Shown: positions 1-64,000 of the stretch, piece by piece
Layout of the letters: every line of letters starts with the position of its first letter
Numbering within the stretch: the first letter of the stretch is position 1
Assembly (NCBI RefSeq): GCF_040546685.1
Contig: NZ_JBEPOH010000001.1
Location: 1,116,001 to 1,180,000, forward strand
Length of the DNA stretch: 64,000 nucleotides
Direction of reading: 5' to 3'
Source of the DNA: Variovorax sp. OAS795
GTDB lineage: Bacteria > Pseudomonadota > Gammaproteobacteria > Burkholderiales > Burkholderiaceae_C
Translations under genes and position numbers: made by a program
Notes under the pieces: model-generated
What the model saw: the letters and a program-made list of their open reading frames with translations, nothing else
Database searches by the model: none
What the model was told of the DNA's origin: nothing

Positions 1-1721
<1,721 letters not shown>

Positions 1722-1741
1722 TCAGAAGAGGAAAGAGTCAC

Positions 1742-5971
<4,230 letters not shown>

Positions 5972-5983
5972 CTCGGTAGCATC

Positions 5984-6043
5984 ACCGGCCATGACCGGTA
6001 TCCAACGCCCCCCGACCGAATCCGGTCGGGGGGCGTTTTTCTT
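5984..6043 (+). terminator. Rho-independent terminator of the rpoBC operon
   Basis: A GC-rich stem (ACGCCCCCCGACCG at 6005-6018 pairing with CGGTCGGGGGGCG at 6023-6035) with a 4-base loop is followed by TTTTTCTTT. A smaller imperfect palindrome, ACCGGCCATGACCGGT, lies at 5984-5999 directly after the rpoC stop. The T-tract reaches into the first possible TTG start of the next gene. Confidence 0.95.
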
Positions 6044-6072
6044 TGAGTCGAATCCATGAAGTGTTCTTGCAG

Positions 6073-6696
6073 ATGAGTGCCTTGCCCGATTCGCTGCCCG
6101 GCTGGATCGTCGCTGCGGTGCTGTTGTTCTGGTTCGTGGGGGCCTACAACAGGCTGGTGCGGCTGCGCGCCGCCGTGCTCCAGGCCTATGCCACGCTGGA
6201 CGCCGCGCTGCGCAAGCAACTGGACTTCGTCCAGGCCAGCATTGCGGCCGCGGTGCCTGAAAGAGATGCACCGTCGCCGACCCATTCTTCGTCGGTGGCC
6301 CCACTGAAGGCCGCCGCGACCCAGCTCGCCACGTTGCTTGGCGCGACCCGGCTGCATCCGCTCGATCCGGGCGGTATGGCAGCGCTGGCCACGGCGCTGC
6401 AGGTGCTGGTTTCCGCATGGCAGCGCCAGCACCCGGACGCGGTGACGGTCTTCGACGCCGACGGCACGCTGTCGCGGCCCGCGCCGCTGCTGCCGAGCGG
6501 TGCCGCCGGCGGGGCAGGGGCCGCATCGGCCGGCGCCGCCGAGCCCATCGCCTGGCCCGAGCCTTCGGCCGCGGCCGAGATTGCGCGCAGCCAGTTCAAC
6601 CTGGCAGTGGCGCAATACAACGCCGCCATCGTCCAGTTCCCGGCCTTGCTGGTGGCATGGATGGTGCGATTGCGTCCGGCCGCCCCCTTGCTCTGA
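6073..6696 (+). CDS. LemA-like single-span membrane protein
   Basis: A protein of 207 residues. An N-terminal hydrophobic segment (WIVAAVLLFWFVGAY, about residues 9-24) is followed by NRLVRLRAAVLQAYATLDAAL, which resembles the start of the LemA helical domain (membrane anchor, then NxLVxLR and a long helix). A C-terminal helix ending SQFNLAVAQYNAAIVQFP matches the LemA pattern of a YN-rich second helix. The centre is low-complexity Ala/Gly/Pro. LemA proteins are membrane-anchored helical bundles of unclear function. The frame is open from a TTG at 6043, but that codon lies in the rpoC terminator, so ATG 6073 is preferred. No clear ribosome site is seen. Confidence 0.7.
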   Translation: MSALPDSLPGWIVAAVLLFWFVGAYNRLVRLRAAVLQAYATLDAALRKQLDFVQASIAAAVPERDAPSPTHSSSVAPLKAAATQLATLLGATRLHPLDPGGMAALATALQVLVSAWQRQHPDAVTVFDADGTLSRPAPLLPSGAAGGAGAASAGAAEPIAWPEPSAAAEIARSQFNLAVAQYNAAIVQFPALLVAWMVRLRPAAPLL

Positions 6697-6758
6697 AGAT
6701 GTTTCTTCAATTTGTCGGCGAACGCCTTCTTCTTTCTTGATCCGCGCGGCTCGGTGCA

Positions 6759-8162
6759 TTGCCGGCCCGTTACCATCGCCTCAACTTGCCAGAACTATCT
6801 ACCGATCCTCCAGGCGGCAGCGCCGCTCCCTTGCTGCAACCGCCGCTATGGCGCCAGCTGCAGCTGACTGCCGTGGCGCTGGCGTCGATTCGCGCCGGCA
6901 GCTCGGGCACCGTCGCGTTCGAAGCCGTGGAACCCGCCATGCGGCCGGGCGTGCAGGCGCTCGGCTTCCAGGTGCTGCGCTGGCTGGGCCGCGCCGAGGC
7001 GCTGCGCCGGCATCTTGCCAAGCGCACGCCGCCGCCGCTGCCCGACGCCTTGCTGTGCACCGCCCTGGCGCTGGCCTGGGATGCGCAGCATTCGCCGTAC
7101 GAGCCCTTCACGCTGGTCGACCAGGCGGTCGAGGCGGCCAAGCGCAACCCGGCCACGCGCGCGCAGGCCAGTTTCATCAATGCCTGCCTGCGCCGGTTCC
7201 TGCGCGAACGCGACGAGCTCGTGGCTGCGACCGACGCCGAACCGGTCGCGCAGTGGAACCACCCGCGCTGGTGGATCGAGCGCCTCAAGCGCGACCATCC
7301 GCGCGACTGGCAGCGCGTGCTCGCGGCCGACAACGCGCAGGCGCCCATGACCCTGCGGGTCAATTTGCAGAAGACCACCGTTCCCGCCTACCTGCTGGCG
7401 CTGGAGGCGGTGGGCCTCTCGGCGGTGCGCGTGGGCGCGGCCGGCCTGCAGCTGGCGCGCGCTCGCCCGGTGCAGCAGCTGCCGGGCTTTGCCGACGGCG
7501 AGTGTTCGGTGCAGGACGCGGCCGCCCAGTTGGCCGCGCCGCTCCTGCTCGAAGGCCTGCTTCCCGCGGCCGGCGCGGGCCCGCTGCGGGTGCTCGACGC
7601 CTGCGCGGCACCCGGCGGCAAGACCGCGCACCTGCTGGAGCTGGCCGGGCCGGGTGCCATCGATGTGACGGCGCTGGAGGTCGACGCGGTGCGCAGCCGC
7701 CGCATCGACGAGACGCTGGCGCGGCTCGGCCTGTCCGCCAAGGTGGTGGTGGCCGACGCCTCACGGCCATCCACATGGTGGGACGGCACGCCCTTCGACG
7801 CCATCCTGCTCGATGCGCCCTGCACGGCCTCGGGCATCGTGCGGCGCCATCCGGACGTGCGCTGGCTGCGCCGCGAGAGCGATACGGGCCAGCTCGCGGT
7901 CCAGCAGGCGGCCTTGCTGGCGGCGCTCTGGCCGCTGGTCAGGCCCGGCGGCCGGCTGCTCTATTGCACCTGTTCCGTGTTCCGGGAAGAAGGAACGCAG
8001 CAAATCGACGCGTTTCTTGCGCACAACACCGACGCGCGATTGCAGGCGTCGCCAGGCCATTTGCTTCCCCAAAGCGGGGCGAATGCCCGCGCCGTCCCGG
8101 ACAATCCCTCAGGTGACCACGACGGATTCTTCTACGCCCTGCTTGAAAAACGCCCGCACTGA
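6759..8162 (+). CDS. rsmB: 16S rRNA (cytosine(967)-C(5))-methyltransferase RsmB
   Basis: This enzyme transfers a methyl group from S-adenosylmethionine to C5 of cytosine 967 in 16S rRNA. An N-terminal NusB-like helical domain covers about residues 25-170. A Rossmann methyltransferase domain follows, with the SAM motif LDACAAPGGKTAHL near residues 279-292. Both catalytic cysteines of the RNA m5C family are present, in DAPCTASG (about residue 355) and in YCTCSVF (about residue 405). The start is uncertain: TTG 6759 gives 467 residues and a second TTG at 6786 is possible. The next gene begins at or overlapping its 3' end, and the order rsmB-DUF4390-ntrY fits Burkholderiales. Confidence 0.93.
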   Translation: MPARYHRLNLPELSTDPPGGSAAPLLQPPLWRQLQLTAVALASIRAGSSGTVAFEAVEPAMRPGVQALGFQVLRWLGRAEALRRHLAKRTPPPLPDALLCTALALAWDAQHSPYEPFTLVDQAVEAAKRNPATRAQASFINACLRRFLRERDELVAATDAEPVAQWNHPRWWIERLKRDHPRDWQRVLAADNAQAPMTLRVNLQKTTVPAYLLALEAVGLSAVRVGAAGLQLARARPVQQLPGFADGECSVQDAAAQLAAPLLLEGLLPAAGAGPLRVLDACAAPGGKTAHLLELAGPGAIDVTALEVDAVRSRRIDETLARLGLSAKVVVADASRPSTWWDGTPFDAILLDAPCTASGIVRRHPDVRWLRRESDTGQLAVQQAALLAALWPLVRPGGRLLYCTCSVFREEGTQQIDAFLAHNTDARLQASPGHLLPQSGANARAVPDNPSGDHDGFFYALLEKRPH

Positions 8163-8169
8163 GCCTCGC

Positions 8170-8790
8170 GTGCGGCGTGCCGCCGCGGCATTGGCGGCAC
8201 TGCTGATGGCCTGCGTGCTGCTGCTGGGCGTGCTGCCCCTTTCCGCGGCCGCGCAGGGCCGCGTCGCGCCGGCGGTGACCCAGATGCGGCTCGAGCAGGC
8301 CGACGACGGGGTCTACCTGACCGCGGCCGTCCAATTCGAGCTGCCATCGCTGGTGGAGGAGGTGCTCGACAAGGGCATCGCCATCTACTTCGTGGCCGAG
8401 GCCGAGGTTTTCCAGGAACGCTGGTACTGGACCGACCGCAAGGTGGCGCAGGTCACGCGCCACATGCGGCTTGCCTACCAGCCGCTCACGCGGCGCTGGC
8501 GGCTCAATGTGTCGCCCGTGCCGATCACCGGCACCGCGGGCTTCGGCGTCTCGCTGAACCAGAACTTCGACAGCCTGGCCGACGCCATGGACGCGGTCAA
8601 GCGCATCGGCCGGCTGCGGCTGGGCGATGCGGCCGAGATCGGCGACGAGCCCACGCACCAGGTCGTGTTCCGCTTCCGGCTCGACACCTCGCAGCTGCCC
8701 CGCCCCTTCCAGATCGGGGTCGTCGGGCAGGCCGACTGGAACATCGTCGTCGAGCGCAACGCCAAGCTGGCGCTGGAGAAGCAGCGGTGA
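8170..8790 (+). CDS. DUF4390 family exported protein
   Basis: A protein of 206 residues with an N-terminal signal peptide (two arginines, then an Ala/Leu-rich hydrophobic run ending LSAAAQG). The mature part (VTQMRLEQADDGVYLTA, and later WTDRKVAQVTRHMRLAYQPLTRRW) matches my recollection of DUF4390, a family always found between rsmB and an NtrY-like kinase in Burkholderiales. Function is unknown; a periplasmic location is inferred. GTG 8170 gives the tidiest signal peptide. GTG 8113 is also in frame and would overlap rsmB by 50 bases. The stop overlaps the GTG start of the kinase gene by 4 bases, so the two are probably translationally coupled. Confidence 0.82.
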   Translation: MRRAAAALAALLMACVLLLGVLPLSAAAQGRVAPAVTQMRLEQADDGVYLTAAVQFELPSLVEEVLDKGIAIYFVAEAEVFQERWYWTDRKVAQVTRHMRLAYQPLTRRWRLNVSPVPITGTAGFGVSLNQNFDSLADAMDAVKRIGRLRLGDAAEIGDEPTHQVVFRFRLDTSQLPRPFQIGVVGQADWNIVVERNAKLALEKQR

Positions 8791-11117
8791 GCACCAAGCC
8801 GCGCAGCGGCGCAGCGGCCACGCCGGCCGCGCGCCGCGCGCGCGCGATGCGCTGGGCCATCGGCGTGGGCGCCGCGCTGGTCACGGCCATCGGCCTGGTG
8901 CTGATGTTCCTGCTGGCGCAGGCCACCAACAACCGTGCGCTGTACGAGCGCTACTACGTGCGCCTCTTCGGCATCAACGTGGTGGTGGCGGTGCTGCTGG
9001 TGCTGGTGATCGGCTGGGTCGCGTTCCGCCTGTTGCGGCGGCTGCGCCAGGGCAAGTTCGGCAGCCGCCTGCTCATCAAGCTGGCGGCCATCTTCGCGCT
9101 GGTGGGCGTGGTGCCCGGCGCGCTGGTCTACGTGGTGTCCTACCAGTTCGTCGCGCGGTCGATCGAAAGCTGGTTCGACGTCAAGGTGGAGGGCGCGCTC
9201 GACGCGGGCCTGAACCTGGGCCGTGCCACGCTCGATTCGCTCACCGATGATTTGGCCGCCAAGACGCGCGCGGCCAGCGCCCAGCTGGTGCAGGTGCCCG
9301 ATGCCAGCGCCGGCCTCGCCCTCGAGCGCATCCGCGACCAGCTCCAGGCCTCCGACGTGGTGCTCTGGACCGGCACCGGCCAGCTCGTGGCCAGCGCCGG
9401 CACGTCGCGCTTCCAGCTCAACCCCGAGCGCCCGACCATCCAGCAGCTGCGGCAGGTGCGGGCCGACCGCGCCATCGCCCACATCGAAGGCCTGGACGAA
9501 ACGGCGCCGCCGGGCGCCACCCTTCCTCCCGCCAGCGTGCGTGCGCTGGCCATGGTGCAGCGCCCGGGCTTCGACTTCGACACCGCACCGCGCTTCTTGC
9601 AGGTGACGCAGCCGCTGCCACCTGCGGTGGTGGCCAACGCCCTCGCGGTGCAGGAGGCCAACCGCGAATACCAGGAGCGTGCGCTGGCCCGCGAAGGCCT
9701 CAGGCGCATGTACATCGGCACCCTCACGCTGAGCCTGTTCCTGGCCGTGTTCGGCGCCGTGCTGCTGGCGGTGCTGTTCGGCAACCAGCTGGCGCGACCG
9801 CTGCTGGTGCTGGCGGACGGCGTGCGCCAGGTGGCCGCCGGCGACCTGCGGCCGACCACCGTGCTGCAGGGAAAAGACGAGCTGGGCGGCCTCACGCGTT
9901 CGTTCGCCGTCATGACCCAGCAGCTGGCCGATGCCCGCGGCGCCGTCGAAAAGACCATGGGCCAGCTCGACGCCGCCCGCGCCAACCTGCAGACCATCCT
10001 GGACAACCTGACCTCGGGCGTGATCGTGCTCGATGTCAAGGGCACCATCCTGTCCACCAACCCCGGCGCCACCCGCGTGCTGCGCGCCCCGCTGGCAGCC
10101 TACGAGGGAATGCCGCTCGCCGAGGTCCCGGGGCTGGCCGACTTCGGCACCAGCGTGCAGCAGCAGTTCGACGAGTTCCAGGTCGAGCGCCTGCAGCACG
10201 GGCTCGACCACTGGCAGCACGCCTTCGAACTGCACGCCACCGGCATGGACCTGCCGCAGCAGGACAGCGCCATCAACATCGTCGCGCGGGGCGCGGAACT
10301 GCCCGGCGCGGCGCGGCTGCTGGTGTTCGACGACATCTCCGAGATCGTGTCGGCCCAGCGCGCACAGGCCTGGGGCGAAGTCGCGCGCCGCCTCGCGCAC
10401 GAAATCAAGAATCCGCTGACACCCATCCAGCTCTCGGCCGAGCGGCTCGAAATGAAGCTCTCAGGCAAGGTCGCGCCGCCCGAGCAGGCCATCCTCGTTA
10501 AGTCCGTCAAGACCATCGTCGACCAGGTCGACGCGATGAAGCGCCTGGTCAACGAATTTCGCGACTATGCGCGCCTGCCCGCGGCCGATCTCAAGGCCAT
10601 CGACCTCAACGCGCTGCTGGTCGACGTGCTCCAGCTCTACAGCGCCGAGAACGCGCCCATCGCCTTGCGCTCCGAACTGGACGAGCGCTGCCCGCCCATC
10701 CGCGGCGACGCGCAGCAGATCCGCCAGGTCATCCACAATTTGCTGCAGAACGCGCAGGACGCGGCCGAGGCCGCCGCCAACAGCACCGGCCGGGCCGGCG
10801 AGGTCGTCATCCGCACCCGCCTGGGCGATTCGGGCCAGCGGGTGCGCCTCACGGTGCAGGACAGCGGGCCCGGCTTTGCCGAAAACATCCTCAAGCGCGC
10901 CTTCGAACCCTACGTGACCACGAAAACAAAAGGTACCGGTTTGGGGCTGGCCGTGGTCAAGAAGATCGCGGACGAGCACGGTGCCCGCATCGAGCTTTCC
11001 AACCGCGTTGTCGATGGGGCTGTAGCAGGGGCGCAAGTCTCGCTATCATTCGCGCTGGCAGGCGAGTCGCACGCAGCGGTCGCTCACACCGAAGATTCGA
11101 AGTCTTCCGCCGCCTGA
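8787..11117 (+). CDS. ntrY: NtrY-type membrane sensor histidine kinase
   Basis: A 776-residue sensor kinase. Hydrophobic segments lie at about residues 22-44, 57-78, 85-110 and 310-333; the last is followed by a HAMP linker. A PAS domain is at roughly 395-510. The phospho-accepting histidine is in RRLAHEIKNPLTPIQLSAERL (about His538), and the ATPase domain shows NLLQNAQDA, DSGPGF and TKGTGLGLAVV. Domain order and the HEIKNPLTPIQLSAERLE signature are those of NtrY, the membrane partner of NtrX. It starts with GTG overlapping the DUF4390 stop (GTGA), and its partner regulator lies 90 bases downstream. The exact signal is not readable; nitrogen or redox control is known for relatives. Confidence 0.88.
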   Translation: MSTKPRSGAAATPAARRARAMRWAIGVGAALVTAIGLVLMFLLAQATNNRALYERYYVRLFGINVVVAVLLVLVIGWVAFRLLRRLRQGKFGSRLLIKLAAIFALVGVVPGALVYVVSYQFVARSIESWFDVKVEGALDAGLNLGRATLDSLTDDLAAKTRAASAQLVQVPDASAGLALERIRDQLQASDVVLWTGTGQLVASAGTSRFQLNPERPTIQQLRQVRADRAIAHIEGLDETAPPGATLPPASVRALAMVQRPGFDFDTAPRFLQVTQPLPPAVVANALAVQEANREYQERALAREGLRRMYIGTLTLSLFLAVFGAVLLAVLFGNQLARPLLVLADGVRQVAAGDLRPTTVLQGKDELGGLTRSFAVMTQQLADARGAVEKTMGQLDAARANLQTILDNLTSGVIVLDVKGTILSTNPGATRVLRAPLAAYEGMPLAEVPGLADFGTSVQQQFDEFQVERLQHGLDHWQHAFELHATGMDLPQQDSAINIVARGAELPGAARLLVFDDISEIVSAQRAQAWGEVARRLAHEIKNPLTPIQLSAERLEMKLSGKVAPPEQAILVKSVKTIVDQVDAMKRLVNEFRDYARLPAADLKAIDLNALLVDVLQLYSAENAPIALRSELDERCPPIRGDAQQIRQVIHNLLQNAQDAAEAAANSTGRAGEVVIRTRLGDSGQRVRLTVQDSGPGFAENILKRAFEPYVTTKTKGTGLGLAVVKKIADEHGARIELSNRVVDGAVAGAQVSLSFALAGESHAAVAHTEDSKSSAA

Positions 11118-11207
11118 GCGCGAAAGAATCCGTTGCGCCCAGTCGATGGATAGGCTGGCGGACCCTACACACCATTCAGATACCAGCGCACAAGACAAGC
11201 AGCACTC

Positions 11208-11909
11208 ATGGCAAACATTCTCGTGGTCGATGACGAGCTGGGTATTCGGGACCTGCTCTTCGAAATTCTCAATGACGAAGGCCACAACGTGGAGCTCGCC
11301 GAAAACGCCGCCGAGGCACGCGCCGCGCGGCAGCGCGCACGTCCCGACCTCGTGCTGCTCGACATCTGGATGCCCGACACCGACGGCGTCACGCTGCTCA
11401 AGGAATGGTCCACCGCCGGCCTCCTGAGCATGCCCGTCATCATGATGAGCGGCCACGCCACCATCGATACGGCCGTCGACGCCACCCGCATCGGCGCCTT
11501 CGCGTTCCTCGAAAAACCCATCACGCTGCAGAAGCTGCTCAAGGCGGTGGAGCAGGGGCTCGCCCGCGAAAGCGCAAGGCGCGCGGCCGCGGGCGTGGTG
11601 CCCCCCGCAGCGGGCGTCAACCCTTCGGCCGCGATCACCACCACCGGCGACAGCCTGCTGCTCGCCTCGCTCGCTTCCGTGCCGGTACCCGATGCCGGTC
11701 CGCAATCGACCCAGAGCTTCGACCTGGACCGCCCGCTGCGCGATGCACGCGACGGCTTCGAGAAGGCCTACTTCGAGTTCCACCTGGCCATGGAGAACGG
11801 CTCCATGACCCGCGTGGCCGAGAAGACCGGGCTGGAACGCACCCATCTCTACCGCAAGCTCAAACAACTTGGCGTCGATCTTTCGAGAGGCCGCAGAAGC
11901 GCTGTATAA
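11208..11909 (+). CDS. Receiver-Fis response regulator, NtrX-like without AAA+ domain
   Basis: A 233-residue regulator, probably the partner of the kinase upstream. The receiver domain (ILVVDDELGIRDLL) has its phosphorylation aspartate in LVLLDIWMPD (about Asp52) and lysine in FLEKPITL. A low-complexity linker of about 60 residues follows, then a C-terminal Fis-type helix-turn-helix (MTRVAEKTGLERTHLYRKLKQLGV). The sigma54-interacting AAA+ ATPase of classical NtrX (about 240 residues) is absent, with no frameshift remnant. It should therefore act as a simple DNA-binding regulator, not a sigma54 activator. The stop codon overlaps the -10 box of the tRNA-Phe promoter. Confidence 0.88.
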   Translation: MANILVVDDELGIRDLLFEILNDEGHNVELAENAAEARAARQRARPDLVLLDIWMPDTDGVTLLKEWSTAGLLSMPVIMMSGHATIDTAVDATRIGAFAFLEKPITLQKLLKAVEQGLARESARRAAAGVVPPAAGVNPSAAITTTGDSLLLASLASVPVPDAGPQSTQSFDLDRPLRDARDGFEKAYFEFHLAMENGSMTRVAEKTGLERTHLYRKLKQLGVDLSRGRRSAV

Positions 11910-11910
11910 T
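11881..11910 (+). promoter_or_regulatory. Likely sigma70 promoter of tRNA-Phe
   Basis: A perfect -10 box TATAAT lies at 11905-11910, 17 bases before the tRNA. The best -35 candidate is TTTCGA at 11881-11886 with an 18-base spacer, a weak match. The -10 box contains the TAA stop of the response regulator gene. Confidence 0.7.
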
Positions 11911-11927
11911 TTAAGGCTGCACACCAA

Positions 11928-12003
11928 GGCCCGGTAGCTCAGTTGGTAGAGCAGCGGATTGAAAATCCGCGTGTCGGTGGTTCGATTCCGCCCCAGGCCA
12001 CCA
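11928..12003 (+). tRNA. tRNA-Phe (anticodon GAA)
   Basis: A 76-base cloverleaf. The acceptor 5' strand is GGCCCGG, the D-arm GCTC...GAGC, the anticodon stem GCGGA/TCCGC with loop TTGAAAA (anticodon GAA), and the T-arm GGTGG-TTCGATT-CCGCC; CCA is encoded at 12001-12003. The acceptor 3' strand is CCAGGCC, which leaves a C-A mismatch at pair 5-68 while the other six pairs are G-C. It is followed by its own terminator. Confidence 0.97.
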
Positions 12004-12011
12004 AATTGCCA

Positions 12012-12045
12012 AGCCCTTGATCCTCTCCTGGATCAAGGGCTTTTC
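12012..12045 (+). terminator. Rho-independent terminator after tRNA-Phe
   Basis: A perfect 12-bp stem, AGCCCTTGATCC at 12012-12023 pairing with GGATCAAGGGCT at 12030-12041, has a 6-base loop and a following TTTCT tract. Confidence 0.93.
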
Positions 12046-12214
12046 TGCTTTTTGGGCCCGTGCGCATGGCCGTTCGGGTTCGCCTTCCATCAAGTTGCAA
12101 CGCCTCGCTTCACCTACGCCGATGTGGGCGTCACCCTACACAAAACGCGCGGCCGGAAAATAGAGTGGCCCATGCGCGAGGCGCTCAGTACGCCGCTCGC
12201 GCAAGGAAGCCGAA

Positions 12215-12889
12215 ATGACATTCGAGATCGAACAGCGGGCGCTTCGGGTCCGCGTAGGCGACGCCTCGCTCGAGGCCGATCTGAGCTTGCCCGGCGCGGC
12301 GCGCGGCGTGGTGCTGTTTGCGCATGGGAGCGGCAGCAGCCGCCTGAGTCCGCGCAACCGGCAGGTTGCCGAGCACCTCAATGAGGCGAAGCTCGCGACG
12401 ATGCTGGTCGATCTGTTGACCCCCGACGAGGAAGCCGTCGACGAACGTACGCGCGAACTGCGTTTCGACATCGGCTTGCTTGCCGACCGGCTCGCCGCGC
12501 TGACTGACTGGCTGCGCGTGCATGAGCCCACGGCGGGCCTTCCTATCGGCTATTTCGGCGCCAGCACCGGTGCCGGTGCCGCGCTGGTGGCCGCCGCCGA
12601 GCGGCCCGATGCGGTCGCTGCAGTGGTGTCCCGCGGCGGTCGTCCGGATCTGGCCGGGCCTGCGCTGGAACGCGTGCGCGCTCCCACGCTGTTGATCGTC
12701 GGCGGCAACGACGGACCGGTGATCGACATGAACTGGCAGGCACTCGCGGCGCTGAAAAGCGAAAAGCGCCTGTCGCTGGTGCCCGGCGCAACGCACCTGT
12801 TCGAGGAGCCCGACGCGCTCGGCGCCGTTTCCATCCTGGCGCGCGATTGGTTCAAGCGTCATCTCGATCCATCCAGGCGTGCGACATGA
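12215..12889 (+). CDS. Alpha/beta hydrolase (dienelactone-hydrolase-like)
   Basis: A 224-residue cytoplasmic hydrolase with the alpha/beta fold. The oxyanion stretch LFAHGSGSSR is near residue 35. The nucleophile elbow is GASTGAG (Ser117), the acid is in GGNDGPVI (Asp166), and the histidine is in GATHLFEEP (His194). The order and spacing form a complete Ser-Asp-His triad. The GGNDGPVIDMN and ATHLFEEPGAL-like tail is typical of small hydrolases often fused to or found beside phosphoribosyltransferases. Substrate is not predictable. The start ATG at 12215 is preceded by AAGGA. It stands alone, and the next gene is convergent. Confidence 0.85.
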   Translation: MTFEIEQRALRVRVGDASLEADLSLPGAARGVVLFAHGSGSSRLSPRNRQVAEHLNEAKLATMLVDLLTPDEEAVDERTRELRFDIGLLADRLAALTDWLRVHEPTAGLPIGYFGASTGAGAALVAAAERPDAVAAVVSRGGRPDLAGPALERVRAPTLLIVGGNDGPVIDMNWQALAALKSEKRLSLVPGATHLFEEPDALGAVSILARDWFKRHLDPSRRAT

Positions 12890-12941
12890 GCAAATCGCCC
12901 GAACACCTTCTATCCTCGGCGCAGCTCTGCGCGCATTGCGC

Positions 12942-13211
12942 CTAGCTTTCCTTCGACGCGTGGAAATAGGGTTGCGAAGACTCCATGAACTCGTGGTGCA
13001 GCCGCGCCAGTTCGCGCGCGATGTCCTGTGCCTCGGTCCGCGCGGCCGCATCGCCGCCGCGCATCCGCTGGATCGCGTGCTCGAAGTCGACGGTGGCTTC
13101 TTTCCATGCCGCATAGCACGACGTGAAGCGTTCCAGGTCCAGGTCCGTCGGCTTCCCGGAGGCCTTGGCGTGAGGTGCCGGATGCGGCGTTTCAAACTGT
13201 TTGCTGGTCAT
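12942..13211 (-). CDS. Small conserved-looking protein of unknown function
   Basis: A charged protein of 89 residues starting MTSKQFETPHPAPHAK. The first 25 residues look disordered (Pro/His/Ala/Lys); the rest looks helical (FTSCYAAWKEATVDFEHAIQRMRGGDAAARTEAQDIARELARLHHEFMES) with regularly spaced Ala, Leu and charged residues, suggesting a helical hairpin or coiled coil. The ATG at 13211 has an AGGAG ribosome site 8 bases upstream on this strand, a good sign that the gene is real. No family is recognised. There is no signal peptide or membrane segment. Confidence 0.65.
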   Translation of the reverse strand: MTSKQFETPHPAPHAKASGKPTDLDLERFTSCYAAWKEATVDFEHAIQRMRGGDAAARTEAQDIARELARLHHEFMESSQPYFHASKES

Positions 13212-13344
13212 GGCATGGGCTCCTTGCGTGGATGTGCGTTGCGCCGGTGCGCTGCGCATGTGCGGCAACTTTTGCCGCACATCGCGCAATGCATGCGCGT
13301 GGTGGATGGTGCGCAATCAATCGAATGCGTGCGGCCGGGTCCCT

Positions 13345-14028
13345 TCAGTTGCGCAGAACCACCAGCTTCGAAAGCCCGAAAAGATTGACCGGCTCGACTC
13401 CGAGCACCTGCCAGTCGTGGGCAAGTATCTGCTCCTCGTAGCGGAAGTCGGATCGGAACCCCACGTGCTCGGCGGCGGAGCGGACGGCCCGCTCCAGGAG
13501 CCACCACAGCCGGCTGCCACTGAAGTGATTGAGCACGATGATGGTTCCCTCGGCTTTGCACACCCGCCGCACTTCGCGCACGAGCTCGGCGGGCCGCGGC
13601 GTCACCGACAGCACGTAGGGCAAGGTGACGCAGTCGAATGCGCCATCGGGAAAACGCATGCGCTCGGCATTCATGTGCTCGATGGCAATGTGGTGTTGCG
13701 GCAGCGCGGCAGCGCGCTCGCGGGCGCGCTCGAGCATGTCGTGGGAGAGGTCGATCCCGACGATCCTGCATTCGGCCGGATACCCGCCCAGCGCCAGCCC
13801 GGTGCCGACGCCGACCTCGAGCAGCGAGGCCGGCTGCAAGGTGCGAACAAGCTCTGCCATGCGCTTGCGCCCGGGTTCCAGCACCTGGCCGAACAGCGTG
13901 TCGTACAGCGGCGCGAGCCGGTCATAGGTGCGGGCGACGCCTGCTTCCGACACCGGCGGCTCCAGCGGCGAGCGTTCATTTCCACGGCTCGCGCGGTGGC
14001 CGCTGGGCCGGGCTCTGCTGTCCGTCAT
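13345..14028 (-). CDS. Class I SAM-dependent methyltransferase (PmtA-like)
   Basis: A 227-residue methyltransferase. It contains YDRLAPLYDTLFGQVLEPGRKR, the SAM-binding glycine loop LEVGVGTGLALGGYP and the acidic end of strand 2 in IVGIDLSHDML. A helix-strand series follows, ending with a hydrophobic C-terminus. The opening YDxLAPxYDxxFG...PGR and VGVGTG resemble the phosphatidylethanolamine N-methyltransferase of the Rhodobacter type, which methylates membrane lipid head groups; UbiE-like enzymes are the alternative. ATG 14028 is preferred. ATG 14052 is in frame and would add eight residues. The gene is separated by 133 bases from the small gene downstream. Confidence 0.78.
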   Translation of the reverse strand: MTDSRARPSGHRASRGNERSPLEPPVSEAGVARTYDRLAPLYDTLFGQVLEPGRKRMAELVRTLQPASLLEVGVGTGLALGGYPAECRIVGIDLSHDMLERARERAAALPQHHIAIEHMNAERMRFPDGAFDCVTLPYVLSVTPRPAELVREVRRVCKAEGTIIVLNHFSGSRLWWLLERAVRSAAEHVGFRSDFRYEEQILAHDWQVLGVEPVNLFGLSKLVVLRN

Positions 14029-14199
14029 CTTTTCAGTTCCAGGGTGGGGCATAGACCGCCAGGTTGCGCATCCGGGAATCGGGGCAAACCGGATGCCCGG
14101 TGCGTGCGGACGCCACCGCGGCGCCTTCGCTGACGCGGGGTCGGCATGCGATTGCCGGAAAAACGTGGCTGAGAAAAGAACGCGCTCCGGGGCGTTTTC

Positions 14200-14409
14200 A
14201 TGATGACCCAGAAGATCCCGCCTTCCACGCCACCCCCGCCCAACGTCCCAGCCCGCAAGGGCCATGCGGACGACGAGGCACCGCCTGGCACGCCGCAGAC
14301 GGCCGACGGCATCTGTCCCCGCTGCGGCGGCTCGGGCCGGGCCGGCGGCAGTTCTTGCCCCGGCTGCGACGGTACCGGCACGGTGACCGTGAACGTCGGC
14401 GATGCCTGA
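14200..14409 (+). CDS. Small DnaJ-type zinc-ribbon protein
   Basis: A 69-residue protein. A Pro-rich, probably disordered first half is followed by CPRCGGSGRAGGSSCPGCDG and a short tail. The two CxxCxG pairs are one half of the DnaJ zinc-finger pattern (CxxCxGxG repeats), so one zinc ion could be bound by four cysteines. Similar stand-alone peptides are common in Burkholderiales but their role is unknown. Two adjacent ATG codons (14200 and 14203) can serve as start. It lies 111 bases before the MscS gene in the same direction and may be co-transcribed with it. Confidence 0.7.
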   Translation: MMTQKIPPSTPPPPNVPARKGHADDEAPPGTPQTADGICPRCGGSGRAGGSSCPGCDGTGTVTVNVGDA

Positions 14410-14520
14410 GGCCCCTGTTACCCACTGCGCATGGCCCGCGCCACGCGCCTGCACATTGACTGCAAGGAACCCCATGACCCACTCACGACTCCCTTCCGGC
14501 GCAAGAAAGGCCGCCGGCGA

Positions 14521-15630
14521 ATGAACCAGACGATCGCCACCCTCTCCGACGCAACGCTGCTGGGGCTGCCCGCGACCGACCTGGCACTGGCCATCGCGGC
14601 GGCACTCGCGGCCTACCTGGCCATGCGGCTGGTGCTGCGCTACGTGATCGAGCGCATGCGAAAAATCGCAGCGCACACGGGCAACCGCATCGACGACACC
14701 GTGGTCGACGTGCTGGGCAGCACCAACCGTGTGTTCCTGCTGCTTGCCGCACTGCTGGTCGGCGTTGGCCTGCTCGATCTGTCGGAGCGCTGGAACCAGC
14801 GCGTCGGGCAACTGTGGTTCATAGCGCTCGCGCTGCAGACGGGCCTGTGGCTCACCAAGGCCATCAGCCTCGGGCTGCGCCGCTACGAGGCGCGCCATAC
14901 CTCCGCCGGCATGACGCAGGTCAGCGCGTCGGCCGTGCTGCTGTCGTGGTCGCTGCGCACACTGCTATGGGCGGTGGTGCTGCTGGCGGTGCTCTCGAAC
15001 ATGGGGGTCAACATCACCGCGTTCGTGGCCAGCCTCGGCGTGGGCGGCGTTGCCATTGCGCTCGCGGTGCAGAACATCCTCGGCGACCTCTTCGCGTCGC
15101 TCGCGATCGCGGTCGACAAGCCCTTCGAAGTGGGCGATGCCATCGGCATCGGCGACCTGTCGGGAACGGTGGAGCACATCGGCCTCAAGACCACGCGGCT
15201 GCGCAGCCTGACCGGCGAGCAGATCGTCATCAGCAACACCGACCTGCTCAAGCAGGTGGTGAAGAACTATCGCCGCATGAACGAGCGGCGCATTGCGTTC
15301 AAGTTCGGCATGAGCTATCGCAGCGCGCCCGAGAAGCTCGAAGCCATTCCCGGCATCGTGAAGCGCCTGATCGAATCGCGGCCATCGCTGCGGCTGGACC
15401 GTGTGCACTTCCAGGCCTTCGGCCAAAGCTCGCTCGACTTCGAGGTCGTCTACTTCGTCAAGAGCGCGGACTACGGCCTCTACATGGACGAGCAGCAGCG
15501 GCTGAACCTGCAGATGATGCGCGAGTTCGAATCGCTCGGCGTCGAGCTCGCGATTCCGACCCAGGCCTTGTACGTTGCGCCCACCGAAGGCCGCCGCGCG
15601 GTGGCGAGGGAACTGGCCACTCAGGACTGA
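14521..15630 (+). CDS. MscS-family mechanosensitive ion channel
   Basis: A 369-residue inner-membrane protein with about five hydrophobic segments. The last one reads VNITAFVASLGVGGVAIALAVQN, the pore-lining TM3 motif of the MscS family. The beta domain LGDLFASLAIAVDKPFEVGDAIGIGDLSGTVE and a C-terminal alpha/beta domain follow. MscS channels open under membrane tension and release solutes on hypo-osmotic shock. The upstream extension to 14431 lacks family features; MNQTIATLSD at 14521 with AAGAAAGG upstream is a better start. Its last 10 bases overlap the 3' end of the next gene, which is convergent. Confidence 0.92.
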   Translation: MNQTIATLSDATLLGLPATDLALAIAAALAAYLAMRLVLRYVIERMRKIAAHTGNRIDDTVVDVLGSTNRVFLLLAALLVGVGLLDLSERWNQRVGQLWFIALALQTGLWLTKAISLGLRRYEARHTSAGMTQVSASAVLLSWSLRTLLWAVVLLAVLSNMGVNITAFVASLGVGGVAIALAVQNILGDLFASLAIAVDKPFEVGDAIGIGDLSGTVEHIGLKTTRLRSLTGEQIVISNTDLLKQVVKNYRRMNERRIAFKFGMSYRSAPEKLEAIPGIVKRLIESRPSLRLDRVHFQAFGQSSLDFEVVYFVKSADYGLYMDEQQRLNLQMMREFESLGVELAIPTQALYVAPTEGRRAVARELATQD

Positions 15631-17024
15631 CGCAGGCTCCGGTTCGCGGCGGCCAGCAGGTCGTCCGGATGCAGCATGGCGGCCCGCGCCATGGCCGCCG
15701 TTTCGTACTGGTGCAACGCGGCACGCAGGCGCGATGCAGTGAAGAGGGAATGCCATGCCGGCGCAAGCGCCGCATGCGGCGGCGCTGCTTCACCGCGCGC
15801 CACCTGCTGCGCAAAGGCGAGGCTCGCGGGCTCGGCAAGCAGCACGGCCTTGGTCGCGGCGCTCAACACCTGCGGCGGAGGCTCGGCCGCTGCAGGGCAG
15901 CAATAGAACACGTGCGGCGGCAACGAATGGCCGAGGGGCTCGAGCCGGTGCAGCGATGAGCCGAGGATGCGTGCCGCGCCATCGGCCGATGCAAAGGCGT
16001 ATGCGGTTTCGGCGCTTGCCTGTGCGAGCCGCCGCAAGCCGCGCAGCAGGCGTGGGAGATCCGACGTCGCCGCAGCGGAAGAGGCCTTGATTTCCGCGAG
16101 CAGGATCAGCTCGGCCGCCGCGCCCGGCGCGCTTCGCAGCAGGGCGGCATCCCACTCTTCCTTTGCCTTGCTCGCTGCACCCGGAAAGCCGCGCGGTGTT
16201 CGGAGGTTGCGTACCACGCGATAGGCCGCCGTGCCTTGTGGCCGGCGTTCATTCAGCAGGCCTGCAATCTGGTGGAACGCCTCGGACCCGGCCTGCTCGG
16301 CACGCTCGCCCTCGCGCGCCGACGTGCGCCCGTCGGCAGCGGCGGCATGGCTGCCGGCCAGCGGCCCGCGCCGTTCGCAGAGCGCCAGGTAGCGCCGCAC
16401 GACCTCGAGTGCGAGCAACGCATCGCCGCGCAGCAGTCGCGCCAGCGCCGTGCCGGACAAGATGGCCTGCAGCGGGGGGCGCCCCTGCGGTTCGGCTATG
16501 TGCTGCCCGAGCACCTGTTCGATGGCTCGCGCCAGCTCGGCCCATGAACCCGCTGCCGCGAGACCGTGCAGCGGAGCGAGCGCCTCGCGCGCGGCGCCGG
16601 CCGGCATGCGTCGCAGCTTGCCCGGATGCGCAACGGCATCGGTCGCCATTCGCACCGCACGCTGATCGGCTGCGCGCGTCTTGCGAAGCTGCACGTGTTC
16701 GTGGACCGAAGCTTCCTGTGCCTGCAGCACCGACGCCTGGAAGGCCGGGTCGCCGCCGTCAGGGTCGAGCGCCTGCAGGATCAACTGCGACAGCGCGCGG
16801 GTGAACATCTCCTGGGCGTGCGCCGGCGGCGGTTGATGCCGCTCCTTCGCGAGACGGGCAGCTTCGATCGCAAACGCCAGCGCAGTGGTCGCGCCGCCTT
16901 CCACCGCCGCCTCTGTGCTGTGCGGCAAGGCCGGCATCAGGTACCTGCGCGGTGCCGTGCGCAGGGCCTCCATGAGAAGAGCGTCGAGGTGGTGAGTCAA
17001 ATCGGTTCGAAACAGAGACAGCAA
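15621..17024 (-). CDS. Unknown protein with possible PD-(D/E)XK-like C-terminal core
   Basis: A 467-residue Ala/Leu/Arg-rich protein, largely helical, without signal peptide or membrane segment. The first 260 residues look like helical repeats with no recognised domain. Residues 268-315 read as a beta-strand-rich part: RVVRNLRTPRGF, then EEWDAALL (Asp292), then ELILLAEIKAS (Glu311, Lys313). A D-x18-E-x-K arrangement on predicted strands is the hallmark of PD-(D/E)XK nucleases, but the assignment is inference. I recall similar Burkholderiales proteins with only doubtful names. The start is TTG at 17024; ATG 16973 is the alternative. It is divergent from the lipoprotein gene and convergent with the channel gene. 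Confidence 0.72.
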   Translation of the reverse strand: MLSLFRTDLTHHLDALLMEALRTAPRRYLMPALPHSTEAAVEGGATTALAFAIEAARLAKERHQPPPAHAQEMFTRALSQLILQALDPDGGDPAFQASVLQAQEASVHEHVQLRKTRAADQRAVRMATDAVAHPGKLRRMPAGAAREALAPLHGLAAAGSWAELARAIEQVLGQHIAEPQGRPPLQAILSGTALARLLRGDALLALEVVRRYLALCERRGPLAGSHAAAADGRTSAREGERAEQAGSEAFHQIAGLLNERRPQGTAAYRVVRNLRTPRGFPGAASKAKEEWDAALLRSAPGAAAELILLAEIKASSAAATSDLPRLLRGLRRLAQASAETAYAFASADGAARILGSSLHRLEPLGHSLPPHVFYCCPAAAEPPPQVLSAATKAVLLAEPASLAFAQQVARGEAAPPHAALAPAWHSLFTASRLRAALHQYETAAMARAAMLHPDDLLAAANRSLRQS

Positions 17025-17215
17025 CTGCCGGCCACTCTACGACGGCAACTGACATTCTTGCGTCATCGGCACCTGGATGTGACGCCGAATGTCATGTGCG
17101 GCGCACAGGCGGCGCACCGCAGCGTCCAGCCAGCGCTTCCGGCGAATGGAAAAGAATTCAATCGCAATTTGGCATGCATGTTGCTGAAACAATTTCTAAC
17201 CATCACTTCTTCGAC

Positions 17216-19381
17216 ATGCATCCACAAGACAACGACAACAAGATTCCCCTGGACCGCCGCACCTTCTGCATGGGCGCGGTCAGCCTGGTTGCGCTCGGCA
17301 CGAGCGGCTGTGGAGGTGGCGGCGGAGGAGGGGGTGGTGGAATCGGCGGCGGTGTGGCTGGAAACGTCGGCGGGGTGTCCGCGGCGGCCCCGCAGGACGC
17401 TTCGGCCGCGTCCGTGGCGGCGCCCAATTCCGCGCGCGATCCCACGCCCAATGTCGCCACCGATCCCGTGAACGAGCCGGTGCCTGCCCCTGCGACATCG
17501 CGGAAGTTCGTACACCCCGGCCTCCTTCACACCGATGCCGACTTCGAACGCATGCGTGCCAAGGTCGCGGCCAATGCGCAGCCCTGGCTCGATGGCTGGA
17601 ACCGGTTGAAAGCCAACGGCCGTTCGCAGCTCGGCGCCACGCCCCGGCCGCTTGCCACCGTGATTCGCGGCGGCGACAACCAGAACTTTGCGCAGATGTA
17701 CATCGACATCGCGCGCGCCTATCAACTCGCACTGCGCTGGAAGGTGTCGGAGGACACGCGATATGCCGACCTGGCGGTCGTCTTCCTCAACGCGTGGTCG
17801 TCCACGCTGACGTCGATCGAGGGCAACGCGGACCGCTTCCTGGCGGCCGGCATCTACGGCCACCAGTTCGCGAACGCGGCCGAGATCATGCGCACCTATC
17901 CGGGCTGGGTGGCCAGCGACTTCGCGCGCTTCCAGAACATGATGCTCGCGGTGTTCTATCCGCTCAACCACAGCTTCCTGGTCAACCACAATGGCGCCGA
18001 GATCACCAACTACTGGGCCAACTGGGACCAGTGCACGCTGGCCTCGATCCTGGCCATCGGCGTGCTGTGCGACCGGCAGGACCTCTACGACGAGGCCCTG
18101 GGCTACTACAAGGCAGGCCAGGGCAACGGGGCCGGCCTGCAGGCGGTCTACCACGTGCATCCGGGCTACCTCGGCCAGTGGCAGGAGAGCGGCCGCGACC
18201 AGGGCCATTGCACCCTGGGCATCGGCCTGGCGGGCGTGTTCTGCGAGATGGCCTGGAACCAGGGCGACGACGTGTACGGCTACGAGAACAACCGCTTCCT
18301 GGCCGGTGCCGAGTACGTCGCCAAGTCCAATCTTCGCGACCTCTCCGGCAACTTCTACACCGTGCCGTTCTTCACCAACATCAACAAGCAGGGAACGCAG
18401 GACGTGCTGTCGACTGGCGCCCTGGGGCACCAGCGCGGCATCTGGGAAAGCGTCTACAACCACTATGCGAACCGGCTCGGGATCGCCACGCCCTACACGT
18501 TGTTGCAGGCCATCCAGATGCGCCCCGAAAACGACGGCAGCAACGGCGACCAGCTGGGCTTCGGAACGCTGACCTACACGCGCGACCCGATCGCGACGCT
18601 CGTCGCGCCGCGCGGACTCACGGCGCATGTGCGTGGCGCGCAGGTCGATCTGTCGTGGTGGGGCAGCACCGGTGCGCTGAGCTACACCGTCAAGCGCGCC
18701 GCCAACGCGGGCGGTCCCTATGCCACGGTGAGTTCGGGCATCACCGACACGCTCACCTTCATCGACAACGGCGTCAGCGCCGGAGAGGTGTGGCACTACG
18801 TGGTGGTGGCGGTGAACGCGGGCGGCGAGAGCGCTCCTTCCACGGAAGTGCGCGCGGCCATCAAGGCCGAACTGCTGATGCAGCTCAACTTCGCGAGCGC
18901 CGCAGACGACGCCAGCCTTCCGGCCGCGCCGGTGAAGAACCTGGCGGACTTCACGATCGCCTGCCGCGTGTACCTGGACGCCATTTCCACCTGGTCGCGC
19001 GTGTTCGATTTCGGCTCGGGCCAACGCCGCTACATGATGCTCACGCCACGCAGCGGCGCAGGCAAGGTGCGCTATGCCATCACCACCGTGCATGGCTACA
19101 ACACCCAGATGATCGAGGGTTCGGCGCCGCTGCCCACCGGCCGCTGGGTGCACGTGGCGGTGACCTTGTCAGGGGCGCTCGGCACGCTGTACGTCGATGG
19201 CGCGGTGGCCGGCAGCAACGCGCAGATGACGCTGGCCCCGTTCGATCTTGGCGAGACCACGCAGAATTTTCTAGGCCGCTCGCAGTATCCGGCCGATCCG
19301 TACCTGCGTGGGCGGCTCGACGACTTCCGCATCTACCATGGCGCATTGACGGCGGCGGAGATCGCCTCGCTTGCGGCCTAG
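17216..19381 (+). CDS. Tat-dependent lipoprotein: alginate-lyase-like, FN3 and LamG-like domains
   Basis: A 721-residue exported protein. The N-terminus has a twin-arginine motif (DRRTFCMG, Arg14-Arg15), a hydrophobic run and a lipobox GTSGC (Cys32), followed by ten glycines. After a low-complexity linker comes a helical domain starting HPGLLHTDADFERMRAKV, the typical entry of alginate lyase/heparinase-like (alpha/alpha) toroids, extending to about residue 450. A fibronectin type III domain (about 461-551) and a concanavalin-like LamG domain (about 555-721) follow. It probably binds and cleaves or trims a polysaccharide at the cell surface; substrate unknown. ATG 17174 upstream is possible. 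The TAG stop lies in the target duplication of the IS element that follows. Confidence 0.85.
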   Translation: MHPQDNDNKIPLDRRTFCMGAVSLVALGTSGCGGGGGGGGGGIGGGVAGNVGGVSAAAPQDASAASVAAPNSARDPTPNVATDPVNEPVPAPATSRKFVHPGLLHTDADFERMRAKVAANAQPWLDGWNRLKANGRSQLGATPRPLATVIRGGDNQNFAQMYIDIARAYQLALRWKVSEDTRYADLAVVFLNAWSSTLTSIEGNADRFLAAGIYGHQFANAAEIMRTYPGWVASDFARFQNMMLAVFYPLNHSFLVNHNGAEITNYWANWDQCTLASILAIGVLCDRQDLYDEALGYYKAGQGNGAGLQAVYHVHPGYLGQWQESGRDQGHCTLGIGLAGVFCEMAWNQGDDVYGYENNRFLAGAEYVAKSNLRDLSGNFYTVPFFTNINKQGTQDVLSTGALGHQRGIWESVYNHYANRLGIATPYTLLQAIQMRPENDGSNGDQLGFGTLTYTRDPIATLVAPRGLTAHVRGAQVDLSWWGSTGALSYTVKRAANAGGPYATVSSGITDTLTFIDNGVSAGEVWHYVVVAVNAGGESAPSTEVRAAIKAELLMQLNFASAADDASLPAAPVKNLADFTIACRVYLDAISTWSRVFDFGSGQRRYMMLTPRSGAGKVRYAITTVHGYNTQMIEGSAPLPTGRWVHVAVTLSGALGTLYVDGAVAGSNAQMTLAPFDLGETTQNFLGRSQYPADPYLRGRLDDFRIYHGALTAAEIASLAA

Positions 19382-19382
19382 C
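19377..19382. repeat. Left target-site duplication of the IS481-family element
   Basis: CCTAGC here is repeated at 20426-20431 on the other side of the element. It contains CTAG, the preferred core target of IS481 itself, and the stop codon of the lipoprotein gene. Confidence 0.92.
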
Positions 19383-20425
19383 TGTGAAGCTTCAATAGGT
19401 TGTATCCGGTGTTCATCCGGATTGGGTTTGAGAGACTGGAAGTCGCCAAACACCCAATCCACTCAGGACGCCCAACCGGATGAACACCCATAAGCATGCC
19501 CGACTTACCTTTGCCCGCCGAATCGAGATGGTCAAACAGATGACCTTGGAAGGCCTGGATGCCGTGCGAGCCGCAGCCGCACACGGCGTCACTGCGCCAA
19601 CGGCCAGGAAGTGGCTCGGTCGCTATCTGGCCGGGGGCGAAGCCGCGTTGGCCGATGCGTCCTCCAGGCCCACGCGCTCGCCCAGGGCCATCGATGCGGG
19701 CAAGGCCTTGCTCATCGTCGAGCTGCGCAAACGCCGGATGCTGCAGGCTCGCATCGCACGCAGCGTGGGCGTCTCGGAGTCCACGGTCAGTCGCGTCCTG
19801 GCGCGAGCGGGCATGTCCAGGTTGAGCGATCTGGAGCCTGTCGAAGCGGTCGTGCGCTATGAACACGAGGCGCCCGGCGATCTGCTGCACATCGACACCA
19901 AGAAGCTCGGGCGCATCGTGCGGCCCAGCCACCGTGTCACAGGAAACCGGCGCGACTCGGTCGACGGCGCAGGCTGGGAGACGCTGTTCGTGGCCATCGA
20001 CGACCATGCAAGGCTGGCGTTCACCGCCATGCACCCGGACGAGAAGCAAGCGCAGGCGGTCCTGTTCCTGCGCAATGCGGTGGCCTATTACGCCCGCCTG
20101 GGCATCATCGTCAAGCGGTTGCTCACGGACAACGGCCCAGCGTTTCGCTCGCGCGAGTTCAGGGCAACCTGCACGGAACTGGGCATCAAGCACAGCTTCA
20201 CGCGCCCCTACCGGCCGCAGACCAATGGCAAGGCCGAGAGGTTCATCCAGTCCGCGCTGCGAGAGTGGGCCTACGGCTGGACCTACCAGAACTCGGCCCA
20301 TCGAACCGATGCCCTGGCAAGCTGGCAGCACCACTACAACTGGCATCGCCCGCACAGCGGTATCGGCGGCGTCGCGCCCATCTCCAGAATCAACTCGTCA
20401 AGAAACAACCTCTTGACGCTTCACA
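19383..20425 (+). mobile_element. Complete IS481-family insertion sequence
   Basis: A 1043-bp element bounded by near-perfect terminal inverted repeats. The left end begins TGTGAAGCTTCAATAGGTTG. The right end, read on the minus strand, begins TGTGAAGCGTCAAGAGGTTG; 21 of the first 24 bases match. A 6-bp duplication CCTAGC flanks it. One transposase gene is present and intact. The ends and length closely resemble IS481 of Bordetella, which targets NCTAGN. Intact ends, matching flanks and an open transposase suggest a recent insertion. Confidence 0.96.
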
Positions 20426-20430
20426 CCTAG
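19480..20430 (+). CDS. IS481-family transposase
   Basis: A 316-residue DDE transposase. The N-terminal helix-turn-helix (RRIEMVKQMTLEG...VTAPTARKWLGRY, then a second HTH with ARIARSVGVSESTVSRVLARAG) is followed by the RNase H-like integrase core. The catalytic residues are visible: the first Asp in LLHIDTKKLG, the second in LLTDNGPAFRS and the Glu in TNGKAERFIQ. The C-terminal YNWHRPHSGIGG motif is standard for the family. The gene reads through the right inverted repeat, and its TAG stop (20428-20430) is supplied by the target duplication, not by the element. Confidence 0.96.
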   Translation: MNTHKHARLTFARRIEMVKQMTLEGLDAVRAAAAHGVTAPTARKWLGRYLAGGEAALADASSRPTRSPRAIDAGKALLIVELRKRRMLQARIARSVGVSESTVSRVLARAGMSRLSDLEPVEAVVRYEHEAPGDLLHIDTKKLGRIVRPSHRVTGNRRDSVDGAGWETLFVAIDDHARLAFTAMHPDEKQAQAVLFLRNAVAYYARLGIIVKRLLTDNGPAFRSREFRATCTELGIKHSFTRPYRPQTNGKAERFIQSALREWAYGWTYQNSAHRTDALASWQHHYNWHRPHSGIGGVAPISRINSSRNNLLTLHT

Positions 20431-20431
20431 C
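20426..20431. repeat. Right target-site duplication of the IS481-family element
   Basis: CCTAGC identical to 19377-19382. It supplies the stop codon of the transposase. Confidence 0.92.
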
Positions 20432-20453
20432 CACGCACCGGCCGGTCCAGACG

Positions 20454-21557
20454 CTAGACCGCGCCGTGCGCCTCCACGTACAGCGCGTAGAGCGAATGGC
20501 TGCTCGCCATGTAGAGCCGGTTGCGCTTCGGCCCGCCGAACTCGAGATTCGCGCAGCGCTCCGGAAGACGGATGAAGCCGATCGGCTTGCCTTGCGGATT
20601 GAAGACCTTCACGCCATCGAAGTCCTCCGATTTTCCGAGCGGCAGGTGGGCCTTCATGCCGCCGCCGATGTCCGTCGCCTCGGGTGCGAATGCACCGCTG
20701 AAGCCCCAGCCGCACCAGAGGTTGCCGTCGCGGTCCACGCGAAAGCCATCGAGCGCGCCGGGACCGTCCGCGTCAATCAGCTTGGTCTTGTTCGACACGC
20801 TCGCCCCGTCGGCTGAAACGTCGTAGCTCCAGATGCTGCGGTGGGGCGTTCCCTTCCACTCGACCACGTACAGCTTCTTCTCGTCGGGCGAGAACGCGAG
20901 GCCGTTCGGGTTCACGAGGTCGGTGATCACCGCCGTGAGCTTGCCGTCGGTGGCAATGCGGTAGACGTTGGTCGTGGCCTGTTCGGGCGTGGCCCGCGAG
21001 CCTTCCCACTCGCCGTTGATGCCGAAGGTCGGGTCGGTGAACCACACCGTGTCGTCCGACCTCACGACCACGTCGTTGGGAGCATTGAGCTTCTTCCCCT
21101 CGAAGCTGTCGGCCAGCACCGTCATGCGGCCGTCCTTCTCCGTGCGCACCACGCGGCGCGTGACCGAGTGCTCGCAGGTGACCAGCCGGCCCTGCCGGTC
21201 GCGCGTGTTGCCGTTGGCGAAGTTGGCGTTCTGCCTGTGCACCGTGAACCTGCCGGTCTTCTCGTCGTACTTCATGATCCGGTTGTTCGGAATGTCGCTG
21301 CACAGCAGGTAGCCGCCCTCGGGAAAGTACACCGGCCCTTCAGCCCACCGCATGCCCGTGCCCACCTGCTCGACGGTGCTGCTGTAGATGCGGTACTTGG
21401 CAAAGCTCGGATCGAGGATCAGCACCGACGGGTCCGGGTAGCGCTGGTTCGGCCTGAACTCGAAAGATTGCGCATCGGCCACTCCCGCAAGGGCCGCCAA
21501 TCCGGAGCCCGCGGCGGTCTTCAGGAATTGGCGGCGGCGACGGCTTCCGTTCTGCAT
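20454..21557 (-). CDS. Tat-exported SMP-30/gluconolactonase-like protein
   Basis: A 367-residue periplasmic protein of the SMP-30/gluconolactonase/LRE beta-propeller family. The N-terminus has a twin-arginine signal (SRRRRQFLKTAAGSG, then an Ala-rich core ending VADAQ). Propeller motifs include WAEGPVYFPEGGYLLCSDIPNNRI (metal-binding Glu after the trp-ala), KLNAPNDVVV (metal-binding Asn), LVNPNGLAFSPDEKKLYV and ALDGFRVDRDGNLWCG (metal-binding Asp). Relatives hydrolyse sugar lactones using one divalent metal ion. The ATG has an AGGAGA site 8 bases upstream. It is convergent with the IS and ends only 23 bases after the target duplication, so it was just missed by the insertion. Confidence 0.9.
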   Translation of the reverse strand: MQNGSRRRRQFLKTAAGSGLAALAGVADAQSFEFRPNQRYPDPSVLILDPSFAKYRIYSSTVEQVGTGMRWAEGPVYFPEGGYLLCSDIPNNRIMKYDEKTGRFTVHRQNANFANGNTRDRQGRLVTCEHSVTRRVVRTEKDGRMTVLADSFEGKKLNAPNDVVVRSDDTVWFTDPTFGINGEWEGSRATPEQATTNVYRIATDGKLTAVITDLVNPNGLAFSPDEKKLYVVEWKGTPHRSIWSYDVSADGASVSNKTKLIDADGPGALDGFRVDRDGNLWCGWGFSGAFAPEATDIGGGMKAHLPLGKSEDFDGVKVFNPQGKPIGFIRLPERCANLEFGGPKRNRLYMASSHSLYALYVEAHGAV

Positions 21558-21665
21558 CGATGGATCTCCTGTGTCGTATGGAAAGGGACGGCTCGCCCGT
21601 GCTCGCAGGCGTGGGGCCGCGCCGATCTTACGTACAGGAGGACACCGGGTGCACTGCCGCGCGGC

Positions 21666-21881
21666 TCACGCGCCCTGGGTCTGGCTCGAAGAAGCGCGTC
21701 GTCGAATTTCACTCTGGAGCGCCCGCTGTCCCGCTGCCAACGCGCCTTCATAGGTGTCCGCTGCGTCGAAGGCATCGCGAAGCACTTTGGGGTTCGCTCC
21801 GTCGGTATCCGTTTCGAGCAGGCGCCAGACATATGAACCGAGGGCTGGCTCCTCGATGATGAGTTCGATGGGGTGTGTCAT
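21666..21881 (-). CDS. Small protein of unknown function
   Basis: A 71-residue protein starting MTHPIELIIEEPALGSYVWRLLE. The first half is strand-rich and contains a YVWRLLETD stretch; the second half is a helix (VLRDAFDAADTYEGALAAGQRALQSEI). The composition is ordinary for this genome and the pattern looks like a small alpha+beta protein. No family name is recalled with confidence. Five extra in-frame residues from 21896 are possible. It lies upstream of the SMP-30-like gene on the same strand but 108 bases away. Confidence 0.6.
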   Translation of the reverse strand: MTHPIELIIEEPALGSYVWRLLETDTDGANPKVLRDAFDAADTYEGALAAGQRALQSEIRRRASSSQTQGA

Positions 21882-22257
21882 GCGCTCAAGTTGCACAAGA
21901 GTGGGCGGGATGTCTGTAGGCGGAATTCGATGCTCCCGAGGAATATGTCGCGATCCCCGCGGAATCTCGAGGCGGCTAACTATTGTTGACTTTCATTGCT
22001 CTCGCACAACTTCACAATCTGCAACAGCTGGTCGAGCACAGGGGTGAAGAGCGAGGAACAAGGGACTCGATGCAGCGCCTCGACCATCGGGCCTTGCTGC
22101 CAGGTCGAAATCCTTATCACCAAGCTTTTACTGAAGAGAGAAGGTTCAATGCATGGAGATCTCGCGCTGAAGATGATGTCGGACCTATTCACGGGGGGCG
22201 GTGCCGTTTGCCGCAGAGCCTTTGCTGGAACGAATGACACCTTTGGAGCAAATTGAT
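21882..22257. other. Lower-GC intergenic stretch without a convincing gene
   Basis: About 375 bases with GC clearly below the neighbours. Several short reading frames are open on both strands (for example 21996-22256 plus and 21980-22240 minus), but none has a credible start site, codon bias or recognisable motif. The plus-strand frame ending at 22256 runs directly into the start of the next gene and could be the remains of an upstream partner. Confidence 0.4.
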
Positions 22258-22545
22258 ATGTTTACTTGGCTCAACAAACAAGGCGTGCGCAGTGACCGCG
22301 GCTTTGAGGTCCAACATACTGGCCGCTTCGATGCCGAGTACAGCGAGGGCGGCCAAGTGGTCGAGCTGTATGTGGAGAGCGGCCTCGATGGGGGGGTGCC
22401 TTGTATAAGTATTGACCCGGAAGCGTTTGCGCGCTGGCGGGATGGCAGCGCGGTTGCGCCAGAAAAGCAAGCCGAAATGATGCAAAACTTCAAAGAAGCG
22501 ATGGAGTTTCAAGGCTTGAAAACGGTGGTGGAAAGAGGCGAGTAG
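22258..22545 (+). CDS. Small acidic protein, possible immunity-type protein
   Basis: A 95-residue protein starting MFTWLNKQGVRSDRGFEVQ. It alternates strands (GFEVQHTGRFDAEYSEGGQVVELYVES, GGVPCISI) with a C-terminal helix (FARWRDGSAVAPEKQAEMMQNFKEAMEFQG). It is acidic and soluble with no signal peptide. Size, charge and location in a lower-GC islet recall the small immunity proteins found beside polymorphic toxins, but I cannot assign a family securely. ATG 22258 has TTGGAG about 8 bases upstream; ATG 22234 is an in-frame alternative. No toxin gene is recognisable upstream. Confidence 0.65.
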   Translation: MFTWLNKQGVRSDRGFEVQHTGRFDAEYSEGGQVVELYVESGLDGGVPCISIDPEAFARWRDGSAVAPEKQAEMMQNFKEAMEFQGLKTVVERGE

Positions 22546-22662
22546 GTTGCGAGACGTGTTTTTGCCCTATCACGGACAACGATCAAACGTACATCCAGCC
22601 AGGCGGCAGGGGTACTTTGCCGCAGTTTCGAAAAATTCTTGGGGCGCCTGGGGCGTTGCGGT

Positions 22663-23016
22663 ATGAAGTACAACGCTCTAACTGGATTGGTCTTTGCTTC
22701 TTTCTTTTGCGGGGGGTGCTCTGGGCAAATCTCAAAAAATCTTGATGCTTGTCGCTTGAACGTTCCCCCGCTCGACTCAGAAGTTCGAGAGACGCACGCT
22801 GGGAAAATATTTTCTTATCCGCCCGACGTGGGCGGAAAATATTCCGGATGCAAGAAGGCGTGGTTAGAAGATGGAAGTCCTTTGCTCTTTCTGGAGTTAA
22901 AGAATGGTTCTATTCGTAAGGTCGATGCATTTGAGGATGGTGCAATTGGGCTTGCTTGTGTTTTGATGGTGACGGCGAATTGTTGGAGGGGGGCTCAAGA
23001 AAATGTTTGCCATTGA
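22663..23016 (+). CDS. Putative small lipoprotein of unknown function
   Basis: A 117-residue protein. The N-terminus MKYNALTGLVFASFFCGGCSG has one basic residue, a hydrophobic core and a cysteine after Gly-Gly, an acceptable though not ideal lipobox. The mature part has several further cysteines (DACR, SGCKK, GLACV, NCWRG, ENVCH), so disulfide bonds in the periplasm are likely. The base composition is markedly lower in GC than the surrounding genes and codon use is A/T-tolerant, suggesting transfer. The frame extends eight codons upstream to 22639, but the hydrophobic signal begins at 22663. Confidence 0.6.
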   Translation: MKYNALTGLVFASFFCGGCSGQISKNLDACRLNVPPLDSEVRETHAGKIFSYPPDVGGKYSGCKKAWLEDGSPLLFLELKNGSIRKVDAFEDGAIGLACVLMVTANCWRGAQENVCH

Positions 23017-23262
23017 GCAAATGGGGCAATTAATTTGCCTTTTCTGTATTCCGTGCTCTCTGCCGCCACGAACTCCGTGAAAGCAAACGGCAGCGATCTG
23101 GAAAACTTCGGCTGCGAGAGGTGGCCACAGTTTGTGACCACCTCGGCCTTCTCGGCCCTTTCGGCCGTGTCGAGCTGAAACATGAAGTCCGGCGGAAAGC
23201 GCCCCGCGTTGCGCTTGACCGCTTGGTTCAGCGCCTTGAGCGGCAAGCCATACCGGCCAGAT
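22995..23262 (-). pseudogene. Decayed ORF6N-domain (phage-type) gene fragment
   Basis: The minus strand encodes YGLPLKALNQAVKRNAGRF, then DFMFQLDTAERAEKAEVVTN and later LPFAFTE, which matches the ORF6N DNA-binding domain common in phage and plasmid anti-repressor-like proteins. The preceding DADLA motif sits in another frame (near 23255), so a 1-base frameshift separates them. After FAFTE the expected HGA motif appears only in another frame. No start and no C-terminal part are present. It is therefore a remnant of a transferred gene. Confidence 0.75.
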
Positions 23263-23376
23263 CGGCGTCGAAGGGATGGAACGTTTCATCGCCCATGCTG
23301 GGCGCGGCGCCCCGTTTCCGGGTTGGCAAGGTGTCAAGGTCAAGCCCCGCGCCATTGCGCGCGGCGGTTCGCCTTG

Positions 23377-24900
23377 TCAGACAGCGGAGGTCGCGGCGGC
23401 CGCGGCGCCGCTGCCGGAGCCGGGCGGCGACTTGACGATGGATGTGAGCGCAGGTTCGGCCATGCGCAACGACGCGAGGTCGGGCCGCGGGCGGCGCAGC
23501 TGCGCATCGGCGGCAAACGCCAACTCCATGGCATGCGCCGCCGCCAGCACCTGGTGGTCGGCCCGGAACCCGCCGACGATCTGCAGGCCGAAGGGCATGC
23601 CTGCCTGGTCGGTGCCGCAAGGCAGTGTCAGCGCGGGATGCGTGGTGAGCGTGACGACGTAGGTGAGCGCGAGCCAGCGGTAGTAGTTCTCCTGCTTCTC
23701 GCCGTTGATGGTGTCCGCATAGAGCTGCGTCCACGGAAACGGAGAGACGGGCGTGGTGGGCGAAAGAATCAGGTCGTAGTCGGCAAAGGCCGATTGAAAG
23801 CGCTTGATGAGGCGCGTCTGCTCGGCCTGGGCCCAGGCGCTGTCGAGCAGGCTCATCTGCGCGCCCATCTCGTAATTGGCGCGCGAGTTGGGCCCCAGGC
23901 TGGCCGGGTCTTTCTGGTAGGCCGCGTGCATACCGGCCACGAAGGCTTCGGCGCGCAGCACGTCGAAGCAGCGGTGCGCCTCGCCCAGGTCGAGCTGGAT
24001 CGGGTCGCAGCGCTTGAACAGGTGCCGCATGGCGGCCATCTTGCTGCGCATGGTGGCGCGTATGCCCTCGTCCACGGCGCAGATGCCGAAGTCTTCGGTC
24101 CATGCCACGCGCAGCTTGTTCAGGTCGAGGTCGGCCGGTTTCAAAAAGGACAACGGGTCCAGCGGGTAGCTCAGCGGATCGCCCGCGTGCATGCCCGCGG
24201 ATGCCGCCATCTGCAGGCACGCGTCTTCCACGGTGCGACCCATGGGGCCGACCACGGAGATGGGCGTCCAGCCCAGCAGCTTGCGCACGCTGGGCACGAT
24301 GCCAGGCGAAGGCCTGAAGCCCACCACGCCGCACTTGGCGGCCGGAATGCGCAGCGAGCCGCCGGTGTCCGAGCCGGTGCACACGGGCAGCATGTCGCAC
24401 GCCAGCGCGGCAGCCGAGCCGCCCGAGGAGCCGCCGGCATTGAGGTTCGGGTTGAATGGGTTGCCGGTGGCGCCCCACACCTCGTTGCGCGAATTGGCGC
24501 CGGCGCCCATCTCGGGCACGTTGGTCTTGCCCGCCACGATGGCGCCGGCCCGGCGCAGGCGGGCCACCAGTTCGATGTCTTCCTGCGGCACATGGTCGCG
24601 GAAGATGGCGGAGCCCCAGGTGGTGAGCAGGCCTTCGGTGGGTTCGAGGTCTTTCACGCCGAGCGGCAGGCCGTGCAAGAGCCCCAGCGTCTCGCCGCGC
24701 ATGACGGCCGCTTCGGCCGCCTTGGCCTCTGTGCGGGCGCGATCGAAGCAGGTCGCGGTCACGGCATTCACGAACGGGTTCACCCGCTCGATCTGCGCGA
24801 TGCAGGCTTCCAGCAGGTCGACCGGCGAGACGGCCTTGCTGCCGATGAGGCGGCGCAGTTCGACCGCGGATTTTTCGATCAGTCCGGTGGGAGTGCTCAT
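23377..24900 (-). CDS. Amidase-signature family enzyme
   Basis: A 507-residue amidase. The Ser-cisSer-Lys catalytic set is present: Lys in GLPLGVKDLEPTEG, the glycine/serine loop NAGGSSGGSAAALA (cis-Ser) and the nucleophile in GSDTGGSLRIPAA. The family hydrolyses carboxamides; GatA-like and hydrolytic amidases share this fold, but no gatBC partners are here. The C-terminus is a low-complexity Ala/Ser/Gly tail. It ends just beyond the ORF6N remnant. Its start lies two bases after the stop of the Bug-type binding protein, which is upstream on the same strand, so both probably form an operon for uptake and hydrolysis of an amide-containing compound. Confidence 0.92.
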   Translation of the reverse strand: MSTPTGLIEKSAVELRRLIGSKAVSPVDLLEACIAQIERVNPFVNAVTATCFDRARTEAKAAEAAVMRGETLGLLHGLPLGVKDLEPTEGLLTTWGSAIFRDHVPQEDIELVARLRRAGAIVAGKTNVPEMGAGANSRNEVWGATGNPFNPNLNAGGSSGGSAAALACDMLPVCTGSDTGGSLRIPAAKCGVVGFRPSPGIVPSVRKLLGWTPISVVGPMGRTVEDACLQMAASAGMHAGDPLSYPLDPLSFLKPADLDLNKLRVAWTEDFGICAVDEGIRATMRSKMAAMRHLFKRCDPIQLDLGEAHRCFDVLRAEAFVAGMHAAYQKDPASLGPNSRANYEMGAQMSLLDSAWAQAEQTRLIKRFQSAFADYDLILSPTTPVSPFPWTQLYADTINGEKQENYYRWLALTYVVTLTTHPALTLPCGTDQAGMPFGLQIVGGFRADHQVLAAAHAMELAFAADAQLRRPRPDLASLRMAEPALTSIVKSPPGSGSGAAAAATSAV

Positions 24901-24902
24901 GC

Positions 24903-25886
24903 CTAGTCAGCGGTAATGTTGGCGCGGGCGGCAATGGCGCGCATCAAGGGCAGTTCCTTGCTGATCAGTTCGCTCACGGCGGCTGCATTGCTGTAGGCCG
25001 GCTCCAGGCCCTGCGCGGTCAGCTTGGCGCGGGTGTCGGCGTCGGCGATGGTGGCGGCCAGCGCTTTCTCGAGCCTGGCCTTCACGTCGGCCGGCAGGCC
25101 CTTCGGTCCCGCCACCACGAGCCAGGTGTCCATGTCGATGCCGGGGTAGCCGCTCTCGGCCATGGTGGGCACGTCGGGCAGCAGGCTGGAGCGCTTGGCC
25201 GTGGTCACTGCAATGGCCTTGATCTTGCCGCTCTTGAGCTGGGGAATGGCGGCGCTCACGGTGTCGATGGTGAACGGGATCTGGCCGCCCATCAGGTCGG
25301 TCATGGCCGGGGCGCTGCCCTTGTAGGGAACGTGCGTCATCTTGAGGCCCGCAGCTTGAAGGATGGTTTCGCCAGCAAACTGCGAGGTGGTGCCGGTGCC
25401 GAAGGAGCCATATGAATACTTGCCGGGCGAGGCCTTCACGTATTCGACGAACTGCTTCACGGTCTTCACGGGCACTTCGCTGTTCGCGAGCAGGATGAGC
25501 CCGGTACGCCCCACGATGCCGATCGGCTCGAAGCCCTTGACCGGGTCGTAGGGCAGGTTGGGGCGAATGGCGGGGTTGACGGTGAACGTGGTGCCCGAGC
25601 TCACCAGCAGCGTGTAGCCATCCGGCGCGGCCTTGGACACATAGCTTGCGCCAATGACCGTGCCGGCCCCGGCGCGGTTCTCGATGATCACGGGCTGGCC
25701 GAGTTCCTTGCCCAGGCGCTGGGCGATCACGCGCCCGTTCACATCCGTGGCGCCGCCGGGTGGAAAGGGAATCACCAGCGTGACCGGCCGCGTGGGAAAG
25801 CCGGTTTCCGCGGCAGCCGCTGCCAGGGACAGCAGGCCGAGGCAGGACACCAGCACGAAGCTGGCGATAGCGGGGAGGCGTTTCAT
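24903..25886 (-). CDS. Bug-type (TTT family) periplasmic substrate-binding protein
   Basis: A 327-residue extracytoplasmic solute receptor of the tripartite tricarboxylate transporter class, hugely expanded in Burkholderiales. The signal peptide is MKRLPAIASFVLVSCLGLLS to AAAAAE. The mature start FPTRPVTLVIPFPPGGATDVNGRVIAQ is the family signature; GAGTVIGASYVSKAAPDGYTLL and GYPGIDMDTWLVVAGPKGLP follow. Such proteins bind carboxylates or amides; most lack dedicated membrane subunits nearby, as here. AGGAGA precedes the ATG. It is the first gene of the operon with the amidase and is divergent from a LysR regulator, which probably controls it. Confidence 0.93.
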   Translation of the reverse strand: MKRLPAIASFVLVSCLGLLSLAAAAAETGFPTRPVTLVIPFPPGGATDVNGRVIAQRLGKELGQPVIIENRAGAGTVIGASYVSKAAPDGYTLLVSSGTTFTVNPAIRPNLPYDPVKGFEPIGIVGRTGLILLANSEVPVKTVKQFVEYVKASPGKYSYGSFGTGTTSQFAGETILQAAGLKMTHVPYKGSAPAMTDLMGGQIPFTIDTVSAAIPQLKSGKIKAIAVTTAKRSSLLPDVPTMAESGYPGIDMDTWLVVAGPKGLPADVKARLEKALAATIADADTRAKLTAQGLEPAYSNAAAVSELISKELPLMRAIAARANITAD

Positions 25887-26005
25887 GAAGAGTTCTCCTG
25901 GGGGACGGGGAAACTGCGCAAAAGCTGCGGAAGCGCGAAACGTGGAAGGCAGTCTCATCCTAGGAGCCGCAGCGGGCTGCCACAAGCGCAATGTTTAGAA
26001 TTGTG

Positions 26006-26024
26006 GATTGCCGTTTCGGCAATC
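26006..26024. promoter_or_regulatory. Perfect dyad, probable LysR operator
   Basis: GATTGCCGTTTCGGCAATC is an 8+3+8 perfect inverted repeat in the 176-bp gap between the binding-protein gene and its divergent LysR regulator. It contains the T-N11-A layout of LysR boxes. A TTTAGAAT sequence that could serve as a -10 box lies just to the left (about 25994). Confidence 0.75.
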
Positions 26025-26062
26025 GAGACATGGCGGTTTGCAGCAGGCCGCAAGGAGAATCG

Positions 26063-26977
26063 ATGTCGCTTCATGCACTCCAGGAGACTGCGGTCCGGTA
26101 CTTTCTCGAGGTCGTGCGAACCGGCTCGGTGAAGGAGGCGGCAACCAAGCTCAACGTGGCGCCTTCCGCGGTGAGCCGGCAGGTGGCGCGCCTGGAGCGC
26201 GAGCTCGACACGCTGCTGTTCGAGCGGCATGCGCGCGGCATGGTGCCCAACGCCGCGGGCGAGCTGCTGGCCGCGCACGCCAAGCGGGTGCAGCAGGACA
26301 TCGAGCGCGTCGCCGGCGACATCGAGGGCCTGCGCGGCCTGCGCAGCGGGCGGGTGCGGGTGGCCAGCACGGAGGGCTTCGCGTTCGACTTCCTTCCCAC
26401 GCTGATCTCGCGCTTTCGCGGCCGGCACGAAGGCATCCGCTTTCATCTGGAGGTCTGCTCGCCGAGCGACATCCCGGGCCGCATCCGCGACGGCGAGGCG
26501 GACGTCGGCATCACCTTGAGCGCGTTGCCCGAGCCGGGCATCAAGATCGAGCTGCGGCACCCGAGCCCGATCCTCGCGGTGATGGCCAATGACCATCCAC
26601 TGGCGGCATCGCGGCAGCTCTCGCTGCGGCAAGTGGTGGGCTATCCGCTGGGGTTGCCGCCGCAGGACAGCTCCATCAGGCAACTGCTGGACATCAGCTG
26701 CGGCCGGCAAGGGCTGCACTACGTGCAGGCCCTGTCCAGCAATCATGCGAATGCGCTGGTGAGCTTTGCGGCGGCGGGTGGCGGCAGCATTGCCTTCTAC
26801 GGCGAACTGTCGATCCGCACGCAGCTCGCGTCCAAGGCGCTGGTCGCCATACCGTTGAAGGACCGGGAAATGAACGAGCGCCACCTGGAGGTCGAGACGC
26901 TCGCGGGCCGTTCGCTGCCCGATGCGGGCAAAGCCTTCGTGCGTTTCCTGACCGATGCGATCAAGGAAGCGGCCTGA
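26063..26977 (+). CDS. LysR-family transcriptional regulator
   Basis: A 304-residue regulator. The N-terminal winged helix reads YFLEVVRTGSVKEAATKLNVAPSAVSRQVARLERELDTLLFERH, a clear LysR HTH. A periplasmic-binding-like effector domain follows (RVRVASTEGFAFDFLPTLISRF...). ATG 26063 has AAGGAGA upstream; a longer frame from 25991 would read through the operator. It is divergent from the Bug protein/amidase operon, and the palindrome between them suggests that it regulates both directions in response to the imported compound. The effector is unknown. Confidence 0.93.
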   Translation: MSLHALQETAVRYFLEVVRTGSVKEAATKLNVAPSAVSRQVARLERELDTLLFERHARGMVPNAAGELLAAHAKRVQQDIERVAGDIEGLRGLRSGRVRVASTEGFAFDFLPTLISRFRGRHEGIRFHLEVCSPSDIPGRIRDGEADVGITLSALPEPGIKIELRHPSPILAVMANDHPLAASRQLSLRQVVGYPLGLPPQDSSIRQLLDISCGRQGLHYVQALSSNHANALVSFAAAGGGSIAFYGELSIRTQLASKALVAIPLKDREMNERHLEVETLAGRSLPDAGKAFVRFLTDAIKEAA

Positions 26978-27133
26978 AAAGCACGCGATGCAAGCTGCCT
27001 GGCGCGGCCTTCAAAGGAGCCCTGTGAATGGCGGGAGCGCCGCGTGCGCTACACTCCGCGCCGCTTGCAGCGGGCCTCAGCCGCTGCGCCGTCATTGGCA
27101 ACATGACGAGAACAATCCAAAGGAAATTTTCAA

Positions 27134-27511
27134 GTGAACCGTATCGAACTGGTCGAAAAGATCGCCACCGCCCACACCGTCAGCAAGGCTGAAGCCGCAC
27201 GCATCCTGGAGACCGTCACCGGCTCCATCATCGCCGCCGTGAAGAAGGGCGACCCCGTCCAGCTCATCGGCTTCGGCACCTTCAAGCAAGTGGCTCGCGC
27301 CGCGCGCACCGGCTTCAACCCGCAAGCCGGCGCCAAGATCAAGATCGCCGCGCAAAAGGTGCCCAAGTTCGTGCCGGGCGCCGCCTTCAAGGCCGCCATC
27401 GACCCCAAGGCTGCAAAGCGCAAGGCCGACAAGGCTGCCGCCAAGCCGGTCGCCAAGAAGGCCGCACCGGCCAAGAAGGCCGCCGCTCCTGCAAAGAAGG
27501 CCAAGAAGTAA
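27134..27511 (+). CDS. HU-family DNA-binding protein with Lys/Ala-rich tail
   Basis: A 125-residue nucleoid protein. Residues 1-90 are a full HU/IHF domain (MNRIELVEKIATAHTVSKAEAARIL, then LIGFGTFKQVARAARTGFNP, which forms the DNA-binding arm). The remaining 35 residues are a histone-H1-like tail of KAAA/PAKKA repeats. HU bends and compacts DNA; Lys/Ala tails add non-specific DNA contacts. It starts with GTG after AAAGGAAA. It stands alone with a clean terminator. Tailed HU proteins are known in Betaproteobacteria alongside normal HU copies. Confidence 0.93.
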   Translation: MNRIELVEKIATAHTVSKAEAARILETVTGSIIAAVKKGDPVQLIGFGTFKQVARAARTGFNPQAGAKIKIAAQKVPKFVPGAAFKAAIDPKAAKRKADKAAAKPVAKKAAPAKKAAAPAKKAKK

Positions 27512-27530
27512 TCCGCGCCTGCGCGCAACG

Positions 27531-27557
27531 ACGGCCCTTCGGGGCCGTTCTTCTTTT
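27531..27557 (+). terminator. Rho-independent terminator of the HU gene
   Basis: ACGGCCC (27531-27537), loop TTCG, GGGCCGT (27542-27548), then TCTTCTTTT. A stable tetraloop hairpin with a T-rich tail. Confidence 0.93.
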
Positions 27558-27567
27558 GGGGCCTGGT

Positions 27568-28476
27568 TCAGCCGAGCGTCCCCAGCCGCGCGAGGATCAG
27601 GTCGTGCAGCGTCTGGGCCGCCACCGAGAGGCTCCCCTCGCGCCGCTGCACCAGGTAGATGGTCCGCGTCAGGCCCGGCAGCGGCAGTGGCCGCGTGACC
27701 AGGCTCTCGCGCCTGAAGTGAAAGAGCGTGAGCTCCGGCACCACGCTGATACCGATACCCGCTTCCACCAGGCCCATCACCGTGGCCAGGTGCTCGACCT
27801 CGAACACCGCGTTGAGCCGCAGCGGATGCAGTGCCGCGTCGAGCGACTGGCGCACGCTGCTGTTGCGCGCCATCTGCACGAAGGGCCAGGGTGCGAGCTG
27901 CTTGGCCGTGAGGCGGGCCACCGCGGCCAGCGGATGGTCCTTGCGGCACACCAGGTGAAAGCGGTCGTCGCAGAGCTTGCGTCCGCGCAGGTCGCTGGCG
28001 GCGGCGGCGCCGGCACCCGTGGCCGCCAGCGCAAAGTCCGCCTGGTGGCTGCGCAGCTGGGCAATGCAGGCGTCCGACAGCGCATCGTGCAGCTCGACCG
28101 TGATGCCGGGCCAGGCCTGCATGAATTCCGCCAGGATCGCCGGCAGCCAGCCGGCCGCGAGCGAGGGCAGCGCTGCCACGCTCACGCGGCCCTTGCGCCG
28201 CTGCGCGTGGTCGGCCAGGTCGCCGATGGCACCTTGCATGTCGTCGAGCAGGCGCCGCGCCAGGGGCTCGAACAGCCGGCCTTCGGGCGTGAGTTGCACG
28301 CTGCGGGTGTCGCGGTCAAAGAGGCGTGCGCCGAGCGTCTCTTCCAGCGTGCGGATCAGGGCGCTGAACGCGGGCTGCGAGAGGTGGCAGGCCTGCGCCG
28401 CCCGCGTGAAATTGCGCTGCTCGGCCAGGGTGGTGAACGCGCGCAGTTGGCGGCTGGACAGGTCGGGCGCAGGCAT
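27568..28476 (-). CDS. LysR-family transcriptional regulator
   Basis: A 302-residue regulator with the LysR HTH (LRAFTTLAEQRNFTRAAQACHLSQPAFSALIRTLEETLGARLFDR) and an effector domain (KGRVSVAALPSLAAGWLPAILAEF). The tail includes GLVEAGIGISVVPELTL, a typical CbbR/CysB-like pattern. The start MPAPDLSSRQLRAF at 28476 is the family start; the open frame upstream is not part of it. It is divergent from the DctP-like gene with a 169-base gap, so it may regulate that signalling operon, although this is only positional evidence. Confidence 0.92.
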   Translation of the reverse strand: MPAPDLSSRQLRAFTTLAEQRNFTRAAQACHLSQPAFSALIRTLEETLGARLFDRDTRSVQLTPEGRLFEPLARRLLDDMQGAIGDLADHAQRRKGRVSVAALPSLAAGWLPAILAEFMQAWPGITVELHDALSDACIAQLRSHQADFALAATGAGAAAASDLRGRKLCDDRFHLVCRKDHPLAAVARLTAKQLAPWPFVQMARNSSVRQSLDAALHPLRLNAVFEVEHLATVMGLVEAGIGISVVPELTLFHFRRESLVTRPLPLPGLTRTIYLVQRREGSLSVAAQTLHDLILARLGTLG

Positions 28477-28645
28477 CGGTCTGGAATGGGGATGAAATGG
28501 TCCGCGGTTCCGGAAAATCCGTTCCCGCCAGTTGCATGGTATTCCTGTGCCTTGCACGCAACGGGGCCTCGCCGCATCCGCGCACGTCGTGATGGAAACC
28601 GCGCCTTGTGTAAAAAATTTGTGACTTGAAGCGCAATTCGGCATC

Positions 28646-29749
28646 ATGATCCGGGCAATGAAGTCCGGCGAAGCATCTTCCGCTTGGCAACGCGTCCTCC
28701 GGATGGCGCAGGTTGCCGCTTTTTTCCTGGCTTTCGCGGCGGCGAACAGCGAGGCGCAGCAGTCCGCGCCTGTGCAACGGCTTCGGATCGTCGGCGGCCT
28801 GGCCACCGTAAGCCAGTACACGCTTCAAGAGGAGCCCTTCTGGAGCAAGGACCTCGCCCGCCTGAGCCAGGGCAAGTACAGCGCGAGCATTGTCCCGTTC
28901 AACCAGGCCGGCGTGCCCGGGCCGGAAATGCTCAACCTCATGCGGCTGGGCGTCATTCCCTTCGGCACGGCGCTCCTCACCCAGGTCAGCAACGAGTACC
29001 CCGAGCTGGGTACCCCCGACATCGCGGGCCTGAACCCGGACATGCCCACCCTGCGCCGCGTGATCGCCGCCTTCAGGCCCTATCTGGAAAAAACATTGCG
29101 CGAGCGCCACAACGTCGAGGTTCTCGCGGTCTATGTCTATCCGGCCCAGGTCATTTTCTGCAAGCAGCCGGTCAAGCAGCTGTCGGACCTGGCAGGGCGG
29201 CGCATCCGCGTCTCCGGCAGCACCCAGGCCGACTTTGTCCGGGCTCTCAAGGGGGTGCCGGTGTTCACCGAATTCGCCGAGCTCGTCGCCAACATGAACT
29301 CGGAAAACACCACATGCGCGATCACCGGCGCGATGTCCGGCAATGCGCTGGGGCTGCACAAGATCACCACTTCGATCTACACCATGCCCATCAGCTGGGG
29401 CATCGCCGTGTTCGGCGCCAACACCGACGCATGGAATGCGCTTCCGCCCGATCTGAAAGTCCTGCTCAAAGCCGAGCTTCCCAAGCTGGAGGCCGCGGTG
29501 TGGGCCGAATCGGAGCGCGACACCGGCAACGGCATTGCATGCAACACCGGCGCCGCAACGTGCGTGAAGGGCACCAAGGGCACCATGGTGGAGGCACGCC
29601 CTTCGGCGGATGACGAACGCCGCCGGCGCGACATCTTCGCCACCAGCGTATTGACACGGTGGGTGCAACGGTGCGGTGCGGTGTGCGCGGAGGTCTGGGA
29701 CCAGACCGCGGGACCCGTGGTGGGCATCAAGGCACCCGTCGGCCAGTGA
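28646..29749 (+). CDS. Orphan DctP-like (TRAP-type) periplasmic binding protein
   Basis: A 367-residue exported protein. After a signal peptide (hydrophobic residues about 20-33, ending NSEAQ) it shows the DctP fold: LMRLGVIPFGTALLTQV, the GRRIRVSGS stretch with the arginine that binds carboxylates in TRAP receptors (Arg187), and a C-terminal helix region. There are four unusual C-terminal cysteines (299, 306, 343, 347). No TRAP membrane subunits (DctQ/DctM) are nearby. The stop overlaps the GTG of a GGDEF-EAL gene by four bases, so it probably serves as a ligand sensor for c-di-GMP signalling and not for import. ATG 28646 is chosen; 28658 is possible. Confidence 0.85.
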   Translation: MIRAMKSGEASSAWQRVLRMAQVAAFFLAFAAANSEAQQSAPVQRLRIVGGLATVSQYTLQEEPFWSKDLARLSQGKYSASIVPFNQAGVPGPEMLNLMRLGVIPFGTALLTQVSNEYPELGTPDIAGLNPDMPTLRRVIAAFRPYLEKTLRERHNVEVLAVYVYPAQVIFCKQPVKQLSDLAGRRIRVSGSTQADFVRALKGVPVFTEFAELVANMNSENTTCAITGAMSGNALGLHKITTSIYTMPISWGIAVFGANTDAWNALPPDLKVLLKAELPKLEAAVWAESERDTGNGIACNTGAATCVKGTKGTMVEARPSADDERRRRDIFATSVLTRWVQRCGAVCAEVWDQTAGPVVGIKAPVGQ

Positions 29750-32718
29750 ACAAGCCACTGCCCCGCCGCATCACCGCCTTCGTCTATGGGGTTGCGGCGC
29801 TGTTCCTCGGCGCCGTTCTTTCGATCGCCGCCCTGACGATGTGGCAGACCCACGAGAAGGCCATTGCCGAGAGCGAAGGCGAGGCCAGGCGCTTCGTCGG
29901 CGCTTCCGAGGCCGCGCTCAACCGTGGCCTGCTGGGCGTGGACATGCTGCTTGCGGGCATGGGGCAGTTCCTGCGCAAGTCCACTGAGTCCAGTGTTGCG
30001 CAAGACATTGCCCAGCCCGACAACGCGCAGCTGATGGAGACCATCGTGCGCCAGAGCCTGCTGGTGCGCTACCTCGCCTTCCTGGACACCGAAGGCAACG
30101 TCGTCGCATCGTCCGACCGCCGGGGAGCCCGGCTCGCCGTGCAGCTGCCCGAGGGCTTCCTCAAGGAGCTCCTGGGCCGGCAGGGGTCTGTGCTGGCGAT
30201 CAGCGCGCCTTCAGTCAGCCTGGCGACGTCGCAGCAGGTGCTGTACTTCGGCCGCGTGCTGCGGCTCTCGGACGGCAGCAGGCTCGTGGCGGTGGCCGAA
30301 GTGCAGGTGTCGATGCTTACCACCATCCTTGCGCAGGGCGCCAGCGTGAAGGGGCTCGAGGTCACGCTGGAGCGCGACGCCGGGCCGCTGCTGGCCAGCA
30401 CGCCACCGCGCGATGACCTGGCCGGGCGGATCATCCAGCCGCCGGTCACCGACCAGATCGGCGACGGGCACCCGCGGCGCATGGCTGCGCGGCTCAGCGG
30501 CACGCCCGCCATCGTGGTGGCCCGCCCGACGCTCTACCGCAACCTGCTGATCGTCGCGAGCATCCCGCTCGAGGTCGCGCTGGAAGACTGGCGCCGGGAG
30601 CGCGACCTGATCCTGGGTACGGCGCTGGCCTTCACCCTGATGATCCTGGCCATCAGCTACTTCGCCCACCTGCAATTGCGGCGGCAATGGCGAGCCCGGG
30701 GCGACCTGCTTCGTTCCAAGGCCACGCTGGACCAGGCCCTCGAATCCATGGCCGACGGTTTCGTGCTGCTCGACCCCGAAGGCCGCATCGTCACGTGGAA
30801 CCGCCGCTTCGTCGACTACTTTCCCTGGACCGAGACACTGCTGTCGCCAAGCGCCACGTTCCAGCAGATCGACGACCAGAACGTGCGCCACCTGCACGCG
30901 CAGAACGAGCAGGAGCTCACCCTGCCGAACGGGCAGGTGATTCTTGCCGTGAAGAGCCCCACGCCCGATGGCGGGCTGGTGTGCGTCTACCGTGACGTCA
31001 CCGAAAAGCGGCGCCATCTCGCGGACATCCTCGAAGGCAAGGCACAGCTGCAGGCCACGCTCGACGCGCTGCCCGACGTGCTGCTCGAGGCCGGCATCGA
31101 TGGACGCTGCCACAGCTTCCATTCGCCGCGCCGGCCCCGGTCGTCCCTCAAGGTGCGGGAACCGGTGGGCAAGCTGATGTCCGAGCTGTTGCCGGCCGCG
31201 GCCGCTGCCGAGGTGATGGTGGCGCTGCGCGATGCCTTCGAGTTCGGATTTTCGTCCGGCAGGCAGTTCGAGAGCCGGGGGCCCAAGGGCGCGCTCTGGT
31301 TCGAGATCTCGGTCTCGCGCAAGGCGCTTGGCGAAGGTGCCGACGCACGGTTCATCGTCATCCTCCGCAACATCACGGACAGCAAGCTCGCGGCGCGCGA
31401 GATCGAGCACCTGGCTTTCTACGACATTCTCACGGGCCTGCCCAATCGCCGGCTGCTGCTGCATCGGCTGCAGGCCAGCATCGACGCCAACATCCGGCGC
31501 TCGCGCCACGGGGCCTTGCTGTTTCTGGACCTGGACGACTTCAAGACGCTCAACGATGCGCTGGGCCATGCCGTGGGCGATGAACTGTTGAAGCAGGTCG
31601 CGGTTCGGCTCCAGGCCAGCCTGGGCGAAGGCAGCACCGTCGCGCGGCTGGGCGGCGATGAATTCGTCGTGCTGCTGGAGAACCTCGGCGAGGATCCGGC
31701 CGTTGCCGCGATGCAGACCAACGCCAGCGGCGAGGCGATCCTCGCGGGGCTGAACCAGGCATTCCAGCTCGACAACCACCAGTACCACAGCACCTGCAGC
31801 ATTGGCGCGGTGGTCTTCGCCGCCACGCACCAGTCGCTGGAAGACCTGCTGAAGCAGGCAGACATCGCGATGTACTACGCCAAGTCTGCGGGAGGCAACG
31901 CGCTGCGGTTCTTCGAGGCCGCCATGCAGACAGCCATCACGGCGCGCGCCACGCTGGAGAGCGAGATGCACGCGGCGCTGGAGGGCGGGCAGTTCGTCCT
32001 GCATTACCAGAGCCAGGTCACGTCGGAAGGCCACATCGTTGGCGCCGAGGTCCTCATCCGCTGGCACCATCCGGTCAAGGGCATGGTGCAGCCCGGCGGG
32101 TTCATCGAGCTGGCCGAGGAAACCGGGCTGATCGTGCCGATCGGCATGTGGGTGCTGGAAACCGCTTGCGTGCAACTGGAGCGCTGGAGCCACGACCCGA
32201 GGCGCCGGCACCTGCAGCTGGCGGTCAATGTCAGCGCGCGCCAGTTCCGCACCGACGATTTTGCGGAGCGCGTCTTCGATGTGATCCGCAGGACCGGCGC
32301 CGACCCCACGAGGCTGAAGCTGGAGCTCACCGAGAGCCTGCTGCAGGACAAGGTGACCGAGACCATCGGCAAGATGCAGTCGCTCGCGGCCAAGGGCATC
32401 CACTTTTCCATGGACGACTTCGGCACCGGCTATTCGTCGCTCTCCTACATGACGCAGCTGCCGTTGAACCAGATCAAGGTCGACAAGTTCTTCGTGCAGA
32501 ACATCGGCGTCGATCCGAAGGTCGAGCTGATCATCCAGGCCATCATCGGCATGGCCCGCAACCTGGACCTCGAGATCGTGGCGGAGGGCGTCGAAACGCA
32601 GCAGCAGTTCGAGTTTCTCCAGGCGCACGGTGCCATGCTGTGCCAGGGTTACCTGTTCAGCAGGCCCGTGCCGATCGATCAGTTCGAGGCCCAGCTGGAC
32701 GTCGCGATGGCCGACTGA
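29746..32718 (+). CDS. Membrane GGDEF-EAL c-di-GMP signalling protein
   Basis: A 990-residue protein. A TM segment at about residues 10-32, an extracytoplasmic sensor region (about 35-280), and a second TM (about 288-308) are followed by two PAS-like domains. The diguanylate cyclase domain has a canonical RLGGDEF (about residue 635). The phosphodiesterase domain has EVLIRW in place of EAL (about 766) plus the conserved DDFGTGYSSLSYM and AEGVET. GGDEF makes cyclic di-GMP from GTP; EAL cleaves it. Both sets of key acidic residues are retained, so both activities are possible. It begins at GTG 29746, overlapping the DctP-like gene (GTGA), which makes coupled translation and a sensory partnership likely. 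Confidence 0.93.
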   Translation: MNKPLPRRITAFVYGVAALFLGAVLSIAALTMWQTHEKAIAESEGEARRFVGASEAALNRGLLGVDMLLAGMGQFLRKSTESSVAQDIAQPDNAQLMETIVRQSLLVRYLAFLDTEGNVVASSDRRGARLAVQLPEGFLKELLGRQGSVLAISAPSVSLATSQQVLYFGRVLRLSDGSRLVAVAEVQVSMLTTILAQGASVKGLEVTLERDAGPLLASTPPRDDLAGRIIQPPVTDQIGDGHPRRMAARLSGTPAIVVARPTLYRNLLIVASIPLEVALEDWRRERDLILGTALAFTLMILAISYFAHLQLRRQWRARGDLLRSKATLDQALESMADGFVLLDPEGRIVTWNRRFVDYFPWTETLLSPSATFQQIDDQNVRHLHAQNEQELTLPNGQVILAVKSPTPDGGLVCVYRDVTEKRRHLADILEGKAQLQATLDALPDVLLEAGIDGRCHSFHSPRRPRSSLKVREPVGKLMSELLPAAAAAEVMVALRDAFEFGFSSGRQFESRGPKGALWFEISVSRKALGEGADARFIVILRNITDSKLAAREIEHLAFYDILTGLPNRRLLLHRLQASIDANIRRSRHGALLFLDLDDFKTLNDALGHAVGDELLKQVAVRLQASLGEGSTVARLGGDEFVVLLENLGEDPAVAAMQTNASGEAILAGLNQAFQLDNHQYHSTCSIGAVVFAATHQSLEDLLKQADIAMYYAKSAGGNALRFFEAAMQTAITARATLESEMHAALEGGQFVLHYQSQVTSEGHIVGAEVLIRWHHPVKGMVQPGGFIELAEETGLIVPIGMWVLETACVQLERWSHDPRRRHLQLAVNVSARQFRTDDFAERVFDVIRRTGADPTRLKLELTESLLQDKVTETIGKMQSLAAKGIHFSMDDFGTGYSSLSYMTQLPLNQIKVDKFFVQNIGVDPKVELIIQAIIGMARNLDLEIVAEGVETQQQFEFLQAHGAMLCQGYLFSRPVPIDQFEAQLDVAMAD

Positions 32719-32747
32719 GCGCCGGCCGCGCTGCAAGGGTCCACACG

Positions 32748-35525
32748 ATGCGCTTTCCTTCCGGCTTGCCGCGCTTCAGCCTTCGGGCCCGCTTGTCGGC
32801 AGGTGTGGTCGCGATCGTTTTTCTCACGACCTTCGGGGTGACCGCCGCAGCGCTCTCCTTCATCAAGCGCAGCATGCAGGCGGCCATCGCCGTCGAGCAG
32901 CTCGAACGCATATCGGCCATTGCCGACGCGGTGGACCAGAAGTTCCTGAGCCGGCGCACCCTGCTCAAGACTTTCGGCGACAGCATCGAGAGCCACGGTA
33001 TCACCGGCGTCGATGCACTGCAGGGGCTCCTCATGCAGCACCCGTCGCTCAAGGAGGCCTTCGACAACGTGGCCTTCGTGGACACGGACGGCAAGCTGGT
33101 CGCCAACCTGAACGGCGCGCACCAGATCGGCCGCGTGAACGTCAAGGACCGCGAATATTTCCAGCGCACGATGGCGGCCAAGACCGGCGTCATCTCCGCG
33201 CCTTACCGCAACCGCCTCAACGGCCTGGCGCAGGTCGCCGTGACTGAACCGGTGCTGGACCGGCAGGGCAACGTGGCCTATGTCATCTCCGCGTCGATCA
33301 ACCTCAGTGAACAGAACTTCCTCGGTGAACTTGCCCGGGTGAAATTCGGCAAGACCGGGTACATGTTCATCACGAACACCGACGGCATCGTCATCGACCA
33401 TCCCGACAAGTCCAGGCTGCTCCAGCACGTGGAGGCGGACGGCGTGCGCAATGCCGCCACGGCGCGCGCCATTTCGGGCGACGAGGGCACCACCGAAGCC
33501 GTCGACCGCAACGGCGTGCACGGCCTCTATGCCTTCAAGCCGATCCGCCAGACCAACTGGGTGCTGGGCGCCATGTATCCGCGCGACGAGGCCTTTGCGC
33601 ACATCGGCCGGATCGAGCGCTTCGCGTGGGCGGGCGCAGTGCTGCTGGTGCTGCTGGCCGGCGCGCTCGCCTTCATGACCGCGCGCACGCAGCTCGCGCC
33701 CTTGTCGCGGCTGCGCGAGCACATGCAGGTGTCGCGCGCCGACGCGGCCTATTCGCCGATGAAGGAAGCGCCTTCGCGGGACGAGGTCGGTGAACTGGCG
33801 CGCACCTTCGATTCGCTGATGCAGGAGCGCGAGGCATCGCAGGAGCGGGTGCAGGCCAGCGAGCGATTCCTGCGCGACGTGACCGACAACCTGCCGGCGG
33901 TCGTGGCCTACTTCGACAGCCAGCAGCGCTGCCTGTTTGCCAACAAGGCAGGGCTCGGCATGCGAGGCAGGACGCGTGACGACATCGGGCGCATGACCAT
34001 GCAGGAGTCGTTGCCAGATGCGGTCTACCGGCAGCTGGTTCCGCACATCGACAAGGTGCTTGCAGGTACGCCGTCGCGCGCCGAAGGCATGTACGACCGC
34101 AACGGCAAGGAAGGCTTCTTCGAATGCCATCTGGTGCCCGATCTTCGCGACCACGGCGACCTGGCGGGCTTCTACGTGATGACTTTCGACATCACGCGGC
34201 AGAAGGTGGCCGAGCGCGAGCGTTCCCTGGGCGAGGCCCGCGTCCGCACCATCACCGACAACCTTCCGGCGCTGGTGTCGCACGTGGATGCGTCGCTGCG
34301 CTTCACCTTTGTGAACGAGCATCTGCGTGCGCTGTTCGATGGTGTCGAGCTGGTGGGCAAGCGGCTGCCCGAGGTGCGCGGGGTCGAGGACTTCGAGGCG
34401 GTGGAGCCCTACGTGCGGCGCGTCCTTGCGGGTGAAACGGTCACCTTCGAGAAAAAGGGCGACCCCACGCGCGGCATCGGGCACAAGTGGCACCAGTCGC
34501 ACTACATCCCCGACGTGAATGCAGACGGCAAGTTGCGGGGCTTCTATGCCATGACCTTCGACGTCACCGAGCGCAAGCAGGCCCAGATGCGCAGTGCCGA
34601 CAGCGAGCGCCGCCTGCGCGGGCTCACCGACAACGTGCCGGCGCTCATGACGGAGCTCGACCGCGAGGAGAGGGTGGTCTTCTGCAACGGCAGGTACCAG
34701 ACCTGGCTCGGCATATCGCCCGATTCGATGATGAACCAGCCGATCCGGGAGGTGATCGGCGAGGCGCACTACGCGATGCGCAAGCCGCTGCTGGCGCGCG
34801 CCTTCGCCGGCGAGGTGGTGTCGTTCGAGCAGACCGCGCGGCTGCTGATCGGCGAGCGAACCCTGCAGACGACCTACCTGCCGCAGAAGAATGCCGAGGG
34901 CGAGGTCGTCGGCTTGTACGTGCTCGCAAACGACGTCAGCGAGCTGAAGCAGAAGCAGCTGCAGCTGGACGTTCTTGCGCGGGAGGACGCCCTCACGGGC
35001 CTGCCGAATCGCCGCTCGTTCGAAGAGCATGCGCGCGACGCCATGGCAAGGTCGCGGCGGTCGGGTCTTCCGGTCTGCCTGCTGTTCCTGGACATCGACT
35101 ACTTCAAGACCATCAACGACTCGCTGGGCCATGCGGCGGGCGATGCGGTGCTGAAGGAATTCGGCCGCCGGCTGCGGCTGAGCGTGCGCGACACCGACAT
35201 GGCGGCACGCTACGCCGGTGACGAGTTCGTGATTCTTCTCGAGGGCGTGGCCGGGGCGGCCGACGCGCAGGTGGTCGCGGGCAAGGTGCTGGCTGCCATG
35301 CAGCCGGCGTTCGAGCTGCCCCACCGCAGCCTGCACGCGACCACCAGCATCGGCGTCGCGCTGTCGGAAGAGGGCGAGGAGTTTTCTTCCTTGCTGCTGC
35401 GTGCGGACACCGCGCTGTACGCGGCCAAGAAAGAGGGCAAGAACCGATTCATGATGGCGGCGCCCAGGGCCGAGGCCAGGCTCGCCACGGCCGCGTGGCC
35501 GCGCCAGGAGCCCTACGGCGCCTGA
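32748..35525 (+). CDS. Cache-PAS3-GGDEF diguanylate cyclase
   Basis: A 925-residue membrane protein. TM1 (about 13-35), an extracytoplasmic double-Cache domain (about 40-285, with NVKDREYFQRTMAAKTGVISAPYRN and KTGYMFITNTDGIVIDHPD), and TM2 (about 291-314) with a HAMP-like linker are followed by three PAS domains (about 370-485, 495-610, 620-740). A GGDEF domain carries RYAGDEF (about residue 822). The first Gly is Ala, a variant still active in many cyclases. Cache domains sense small ligands outside the membrane. It lies 29 bases after the GGDEF-EAL gene and probably belongs to the same operon. Confidence 0.93.
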   Translation: MRFPSGLPRFSLRARLSAGVVAIVFLTTFGVTAAALSFIKRSMQAAIAVEQLERISAIADAVDQKFLSRRTLLKTFGDSIESHGITGVDALQGLLMQHPSLKEAFDNVAFVDTDGKLVANLNGAHQIGRVNVKDREYFQRTMAAKTGVISAPYRNRLNGLAQVAVTEPVLDRQGNVAYVISASINLSEQNFLGELARVKFGKTGYMFITNTDGIVIDHPDKSRLLQHVEADGVRNAATARAISGDEGTTEAVDRNGVHGLYAFKPIRQTNWVLGAMYPRDEAFAHIGRIERFAWAGAVLLVLLAGALAFMTARTQLAPLSRLREHMQVSRADAAYSPMKEAPSRDEVGELARTFDSLMQEREASQERVQASERFLRDVTDNLPAVVAYFDSQQRCLFANKAGLGMRGRTRDDIGRMTMQESLPDAVYRQLVPHIDKVLAGTPSRAEGMYDRNGKEGFFECHLVPDLRDHGDLAGFYVMTFDITRQKVAERERSLGEARVRTITDNLPALVSHVDASLRFTFVNEHLRALFDGVELVGKRLPEVRGVEDFEAVEPYVRRVLAGETVTFEKKGDPTRGIGHKWHQSHYIPDVNADGKLRGFYAMTFDVTERKQAQMRSADSERRLRGLTDNVPALMTELDREERVVFCNGRYQTWLGISPDSMMNQPIREVIGEAHYAMRKPLLARAFAGEVVSFEQTARLLIGERTLQTTYLPQKNAEGEVVGLYVLANDVSELKQKQLQLDVLAREDALTGLPNRRSFEEHARDAMARSRRSGLPVCLLFLDIDYFKTINDSLGHAAGDAVLKEFGRRLRLSVRDTDMAARYAGDEFVILLEGVAGAADAQVVAGKVLAAMQPAFELPHRSLHATTSIGVALSEEGEEFSSLLLRADTALYAAKKEGKNRFMMAAPRAEARLATAAWPRQEPYGA

Positions 35526-35660
35526 GCCTTCGAAAGCGCCGTGCGCGCGGCGCGGTCTCGGCCTTGTCCTACGCGGAAAGTAGTGCGTGCTGCCCTAAAT
35601 TCAAAGGCGGGAGGCCGCATGCCGCGGCACGAGGCGCGGCCACTGGAAGGGTAAAGAGCA

Positions 35661-37604
35661 ATGGCAGAACACGGCGGTGCGGAACGCGGGGGTGCGAGTG
35701 CACCCCTCAACCAACGCACCCTGGCCGACGCCGATTACCGGCTGATGGTCGACGCAGTCACCGATTACGCCATCACCGTACTGGACCCCAGCGGCATCTT
35801 CGTCAGCTGGAACGAGGGCGCACGGAAACTCCATGGCTACGAGGGCCCCGAGGTGCTCGGGCGCCATTTCTCGCTGCTCTACCCGAGCGAACTGCTGGAG
35901 CAGAACCGGCCGGACCTCGCCCTTGCAACCGCGCGCGAGGCGGTTCGCGTGGAAGAAGAAGATTGGCGCCTGCGCAAGGACGGCACGCGCTTCTGGGCGA
36001 GCGTGGTCATCACCCGGATGACCGGCGCGGGCGGAGAGCTCCGGGGCTATTCGATGATCACGCGGGACCTCAGCGAACGGCGCCGCCAGGACGAGATGCT
36101 GCGCATGAGCGAGGAGCGGTTCCGGCTCCTGGTCGAGGGCGTGAAGGACTACGCGATCTTCATGCTCGACCCCGGCGGCCACATCGTGAGCTGGAATCTC
36201 GGGGCGCAGAAGAACAAGGGCTACGAGGCTTCGGAGATCATCGGCCAGCACTTCTCCAAGTTCTATCCGGCCGACGTGGCCGCCAGCGGCTGGCCCGAAG
36301 AGGAGCTGCGCAACGCGCTGCGCGACGGCCGCTTCGAGGACGAAGGCTGGCGCATCCGCAAGGACGGCAGCCGCTTCTGGGCCAGCGTGGTGATCACAGC
36401 CCTGCACGACGCCACCGGCAAGCACCGCGGCTTCGCCAAGGTCACGCGCGACCTGACCGAGCGCCGCCGCGTGACGGCACTCGAGGACGAGGGCCGCCGG
36501 GTGACCAACTTCCTTGCGATGCTCGGGCATGAACTGCGCAACCCGCTGGCACCGATCTCGAATGCGCTCGAGCTCCTCAAGCGCGAAAAAACGGATTCGC
36601 CCGTGGTTGCGCACACCCGCGACATCATCGGCCGCCAGCTGCGGCAGATGACGCGGCTGGTCGACGACCTGCTCGACGTGGGCCGCATCACCAGCGGCAA
36701 GATCCACCTCGAAAGCAAGCCGGTGCGCCTGCGCGACGCGATCGCGCAGGCCATCGAGGCGGTGCGCCCGTTGATCGAAAGCAAGTCGCAGGCACTGCAC
36801 CTGGGCATCGGCGACGCCGACCCCTGGGTGGCCGGCGACAGCGCGCGCGTCATCCAGGTCGTCAGCAACCTGATCCACAACGCGGCCAAGTTCACCCACA
36901 ACGGCGGCAACATCTGGGTGTCGCTCGCGGCGACCGCCACCGACGCCGACATCAGCGTGCGCGACGATGGCCCCGGCATCGCCCCGAAGGATCTGCAGCG
37001 CATCTTCGACCTGTTCGTGCAGGGCGAGCAGAACGTGGCCAGGACGCAGGGCGGGCTGGGCCTGGGACTCAGCCTCGTGCAGCAGCTGACGACGCTGCAC
37101 GACGGGCGCGTGAGCGCCTTCAGCACCGGAAGGGCTGGCGAAGGCAGCGAATTCCTCGTTCAGTTTCCCGCCATCCAGGCGCCGTCGACCACGCTCGAGG
37201 TGCAGCCCCGGCCCGCGGGCGAGCAGCGTGTGCTGGTGGTGGACGACAACACGGATGCCGCCGAGACCATGGCGCTGCTGCTGGAGGCGCTGGGCTACAG
37301 GCCCAGCGTTGCGCATGGCGGACTCGCGGCCATCGAGGCGGTCAAGGCGCAGGACCCCGACGTGGTGCTGCTGGACATCGGGCTGCCGGACCTGAGCGGC
37401 CATGACGTGGCCAGGCGCCTGCGGGCCGAGATGATCAACCCGCCGCCGCTGATTGCCGTGACCGGCTATGGCCAGGCCAGCGACCGGGACACCAGCCTGG
37501 AGGCCGGCTTCCGCGCCCATCTGACCAAGCCGGTCGATGTCGACAAGCTCACGGCCTTGCTCGAACGCCTGCTGGAGCCGGCGCCGCGTTCCAGGGCGGC
37601 CTGA
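35661..37604 (+). CDS. Soluble PAS-PAS hybrid histidine kinase with receiver domain
   Basis: A 647-residue cytoplasmic hybrid kinase. Two tandem PAS domains (about 20-145 and 150-275) are clear duplicates: both contain DYAIxxLDPxGxxxSWN and RKDGxRFWASVVIT. The phosphorylated histidine is in MLGHELRNPLAPISNAL (about His290), the ATPase domain shows NLIHNAAKFTHNGG and GGLGLGLSLV, and the C-terminal receiver has VVLLDIGLPD (about Asp572). PAS domains of this kind may bind haem or flavin, but no ligand residue is certain. GGAAGGGTAAAGAG precedes the ATG. It follows the cyclase gene by 135 bases and has no separate DNA-binding partner in the window. Confidence 0.93.
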   Translation: MAEHGGAERGGASAPLNQRTLADADYRLMVDAVTDYAITVLDPSGIFVSWNEGARKLHGYEGPEVLGRHFSLLYPSELLEQNRPDLALATAREAVRVEEEDWRLRKDGTRFWASVVITRMTGAGGELRGYSMITRDLSERRRQDEMLRMSEERFRLLVEGVKDYAIFMLDPGGHIVSWNLGAQKNKGYEASEIIGQHFSKFYPADVAASGWPEEELRNALRDGRFEDEGWRIRKDGSRFWASVVITALHDATGKHRGFAKVTRDLTERRRVTALEDEGRRVTNFLAMLGHELRNPLAPISNALELLKREKTDSPVVAHTRDIIGRQLRQMTRLVDDLLDVGRITSGKIHLESKPVRLRDAIAQAIEAVRPLIESKSQALHLGIGDADPWVAGDSARVIQVVSNLIHNAAKFTHNGGNIWVSLAATATDADISVRDDGPGIAPKDLQRIFDLFVQGEQNVARTQGGLGLGLSLVQQLTTLHDGRVSAFSTGRAGEGSEFLVQFPAIQAPSTTLEVQPRPAGEQRVLVVDDNTDAAETMALLLEALGYRPSVAHGGLAAIEAVKAQDPDVVLLDIGLPDLSGHDVARRLRAEMINPPPLIAVTGYGQASDRDTSLEAGFRAHLTKPVDVDKLTALLERLLEPAPRSRAA

Positions 37605-37611
37605 ATCCCGG

Positions 37612-38460
37612 TCAGGCGGGGAAGGGCGGCTCCACCGGCAGGGCGCGCTTGTGGGCGCTCTTGCGGTGCGTGGCAAGAATGATCTCGCGCGCTGCGGCGG
37701 ACACCGGCTTGCCCTCGAGAAAATCGTCGATCTGCTCGTAGCTGACGCCGAAGGCTTCCTCGTCGGGCTTTTGCGGCACCAGCGATTCGAGGTCGGCCGT
37801 CGGCACCTTGAACACCAGTTCATCGGGCGCGCCGAGCTGCTGCGCGAGCGCGCGCACGCGGCGCTTGTCGAGGCCGGTGAGCGGCGTCACGTCGGCCGCG
37901 CCGTCGCCGAACTTGGTGAAGAAGCCCATCAGCGCCTCGGCCGCATGGTCGGTGCCGATCACGATGCCGTTGTGCGCGCCGGCCACCGCGAACTGCGCGA
38001 TCATCCGTTGCCGCGCCTTGATGTTGCCGAGCACGAAGTCCTCGTGCGCCGCGTCGCGGAACGCAAGCTGGCCCGCCTTCAGCGCGGCAAGCATGCCGTC
38101 GGCCGCGGGCCGGATGTCGATCGCAAGAATGCGGTCCGGCTTCATCACGGCCAGCGCACGCTGCGCCTCGGCCTCGTCCTTCTGCACGTCGTAGGGCAGG
38201 CGCATGGCGATGAAGGTGGCGTCGCGTCCTTCGGCGCGCAGACGCTCCACGGCGCGCTGCGCCAGGCAGCCGGCCACGAGCGAATCGACGCCGCCGCTGA
38301 TGCCGAGCACCAGGGCCCCGAGTCCGCTGCTGCGCAGGTAGCCCGCAAGGAACCCGGTGCGCCGCTCGATCTCCGCAGCGGCATCGAACACGGGCGCGAC
38401 ATGCAGTGCTGCAATGATCTCGCGCTGGACGGCGTCGACGGGGGGCGGATCTTGCGTCAT
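37612..38460 (-). CDS. nadE: NAD+ synthetase, ammonia-dependent type
   Basis: A 282-residue enzyme that makes NAD+ from deamido-NAD+, ATP and ammonia, the last step of NAD synthesis. The ATP-pyrophosphatase P-loop is GISGGVDSLVAG (about residues 53-64). Later motifs VLGNIKARQRM, GTDHAAEALMGFFTKFGDGAADVTPL and the VPTADLESLVPQKPDEEAFGVSYEQID region are all conserved and complete. The short length without a glutaminase (CN hydrolase) domain marks the ammonia-dependent form. It is tail-to-tail with the hybrid kinase gene (7 bases apart) and is the last gene of a minus-strand run starting at rep. Confidence 0.97.
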   Translation of the reverse strand: MTQDPPPVDAVQREIIAALHVAPVFDAAAEIERRTGFLAGYLRSSGLGALVLGISGGVDSLVAGCLAQRAVERLRAEGRDATFIAMRLPYDVQKDEAEAQRALAVMKPDRILAIDIRPAADGMLAALKAGQLAFRDAAHEDFVLGNIKARQRMIAQFAVAGAHNGIVIGTDHAAEALMGFFTKFGDGAADVTPLTGLDKRRVRALAQQLGAPDELVFKVPTADLESLVPQKPDEEAFGVSYEQIDDFLEGKPVSAAAREIILATHRKSAHKRALPVEPPFPA

Positions 38461-38476
38461 GGTGCGGGCTCCCGGG

Positions 38477-39643
38477 TCAGAAATCCACCAGGCTCAGGCC
38501 GATGCTGAGCACCGTGCGCTTGCGGTTGTAGTCGACCAGCGTGTCGCCGTAGCCATGGAAGAGCTGGGTGTGAAAGCGCAGGTTGCTCGTGGTCGCATCG
38601 CCGATGGCCTTGAGCCACTCGAGGCGGATCGAGCCGCGGCCGCTGTCGCGCAGGTTGTTGCGCACCGTGACCCCGAGGGTGTTGTCGCGGTTGAAGTTCC
38701 AGCGGCCCGTGACTTCGGCCCGCCCGATGTAGCTGGAGATGTCGGGGTTGTCGTCCTTGGCGGGATCCTCCGACAGCCGCTGCCAGACACGGCCGGTGAT
38801 GCTGAAGCGGTCGTCGAGCTCGGCGCCGCCCATCAGGTACACGCGGTTCCAGCTGCGCGACAGCGGCAGGCTCTGGCCGTTCGACTGGTGCACCAGGCCC
38901 ACGCCGGCATAGCGCCAGCGCCAGCCGCCGGGCAGGTTGAAGTCGAGCGGATAGACATATATCAGCTCGGGCTCGTGGTCGGTGGTGCGGAACGGCCGCG
39001 AGATCGCGCCGTTGAAGAGCTGCCAGGTCGACTGCTGCGAGTAGGCGAACCACAGCGAATCCTTCCTGGCCGGATCGTTCTGCGTGAGCAGGCCTTGCGC
39101 GATCTTGGTACGCACCGAAAGGCCGATGCGCATCTCGTTCGCCTGGTACGACGTGGGCGTGGCGGTGTGGCCTTCGGACGGCGACGTGGGCGTGTCGGGC
39201 TTGCTGGTGGCGGCCGAGGCCGACACGTTCAGCGGCCGGTAGCCGCGGAAGGTGAAGGTGCCGCAGTCGGTGCCGTTCTCGAGTTCCCAGAAGCGCGACA
39301 GCGCCGAATACTGCCGGTCGCGGCAGCCTTCGCTGGTGGCGACCGAGACCACGCGGGTCGCGGGGATCGACGCATCCACCGGCGGCTGCGTGCTGGCCAG
39401 CACCGGCGGCGCCACCGGCACCGAGACCGAGGGCAGCGTCTGCTGTTGCGCCCAGCGGTCGAAGCAGGCCAGGCGCGCTTCGCTGTTGGTGCCGAGCGCG
39501 GCGCATTGCTGCCAGGTCAGTTGCGCTTCCGCGAGCGGGCTTCTGGGCTTGTCGACCGCCTGTGCCTGCGCGGGGCCTGCAAAGAGGCCGGGCGCGAGCA
39601 GCAGGCTTGCGGCCAGCGTGGTGCGTAGTTGGATGGGGTTCAT
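38477..39643 (-). CDS. pldA: Outer-membrane phospholipase A (OMPLA)
   Basis: A 388-residue outer-membrane protein. After a signal peptide (LLLAPGLFAGPAQAQA) comes an extra N-terminal periplasmic region of about 100 residues with four cysteines, then the 12-strand barrel. The catalytic His and Ser are in GLVHQSNGQS, and the Asn lies 12 residues after the Ser in SWNRVY, exactly the spacing of the E. coli triad. The protein ends in Phe, as barrel proteins do. OMPLA hydrolyses phospholipids misplaced in the outer leaflet and needs calcium and dimerisation. Its ATG overlaps the stop of the upstream lipoprotein gene (ATGA), so the two are coupled. Confidence 0.95.
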   Translation of the reverse strand: MNPIQLRTTLAASLLLAPGLFAGPAQAQAVDKPRSPLAEAQLTWQQCAALGTNSEARLACFDRWAQQQTLPSVSVPVAPPVLASTQPPVDASIPATRVVSVATSEGCRDRQYSALSRFWELENGTDCGTFTFRGYRPLNVSASAATSKPDTPTSPSEGHTATPTSYQANEMRIGLSVRTKIAQGLLTQNDPARKDSLWFAYSQQSTWQLFNGAISRPFRTTDHEPELIYVYPLDFNLPGGWRWRYAGVGLVHQSNGQSLPLSRSWNRVYLMGGAELDDRFSITGRVWQRLSEDPAKDDNPDISSYIGRAEVTGRWNFNRDNTLGVTVRNNLRDSGRGSIRLEWLKAIGDATTSNLRFHTQLFHGYGDTLVDYNRKRTVLSIGLSLVDF

Positions 39644-40101
39644 TTGTCTGCGGTCCGCTGCGTCTTGGTCAGGGTGAAAGGATGTGTGCTGTCGTCGGCG
39701 GCATTGCGCCATGTGCCCTTGAACTCGCGGCCGCAGGAGTCCGGCTGCAGCGAGCCCGACCACACGCCGCTGATGCTGCGGCCGTCCTGCGATTCGTCGA
39801 TGGCGAGTTCGCCCTCGTCGTCGACGTCGCCCGCGAGCTGGGCCACGGTGGGGCGCGCCGGGGAGGCGGCCGGCGTGCGCGTGATGGTGCCGCGCACGCC
39901 TGCGTAGTCGGGATGCTTGCCGAGCCGTACCTGGGCCGTGCCAGGCAGTCCGTCGAAGCGCGCCTGCCAATCGCCGTAGAGCGACTCCACGGGCAGGTCG
40001 CGCGCGGTGGCGGGGCAGCCCGGCGCGGCGGTGTGCCGGCCCACGGGGCCGGCGCAGGCCGTGCAGAGCGCGGCCACGAGAAGCAGGGCGAGTGTTTTCA
40101 T
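39640..40101 (-). CDS. Small lipoprotein of unknown function
   Basis: A 153-residue lipoprotein. The signal MKTLALLLVAALCTAC has a clear lipobox with Cys16. The mature part contains ESLYGDWQARFDGLPGTAQVRLGKHPDYAGVRGTITR and later SGVWSGSLQPDSCGREFKGTW, a strand-rich pattern typical of small beta-barrel or lipocalin-like exported proteins. No family name is certain. The gene is wedged between rep and pldA with ATGA overlaps on both sides, so it belongs to the same transcript; a role with OMPLA at the outer membrane is only a guess from position. Confidence 0.8.
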   Translation of the reverse strand: MKTLALLLVAALCTACAGPVGRHTAAPGCPATARDLPVESLYGDWQARFDGLPGTAQVRLGKHPDYAGVRGTITRTPAASPARPTVAQLAGDVDDEGELAIDESQDGRSISGVWSGSLQPDSCGREFKGTWRNAADDSTHPFTLTKTQRTADK

Positions 40102-42203
40102 GGGGCGGAAGCGGCTGCCGCAGCCGCGGCCGCGCTGTCCTGGGCCTTGCGCGCGAACTCGGCGCGCAGTGCCTTGAGCTTTTCGCGCGGGTCTTCGCGG
40201 GTGGTGGTCTTGTCCAGGCCCATCTCGGCGATGAAGCGGCTCGGCACGCAAGGCACCATTTCGCGGCCCTGCTTGCGCTTCTTGGTCCAGCTCACCGCGA
40301 GGCTGCGCTGCGCGCGCGTGATGCCCACGTACATCAGGCGGCGCTCTTCCTGCAGCCGCTGCAGCGTCTCGTCGCTCACCTTCAGCTGGCGGCCATTGTC
40401 GTCCTCGAGTTTGAAAGGCAGCAGGCCCTCGGTGACGCCGATCAGCATCACGTGCGGCCATTCGAGGCCCTTGGAGGCGTGCAGCGTGGAGAGCGTGACC
40501 ACGTTCTGGTCCTGCTCGCGCTCGCTGATGGTGGAGAGCAGCGAGATGGTCTGCGCCACTTCGAGCAGGCTCTTGCGCTCGCCCTCGAGGTTGTCGTTGG
40601 CGCCCGAGGCGTCGTCCAGGCCGCCGCCGGCGCGCTGCGACATCCAGTCGACGAACTCCAGCACGTTGGTCCAGCGCGCGGCCGCAGCCTGCTCGCTGTC
40701 CTCGCCGTCGTAGAGGTGCTTCTCGTAGTCGATCTCCTTCAGCCAGTCGAGCATGAAGGTGCGCGAATCCTCGGCGCCCATGGTGCGGCGCGCGCGGTAT
40801 TCGAGGTCGTTGATGTAGCGGCCGAACTCGTGCACGCCTTCCAGCGTGCGCTTGGGCATGACGCTCGGCAGCGACGGGCTGAACAGCGCCTCGAACAGGC
40901 TCAGCTTGTATTGGCTGGCAAAGGTGCCGAGGCTTGCGAGCGTGGTGTGGCCGATGCCGCGCTTGGGCGTGGTGATGGCGCGCAGGAAGGCGGGGTCGTC
41001 GTCGTTGTTGACCCAGAGGCGGAACCAGCCGCACAGGTCCTTGATCTCGGCGCGGTCGAAGAAGCTCTGGCCGCCGGACACCTTGTAGGGAATCTGGGCC
41101 TTGCGCAACGCCTGCTCGAACACGCGCGCCTGGTGGTTGGCGCGGTAGAGGATCGCGAAATCGCGGAACTCCTTGTACTGCTTGCCTTGGGTGATGGCAT
41201 CGCCCGCGCGCAGGCTCACGATGCGCGCCACGGCGCGCTCGGCCTCGTGCGCCTCGGAGTCGGCATCGACGATGCGCACCGGCTCGCCCTCGCCGAGTTC
41301 GGAGAACAGCGTCTTCGGAAACAGCTTGGGGTTGGGGCCGATCACGTTGTTGGCCGCCCGCAGGATCGCGCTGGTCGAGCGGTAGTTCTGCTCCAGCTTG
41401 ATGACCTTCAGATTGGGATAGTCGACCGGCAGCTTGCGAAGGTTGTCCAGCGTGGCGCCGCGCCAGCCGTAGATCGACTGGTCGTCGTCGCCCACGGCCG
41501 TGAAGCGCCCGCGCTCGCCGGCCAGCGCCTTCAGGACCTCGTACTGGGTGGCATTGGTGTCCTGGTACTCGTCCACCAGGATATGGCCCAGCGCGGCCTG
41601 CCACTTGGCGCGCACGTCGTCGAAATCGCGCAGCAGCTTGAGCGGCATGCCGATGAGGTCGTCGAAATCGACGCTCTGGTAGGCCGAAAGCCGCTCTTCG
41701 TAGCGCGCCATGATGCGCGCCGTGATGCGTTCGTTGTCGTCCGCCGCTGCGGCCTCGGCCTGGGCGGCGTTCAGGCCCATGTTCTTCCACCGGCTGATGG
41801 TCCACTGCCAGATGCGCGCGGTGGCGGTGTCGGTCGTGCCGCCGGCGTCCTTCAGGATCTTGGTGACGTCGTCGCTGTCCAGGATGCTGAAGGCCGGCTT
41901 CAGTCCCAGCACGGCGCCGTCTTCGCGCATCATGCGCACGCCCAGCGCGTGAAAGGTGCAGATCACCACCTGCTTCGCCTCGCGCCCGATCAGACCCTTG
42001 GCACGTTCGCGCATTTCGCTGGCGGCCTTGTTGGTGAAGGTGATGGCCGCGATGCGCTTGGGCTCGAGCCCGGCCTGGATGAGCCGGCCGATCTTGTGCG
42101 TGATGACGCGCGTCTTGCCCGACCCCGCGCCGGCCAGCACCAGGCACGGCCCGTGCAGGTAGTTGACCGCTTCTTGTTGCGCGAGGTTGAGACCGGAGGA
42201 CAT
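40098..42203 (-). CDS. rep: ATP-dependent DNA helicase Rep
   Basis: A 701-residue superfamily-1 3'-5' helicase. Walker A is LAGAGSGKTR (about 24-33), followed by AAITFTNKAASEMRER (motif Ia), ILVDEYQDTN (motif II, DEYQD), GDDDQSIYGWRGA (motif III), LEQNYRST (IV), TLHASKGLEW (V) and YVGITRAQ (VI). Length and the opening LNLAQQEAVNYLHGPCLVLAG fit Rep better than UvrD. Rep clears proteins ahead of the replication fork and restarts it with PriA, whose gene is 2.3 kb away. The C-terminus is a poly-Ala tail. No clear ribosome site precedes ATG 42203. It heads the rep-lipoprotein-pldA-nadE run. Confidence 0.95.
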   Translation of the reverse strand: MSSGLNLAQQEAVNYLHGPCLVLAGAGSGKTRVITHKIGRLIQAGLEPKRIAAITFTNKAASEMRERAKGLIGREAKQVVICTFHALGVRMMREDGAVLGLKPAFSILDSDDVTKILKDAGGTTDTATARIWQWTISRWKNMGLNAAQAEAAAADDNERITARIMARYEERLSAYQSVDFDDLIGMPLKLLRDFDDVRAKWQAALGHILVDEYQDTNATQYEVLKALAGERGRFTAVGDDDQSIYGWRGATLDNLRKLPVDYPNLKVIKLEQNYRSTSAILRAANNVIGPNPKLFPKTLFSELGEGEPVRIVDADSEAHEAERAVARIVSLRAGDAITQGKQYKEFRDFAILYRANHQARVFEQALRKAQIPYKVSGGQSFFDRAEIKDLCGWFRLWVNNDDDPAFLRAITTPKRGIGHTTLASLGTFASQYKLSLFEALFSPSLPSVMPKRTLEGVHEFGRYINDLEYRARRTMGAEDSRTFMLDWLKEIDYEKHLYDGEDSEQAAAARWTNVLEFVDWMSQRAGGGLDDASGANDNLEGERKSLLEVAQTISLLSTISEREQDQNVVTLSTLHASKGLEWPHVMLIGVTEGLLPFKLEDDNGRQLKVSDETLQRLQEERRLMYVGITRAQRSLAVSWTKKRKQGREMVPCVPSRFIAEMGLDKTTTREDPREKLKALRAEFARKAQDSAAAAAAAASAP

Positions 42204-42323
42204 GGGGAGTGGGACCGAAGGCCCGCGGCGGAACGGCGGGCGCAAAGCGCGCAATGATACGGGGCCCATGTATCTGCAAGGTCCGCCCGAGTTCACGATG
42301 CGGGACGCAACGACAATAGCGCC

Positions 42324-43370
42324 GTGCTGCCTGTATTTCTCGTAACTTTTCCTTTCTTCGCATTGATTGCCGCCGGCTATGGCGCCGCGCGCGCCCGCGT
42401 CCTGCCGCTCGATGCGATTCCGGGCCTCAACACCTTCGTCCTGTACTTCGCGCTGCCTTGCATGTTGTTGCGATTTGGCGCGGGCACGCCGATCGGCCAA
42501 TTGCTCGACGGCAGCGTGGCGCTGGTCTGGGGCCTGGGCGCGCTGGTCGTGGTGGCGGGCGTCGTCGTCCTCACCCGCAACGCGCGCATCGGCTGGAACG
42601 ACGCGGCATTCGGTGCGCTGGTGGCCGCCTTCCCGAACACCGGCTTCATGGGTGTGCCGCTGCTGGTGGCCTTGCTCGGTGCGCAGGCCGCGGGGCCGAT
42701 CATCATCACCATCGCCTTCGACCTGGTCGTGACCTCCTCGCTGTGCATTGCGCTGTCGCGCCTCGACCAGGCCGGCGGCAGCGGCGGCAGCGGTGGCAGC
42801 GGCGGTGCGGCGCAGCATGGCCCGCGGCAGGCGGCGCGCCAGGCTTTGCGCGGCGTGCTGGTCAATCCGATGCCCTGGTCCATCCTGCTGGGCGTGTTGC
42901 TGTCGGCCGCGCACTGGCGCCTGCCGGGCCCGGTGGAGCGCACCGTCGCCATGCTGGCCGATGCCGCCTCGCCGGTGGCGCTCTTCACCATCGGTGCGGT
43001 GCTGGCGCGCTCGGCCCTGCTCGCGCGGGAGCATGGCGCCAGCGCGGCGGTGGCGGCGGCCATGGGCACCCGGTCGGCGGTCCCGCCCAAGGCGCCGCTG
43101 GCCGACGTGCTGCCGGTGGTGCTGGTGAAGCTGCTTGCGCATCCGCTGCTGGTCTGGGCGCTGGGGCAGGGCGCCATCGCGCTGGGCCTGCCGCTCTCGG
43201 CGCCGGCCCTGATGGTGATCGTGCTGGTGGCGGCGCTGCCGAGCGCCAGCAACGTGTCGATGCTGGCCGAGCGCTTCGGGGCCGACAACGGCCGCATCGC
43301 GCGCATCATCCTGTGGACGACGGTGGCGACCTTCTTCAGTTTTCCGGCGGCGGTGGGGCTGCTGCGCTGA
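42324..43370 (+). CDS. AEC (auxin efflux carrier) family transporter
   Basis: A 348-residue membrane protein with about ten hydrophobic segments in the 5+5 arrangement of the AEC/bile-acid superfamily. Motifs include FVLYFALPCMLLRF, AAFPNTGFMGVPLL (the conserved N-TG-xG-P element) and the C-terminal ALPSASNVSMLAERFGAD. AEC proteins move organic acids such as malate or malonate; the substrate here is unknown. The central cytoplasmic loop holds a GGSGGSGGSGG spacer (about 151-161) from a short DNA repeat at 42774-42806. It starts with GTG and is divergent from rep with a 120-base gap. Confidence 0.92.
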   Translation: MLPVFLVTFPFFALIAAGYGAARARVLPLDAIPGLNTFVLYFALPCMLLRFGAGTPIGQLLDGSVALVWGLGALVVVAGVVVLTRNARIGWNDAAFGALVAAFPNTGFMGVPLLVALLGAQAAGPIIITIAFDLVVTSSLCIALSRLDQAGGSGGSGGSGGAAQHGPRQAARQALRGVLVNPMPWSILLGVLLSAAHWRLPGPVERTVAMLADAASPVALFTIGAVLARSALLAREHGASAAVAAAMGTRSAVPPKAPLADVLPVVLVKLLAHPLLVWALGQGAIALGLPLSAPALMVIVLVAALPSASNVSMLAERFGADNGRIARIILWTTVATFFSFPAAVGLLR

Positions 43371-43394
43371 GCCGGCGCGCCTCGCGGGGCACCC

Positions 43395-44045
43395 TCAGGG
43401 GGTCAGCACGCCGAGCTTGAACGGGTCGGCGTCGGAAAGCCGCTCGCATTTGGAAAAATCGCGCCCCTGGGTGCCGTCGCAATAGAACGCGTTGTAGATG
43501 CGCCCGAAGAGCGTCGGGCTGGCCGTGAAGAGCACGCCCTGCTCGGGCTGCCAGGCGTCCCTGGCCGACCCGCCGCCGGATTCCGCCTCCTTGGCGGGAG
43601 CGGTGGCTGCAACGGGCGTGAATTCCGCCAGGGTCTTGTGGGGCTCGTCGCGCCAGCGCGATGCCAGTTCGGCCGCCGAAGGTTTGGCCGCCACCGGCAG
43701 CAGCACGCCGTTCACCTGCAGGCCGTAGCCGAAGCGATGGGTCCTGCCCGCCAGGAAGGCATAGGCGCAAGCGGCCATGCATTGGCCGCGGACTTCGGTG
43801 TCCACGCCGCTCGCGCGGATGGCTTCGGCAAAGGCGCCGGCCGCGTCGGCGGTACCGCCGAAGGAATCCTCGAACACCACTGTGCGTACGCTTCCGTTGG
43901 CAAGGTACTGGGTGAATGTCTTGATGGCGCTGCCGTCCAGCATGCCGGAAACCACCAGCCGGCTGCCCTGCAGTTCGAGTTCGGCCGCCGGGCATGCGAG
44001 GCATGCGAACAAAAGAGCCAGACCGAGAGATGAACGCATTTTCAC
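43395..44045 (-). CDS. Exported ClpP/crotonase-like protein lacking the usual Ser
   Basis: A 216-residue protein with a signal peptide (LGLALLFACLACPAAE). The core SFGGTADAAGAFAEAIRASGVDTEVRGQCMAACAYAFLAG follows the pattern of periplasmic ClpP-like proteins (NSxGG, then gCxSAC, then FLAG). In those relatives a serine precedes the Ala-Cys pair; here it is Ala91 (QCMAAC), so the protein is likely non-catalytic or uses another residue. The second half has two more cysteines (YCDGTQ, SKCERL). The start may be GTG 44045, with an AGGGG site, or ATG 44039. It is convergent with the AEC gene. Confidence 0.7.
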   Translation of the reverse strand: MKMRSSLGLALLFACLACPAAELELQGSRLVVSGMLDGSAIKTFTQYLANGSVRTVVFEDSFGGTADAAGAFAEAIRASGVDTEVRGQCMAACAYAFLAGRTHRFGYGLQVNGVLLPVAAKPSAAELASRWRDEPHKTLAEFTPVAATAPAKEAESGGGSARDAWQPEQGVLFTASPTLFGRIYNAFYCDGTQGRDFSKCERLSDADPFKLGVLTP

Positions 44046-44185
44046 GACAACCCCTGCAAACCAGCGTGCTTGCTTGACGCGCGGCGCCGGACCGGGCCCC
44101 GCACAGCGAGAGCTTGCGCAGCCGGGGGGCGCTAGGTCAACTCCTTTTTCAGAATATTTCCGGGTTTTGCGACCGGCCGTAAGAC

Positions 44186-44199
44186 ATACCTACTGGTAT
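44186..44199. repeat. Small dyad in an AT-rich promoter region
   Basis: ATACC-TACT-GGTAT lies in an AT-rich 226-bp gap between the divergent genes at 44045 and 44284. It could be an operator for either gene. No other features are seen in this gap. Confidence 0.4.
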
Positions 44200-44283
44200 T
44201 ACCGTTATTACTTCAGATGAATACTTGTGTTTTCATTGAGCCTGATAGAGTGTTTGCAAATCAAAGTATGAATGGGTAGCACG

Positions 44284-44493
44284 ATGACAATACTTGTTCG
44301 TGTCCTGTTATGGCTGGCCTGGGTTGCTGGCGTGAGCTGGTTCTGGCACGCAGGCGAGCTCGGCACCGGCACCTCGCTGGCCCTGGGCGCACTGAGCCTG
44401 GTGGTGTTCGCATGGCCGGGCAGCATTGCACGGCGCCGAAGCACCGAACTGCGCTACGTCGACGTGGGCAAGGAGCCCGCAGGCCTGCACTGA
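44284..44493 (+). CDS. Small membrane protein of unknown function
   Basis: A 69-residue protein with a hydrophobic first half (ILVRVLLWLAWVAGVSWFWHAG), a Gly-rich turn and a second hydrophobic segment (SLALGALSLVVFAWPGS), ended by a basic/charged tail (IARRRSTELRYVDVGKEP). A two-span inner-membrane topology is likely. ATG 44272 would add four residues. Upstream DNA is AT-rich and contains a dyad, suggesting its own promoter. It is convergent with priA, 17 bases away. No family is recognised. Confidence 0.6.
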   Translation: MTILVRVLLWLAWVAGVSWFWHAGELGTGTSLALGALSLVVFAWPGSIARRRSTELRYVDVGKEPAGLH

Positions 44494-44510
44494 CGCGACG
44501 GACGCGCGGC

Positions 44511-46712
44511 TCAGATGCTGTGCGGATCGACGTCGACGAGCCAGCGGATCACGCCCTTGCCTTCCGGCGTTCGCCGCAGGGCGTGCAGGAGCGGCTGCCA
44601 TGCCGCCAGCAGGCGCTGCAGCGCCGCGCGCGACGGGCTTTCCACCAGCATCTGCGCTCTTTCCACATTGGCCACGCGCTGGATCGCGAGCGGCACCGCG
44701 GGGTAGCGCACCACGCGATCGGCGCCCTCGAGCGCATCGGCAGCCGCATTCGCGGCATTCAGGAACGCCTGCGCCGCCTCTTGCGTGCGCGCATCGGCCC
44801 GCAACAGGGCCTGGAACGCGAACGGCGGCATGCCGGCGGCGGCGCGCTCCTCCAGCTGCTGCCGGGCGAACGCGGCGTAGTCGTGCTTGCGCAGCGCCGC
44901 GAAAAGCGGGTGCTGCGCATGGTGCGTCTGGATCCACATTTCGGCCGTGGCGCCTTGCGCCGCCAGGTAGGCCGCATCGCGTCCGGCGCGGCCGGCCGAT
45001 TGCATCAGCAGGCTGAACAGCCGCTCGGGCGCGCGAAAGTCGCTGGAGAACAGCGCACCGTCGGGGTTCACCGCCGCCACCAGCGTGATGCGCCGGAAGT
45101 CGTGCCCCTTGGCAATCATCTGCGTGCCGACCAGCACATCGACTTCGCCCGCATGCACGGCCGCCAGCTGCGATTCGAGGGCGCCCTGCTTGCGGGTGCT
45201 GTCGGCGTCGATGCGCGCCACGCGCACCGCGCTGCCGTCGGGGCGCTTCACGGCGGCGAACAACTCGCCCAGGTGTTCTTCGAGCCGCTCGGTGCCGCGG
45301 CCCACCGGCGCGATGTCGGGGTTGCCGCAGGACGGGCAGGCGCGCGGCACGCGCTCGGTGAAGCCGCAGTGGTGGCAGCGCAGGGTGCGGTCGATCTTGT
45401 GGAACACGCGGTAGGCGCTGCAATGCGGGCACTCGCTCTTCCAGTCGCAATCGGCGCAGGCCAGCACCGGTGCATAGCCGCGCCGGTTGAGGAACACCAT
45501 GCTCTGCTCGCCGCGCGCGATGCGCTGGCCGATGGCGTCGAGCAGTGCGCCCGAGAGCACCGTCCTGGGCGGCTGCAGGTTCATGTCGACCAGCCGCACC
45601 GCGGGGAGATCGCCCGAACCGGCGCCTGAACCGACGCGCGATGGCATGGCCAGCCGCACATAGCGCCCGCCCGGGTCTTCGCCCTCGGCGGGCCGGCTCT
45701 GGTGCCAGCTCTCCAGCGAGGGCGTGGCGGAGCCGAGGATGACCTTGGCGCCCTCGCGCTGGCCGCGCCACACGGCGAGATCGCGCGCCGAATAGCGCGC
45801 GCCTTCCTGCTGCTTGTAGCTGGGGTCGTGCTCCTCGTCGACCACGACGAGCTTCAGCCCCGGGATCGACGCGAACACCGCCATGCGCGTGCCCAGCACG
45901 ATGCGCGCCGCGCCGCTGTGCGCCGCCAGCCAGCTCGCGAGCCGCTGCGGGTTGGTCATGCCGCTGTGCAGCGACACCACGGCCTCGTCGCCGAAACGCG
46001 CCTTGAAGCGCGCCTCGAGCTGCGGCGTCAGGTTGATCTCCGGCACCATCACCAGCGCCTGCGCGGCGGCATCGCGCGCCAGCAGGCCGGCCACCGAGCG
46101 CAGGTAGACCTCGGTCTTGCCGCTGCCGGTGCTGCCCACCAGCAGGAAGGTGCCCGTCTCGGCTTCGATGCGCGCCAGCGCGGCCGTCTGCTCCGGGCTC
46201 AGCGAGACCAGGTTGGCGGCTTCGGGGGTATCGGCCACGGGGCCGGTGGTCGCCTTGCGCTTGAGCCGGCGCGCCAGTTGCGTGGCCGTCAGGTCGCGCA
46301 GCTGCGGCGGCAGGGCGGCCAGGGCGATTTCGCCGATCGAGCGCTGGTAGTAGCGCGCGGCGAAGGCGACCAGGTCACGCCAGGCGTCGCCAAGCGGCGC
46401 GAGCGCATCGAGCGCCGCCCCGACGGGTTTCAGGGCCAGGTCGGACTCGGCGCCGTCCAGCGGGGCGGGGTCATTCCAGACCACGCCCAGCACCTCGCGC
46501 CGGCCCAGCGGCACCCGGACCAGCGTGCCGGGCGCGAGCGGCGCCGCGCCGGCGTAGCTCAGCAGGTCGCCAAGGGCGGCATGCGCCGGCGTCTGCACCG
46601 CGATGTCGAGCCGCCAGGCCAGGGCCGCGGGGGCGTCAGGCGGCGCCGGGGCCGGCGCGCGGTCCGTGTCTTGGCTGTCGGCGATGGTGGAAATGGGCGT
46701 CCCGGTTGGCAA
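44511..46712 (-). CDS. priA: Primosomal protein N' (replication restart helicase)
   Basis: A 733-residue helicase that reloads the replisome at stalled forks. An N-terminal 3'-DNA-binding domain (about 35-140) is followed by Walker A LLVGSTGSGKTEVYL (about 190-203) and the DEEH box in VVVDEEHDPSYKQQ. Eight zinc-binding cysteines lie in four pairs (CADC, CPHC, CHHC, CPSC). The late motif is MQSAGRAGRD. All elements are intact. The only plausible start near the family position is TTG 46712, so the exact start is uncertain. hemE lies upstream on the same strand after a 371-bp gap with unusual features. Confidence 0.95.
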   Translation of the reverse strand: MPTGTPISTIADSQDTDRAPAPAPPDAPAALAWRLDIAVQTPAHAALGDLLSYAGAAPLAPGTLVRVPLGRREVLGVVWNDPAPLDGAESDLALKPVGAALDALAPLGDAWRDLVAFAARYYQRSIGEIALAALPPQLRDLTATQLARRLKRKATTGPVADTPEAANLVSLSPEQTAALARIEAETGTFLLVGSTGSGKTEVYLRSVAGLLARDAAAQALVMVPEINLTPQLEARFKARFGDEAVVSLHSGMTNPQRLASWLAAHSGAARIVLGTRMAVFASIPGLKLVVVDEEHDPSYKQQEGARYSARDLAVWRGQREGAKVILGSATPSLESWHQSRPAEGEDPGGRYVRLAMPSRVGSGAGSGDLPAVRLVDMNLQPPRTVLSGALLDAIGQRIARGEQSMVFLNRRGYAPVLACADCDWKSECPHCSAYRVFHKIDRTLRCHHCGFTERVPRACPSCGNPDIAPVGRGTERLEEHLGELFAAVKRPDGSAVRVARIDADSTRKQGALESQLAAVHAGEVDVLVGTQMIAKGHDFRRITLVAAVNPDGALFSSDFRAPERLFSLLMQSAGRAGRDAAYLAAQGATAEMWIQTHHAQHPLFAALRKHDYAAFARQQLEERAAAGMPPFAFQALLRADARTQEAAQAFLNAANAAADALEGADRVVRYPAVPLAIQRVANVERAQMLVESPSRAALQRLLAAWQPLLHALRRTPEGKGVIRWLVDVDPHSI

Positions 46713-46745
46713 GGGTTGTTAATGCGACTTTGAGCAAAATGGCTT

Positions 46746-46905
46746 AAGTCGTTGATTTTCCAGCGCTTTGGCGGCCATCCAGCGTTTCTGTGGATAACTT
46801 TGTTGACAACAGGGCTCGACACGCCGCCAAGCCTTGTAGATCAAGCCTCTGGCTGGGTTGCCCTGAAAAAAAGCAAACTTCAAATCCTATATAAATCAAC
46901 GACTT
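46746..46905. repeat. 13-bp inverted repeat enclosing a DnaA box
   Basis: AAGTCGTTGATTT at 46746-46758 and its exact reverse complement AAATCAACGACTT at 46893-46905, 134 bases apart. Such a perfect pair is unlikely by chance in a gap of this size. Confidence 0.85.
46789..46797 (-). promoter_or_regulatory. Consensus DnaA box (TTATCCACA)
   Basis: TGTGGATAA on the plus strand reads TTATCCACA on the minus strand, the high-affinity E. coli DnaA 9-mer. It lies 77 bases upstream of the priA start. Confidence 0.7.
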
Positions 46906-46975
46906 GCAACAGCTATTGGTTTAGGAGCAAAGAGGGGCTGCCTACAGATATTCTTGCGCAGTGCAGCACGCGTTT

Positions 46976-46984
46976 TGTGCATAA
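46976..46984 (-). promoter_or_regulatory. Consensus DnaA box (TTATGCACA)
   Basis: TGTGCATAA on the plus strand reads TTATGCACA on the minus strand, a match to TTATNCACA. It has the same orientation as the box at 46789, 187 bases apart. Confidence 0.6.
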
Positions 46985-47083
46985 GTCTGGCCTCCTACAC
47001 CGTTTTTAGGCTTGACAAACGCCCCCGATGTCGTTTTCAGCCGGCGCACGCGTCTGCCGCCGCCGGCGCCTCGCCGTTACAAA

Positions 47084-48193
47084 TCAGCGGCGCAAAGCAC
47101 GGGACTGGGCGTGCACTGCCTGTACCAGCGCGGCCACGTGGTCCGGCGGCGTGAACTGGCTGATGCCATGGCCCAGGTTGAAGATGTGGGTCGGGCCGGG
47201 GCGCGTCGAATCGGTGTGCGGTTGGCCGAAAGCCTTCAGCACCTTCGCCACCTCGGCTTCGATCTGCGCGGGCGGGGCGAACAGCACATTGGGATCGATG
47301 TTGCCTTGCAGCGCCTTGGCCTTGCCATCGCTGCCCTCGCCGACGAGGCGTTTTGCGGCCCCCAGGTTCACGGTCCAGTCGACGCCGAGCACTTCGCAGT
47401 CGAGCGCGCGCATGGCTTCGAGCCACAGGCCGCCGCCCTTGGTGAACACGATGCGCGGCACCGGCTGGCCGTCGGCGCCGTTGCGCTTCAGGCCGGCCAG
47501 CACGCGTTCCGTGTAGGCCAGGCTGAATTCCTGGAAAGCCCCGTCGGCCAGCACGCCGCCCCAGCTGTCGAACACCATCACGGCCTGCGCGCCGGCGTCG
47601 ATCTGCGCGTTGAGGTACATGGCCACCGAGTCGGCATTGACCGCGAGCAGGCGATGCATCAGGTCGGGGCGGCTGTAGAGCATGCTCTTCACGAGCCGGT
47701 AGTCGCTCGAACCCGCGCCTTCGACCATGTAGCAGGCGAGGGTCCAGGGGCTGCCCGAAAAACCGATCAGCGGCACGCGGCCGTCGAGCGCCTTGCGGAT
47801 CGACGCCACGGCATCGAACACATAGCGGAGCCTGGCCATGTCGGGGACTTCGAGCGCCGCGACGGCGGCTTCGTCACGCACCGGCCGCGCAAAGCGCGGG
47901 CCCTCGCCGGCCTCGAAGGACAGGCCCAGGCCCATGGCGTCCGGCACCGTGAGGATGTCGGAAAAGAGAATGGCCGCATCGAGCGGATAGCGCGCCAGCG
48001 GCTGCAGCGTGACCTCGGTCGCGTAGTCGACGTTGGTCGCCAGCCCCATGAAGCTGCCGGCCTTGGCACGCGTGGCCACGTACTCGGGCAGGTAGCGCCC
48101 GGCCTGGCGCATGAGCCAGACGGGGGTGTGGTCGGTGGCCTGGCGCCAGCAGGCCCGCAGGAAAGTATCGTTTTGCAGTGGGGCGAAAGGCAT
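47084..48193 (-). CDS. hemE: Uroporphyrinogen decarboxylase
   Basis: A 369-residue cytoplasmic enzyme that removes four carboxyl groups from uroporphyrinogen III to give coproporphyrinogen III in haem synthesis. Signature motifs are [16 protein letters not shown] (about 25-40), [17 protein letters not shown] with the catalytic Asp, [25 protein letters not shown] and the C-terminal FNLGHGI. The length is normal. The start MPFAPLQND at 48193 is preferred; the open extension upstream is made of repeat DNA. A composite repeat lies directly upstream and the priA gap directly downstream. Confidence 0.97.
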
Positions 48194-48252
48194 GCCCCGA
48201 TTGTCGCAGGGGGACCGTGCTTTCTTTTCGAGTGCTGCTGTATTGCGCTCTT
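48194..48252. other. hemE upstream region
   Basis: About 60 bases between the hemE start and the composite repeat. It should hold the hemE ribosome site; no strong promoter motif is evident. Confidence 0.4.
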
Positions 48253-48523
48253 GTTCAGGGCGCTCCTGTTCGGGGGCGCGTGCACAGGCCACCGGGTACT
48301 CCCCTCCGCGAATGTCCCCCGCCTTCGGCTCCTCCTTTATTTCGCTGCGGGGAGCACCCGGCGCCCTGTGCCCACTAAGCGCGGCGCTCGTGCTGGCCGA
48401 TCAACCGGTGCTCTGAACAACACTCCCGCTGGCGGGGTGCCTTGCGTAGCGAAATCAAGGAGGAGCCCGAAGGGCGGGGGACATTCGCGGAGAAAGGTAC
48501 CCCGTCGGCGGGAGTGCGCCACC
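48253..48523 (+). repeat. Composite paired-hairpin repeat, copy 1
   Basis: This copy matches the reverse complement of 59094-59350 along nearly its full length (GTTCAGGGCGC at one end, GGGAG-GCGCCAC at the other). It holds two hairpin units. Unit 1A is 48281-48372 (arms with CCGGGTACTCCCC and GGGGAGCACCCGG). Unit 1B is 48422-48513 (arms with ACTCCCGC and GCGGGAGT). The units have opposite orientation, and each has the shared loop core GCGAATGTCCCCC...CTCCTCCTTTATTTCGC (variants). Inner mini-hairpins lie at 48321-48329 (GCC-TTC-GGC) and 48465-48475 (GCCC-GAA-GGGC). A spacer containing CTCGTGCTGG and GATCAAC is shared with copy 2. No transposase is nearby. Confidence 0.9.
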
Positions 48524-48543
48524 AACAGCAGGAACCAGCCGGT

Positions 48544-49890
48544 TCAGACCACCGGCACCCGCACAGAATCCGCAGGATCTACTTGGCGCCGGTACAGCAT
48601 CAGCGTGGCGCAAAGCCCGCAGACCGCGGCGGCCGTCATCCACAGGCCCGGCGCGCCCTTGTCGCCGGTCATCTCGATGAGGCCGGTGGCAATGGCCGGC
48701 GTGAAGCCGCCGAACAGCGCCGTGGCAAGGCTGTAGGCCAGCGAAAAGCCCGCGGTGCGCACGTTGACGGGCATCACCTCGGTGAGCGCCACCACCATCG
48801 CGCCGTTGTAGCTCGCGTAGAGGAACGACAGCCACAGCTCGACCTCGAGCATGCGGCCGAAGCTCGGCGCGGCGACCAGCCACTTGAGCGACGGATAGGC
48901 GGTGAAGATGGTCAGCACGGTGAAGAGGATCAGCAGCGGCTTGCGGCCGATGCGGTCGGACAGCGCGCCCATCACCGGCAGCCAGATGAAGTTGGACACC
49001 GCCACGCACAGCGTGACGACCAGCGCGTCGGTGGTGCTCAGGTGCAGCACCGACTTGCCGAAGGTGGGCGTGTAGACCGTGATCAGGTAGAACGACACGG
49101 TGGTCATCGACACCAGCATCATTCCCGCCGCCACCAGGCCCCAGTTGGCCACCATCGACTGGAAGATCTCGCGCGCGTCGGGCCGGTGCTTGCGTGCCAT
49201 GAACTCCGCGGTCTCCTGCAGCGAACGGCGGATGATGAACAGCACCGGCACGATCAGGCAGCCGACGAAGAACGGAATGCGCCAGTAGAAGTCGCCGATT
49301 TCCTGCGAGGTGAAGGTCACGTTGAGCCAGTAGCCGAGCGCCGCCGCCACGATGATCGCCACCTGCTGGCTGGCCGATTGCCAGCTCACGTAGAAGCCCT
49401 TGCGCCCGGGCGTGGCCATTTCCGACAGGTAGACGGACACGCCGCCCAGTTCCACGCCCGCCGAAAAGCCTTGCAGCAGCCGCCCGATCAGCACCAGCAG
49501 CGGTGCCGCGAAGCCGATGGTGGCGTAGGCCGGCACGCAGGCGATGAGCAGCGTGCCCAGCGCCATCAGCGCGAGCGTGACGATCAGGCCCTTGCGGCGG
49601 CCCACGCGATCGACGTACGCGCCCAGGAAGATCGCGCCCAGCGGCCGCATCAGGAAGCCCGCGCCGAAGGTCATGAAGGTCAGCATCAGCGACGCGAATT
49701 CGTCGCCCGCGGGGAAGAAGGCCTTGGAGATCTGCGTGGCGTAGAAGCCGAACAGGAAGAAGTCGAACATCTCCATGAAATTGCCGCCCGTCACGCGCAG
49801 CACGGTGGCAAGTTTGGAGGAGGTGGCGGTGTTCGAAGCAGCGGCGCGGGCGGCCGCGCCCTGTTGCGCGTCGGAGTGCGCAGGATTCAT
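48544..49890 (-). CDS. MHS-family MFS transporter (citrate/tricarballylate-proton symporter-like)
   Basis: A 448-residue, 12-span major facilitator. The opening [28 protein letters not shown], the loop signature [12 protein letters not shown] and [42 protein letters not shown] closely resemble CitA/TcuC-type proton symporters for citrate or tricarballylate in the metabolite:H+ symporter family. Substrate specificity is inferred only. ATG 49890 is preferred over the 11-residue longer frame. Its 3' end lies about 20 bases from the composite repeat, and it is not in an obvious operon. Confidence 0.92.
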
Positions 49891-49995
49891 CTCGTTGTCC
49901 CCTTGGGCGATGTAATGCACCAAGGGTAGGCCGGGGTTCCCGACCGCTGGCTGACGGCGGGAGTCAGGTAGCTGTCACTGCGGGGCTGCGCCCGT

Positions 49996-50688
49996 TCAGC
50001 TCTTGTACTTGACCGAGCAGCCGTAGGGGCGCGTGGAGGCCGCCGAGATCGGCTTGCCGCCGAAGGCTTCGCCCAGCGCCTGGTTCACGTAGTTGGTGGC
50101 GCTCTTGATGTCGTCGGGCCGAGCCGAGGCGATGCTGTCGATGCCGCCCGCGTACACCAGCATGCCCTTGGGGTCGATGATGAAGATGTGCGGCGTGGTG
50201 CGCGCGCCGTAGGCTTGGCCGATCACGCCGTCCTCGTCCATCAGCACCGCGGTGGGCGATGCCTTCTGCGACTTCATCCAGGCGTCGAGCGCGGCCGGCT
50301 GCAGGTAGTCGCTGGCGGCGCGCTCGGTCGAATTGACCGACAGCCACACCACGCCCTGCGCCGTGGCGGCCTTCTGCGTGGCGGGCATGTTGCCGCTGTT
50401 GTAGTGCTTGCGCACGAAGGGGCAGCCCGGGTTGGTCCATTCGAGCACCACGAACTTGCCGGCGAAATCGGACAGCTTGTGCTTGGCGCCGCTGGTGTCC
50501 ACGGCGACGAAATCGGGCGCCTGCTGGCCCACGGCGGGCGCGGCGAAGGCATGGTTGCCCATGAGGAAGGTGGCGCCCAGCGCGACGGCGGCGGCCACCA
50601 CGGCGCGGCGCGAGGCGCGGCTGAGCGCGGCGCGGGCCTGGCGCGCGGCGCGCAGGGAACGCGAGTCGGACATTGGCGTAAGGGACAT
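49996..50688 (-). CDS. Exported redoxin (AhpC/TSA-like thioredoxin-fold protein)
   Basis: A 230-residue protein with an N-terminal basic region and hydrophobic segment (VVAAAVALGATFLMGNHAFA), then a thioredoxin-like redoxin domain: GQQAPDFVAVDTSGAKHKLSDFAGKFVVLEWTNPGCPFVRKHY. A single cysteine (GCPFVRKH) replaces the CxxC pair, as in peroxiredoxin-like proteins, and a second cysteine is near the C-terminus (RPYGCSVKY), so the two could form a resolving pair. TPHIFIIDPKG is the cis-Pro loop. The start is ATG 50688 or 50673. The gene lies 92 bases downstream of a DsbD-like electron carrier on the same strand, a likely reductant. Confidence 0.85.
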   Translation of the reverse strand: MSLTPMSDSRSLRAARQARAALSRASRRAVVAAAVALGATFLMGNHAFAAPAVGQQAPDFVAVDTSGAKHKLSDFAGKFVVLEWTNPGCPFVRKHYNSGNMPATQKAATAQGVVWLSVNSTERAASDYLQPAALDAWMKSQKASPTAVLMDEDGVIGQAYGARTTPHIFIIDPKGMLVYAGGIDSIASARPDDIKSATNYVNQALGEAFGGKPISAASTRPYGCSVKYKS

Positions 50689-50780
50689 GGCCAGCTGGAA
50701 CTCCAAAAGAAAAACGAACAACGGCGACAGCTTAGAGCGCTTTGCTCATGTGCATGTGACAACCCATGACATGGCGGGGG

Positions 50781-53010
50781 TCAAAGCGCGGCCAGCGCCG
50801 CGCGCACTTCGTCCTTGCCCAGGATTTCAGTCAGCACCACCGGTGGCTTGCCGGGCGCCTGCAGCACGTAGAGCGGCACGCCGCTGCGGCCGAGCGAGGT
50901 CAGCGCTGCAGTGATGGCGGGATCGCGGCGGGTCCAGTCGGCCCGCAGCATCGCGACCTTCTTGCTGTCGAAGTCGGCCAGCACCTGGGCATCGGCGAGC
51001 GTGGCCTTCTTGTTGTACTGGCAGGTCACGCACCAGGCGGCCGTGAAGTCGATGAACACCGGCTGCCCCGCGCCCGTGAGTTCGGCCACGCGGTCGGCCG
51101 ACCACGGCTGCCAGCGCTGGCCGGCGTTGGAAGCCATCCTGGCGGGCTCCACCGGCTGCAGCACGTTGCGCCCGATGGCAGCCGTGAGCACCGCGGTGAA
51201 GGCGACCAGCACGGTGGCGATGACCAGCCGCGTGCGGCCGCGCAGCGTCAGCGCCCAGACAATGGCCGCCAGGCACACCAGCAGCGCGAGCAGCGTGCCC
51301 GCGCCGTCGATACCGCTTTGCTGGCCCAGCACCCACACCAGCCAGGCCACGGTGGCGAACATCGGGAACGCGAGCAGCCGGCGCAGCGTGCCCATCCACG
51401 GGCCGGGCTTGGGCAGCAGCCGCGCCACGGCCGGAATGAAGCCCGCGACCAGGTAGGGCAGCGCCAGGCCGAGGCCCAGCGCCGCGAACAGCAGCAGGGC
51501 CTGCGCGGCCGGCAGCCCGATCGCAAAGCCGAGCGAGGCGCCCATGAAGGGCGCGGTGCAGGGCGAAGCGATCACCACCGCCAGCACGCCCGAGAGGAAG
51601 TCGTTCGCGATCGGGTGCCTGGCCTGCGCCGAGCACAGCGACGTGGGCGCCGCGCGGCCGAACTCGAACACGCCCACCAGGTTGAGGCCCATCAGGGTGA
51701 ACAGCGCCGCCAGCGCCGCCACCACGGCCGGCGACTGCAGCTGGAAACCCCAGCCGAGCTGGGCGCCGGCCGCGCGCAGCGCCAGCATGGCGCCGCCGAG
51801 CGCCAGGAACGACAGCATCACGCCCGCGGTGTAGGCCAGCCCCGCGGTGCGGTGCGCGCTGCGGTTGCCGGCCTGCCGCGCAAAGCCCAGCACCTTGATG
51901 GCGAGGATCGGGAACACGCAGGGCATGAGGTTCAGCAGCAGGCCGCCGAACAGGGCGCCGAGCAAGGCGACGATGAAGGTGCCGGCGGGCTGGGGCGGCA
52001 GCGCCGTGGACGCGCCCCGATGCGGCAGCGTTCGCCGCGTTCGCGGCATTGGCAGCCAGTGCCGCCTGCAGCGCCGGCGAGACTTCGGTGCGCGGCGCGG
52101 CGGCCGCCGGCCAGGTGCCGCCGACCGGCGCCTCGGTGCGCCAGGCCATCGGCTGGCCCGGCTGGCGGTCAGGCTCGGCCAGCGCCACGACAAGTGGCAG
52201 GCTCGTCGGGCTGGCGCTGCGCTGGTCGGCCAGCGGCAGCGTGGCGGTCCAGGTGCCGCCCTGCCAGCGCTGTGTCCAGTCCTTGCCCGACTCCGCCGCG
52301 GTGCGTATCAGCTCGGGCGTCTCGGGGAAGAAGCCGAGCGTCTTGCCCTGGGCGGCGGCGGGCAGGCCTTCGAGGCGCACTTGCAGATTGTTGCCATTGA
52401 CTTCGACCGCGCCCGGCTTGGCGAGCGGCTGCGGCTGTGCCGCCTGGGCCGCGTCGAAATCGGCCTTGTGCAGCGCCGTGGAGCCCTGCAGCGGCAGCGC
52501 AAGGCTGAACTCGCCCTCTTCGGGGATGCATTCCTTGCGGCACACCAGCCACGTCGCCTTGAGCCGGATGTCCATCGACGAAGCTCCCGCGCCCAGCGCC
52601 AGCGGCGGCTTGAAGCTGCTCGACACCTCCAGCGGCACCGGCAGCAGCACCGTGCCCTCGTAGCCGTAGTTGGCAAGGGTGCCGACAGGAATCTTCTTCG
52701 GTACGGGCCATGCGATGTCCCCGGCCGCCACGCCCGGCGGCAACGTCCAGTTCAGTTCCGTGGGCAGGCCGGAGTCGCCGGCGTTCTTCCAGTAGGTGTG
52801 CCACTCGGGCTGGTGGGTGATCTGCAGCCCGATCCAGACCGGTGCGCCCGGGGTCACGCCCTCGGGCGCGTGCGCGAGCAGTTCGGCGCGCACGTGCGGG
52901 GTGGTGACGACGGCGCTGGGCCTGGAGGACAGTTGGGCCGCGGCCGGCATGCAGGCTGCGGCGGTTGCTACAACAAAGGTAGCGAGTTGAAGAATGCGGG
53001 AGAAGATCAT
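50781..53010 (-). pseudogene. dsbD: DsbD/ScsB-type thiol:disulfide interchange protein, frameshifted
   Basis: The gene is split over two frames. The 5' part (53010 to about 52020) encodes a signal peptide (MIFSRILQLATFVVATAAA) and a DsbC/ScsB-like N-terminal domain with VCRKEC. The 3' part (about 52020 to 50781) encodes the membrane domain with the two redox cysteines (LMPCVFPILAIK, ASPCTAPFMGASLG) and a C-terminal thioredoxin domain with WCVTC. DsbD moves electrons from cytoplasmic thioredoxin to periplasmic thiol proteins. Removing one base from the C-run at 52015-52018 restores a continuous reading (ASGASTALPPQPAG). The gene is otherwise fully conserved, so the shift may be very recent or a sequencing error. 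A total of about 743 residues would result. Confidence 0.88.
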
Positions 53011-53061
53011 GCCGATGGGTCGGAGCGGGCGGGCGGTGCGAAGTTCCGGGCGTTCAGGGGC

Positions 53062-53811
53062 TCAAGCGACCCAGCCCAGCACCACGCGGCGGCTGTTGGC
53101 GCTCTTTTTCTCGATTTTGGTGACCATCACCGCGCCGATCTCGGCCGTGTTTGCAACATGCGTGCCGCCGCAGGGCTGGAAGTCGATCTGCGCACCGCCC
53201 TCGGCGCCGATGCGGATGGTGCGCACCGTGCCCGTGCCGCGCGGCGGCTGCACGCTCATGCTCTTCACCAGCGCGGGGTTGGCGTCGAGTTCCTCGTCGG
53301 TGATGGCGCCCACGGTCAGCGGATGCGCGGCTTCCACCAGCCGCGCGAGCCCGGCCGTGAGCGCTTCCTTGTCGAGCGGCTCGGTCATGTGGAAGTCGAT
53401 GCGGGCGTAGTCGGGCGTGATCGAACAGCCGTTGACCGGCACCGGCACGAGGTGGCACAGCAGGTGGCTCGCGGTATGAAAGCGCATCAGGCGGTGGCGC
53501 CGCTCCCAATCCAGGCGCGCCGTCACGCCGTCGCCGGGCTTCAGTGCGGCCAGCAGCGCGTCCTGCCCGGCGGCCGGCACGTGAATGAATTCGCCGGTGG
53601 GCTGGCCTTCGTCATCCTTCGCCTTGCGGGTGTCGGCAATGGCGATTTCGCGGCCGTCGGCCAGTGCCAGCACGCCGGCATCCCCGGCCTGGCCGCCGCC
53701 CAGCGGATAGAACACGGTGCGGTCCAGCACCACGCCCGTCTCGTCGATGCGCAGGATGCTGGCTTCGCAGGTGCGCAGGTAGGCGTCGGCGCGGAACAGG
53801 TCGTCGGTCAT
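53062..53811 (-). CDS. AlaX-type alanyl-tRNA editing protein
   Basis: A 249-residue free-standing editing enzyme that hydrolyses mischarged seryl- or glycyl-tRNA-Ala. It contains YPLGGGQAGDAG (glycine-rich loop) and the zinc site formed by HTASH (His112, His116) and CGGTH (Cys214, His218). It corresponds to the editing domain of AlaRS without the synthetase part. All four zinc ligands are present. The start is at MTDDLFRADAYL (53811); the longer frame is not needed. It lies 51 bases upstream of dsbD on the same strand and could share a transcript. Confidence 0.93.
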   Translation of the reverse strand: MTDDLFRADAYLRTCEASILRIDETGVVLDRTVFYPLGGGQAGDAGVLALADGREIAIADTRKAKDDEGQPTGEFIHVPAAGQDALLAALKPGDGVTARLDWERRHRLMRFHTASHLLCHLVPVPVNGCSITPDYARIDFHMTEPLDKEALTAGLARLVEAAHPLTVGAITDEELDANPALVKSMSVQPPRGTGTVRTIRIGAEGGAQIDFQPCGGTHVANTAEIGAVMVTKIEKKSANSRRVVLGWVA

Positions 53812-53945
53812 GCGGCCGATGGTAGCGGCGATGCGCCCATGGGGTGCGCCCACGCCAGAAAGCGCCCACGGCCGACAGCCCATCCCGGCGCCGGCCGCAT
53901 GATTTGGCTCGAGCGGCGCGTGCCGCGACACACCAAGGAGAGCGA

Positions 53946-55301
53946 ATGAAGGTCCGAAGCATCGCCGTGTCTTCCCTGGTCTTCCCCGTGGCCGCGGTGC
54001 TGGCGCTGGCCGGCTGCGGTGAAGCCGCCAAGCTCGCGCCCGAGGCCACCGTGGGGCCGCAGCCGCGCCTGGCCGAGCCGAACAAGACCCTGGTCCCCAC
54101 CGTCAACGTCGCCACCGCGGTGGGCTGGTCCGACACTGCCGGGCCCAAGGCCGCCAACGGCCTGCGGGTGAACGCGCTGGCGCGCGGGCTGGACCATCCG
54201 CGCTGGGTCTACACCCTGCCCAATGGCGACGTCCTGGTGGCCGAAAGCAACAAGCCGCCCAAGCCCGAGGGCAGCGACGACGGCGGCAGCGGCCCCGTGG
54301 CCAAGGTCCGCAAATGGGTCATGGAGAAGGTCATGAGCCGCGCCGGGGCGGGCGTGCCGAGCCCCAACCGCATCACGCTGCTGCGCGACGCCGACGGCGA
54401 CGGCGCGGCCGAGCTGCGCCAGGTGTTCCTGTCGAACCTGAGCTCGCCCTTCGGCATGGCGCTGGTCGGCAACGAGCTGTTCATCGCCAACGCGGACGCG
54501 CTCGTGAAGGTGCCCTACACCGAGGGGCAGACCTCGGCCAGCGCCGCCCCCACGGTGGTCACGCCGTTACCCGCGGGCATCAACCACCACTGGACCAAGA
54601 ACGTGATCGCCAGCGCCGACGGCACCAAGCTCTATGTCACGGTCGGCTCCAACAGCAACATCGGCGAGAACGGTCTCGCCGCCGAGGAAGGCCGCGCCGC
54701 CATCTGGGAGGTGGACGTCAAGAGCGGCGAGAAGCGCCTGTTCGCGAGCGGTCTTCGCAATCCCAACGGGCTGGCCTGGGAGCCCGAGACCAAGGCGCTG
54801 TGGACCGTGGTGAACGAGCGCGACGAAATCGGCAGCGACCTGGTGCCCGACTACCTGACCTCGGTGAAGGACGGTGCCTTCTATGGCTGGCCCTGGAGCT
54901 ACTACGGCAACCACGTCGATGCGCGCGTCACGCCGCAGCAACCTGAGATGGTGGCCAAGGCCGTGGTGCCGGACTACGCACTGGGATCGCATGTCGCGCC
55001 GCTGGGGCTCGCCTTTTCCCAAGCGCGCGGCATGCCGGCCGAGTTTGCGAGCGGCGCCTTCATCGGCGAACACGGCTCCTGGAACCGCAAGCCCAAGTCG
55101 GGCTACAAGGTGGTGTTCGTGCCCTTCATCGGCGGCAAGCCGAGCGGGCCGCCGGTCGATGTGCTGACCGGCTTTCTCACCGCCGACGAAAAGGCGCAGG
55201 GCCGTCCGGTCGGTGTCGCGCTCGACAAGAACGGCGCGCTGCTGGTGGCCGACGACGTCGGCAACGTGGTCTGGCGCGTGTCGCGCGCAAGGCCGCAGTA
55301 G
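53946..55301 (+). CDS. Sorbosone-dehydrogenase-like (PQQ-type propeller) lipoprotein
   Basis: A 451-residue lipoprotein with signal [24 protein letters not shown] (lipobox Cys24). The beta-propeller shows [75 protein letters not shown] and [10 protein letters not shown]. These match the L-sorbosone/soluble glucose dehydrogenase family that uses PQQ. Most such proteins oxidise sugars or aldehydes in the periplasm; the substrate is unknown. AAGGAG precedes ATG. It is divergent from the AlaX gene (134 bases). Confidence 0.92.
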
Positions 55302-55357
55302 GCGCCTGGCCAGCCGCCAGCGTTGCGGCCATCTTCGGGCCATGCGGCCGATGGTGC

Positions 55358-56368
55358 TCAGAACCCCGCGAGCACCACCTTGCCTTGCGCGGTGCCGCTC
55401 TCGATCAGCGCGTGCGCCTTCCGGAGGTTGGCCGCGTTGATGGTCCCGAAGCTCGCGTTCGCGGTCGTGCGGATGCGCCTCGCGTCGACCAGCGCCGCCA
55501 CCTCGGCCAGCAGCGCGCCCTGCTCGGCGATGTCCGGCGTCTCGAAGCGCGAGCGCGCGAACATCATTTCCCAATGCAGCGAGATGCACTTGGTCTTGAG
55601 CGGCATTGCGTCGAGCGAGGGCAGGTCGTCGATCACCGCGAGCTGGCCCTGGGGCTTGAGGCTTTCGATGATCTGGGCGTAGTGCTGGCCGGTCTGCGTG
55701 AGGCTGGCGACCATGTCGACCTCGCCGATGCCGGCGGCTTTCAGTTCGGCTGCGAGCGGCTTCGAATGGTCGATGACCGCGTGCGCGCCGAGCGCCAGGC
55801 ACCAGGCCCGCGTCTCGGCCCGCGAGGCCGTGGCGACCACGCGAAGCTGCGTGAGCTGGCGCGCAAGCTGGATCAATATCGATCCCACGCCGCCCGCGCC
55901 GCCGGTGACCAGCAGCGTCTGTCCGGCGCCGCCGTTCTTCGCCACCTTGAGGCGGTCGAACAGCAGCTCGTAGGCGGTGATGGTGGTGAGCGGCAGCGCG
56001 GCGGCCTGCGCATCGTCCAGGCTCCTGGGCGCCAGCGCCACGATGCGCTCGTCGACCGCATGCAGTTCGGCGTTGGCGCCGGGCCGGACGATCGAGCCGG
56101 CGTAGTAGACGCGGTCGCCAGTCTTGAAGTTCTGCACCGCGCTCCCGACCGCCTCGACCGTGCCCGCGGCATCCCAGCCCAGTACCTTGGCTTGGCCGGC
56201 CTCGGGCGCCATGTTCCTGCGCACCTTGGTGTCGACCGGGTTGACCGAAATCGCCTTCACGCGCACCAGCAGGTCGCGCGGGCCGGGCACGGGCGCGGGC
56301 AGTTCGATGTCCTGCAGCGACGCCGGGTTGTCGATCGGAAGGGCTTGGTAGTAGCCGATGGCTTTCAT
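55358..56368 (-). CDS. Zinc-type/quinone oxidoreductase family protein (MDR)
   Basis: A 336-residue medium-chain dehydrogenase/reductase. It shows a GroES-like N-terminal domain (VSVNPVDTKVRR, VLGWDAAGTVEAVG) and a Rossmann domain with the NADPH loop VTGGAGGVGSILIQLARQ. The structural zinc cysteines are absent, so it is a quinone-oxidoreductase-like enzyme without metal. It reduces quinones or enones with NADPH. GAAAGG precedes the ATG. It is divergent from the LysR gene at 56456 (87 bases apart), which probably regulates it. Confidence 0.93.
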   Translation of the reverse strand: MKAIGYYQALPIDNPASLQDIELPAPVPGPRDLLVRVKAISVNPVDTKVRRNMAPEAGQAKVLGWDAAGTVEAVGSAVQNFKTGDRVYYAGSIVRPGANAELHAVDERIVALAPRSLDDAQAAALPLTTITAYELLFDRLKVAKNGGAGQTLLVTGGAGGVGSILIQLARQLTQLRVVATASRAETRAWCLALGAHAVIDHSKPLAAELKAAGIGEVDMVASLTQTGQHYAQIIESLKPQGQLAVIDDLPSLDAMPLKTKCISLHWEMMFARSRFETPDIAEQGALLAEVAALVDARRIRTTANASFGTINAANLRKAHALIESGTAQGKVVLAGF

Positions 56369-56455
56369 GTCGGAGGACCTTTCTTGAATGGATACCTGCA
56401 CTGTAGGATGGCAAGCAAGAGTTGATAAGCCGGCCGAAAATGCCAACACTTTCAA

Positions 56456-57364
56456 ATGAAGATTGAAAATCTCTCCGACCTTCAGGTGCTGGTACAGACT
56501 GCGCGCGGCGGCACGCTCACGGCGGCGGCCCGTGCGCTGGGCATGACGCCGGCTGCGGCGAGCGCCACGCTCAAGCGGCTGGAAACGCAGCTCGGCGCGC
56601 GCCTGTTCGAACGCTCGACCCGCGCCATGCGATTGACCTCGCAAGGCCAGACCCTGCTCGACTACGCGGTGCGCGCCTTCGAACTCCTGGACGAAGGCGA
56701 ATCGCTGGTCACGGCCGATCGCGGCGAACTGGTCGGCACCCTGCGCGTGGCCGCCCCGTCGGACCTCACGCGCAGCACGCTGCTGCCGTGGTTCGATGAA
56801 TTCCTTGCGCTGCACCCCGGCGTGCAGCTGTCGCTCTCGGTCGGCGACCGGCTGCTCGACGTGACCCGCGACGAGGTCGACGTGGCGCTGCGCTACGGCG
56901 CGCTCGCCGATTCGCGCCTGGTGGCGCGACCCTTTGCGGTGACCAGCCCGCTGCTCACCGCATCGCCCGGCTACCTGCGCCGCCACGCCGCGCCCAGGAC
57001 GCCGCAAGACCTCGTCCACCACAACTGCCTCACCTTCGACCGCGGCGGGCGCCGCCACCGCACCTGGCGCTTCGGGCAGCACGGCCAATGGACCGAAGTG
57101 CGCGTGAAGGGCGACCGCAGCGTGGACGATGCCTCGCTCGCGCGCGAGTGGGCCGTGGCGGGCTACGGCATCACGTTGAAGTCGGCGCTCGATGTGCGCA
57201 GCGACATCCATAGCGGCCGACTGGTGCACCTGCTGCCCGAGTGGGACACCGAGCCGTACCCGCTGCATGCACTGCTGCCGAGCGGGCGCTTCGTGCCGGC
57301 GCGCGTGCGTGCGCTGGTGGACTTCCTGGCGCTCAAGTTCGAGGCGCTGGCAGCCAGCGCCTAG
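56456..57364 (+). CDS. LysR-family regulator (likely of the adjacent oxidoreductase)
   Basis: A 302-residue LysR protein. The HTH is LQVLVQTARGGTLTAAARALGMTPAAASATLKRLETQLGARLFERSTRAMRLT. The effector domain contains VAAPSDLTRSTLLPWFDEFLALHPGVQLSL, typical of the AaeR/DsdC-like subgroup. The start lies 87 bases from the divergent oxidoreductase. A TTTCA-N9-TGAAA dyad overlaps its start codon (about 56450-56468) and could allow autoregulation. The stop overlaps the SDR stop by four bases in tail-to-tail fashion. Confidence 0.93.
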   Translation: MKIENLSDLQVLVQTARGGTLTAAARALGMTPAAASATLKRLETQLGARLFERSTRAMRLTSQGQTLLDYAVRAFELLDEGESLVTADRGELVGTLRVAAPSDLTRSTLLPWFDEFLALHPGVQLSLSVGDRLLDVTRDEVDVALRYGALADSRLVARPFAVTSPLLTASPGYLRRHAAPRTPQDLVHHNCLTFDRGGRRHRTWRFGQHGQWTEVRVKGDRSVDDASLAREWAVAGYGITLKSALDVRSDIHSGRLVHLLPEWDTEPYPLHALLPSGRFVPARVRALVDFLALKFEALAASA

Positions 57365-58158
57365 ATCATCGGCGTGACAGCGCCGTCCATCGCGACGATC
57401 GCACCGGTGATGTAGCTCGCCTTGGGCGACGCCAGGAACACGACCGCATTGGCAATCTCTTCCGGCGCGGCGATGCGACCGAGCGGCAGGCGGGCCTTCG
57501 CACGCTGCAGCGCCTCGTCGCTGCCGATGCCTTGCAGCTTCGCATCGGCCTTCAAGCCTTCCTGCAGCCGCTCGGTCAGCGTGAGCCCGGGGTTCACCGC
57601 GTTCACGCGCACGCCCTTGGCCGCGTAGGCCGCGGCCATGCCGGCGCTCACCAGCATCAGCGCCGCGTTGGCCGCGCCGCCGGCCATGTGCACCGGGCTC
57701 GCGACCTTGCCGCCCTGGCCGATCACGTTGACGATGGCACCGCTTCCGCGCTGGCCCATGCGCTTCACGACCGGATCGATCATGTGGATGTAGGTGAAGT
57801 ACTTGGCGTCCATTGCGTCGTGCCAGGCGGCTGCGTCCAGCTCGTCGGGCGGGGTGCGGCGCGCGGCGCCGGCAGAATTGACCAGCACGTCGACCGGGCC
57901 GAAGGCCTGCTCGGCCGCATCGAGCGCGGCCAGGGCTCCTGCCGGGTCCTTGAGGTCGGCGGCATGCACCGAAACCTTTGCTTCGGCCTCGGCAAACGCC
58001 TCGACCAGCGTCTTGCGGCCCTGCGCCAGGTTCTGCAGGTCGCGCGACACCAGGCTCACGCGCGCGCCCTCGCGCAGGAAGCCCAGCGCGCAGGCCAGGC
58101 CGATGCCCTTGCTGCCGCCGGTGATGAGAACGTGGCGGTCCTGGAGTTGCAGATCCAT
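57361..58158 (-). CDS. Atypical short-chain dehydrogenase/reductase
   Basis: A 265-residue SDR. The NAD(P) loop is GGSKGIGLA (about 14-22), followed by DVLVNSAGA and a C-terminal SYITGAIVAMDGA. The catalytic region reads VIGQGGKVASPVHMAGGAANAA. The Tyr of the YxxxK pair is replaced by His157 and the Lys by Gly161, and the usual Ser is also missing. A subgroup with YIAGxxGNAALM motifs lacks the Lys, but loss of Tyr as well is unusual, so classical activity is doubtful. It is divergent from the creatininase-family gene (80 bases) and tail-to-tail with the LysR gene. Confidence 0.88.
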   Translation of the reverse strand: MDLQLQDRHVLITGGSKGIGLACALGFLREGARVSLVSRDLQNLAQGRKTLVEAFAEAEAKVSVHAADLKDPAGALAALDAAEQAFGPVDVLVNSAGAARRTPPDELDAAAWHDAMDAKYFTYIHMIDPVVKRMGQRGSGAIVNVIGQGGKVASPVHMAGGAANAALMLVSAGMAAAYAAKGVRVNAVNPGLTLTERLQEGLKADAKLQGIGSDEALQRAKARLPLGRIAAPEEIANAVVFLASPKASYITGAIVAMDGAVTPMI

Positions 58159-58238
58159 GTGGGTGTCCTTGTGGAGTCGGAGGGAAGCGCGCGTGGCGCG
58201 GGGTCGCGTGGATTGAATCACCGCTCTAAGATCGGCGA

Positions 58239-59066
58239 ATGAACGCATCCCCGGTATCCCTGCCCCGCCACTGGTCTCAACTGACGACGCGCGACTTCGC
58301 CGCGCTCGATGTGGCAGCCACGGTCGCGGTGCTGCCGCTCGGCGCCACGGAGCAGCACGGGCCGCACCTGCCGCTGGGCGTGGACACGGTGCTGGCCGAC
58401 GGGATCGTGGCCGCGGCCTTGCCGCTGCTTCCGGCGCAATTGCCGGTGCTGTTCCTGCCGACGCAGCAGATCGGCCTCAGCCCCGAGCATGCGCGATTCG
58501 CAGGCACGCTCACGCTGTCGGCCGAGACGCTGATCCGCATGTGGAACGAGATCGGCGCCGGCGTGGCGCGCGCCGGCGTGAAGAAGCTGGTGCTTTTCAA
58601 CGCGCATGGCGGCCATGTGGGCGCGATGGACATCGTGGCGCGTGAACTGCGTGCGGCGCACGGGCTCATCGTCTACAGCGTGAGCTGGTTCAACCTGCCG
58701 CTGGGCGATGCGGGCGCGCAGTTCGGCGCCGACGAACACCGCTTCGGCGTGCATGCCGGCGAGATCGAAACGTCGATGATGCTGGCGCTCGCGTCGCAGC
58801 AGGTGCGCATGGGCGAGGCGAAGAATTTCCGCTCCACGTCCGAGCAGCGTGCGGCCGACTACGCGATCCTCGGCAACGGCAAGAGCGCCAAGCTCGGCTG
58901 GGCCATGGAGGACTACAACGCGCAGGGTGCGGCGGGCAATGCGGCCGCGGCGACCGCTGCGCGTGGGCAGGCTGTCGTCGATGCGGCGGCTGCGCAGCTC
59001 GCGTTGTTGCTGGCCGAGGTGTCCCGGCTGCCGCTGGAGACGGCCAATACAGGGCCGCTGCCGTAG
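58239..59066 (+). CDS. Creatininase-family amidohydrolase
   Basis: A 275-residue metal hydrolase. Motifs include PLGATEQHGPHLPLGVDT (about 32-50), with the metal-binding Glu/His/Asp, then LFNAHGGHVGAMD and GVHAGEIETS, all complete. The family contains creatininase, formamide hydrolases in riboflavin/F420 pathways and mycofactocin-associated MftE. Without partner genes the substrate is open. It is divergent from the SDR gene and lies 27 bases before the second composite repeat. Confidence 0.92.
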   Translation: MNASPVSLPRHWSQLTTRDFAALDVAATVAVLPLGATEQHGPHLPLGVDTVLADGIVAAALPLLPAQLPVLFLPTQQIGLSPEHARFAGTLTLSAETLIRMWNEIGAGVARAGVKKLVLFNAHGGHVGAMDIVARELRAAHGLIVYSVSWFNLPLGDAGAQFGADEHRFGVHAGEIETSMMLALASQQVRMGEAKNFRSTSEQRAADYAILGNGKSAKLGWAMEDYNAQGAAGNAAAATAARGQAVVDAAAAQLALLLAEVSRLPLETANTGPLP

Positions 59067-59365
59067 CCTTTCGTGCATTGACTTGTGCTGTGTCGTGGCG
59101 CGCTCCCGCCGACGGCGTGCTCTGCTCCGCGAATGTCCCCCGGCCTGCGGCCTCCTCCTTTATTTCGCTGCGCAGAGCACACCATCGACGTGAGCGTTAT
59201 TCGCAGCGGTCGTTGATCAGCCAGCACGAGGGCAGCGCCTTGTGTGCACAGGGCGCCGGGTGCTCCCCGCAGCGAAATAAAGGAGGAGGGCGAAGCCCGG
59301 GGGGCATTCGCGGAGGGGAGTACCCGGTGGCCTGTGCATGCGCCCTGAACAGCAGACGAACGAAC
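59067..59365. other. Intergenic region occupied by the composite repeat
   Basis: About 300 bases between the convergent creatininase and threonine-dehydratase-like genes. Except for about 27 bases on the left and 15 on the right it consists of the composite repeat copy 2. Confidence 0.8.
59094..59350 (-). repeat. Composite paired-hairpin repeat, copy 2
   Basis: Reverse-oriented relative of 48253-48523. Unit 2A is 59101-59195 (arms with GTGCTCTGC and GCAGAGCAC). Unit 2B is 59243-59340 (arms with CCGGGTGCTCCCC and GGGGAGTACCCGG). Inner mini-hairpins lie at 59142-59152 (GGCC-TGC-GGCC) and 59288-59298 (GGGC-GAA-GCCC). The spacer between units holds GATCAGCCAGCACGAG. Unit 2B corresponds to 1A and unit 2A to 1B of the other copy. 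Differences between the corresponding arms are mostly compensated on the opposite arm. Confidence 0.9.
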
Positions 59366-60343
59366 TTAAGGCTTCGCGCCACCCCGCCCCAGCACCCCCG
59401 CGAACATGTCCGAATCGACATTGCCGCCGCTCACGCAGATCCCCACCGTCTTGCCGCGCCAGCGCTCCTGCTGCTGCAACGCGCCCGCCAGTGCCGCAGC
59501 GCCGGCGCCTTCGGCGACGTTGTGCGTGTCGCTGAAGAGAATGCGCATGGCCTCGGCAACCTCGTCGTCGCTCACGGCGATCACGTCGTCGGCTTCGCGC
59601 AGGATCACCTCGACCGACTCCGGCACCGGCGTGCGGCAGGCCATGCCGTCGGCCAGCCGCGTGCCGGCCGGCGACTCGATGGGCCGGCCCGCGCGAAAGG
59701 AATCCTGGTACGCGGTGGCATGCGCCGACACCACGCCGATGAGCCGGGTCGATACGCCGCAATGGGCCCGTGCCGCGGCTGCGGCGGCAAAGCCGGAGCC
59801 CAGGCCGATGGGCACGAACAGCACGTCGGGCGGCGTGTCTTTCAGTGCACTGAAGAACTCGACATAGGCGGTCGACACACCGCGCACCAGCTCGCGGTGG
59901 AACGAGGGCACACGATGCATGCCGTCGCGCTCGGCGAGCATGCCTGCGTGCTCCGAGGCCGCCTGGAAATCGCCGCCATGCTCGACCAGTTCCACGCCCA
60001 GCGCGCGCATGGCGGCGTTCTTCTCGAGCGAGTTGCCATGCGGCACCACGATGGTGGCCGCTAGCCCATGGCGCCTCGCCGCAAAGCCGACCGACTGGCC
60101 GTGGTTGCCGCGCGTGGCCCTGATGACGCGGCGCACGCCGGGTTGCTCGCGCGCCAGGGTCTCGAAGTAGATCAGCCCGCCGCGGATCTTGAAGGCGCCC
60201 GCGGGCGTGTGGTTCTCGTGCTTGGCCCACACCGTGCTGCCCAGTCGCTGCGAAAGCAGCGGCCAGGCGTATTGCGGCGTGGGCGGCATGGCGGCTGCGA
60301 CCGTGCGCTGCGCCGATTCGATCTCTTCGCGGGTGAACCTCAC
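59366..60343 (-). CDS. Threonine dehydratase/serine racemase-type PLP enzyme
   Basis: A 325-residue fold-type II PLP enzyme. The lysine that binds PLP is in AGAFKIRGG (about Lys52). ATRGNHGQSVGFAARR, the phosphate loop GLGSGFAAAAAARAH and the tail GICVSGGNVDSDMF are conserved. Substrate could be threonine, serine or 3-hydroxyaspartate. It lacks a C-terminal ACT domain, so feedback control by isoleucine is not expected (catabolic type). It is the last gene of a tight minus-strand run and follows a LysE-type exporter by 13 bases. Confidence 0.92.
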   Translation of the reverse strand: MRFTREEIESAQRTVAAAMPPTPQYAWPLLSQRLGSTVWAKHENHTPAGAFKIRGGLIYFETLAREQPGVRRVIRATRGNHGQSVGFAARRHGLAATIVVPHGNSLEKNAAMRALGVELVEHGGDFQAASEHAGMLAERDGMHRVPSFHRELVRGVSTAYVEFFSALKDTPPDVLFVPIGLGSGFAAAAAARAHCGVSTRLIGVVSAHATAYQDSFRAGRPIESPAGTRLADGMACRTPVPESVEVILREADDVIAVSDDEVAEAMRILFSDTHNVAEGAGAAALAGALQQQERWRGKTVGICVSGGNVDSDMFAGVLGRGGAKP

Positions 60344-60356
60344 GGGCTGTTTCCTT

Positions 60357-60989
60357 CTACTTGCGTTCCGTCAGCGCGACACGCACCGCCAGCGCGGCGA
60401 GCACGCTGCCCATCACGTAGCGCTGCGCGCGCAGCCAGCCGGCGCTTTGCGACAGCACGGCCGTGATGCTGGCCGCGCCGAAGATCATCACGGTGTTGAC
60501 CGCGGCGCTGCTCGCCATCTGCGCGGCGCCCAGCTGCAGGCTCTGCAGCAGCACCGAGCCGCGCTCGGGATGGATGAACTGCGGAAAGAACGAGAGGTAG
60601 AACATCGCGACCTTCGGGTTCAGCAGGTTGGTGAGAAAGCCCATGCGAAACAGCCTGCCCGGCGGATCGGCCGGCAGCGCGCGGGCCTCGAATGGCGCAT
60701 TGCCGCCGGGCTTGACCGCCTGCCAGGCGAGCCACAGCAGGTAGGCCGCGCCGGCCAGCCGGATGGCGTCGAACGCGATCGGCACGGCCAGCAGCAGTGC
60801 GGTGAGCCCGAGCGCGGCCGCGAACAGGTGGGCGAGAAAAGCCATCATCACGCCGCCGAGCGAGACCAGCCCTGCGCGGCGGCCCTGGATCAGCGTGCGC
60901 GACACGCAATAGATCATGTTGGGACCCGGCGTGAGCGCGAGCAGCACGGAAGCGAGCGCGAACCAGGCGATTTCGGTGAGGCTGAGCAT
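60357..60989 (-). CDS. LysE/RhtB-family amino-acid exporter
   Basis: A 210-residue membrane protein of six predicted helices. The opening LALTPGPNMIYCVSRTLIQGRRAGLVSLGG and GFLTNLLNPKVAMFYLSFFPQF are the signature of LysE/RhtB exporters. RhtB relatives export threonine or homoserine, a meaningful match with the threonine-dehydratase-like enzyme encoded next. It ends 13 bases before that gene and is preceded by the VOC gene by only five bases. Confidence 0.93.
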   Translation of the reverse strand: MLSLTEIAWFALASVLLALTPGPNMIYCVSRTLIQGRRAGLVSLGGVMMAFLAHLFAAALGLTALLLAVPIAFDAIRLAGAAYLLWLAWQAVKPGGNAPFEARALPADPPGRLFRMGFLTNLLNPKVAMFYLSFFPQFIHPERGSVLLQSLQLGAAQMASSAAVNTVMIFGAASITAVLSQSAGWLRAQRYVMGSVLAALAVRVALTERK

Positions 60990-60994
60990 GGCGG

Positions 60995-61687
60995 TCAGAG
61001 CCCTTCGGACTGAAGCGTGACGGGACCGCGGGGCGTCTCGAGCACCGCGACGAGATTGGGCGCGCCGGGCTGCACGGCCATGTCCGCCATGCCGATGGCC
61101 GACAGCGCGGCAGACAGGTCGGCCGCGCGCGGATGCGTGGCGTGCAGCGATCGCATCGAAAGCCCCGACGCGGGCATGGCGTCGGTGGGGTGCACCGGCC
61201 CCCACTGGATCAGCGTGGGCAGTGCGCCGTAGAAGAGTCGCTGGCCGTCGTCGCGCACGGTGATCTGCCATTCGAGCCGGCCGGCGGGCGTGTCGCGCGA
61301 GGCCTCGAGCAGGTGGCCGCGGTCGATGTGCGCGCGCTCGTCGCGCGCCAGGGCCTGCCGCGCGGCGTGCGCGTCGGGCACGCGCGCCACGAAGTGCACC
61401 AGCCGGGGCCCGCGCCGCGCGAGTGCCGCCTGCAGCACTGCGTCGTCCAGGTCGAACCAGCGGCGCGTGCCGGGGCGCGATGGCCGCTTGCCGGGCTCGA
61501 TGGCGATGATCTCGAGGTAGGCCTGCGGAAAGGCCGCGCTCGCGATGTTCAGCAGTCGATTGTGCGTGCCCATCAGCGGATGCGAACCGCCCGGGCCGGG
61601 CGTCAGGCCCAGCGTGGCCTCGCACCACGCCACGCCTTCGGCCAGCGACGCGGCGGCAATCACGAGGTGGTCGAGCTGCGCGCGCAT
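60995..61687 (-). CDS. VOC-family (glyoxalase-like) protein
   Basis: A 230-residue protein with the opening LDHLVIAAASLAEGVAWCEATLGLTPGPGGSHPLMGTHNRLL, which is the Glyoxalase_3-like VOC domain. A second weaker module, VHFVARVPDAHAARQAL, follows, and the final strands include VAVLETPRGPVTL. The metal-binding His (about 7) and others seem present, but the set cannot be confirmed. Function is unknown: dioxygenase, lyase or binding role are all possible. It is the third gene of the run, between a PhzF homologue and a LysE exporter. Confidence 0.85.
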   Translation of the reverse strand: MRAQLDHLVIAAASLAEGVAWCEATLGLTPGPGGSHPLMGTHNRLLNIASAAFPQAYLEIIAIEPGKRPSRPGTRRWFDLDDAVLQAALARRGPRLVHFVARVPDAHAARQALARDERAHIDRGHLLEASRDTPAGRLEWQITVRDDGQRLFYGALPTLIQWGPVHPTDAMPASGLSMRSLHATHPRAADLSAALSAIGMADMAVQPGAPNLVAVLETPRGPVTLQSEGL

Positions 61688-61697
61688 GGCGTTCTCC

Positions 61698-62633
61698 TTA
61701 CAGCGTGACCTGGCCGTCGATGCAGGTCACGGCATCGCCGCCGACCCAGACCTTGCCGTCGGCGTCGCGCTCGATGGCCACGCGCCCCGCGCGCCCGAGG
61801 CACTGTCCCTGCGCGGCCACGTAGCGCTCGGGCATGTGGCCGTCGGCGATCAGCCACTCGGCCAGGCTGGCATTGAGGCTGCCGGTGACCGGGTCTTCCT
61901 CGACGCCGATGGGCGCGGCAAAAGCGCGCACCTCGAGATCGATCTTCAGGCCGTCCCCGGCTCCGGCCATCGCGGCCTTGCCGCCGAAGGCGCGCGCCTC
62001 GCGGTTCGAGCGGCCGATCAGCATCGACGAGCCCTCCGCCACCGGCACGCCCGCCACGCCGGCCTTGACGCCCAGTTCCTTGAGCATCCGGTGGTCGGGC
62101 ACGAGCCTGAGCACGGTGTCGGCATCGCTGAGCAGCAGGCCGAACCAGACCGGGCCGTTGTCGAGCACCTGCGCCGCGACGATCTGCTGTGCCTTCAGGC
62201 CCAGTGCGCCCGCCACCTTGGCGAGCAGCGTGGGGCTCGGCGCGCTGCGCTTGAGCGGCGGGGCCGAGAAGGCCAGCCGCTCGCCGTCCTGGCGCAGCGG
62301 CACGAGGCCGGCTGCGCACTGCTGCACGATGCGGCCCGCCGCCTTGGGCTTGCCGCCGGCCTGCAGCCAGGCATGGCAGCTGCCGATGGTCGGGTGGCCC
62401 GCGAAAGGCAGCTCGCCGCCGGGCGTGAAGATGCGCACGCGGTAATCGGCCGTGGGCTCCGTCGGCGGCAGCACGAAGGTGGTTTCGGACAGGTTGGTCC
62501 ACTGCGCAAAGCGCTGCATCTCGGCGTCGTCCAGCCCGCTGCCGTCGAGCACCACGGCCAGCGGATTGCCGAGGTAGGGCGTTGCGGTGAAGACGTCGAC
62601 TTGTTTGAACGGGCGGGATTTCATGCGTGTCAT
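61698..62633 (-). CDS. PhzF-family isomerase-like protein
   Basis: A 311-residue member of the PhzF/diaminopimelate-epimerase-like fold. Motifs include FKQVDVFTATPYLGNPLAVVLDG, the catalytic Glu in WTNLSETTFVLPP, RIFTPGGELPFAGHPTIG and EEDPVTGSLNASLAEW. PhzF isomerises an intermediate of phenazine synthesis; most family members outside phenazine clusters are of unknown function, as here (no phenazine genes seen). The ATG at 62633 overlaps the GST stop (ATGA), which decides the start over the ATG at 62624. Confidence 0.92.
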   Translation of the reverse strand: MTRMKSRPFKQVDVFTATPYLGNPLAVVLDGSGLDDAEMQRFAQWTNLSETTFVLPPTEPTADYRVRIFTPGGELPFAGHPTIGSCHAWLQAGGKPKAAGRIVQQCAAGLVPLRQDGERLAFSAPPLKRSAPSPTLLAKVAGALGLKAQQIVAAQVLDNGPVWFGLLLSDADTVLRLVPDHRMLKELGVKAGVAGVPVAEGSSMLIGRSNREARAFGGKAAMAGAGDGLKIDLEVRAFAAPIGVEEDPVTGSLNASLAEWLIADGHMPERYVAAQGQCLGRAGRVAIERDADGKVWVGGDAVTCIDGQVTL

Positions 62634-63271
62634 TCGAGCGGAAGGTCGAGCACGCCGCGCGTGCCCGGACGGGAAATGAGTTCGCCGTACCAGCGCTCGA
62701 GGTGCGGCCAGCTGGGGCGCTGGTATTCGCCCGGCGGCAGGCCGAACCAGCGGTGAGCTTCGCAGCCGATGGGGATGTCGGCCATCGTGAAGCGCTCGCC
62801 GGCCATGTAGGGCTGCCGCGCAAGGTGCGCGTCGAGCATGGCGAACAGCGCTTCGCTCGCATGGACGGAAGCGTCGATGAGCGCGAAATCGCGGTCGGCC
62901 GGCGCCGTGCGCACCCATTGCACGAACGCATCGCGGCTCGCGCGGTTGAGCGTGGTCTGCTGCCAGTCCATCCAGCGCTCGGCGTCGAAGCGTGCGGGCA
63001 GGTCGCTCGGGTAGAACTTTCCGTGCGAATGCCTGGCGCACAGGTAGCGCACGATCACGTTCGATTCCCAGAGCGTGACGCGGTCGCTGCCTTCGCCGTC
63101 GTCGATGGTGGGCACCATCGCGTTCGGGTTGAGCGCCAGGTACTCGGGCGTTTGCACCACGCCGAACCGGCCACCGGCTTCGGTGCGTTGAAAGTCCAGC
63201 CCGAGTTCCTGTGCGCACCAGACGACTTTGCGCACGTTGATCGAACTGATGCGGCCCCAGATGTTGAGCAT
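62630..63271 (-). CDS. Glutathione S-transferase family protein
   Basis: A 213-residue cytoplasmic protein. The thioredoxin-like N-terminal domain has WGRISSINVRKVVWCAQELGL, the cis-Pro element NAMVPTIDDG and ESNVIVRYLC; the helical C-terminal domain includes GERFTMADIPIGCEAHRWF (N-capping box). It probably conjugates or transfers glutathione to an unknown compound. Four bases separate it from the upstream LysE gene, and it overlaps the PhzF gene, so all are in one operon. Confidence 0.93.
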   Translation of the reverse strand: MLNIWGRISSINVRKVVWCAQELGLDFQRTEAGGRFGVVQTPEYLALNPNAMVPTIDDGEGSDRVTLWESNVIVRYLCARHSHGKFYPSDLPARFDAERWMDWQQTTLNRASRDAFVQWVRTAPADRDFALIDASVHASEALFAMLDAHLARQPYMAGERFTMADIPIGCEAHRWFGLPPGEYQRPSWPHLERWYGELISRPGTRGVLDLPLE

Positions 63272-63275
63272 GTGT

Positions 63276-63947
63276 TCAGCTTCCTTGGACAGGTGTGGCG
63301 GACAGGGTGGACGGCACGGAGGGACGGTCGAGCAGCAGCAGGCGAATCGCCAGGCCGACCATCACCAGCGCCAGCAGTCCGCGCTGCAATTTCTCGGCCC
63401 CCGGGCGGCGCTGCAGCCAGCGGCCAACCTGACCGCTGCAAGCGCCGAGCAGCGTGTTGAAAGCGAGCGCGGCAGCCGAGAGCATGACGCCGAGCTGCAC
63501 CAGTTGCAAGGGCACGCTGCCGCGCGCCGGGTCCACAAACTGCGGCAGGAACACCATGAAGAACAGCAGCGCCTTCGGATTGACGAGGTTGTTGAGGAAA
63601 GCCATGCGCACGATGCGCGCGAACGCCGAGGGCTGCGCCTTGGTGCCCGCCGGAAGGCGGCCGCCGCTGCGCACGGCCTGCACCGCGAGCCACAGCAGGT
63701 ACAGCGCGCCGGCATAGCGCAGCAGGTCGAAGGAGGGCGGCCACGCCGCCACCAGCGCCGTGACGCCCGTGGCTGCGAAGAGCGTGTGCACCAGGTCGGC
63801 CGACGAGATGCCCAGCGCCGCCGCAAAACCGCCGCGCGGCCCGTGCGCCACGCCGTGCGAAAGCACGAACGCCATGTTCGGCCCGGGCGACAGGAACAGC
63901 GCGAGGACGGCCAGCAGGAAGATCGCGAAGGTGGCGGGGCTGATCAT
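63276..63947 (-). CDS. LysE/RhtB-family exporter
   Basis: A 223-residue membrane protein. The opening LALFLSPGPNMAFVLSHGVAHGPRGGFAAALG and RMAFLNNLVNPKALLFFMVFLPQFVDPARG show the LysE/RhtB family. It is a paralogue of the exporter at 60357 but clearly diverged. Its ATG overlaps the stop of an upstream gene at the window edge (ATGA). Confidence 0.93.
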   Translation of the reverse strand: MISPATFAIFLLAVLALFLSPGPNMAFVLSHGVAHGPRGGFAAALGISSADLVHTLFAATGVTALVAAWPPSFDLLRYAGALYLLWLAVQAVRSGGRLPAGTKAQPSAFARIVRMAFLNNLVNPKALLFFMVFLPQFVDPARGSVPLQLVQLGVMLSAAALAFNTLLGACSGQVGRWLQRRPGAEKLQRGLLALVMVGLAIRLLLLDRPSVPSTLSATPVQGS

Positions 63948-64000
63948 GGCGTGTCTTGCAGGCCTTCCTTCAGGCAGTGGCAGCCGCAGGAACTTGCGGC
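63944..64000 (-). CDS. 3' end of an upstream gene (partial)
   Basis: Nineteen codons open to the window edge end in TGA, overlapping the LysE ATG by four bases (ATGA). The tail reads AASSCGCHCLKEGLQDTP with three cysteines in five residues. The ATGA overlap, found repeatedly in this run, suggests a true gene; its identity cannot be told from this fragment. Confidence 0.45.
   Translation of the reverse strand, partial: AASSCGCHCLKEGLQDTP

Follow-up and report, generated by a model that had tools for sequence, protein, structure and literature searches.

A composite repeat of paired, strand-specific hairpin units in Variovorax and related bacteria, probably mobile

The 64-kb window (the whole analyzed stretch, 64,000 nucleotides from Variovorax sp. 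OAS795) contains two copies of a 260- to 290-bp element, at ∼48252 to 48528 and ∼59089 to 59351, which lie in mutually opposite orientation and carry two hairpin units each. In copy 1, unit alpha (48281 to 48372) has its purine, or folding, strand on the minus strand and unit beta (48422 to 48515) on the plus strand, and a spacer (48373 to 48421) occupies the interval between the two matches. In copy 2, beta (59102 to 59195; purine strand minus) comes first, followed by the spacer (59196 to 59244) and alpha (59245 to 59338; purine strand plus). A covariance model of one unit, R1, built from 35 sequences that included both units of copy 1, detected exactly four units in the window at E values up to 10, with scores of 86 to 92 bits (88.1 and 85.9 bits for alpha and beta of copy 1, and 88.3 and 91.5 bits for alpha and beta of copy 2). 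E values from R1 are rough, and alignment A3 was fitted to the same model. RNA folding of the purine strand gave z scores from −4.9 to −7.8, and none of 200 shuffles folded as well: alpha of copy 1 reached −60.9 kcal/mol (z, −7.7), beta of copy 1 was folded as 48400 to 48520 (z, −4.9), and beta and alpha of copy 2 had z scores of −7.8 and −7.6. The four R1 units and their better-than-shuffled folds bear out an earlier note on this DNA, which had described two opposite copies with two hairpins each; its account of a nearly constant loop core combined with differing stems also holds as written. In Rfam searches of the window, only tRNA passed the gathering threshold and the element was unmatched; a relaxed threshold added two matches at chance level.

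Read on the purine strand, each unit begins with an outer stem of ∼22 pairs, continues through a G.A / pair / A.G step into a GCGAA/TTCGC helix, and opens into a large internal loop, in which ATAAAGGAGGAG faces CGGGGGACA, before closing in an inner stem of variable length. Covariation was assessed in a purine-strand alignment of 35 units (A2) and a pyrimidine-strand alignment (A1) of 37 of the 40 representatives drawn from 302 distinct units. In A2, 90.2% of cells were paired, versus 58.9% after shuffling and 37 to 40% after sliding; the covariation score was 0.751 versus 0.192 in the control, and changes occurred on both sides at every outer-stem pair outside the core helix. The corresponding values in A1 were 83.9% paired, 56.2% shuffled, and 39 to 43% slid, with one weak control, as further pair types hardly exceeded the shuffles (43 of 500 as high). 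R1, a covariance model of the kind suggested in the earlier note, describes one unit, with heavy covariation, a long outer stem, a conserved internal loop, and a variable inner stem. One loop pair, counted on the pyrimidine strand of the 302 units, was C.T in 263, T.C in 28, T.T in 6, something else in 5, and C.C in none; read on the purine strand, C.T and T.C become G.A or A.G. In the T.C variant, GGAGG is shifted to the opposite side of the loop. The purine internal loop contains AAGGAGG, which matches the core of a Shine-Dalgarno sequence exactly.

Wobble pairs identify the strand that folds. On the pyrimidine strand of the 302 units, A.C mismatches outnumbered G.T by 692 to 69, a ratio of 10.0 against 2.02 for the largest shuffled value, and the 40 representatives gave 93 to 27 (largest shuffled ratio, 1.87). 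The same bias is present in both unit types (282 to 21 in alpha and 329 to 24 in beta). At loci outside model building, G.T pairs on the purine strand numbered 132 versus 29 A.C (ratio, 4.55; largest shuffled, 1.61), counted over the 69 of 74 rows that have AAGG at the core position, the other 5 being left out. We therefore conclude that the purine strand of each unit is the folding strand. The folding strands of alpha and beta are opposite strands of the composite, each towards its own 3′ side, and single-stranded DNA consequently fits at least as well as mRNA. The structured RNA offered as an alternative in the earlier note is possible, its fold being strand specific; the opposed folding strands of the two units favor recognition of folded DNA strands.

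The composite consists of one alpha and one beta unit facing each other across a spacer of ∼45 nt, with short GCGCCCTGAACA-type ends. Among 100 distinct pairs of neighboring units less than 600 nt apart, the pyrimidine-type unit came first in 98, the remaining two being one ++ and one −− pair, and the gaps were mostly 99 to 103 nt. A further 42 loci showed the usual arrangement in 27 of 31 pairs; three exceptions came from loci L395, L400, and L415, and the fourth (L398) was one unit matched on both strands. When 117 pairs were typed by arm sequence, 84 were alpha/beta, 1 was alpha/alpha, none was beta/beta, and 32 had an untyped member. The inverted hairpin pairs with preferred spacing, likened earlier to a REPIN/BIME layout, are accordingly real. 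One hairpin has been lost in some copies in an alignment of 20 own-genome loci, and lone units are common in certain genomes; a unit is thus not always seen as part of a pair. Many copies in that alignment end in the inverted terminal motifs TGTTCAGGGCGC / GCGCCCTGAACA. As read from the window sequence (plus strand), copy 1 starts with TGTTCAGGGCGC and a similar second motif, TGTTCGGGGGCGC, at 48252 to 48279, a pattern that recurs at the ends of other copies, and finishes with a degenerate motif at 48517 to 48528; copy 2 has a degenerate left motif at 59089 to 59101, both degenerate motifs having been compared against other copies, and a right end, GCGCCCTGAACA, at 59340 to 59351 that is common to other copies. 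In many cases the end motifs occur two or three times in succession towards the outside, as at 48252 to 48279 and in other copies. At two loci, genes lie between units. On a Brachymonas MAG contig (L092, 6569 to 7568), facing units with 849 nt between their cores flank a TumE toxin gene (PF20126; E value, 1e-16) and an HVO_A0114-type HTH gene, as if these were carried as cargo; in Xylophilus sp. Leaf220 (L096, 4572 to 5408), a DUF2306 membrane-protein gene lies between units whose cores are 705 nt apart.

The repeat extends well beyond the two copies in the window and occurs in relatives, so the refuting outcome named in the earlier note (no further copies in the genome and none in relatives) does not apply. 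The 6.09-Mb genome of the host contains 28 exact core units (13 forward and 15 reverse; 0 for a reversed control pattern) and 47 BLAST pieces matching the element, which was also matched by BLAST in 50 of 61 genomes of the genus. R1 surveys, in which 10 to 20 candidates were scored per genome, found matches in 114 of the 250 host-family genomes (75 of 141 genera), in 36 of 198 genomes of a second family, f17 (8 of 54 genera), which we infer from carrier names to be Xanthomonadaceae, and, across the phylum, in 11 of 398 genomes, all within these two families. Among the matches listed, carriers include Ramlibacter, Rhodoferax, Hydrogenophaga, Pseudorhodoferax, Xylophilus, Brachymonas, Lysobacter, Stenotrophomonas, and Pseudoxanthomonas. 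The top genome had up to 71 matches, a count that includes some units matched on both strands. Loci fetched by pattern, likewise from among the matches listed, favor intact cores because the core was required. Three large Variovorax replicons (plasmids) carry the element at 14 places, and the stretches inspected there bear no annotated features.

Both window sites were compared with orthologous loci, in which the flanking genes run on at both sides. For copy 1 (site 1), both flanks were present in 19 of 30 loci and the element in 5 of these 19, one of them holding half of it; 13 loci without it have gaps of 6 to 60 nt, and at one (L253) the gap is 501 nt long and lacks a core. For copy 2 (site 2), both flanks were present in 26 of 30 loci and the element in 8 of the 26; 16 loci without it have gaps of 15 to 73 nt, and two (L276 and L277) have gaps of 114 and 161 nt without a core. 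On the flank trees, at least three changes are needed at site 2, also when well-supported branches alone are counted, and four at site 1, two of them by supported branches, site 1 being poorly resolved. The three changes at site 2 can equal one gain and two losses, which leaves the distinction between gain and loss uncertain. By eye, no target duplication was seen at either site, where the flanks are too divergent to fix the ends of the element. In one genome (G029), the hairpin-free gap at site 2 (L266) retains two GCGCCCCGAACA-like motifs, which may be what is left of an element that was lost. These filled and empty orthologous sites, along with the inverted pairing and the extragenic position, support the earlier suggestion of a mobile composite repeat.

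The element avoids divergent gene pairs; for all position and direction counts, genes were called with our own GC-frame script rather than taken from annotation. From 228 cases, 40 at edges and 13 apparently within genes were set aside; 60 elements or single units lay between convergent genes, 100 between tandem genes, and 15 between divergent genes, versus 129, 390, and 102 adjacent gene pairs in the background from pattern-fetched loci. Divergent intervals are thus depleted (15 of 175 versus 102 of 621). Direction is biased as well. Between tandem genes, beta came first along transcription in 46 of 49 cases with both units typed (of 61 tandem pairs, the other 12 included a unit that was left untyped). 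When gene calling was stricter and each site was counted once, 66 of the 86 typed pairs were within the length and distance limits and yielded 54 sites, of which 36 were tandem, 14 convergent, and 4 divergent. Transcription passes beta before alpha at 34 of the 36 tandem sites (binomial P = 2e-8), L036 and L065 being the exceptions. Copy 1 follows this rule, and copy 2 sits between convergent genes. The bias favors a role for transcription, either in insertion or in later tolerance, and could stem from selection on mRNA rather than from insertion.

Selection on mRNA is central to the leading rival, that the repeat works as an RNA device at the 3′ ends of genes (an attenuator, an RNase III site, or a barrier to exonucleases), which selection maintains site by site and ordinary recombination has mainly spread. 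The avoidance of divergent genes and the fixed direction at tandem sites speak for it, as do the stable folds and the precedent of other repeats acting on transcripts: according to excerpts of a review of MITEs, transcripts are cleaved by RNase III at Correia-element repeats, and ERIC at 3′ ends has an effect on mRNA (PMC10969869). In the favored direction, however, mRNA exposes the folding strand of alpha only, whereas beta is equally wobble-biased on the antisense strand; moreover, sites differ between genomes, and many orthologous sites are empty. We consider this explanation unlikely.

Still less probable is that the element is a canonical REPIN mobilized by a Y1 (RAYT) transposase now lost or encoded at another place in the genome. 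The element resembles REPIN/BIME in its two inverted palindromes with a spacer (spacings of 71 or 110 bp are given for Pseudomonas fluorescens in excerpts of PMC3116915), extragenic position, many copies, and compensated stems, and a Y1_Tnp match is present in 58 of 61 genomes of the genus. It differs in the length of its units (∼95 to 105 nt, versus 21 to 65 nt for REPs in excerpts of PMC6006769), its large invariant internal loop, its two unit types, its fixed direction relative to transcription, and the absence of a GT[AG]G head and of a Y1 gene beside copies. Among the 302 units, 15 have this head no more than 12 nt from the 5′ foot when read on the purine strand and 28 when read on the pyrimidine strand; the reverse-complement control motif gave 13 and 2, respectively. 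A link to a RAYT-type transposase, for which the earlier note suggested looking, was not found: none of 50 Y1 loci had an R1 unit (E value up to 1) within ∼1.5 kb on either side, and 5 of 31 carriers had no Y1 match, including one genome that is 100% complete and has 14 exact cores (G080) and another that is 99% complete (G035). Conversely, the 11 genus genomes in which BLAST did not match the repeat all have a Y1, and a RAYT is supported neither in cis nor by co-occurrence. One locus (L083) has a weak Y1-like ORF ∼5 kb from a unit, detected with a flawed profile that was built from mixed strands and was not relied on. The only Y1_Tnp match in the host genome (L031) has no unit nearby, and its neighbor is presumably a glutamate synthase gene. 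The Variovorax Y1 reads NHFH and YIDLNP; a table in the excerpted part of PMC6006769 marks a subclass with NHYH and YVDLNP as lacking REPs, and our guess is that the Variovorax protein belongs there. No other enzyme was found as the mover. Hairpins of IS200/IS605 and TnpA class 3 are similar in being strand specific with conserved unpaired positions, and excerpts of PMC6006769 describe TnpA class 3 genes as flanked by atypical structures that are sometimes multicopy; those hairpins flank a Y1 gene, whereas the units described here lie beside none of the 50 Y1 loci.

The element is likewise short, noncoding, dispersed, and intergenic with inverted ends, as Correia and ERIC MITEs are, but it has strand-specific folds at the level of the unit and a conserved loop, and target duplication was not seen. 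A MITE origin, in which an ordinary insertion sequence lost its transposase gene and its remaining ends are recognized as double-stranded DNA, is improbable: the presence of two unlike ends, each with short inverted motifs, and the two loci with units flanking genes (L092 and L096) would suit it, but duplex recognition predicts neither a strand-specific wobble bias nor compensated stems of free sequence, and the loci inspected showed no transposase between the two units of a pair. No parent insertion sequence with the same ends was found in the fetched loci looked at.

Several other candidates were set aside. Phage carriage was rejected, with 0 exact pattern matches in viral contigs and no BLAST match in phage records. 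Same-direction units around genes at two loci (L361 and L355), considered as integron-like cassettes, look like single units after ordinary genes. The consensus of intrastrand triplex repeats published in the excerpted part of PMC4666352 differs, and none of six genus or family names looked for occurs in the paper on GTAG/CGTC repeats (PMC3733652). Among the matches listed for core words in open-licence papers, only a 10-letter word was present, under unrelated titles, and the titles and abstract openings of open-licence papers on small repeats of Variovorax or Comamonadaceae, among the matches listed, do not describe the element.

We lean towards reading the repeat as a nonautonomous mobile element of a new family, REPIN- or MITE-like, on the basis of computed properties: how it folds and on which strand, the pairing of alpha with beta, its occupancy of some orthologous sites and absence from others, and where and in which direction it lies with respect to genes; its patchy spread among genomes also counts for a mobile element. 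An enzyme supplied in trans might recognize each unit by its folded purine strand, in the form of single-stranded DNA or of an RNA copy, with the invariant internal loop as its landmark, and the element would be pasted downstream of genes; in mRNA, the long hairpins could act as a processing site or exonuclease barrier. A bolder version, which we regard as possible and put forward tentatively, is a new mobile class with large folded-strand ends, a conserved purine internal loop, an enzyme other than Y1-RAYT, and transcription-coupled insertion that places beta first downstream of a gene, for example, via an RNA copy or single-stranded DNA behind RNA polymerase.

RAYT transposases are the usual explanation for repeats of this kind. 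The family described here occurs in many genera of two bacterial families and has a far more elaborate conserved fold, and its presence in genomes without a detectable RAYT may therefore be a sign of another mobility enzyme. The bias in direction, 34 to 2, links a dispersed repeat to transcription, and sites with and without the element, combined with its one-way direction relative to genes, may lead to a new way of moving DNA.
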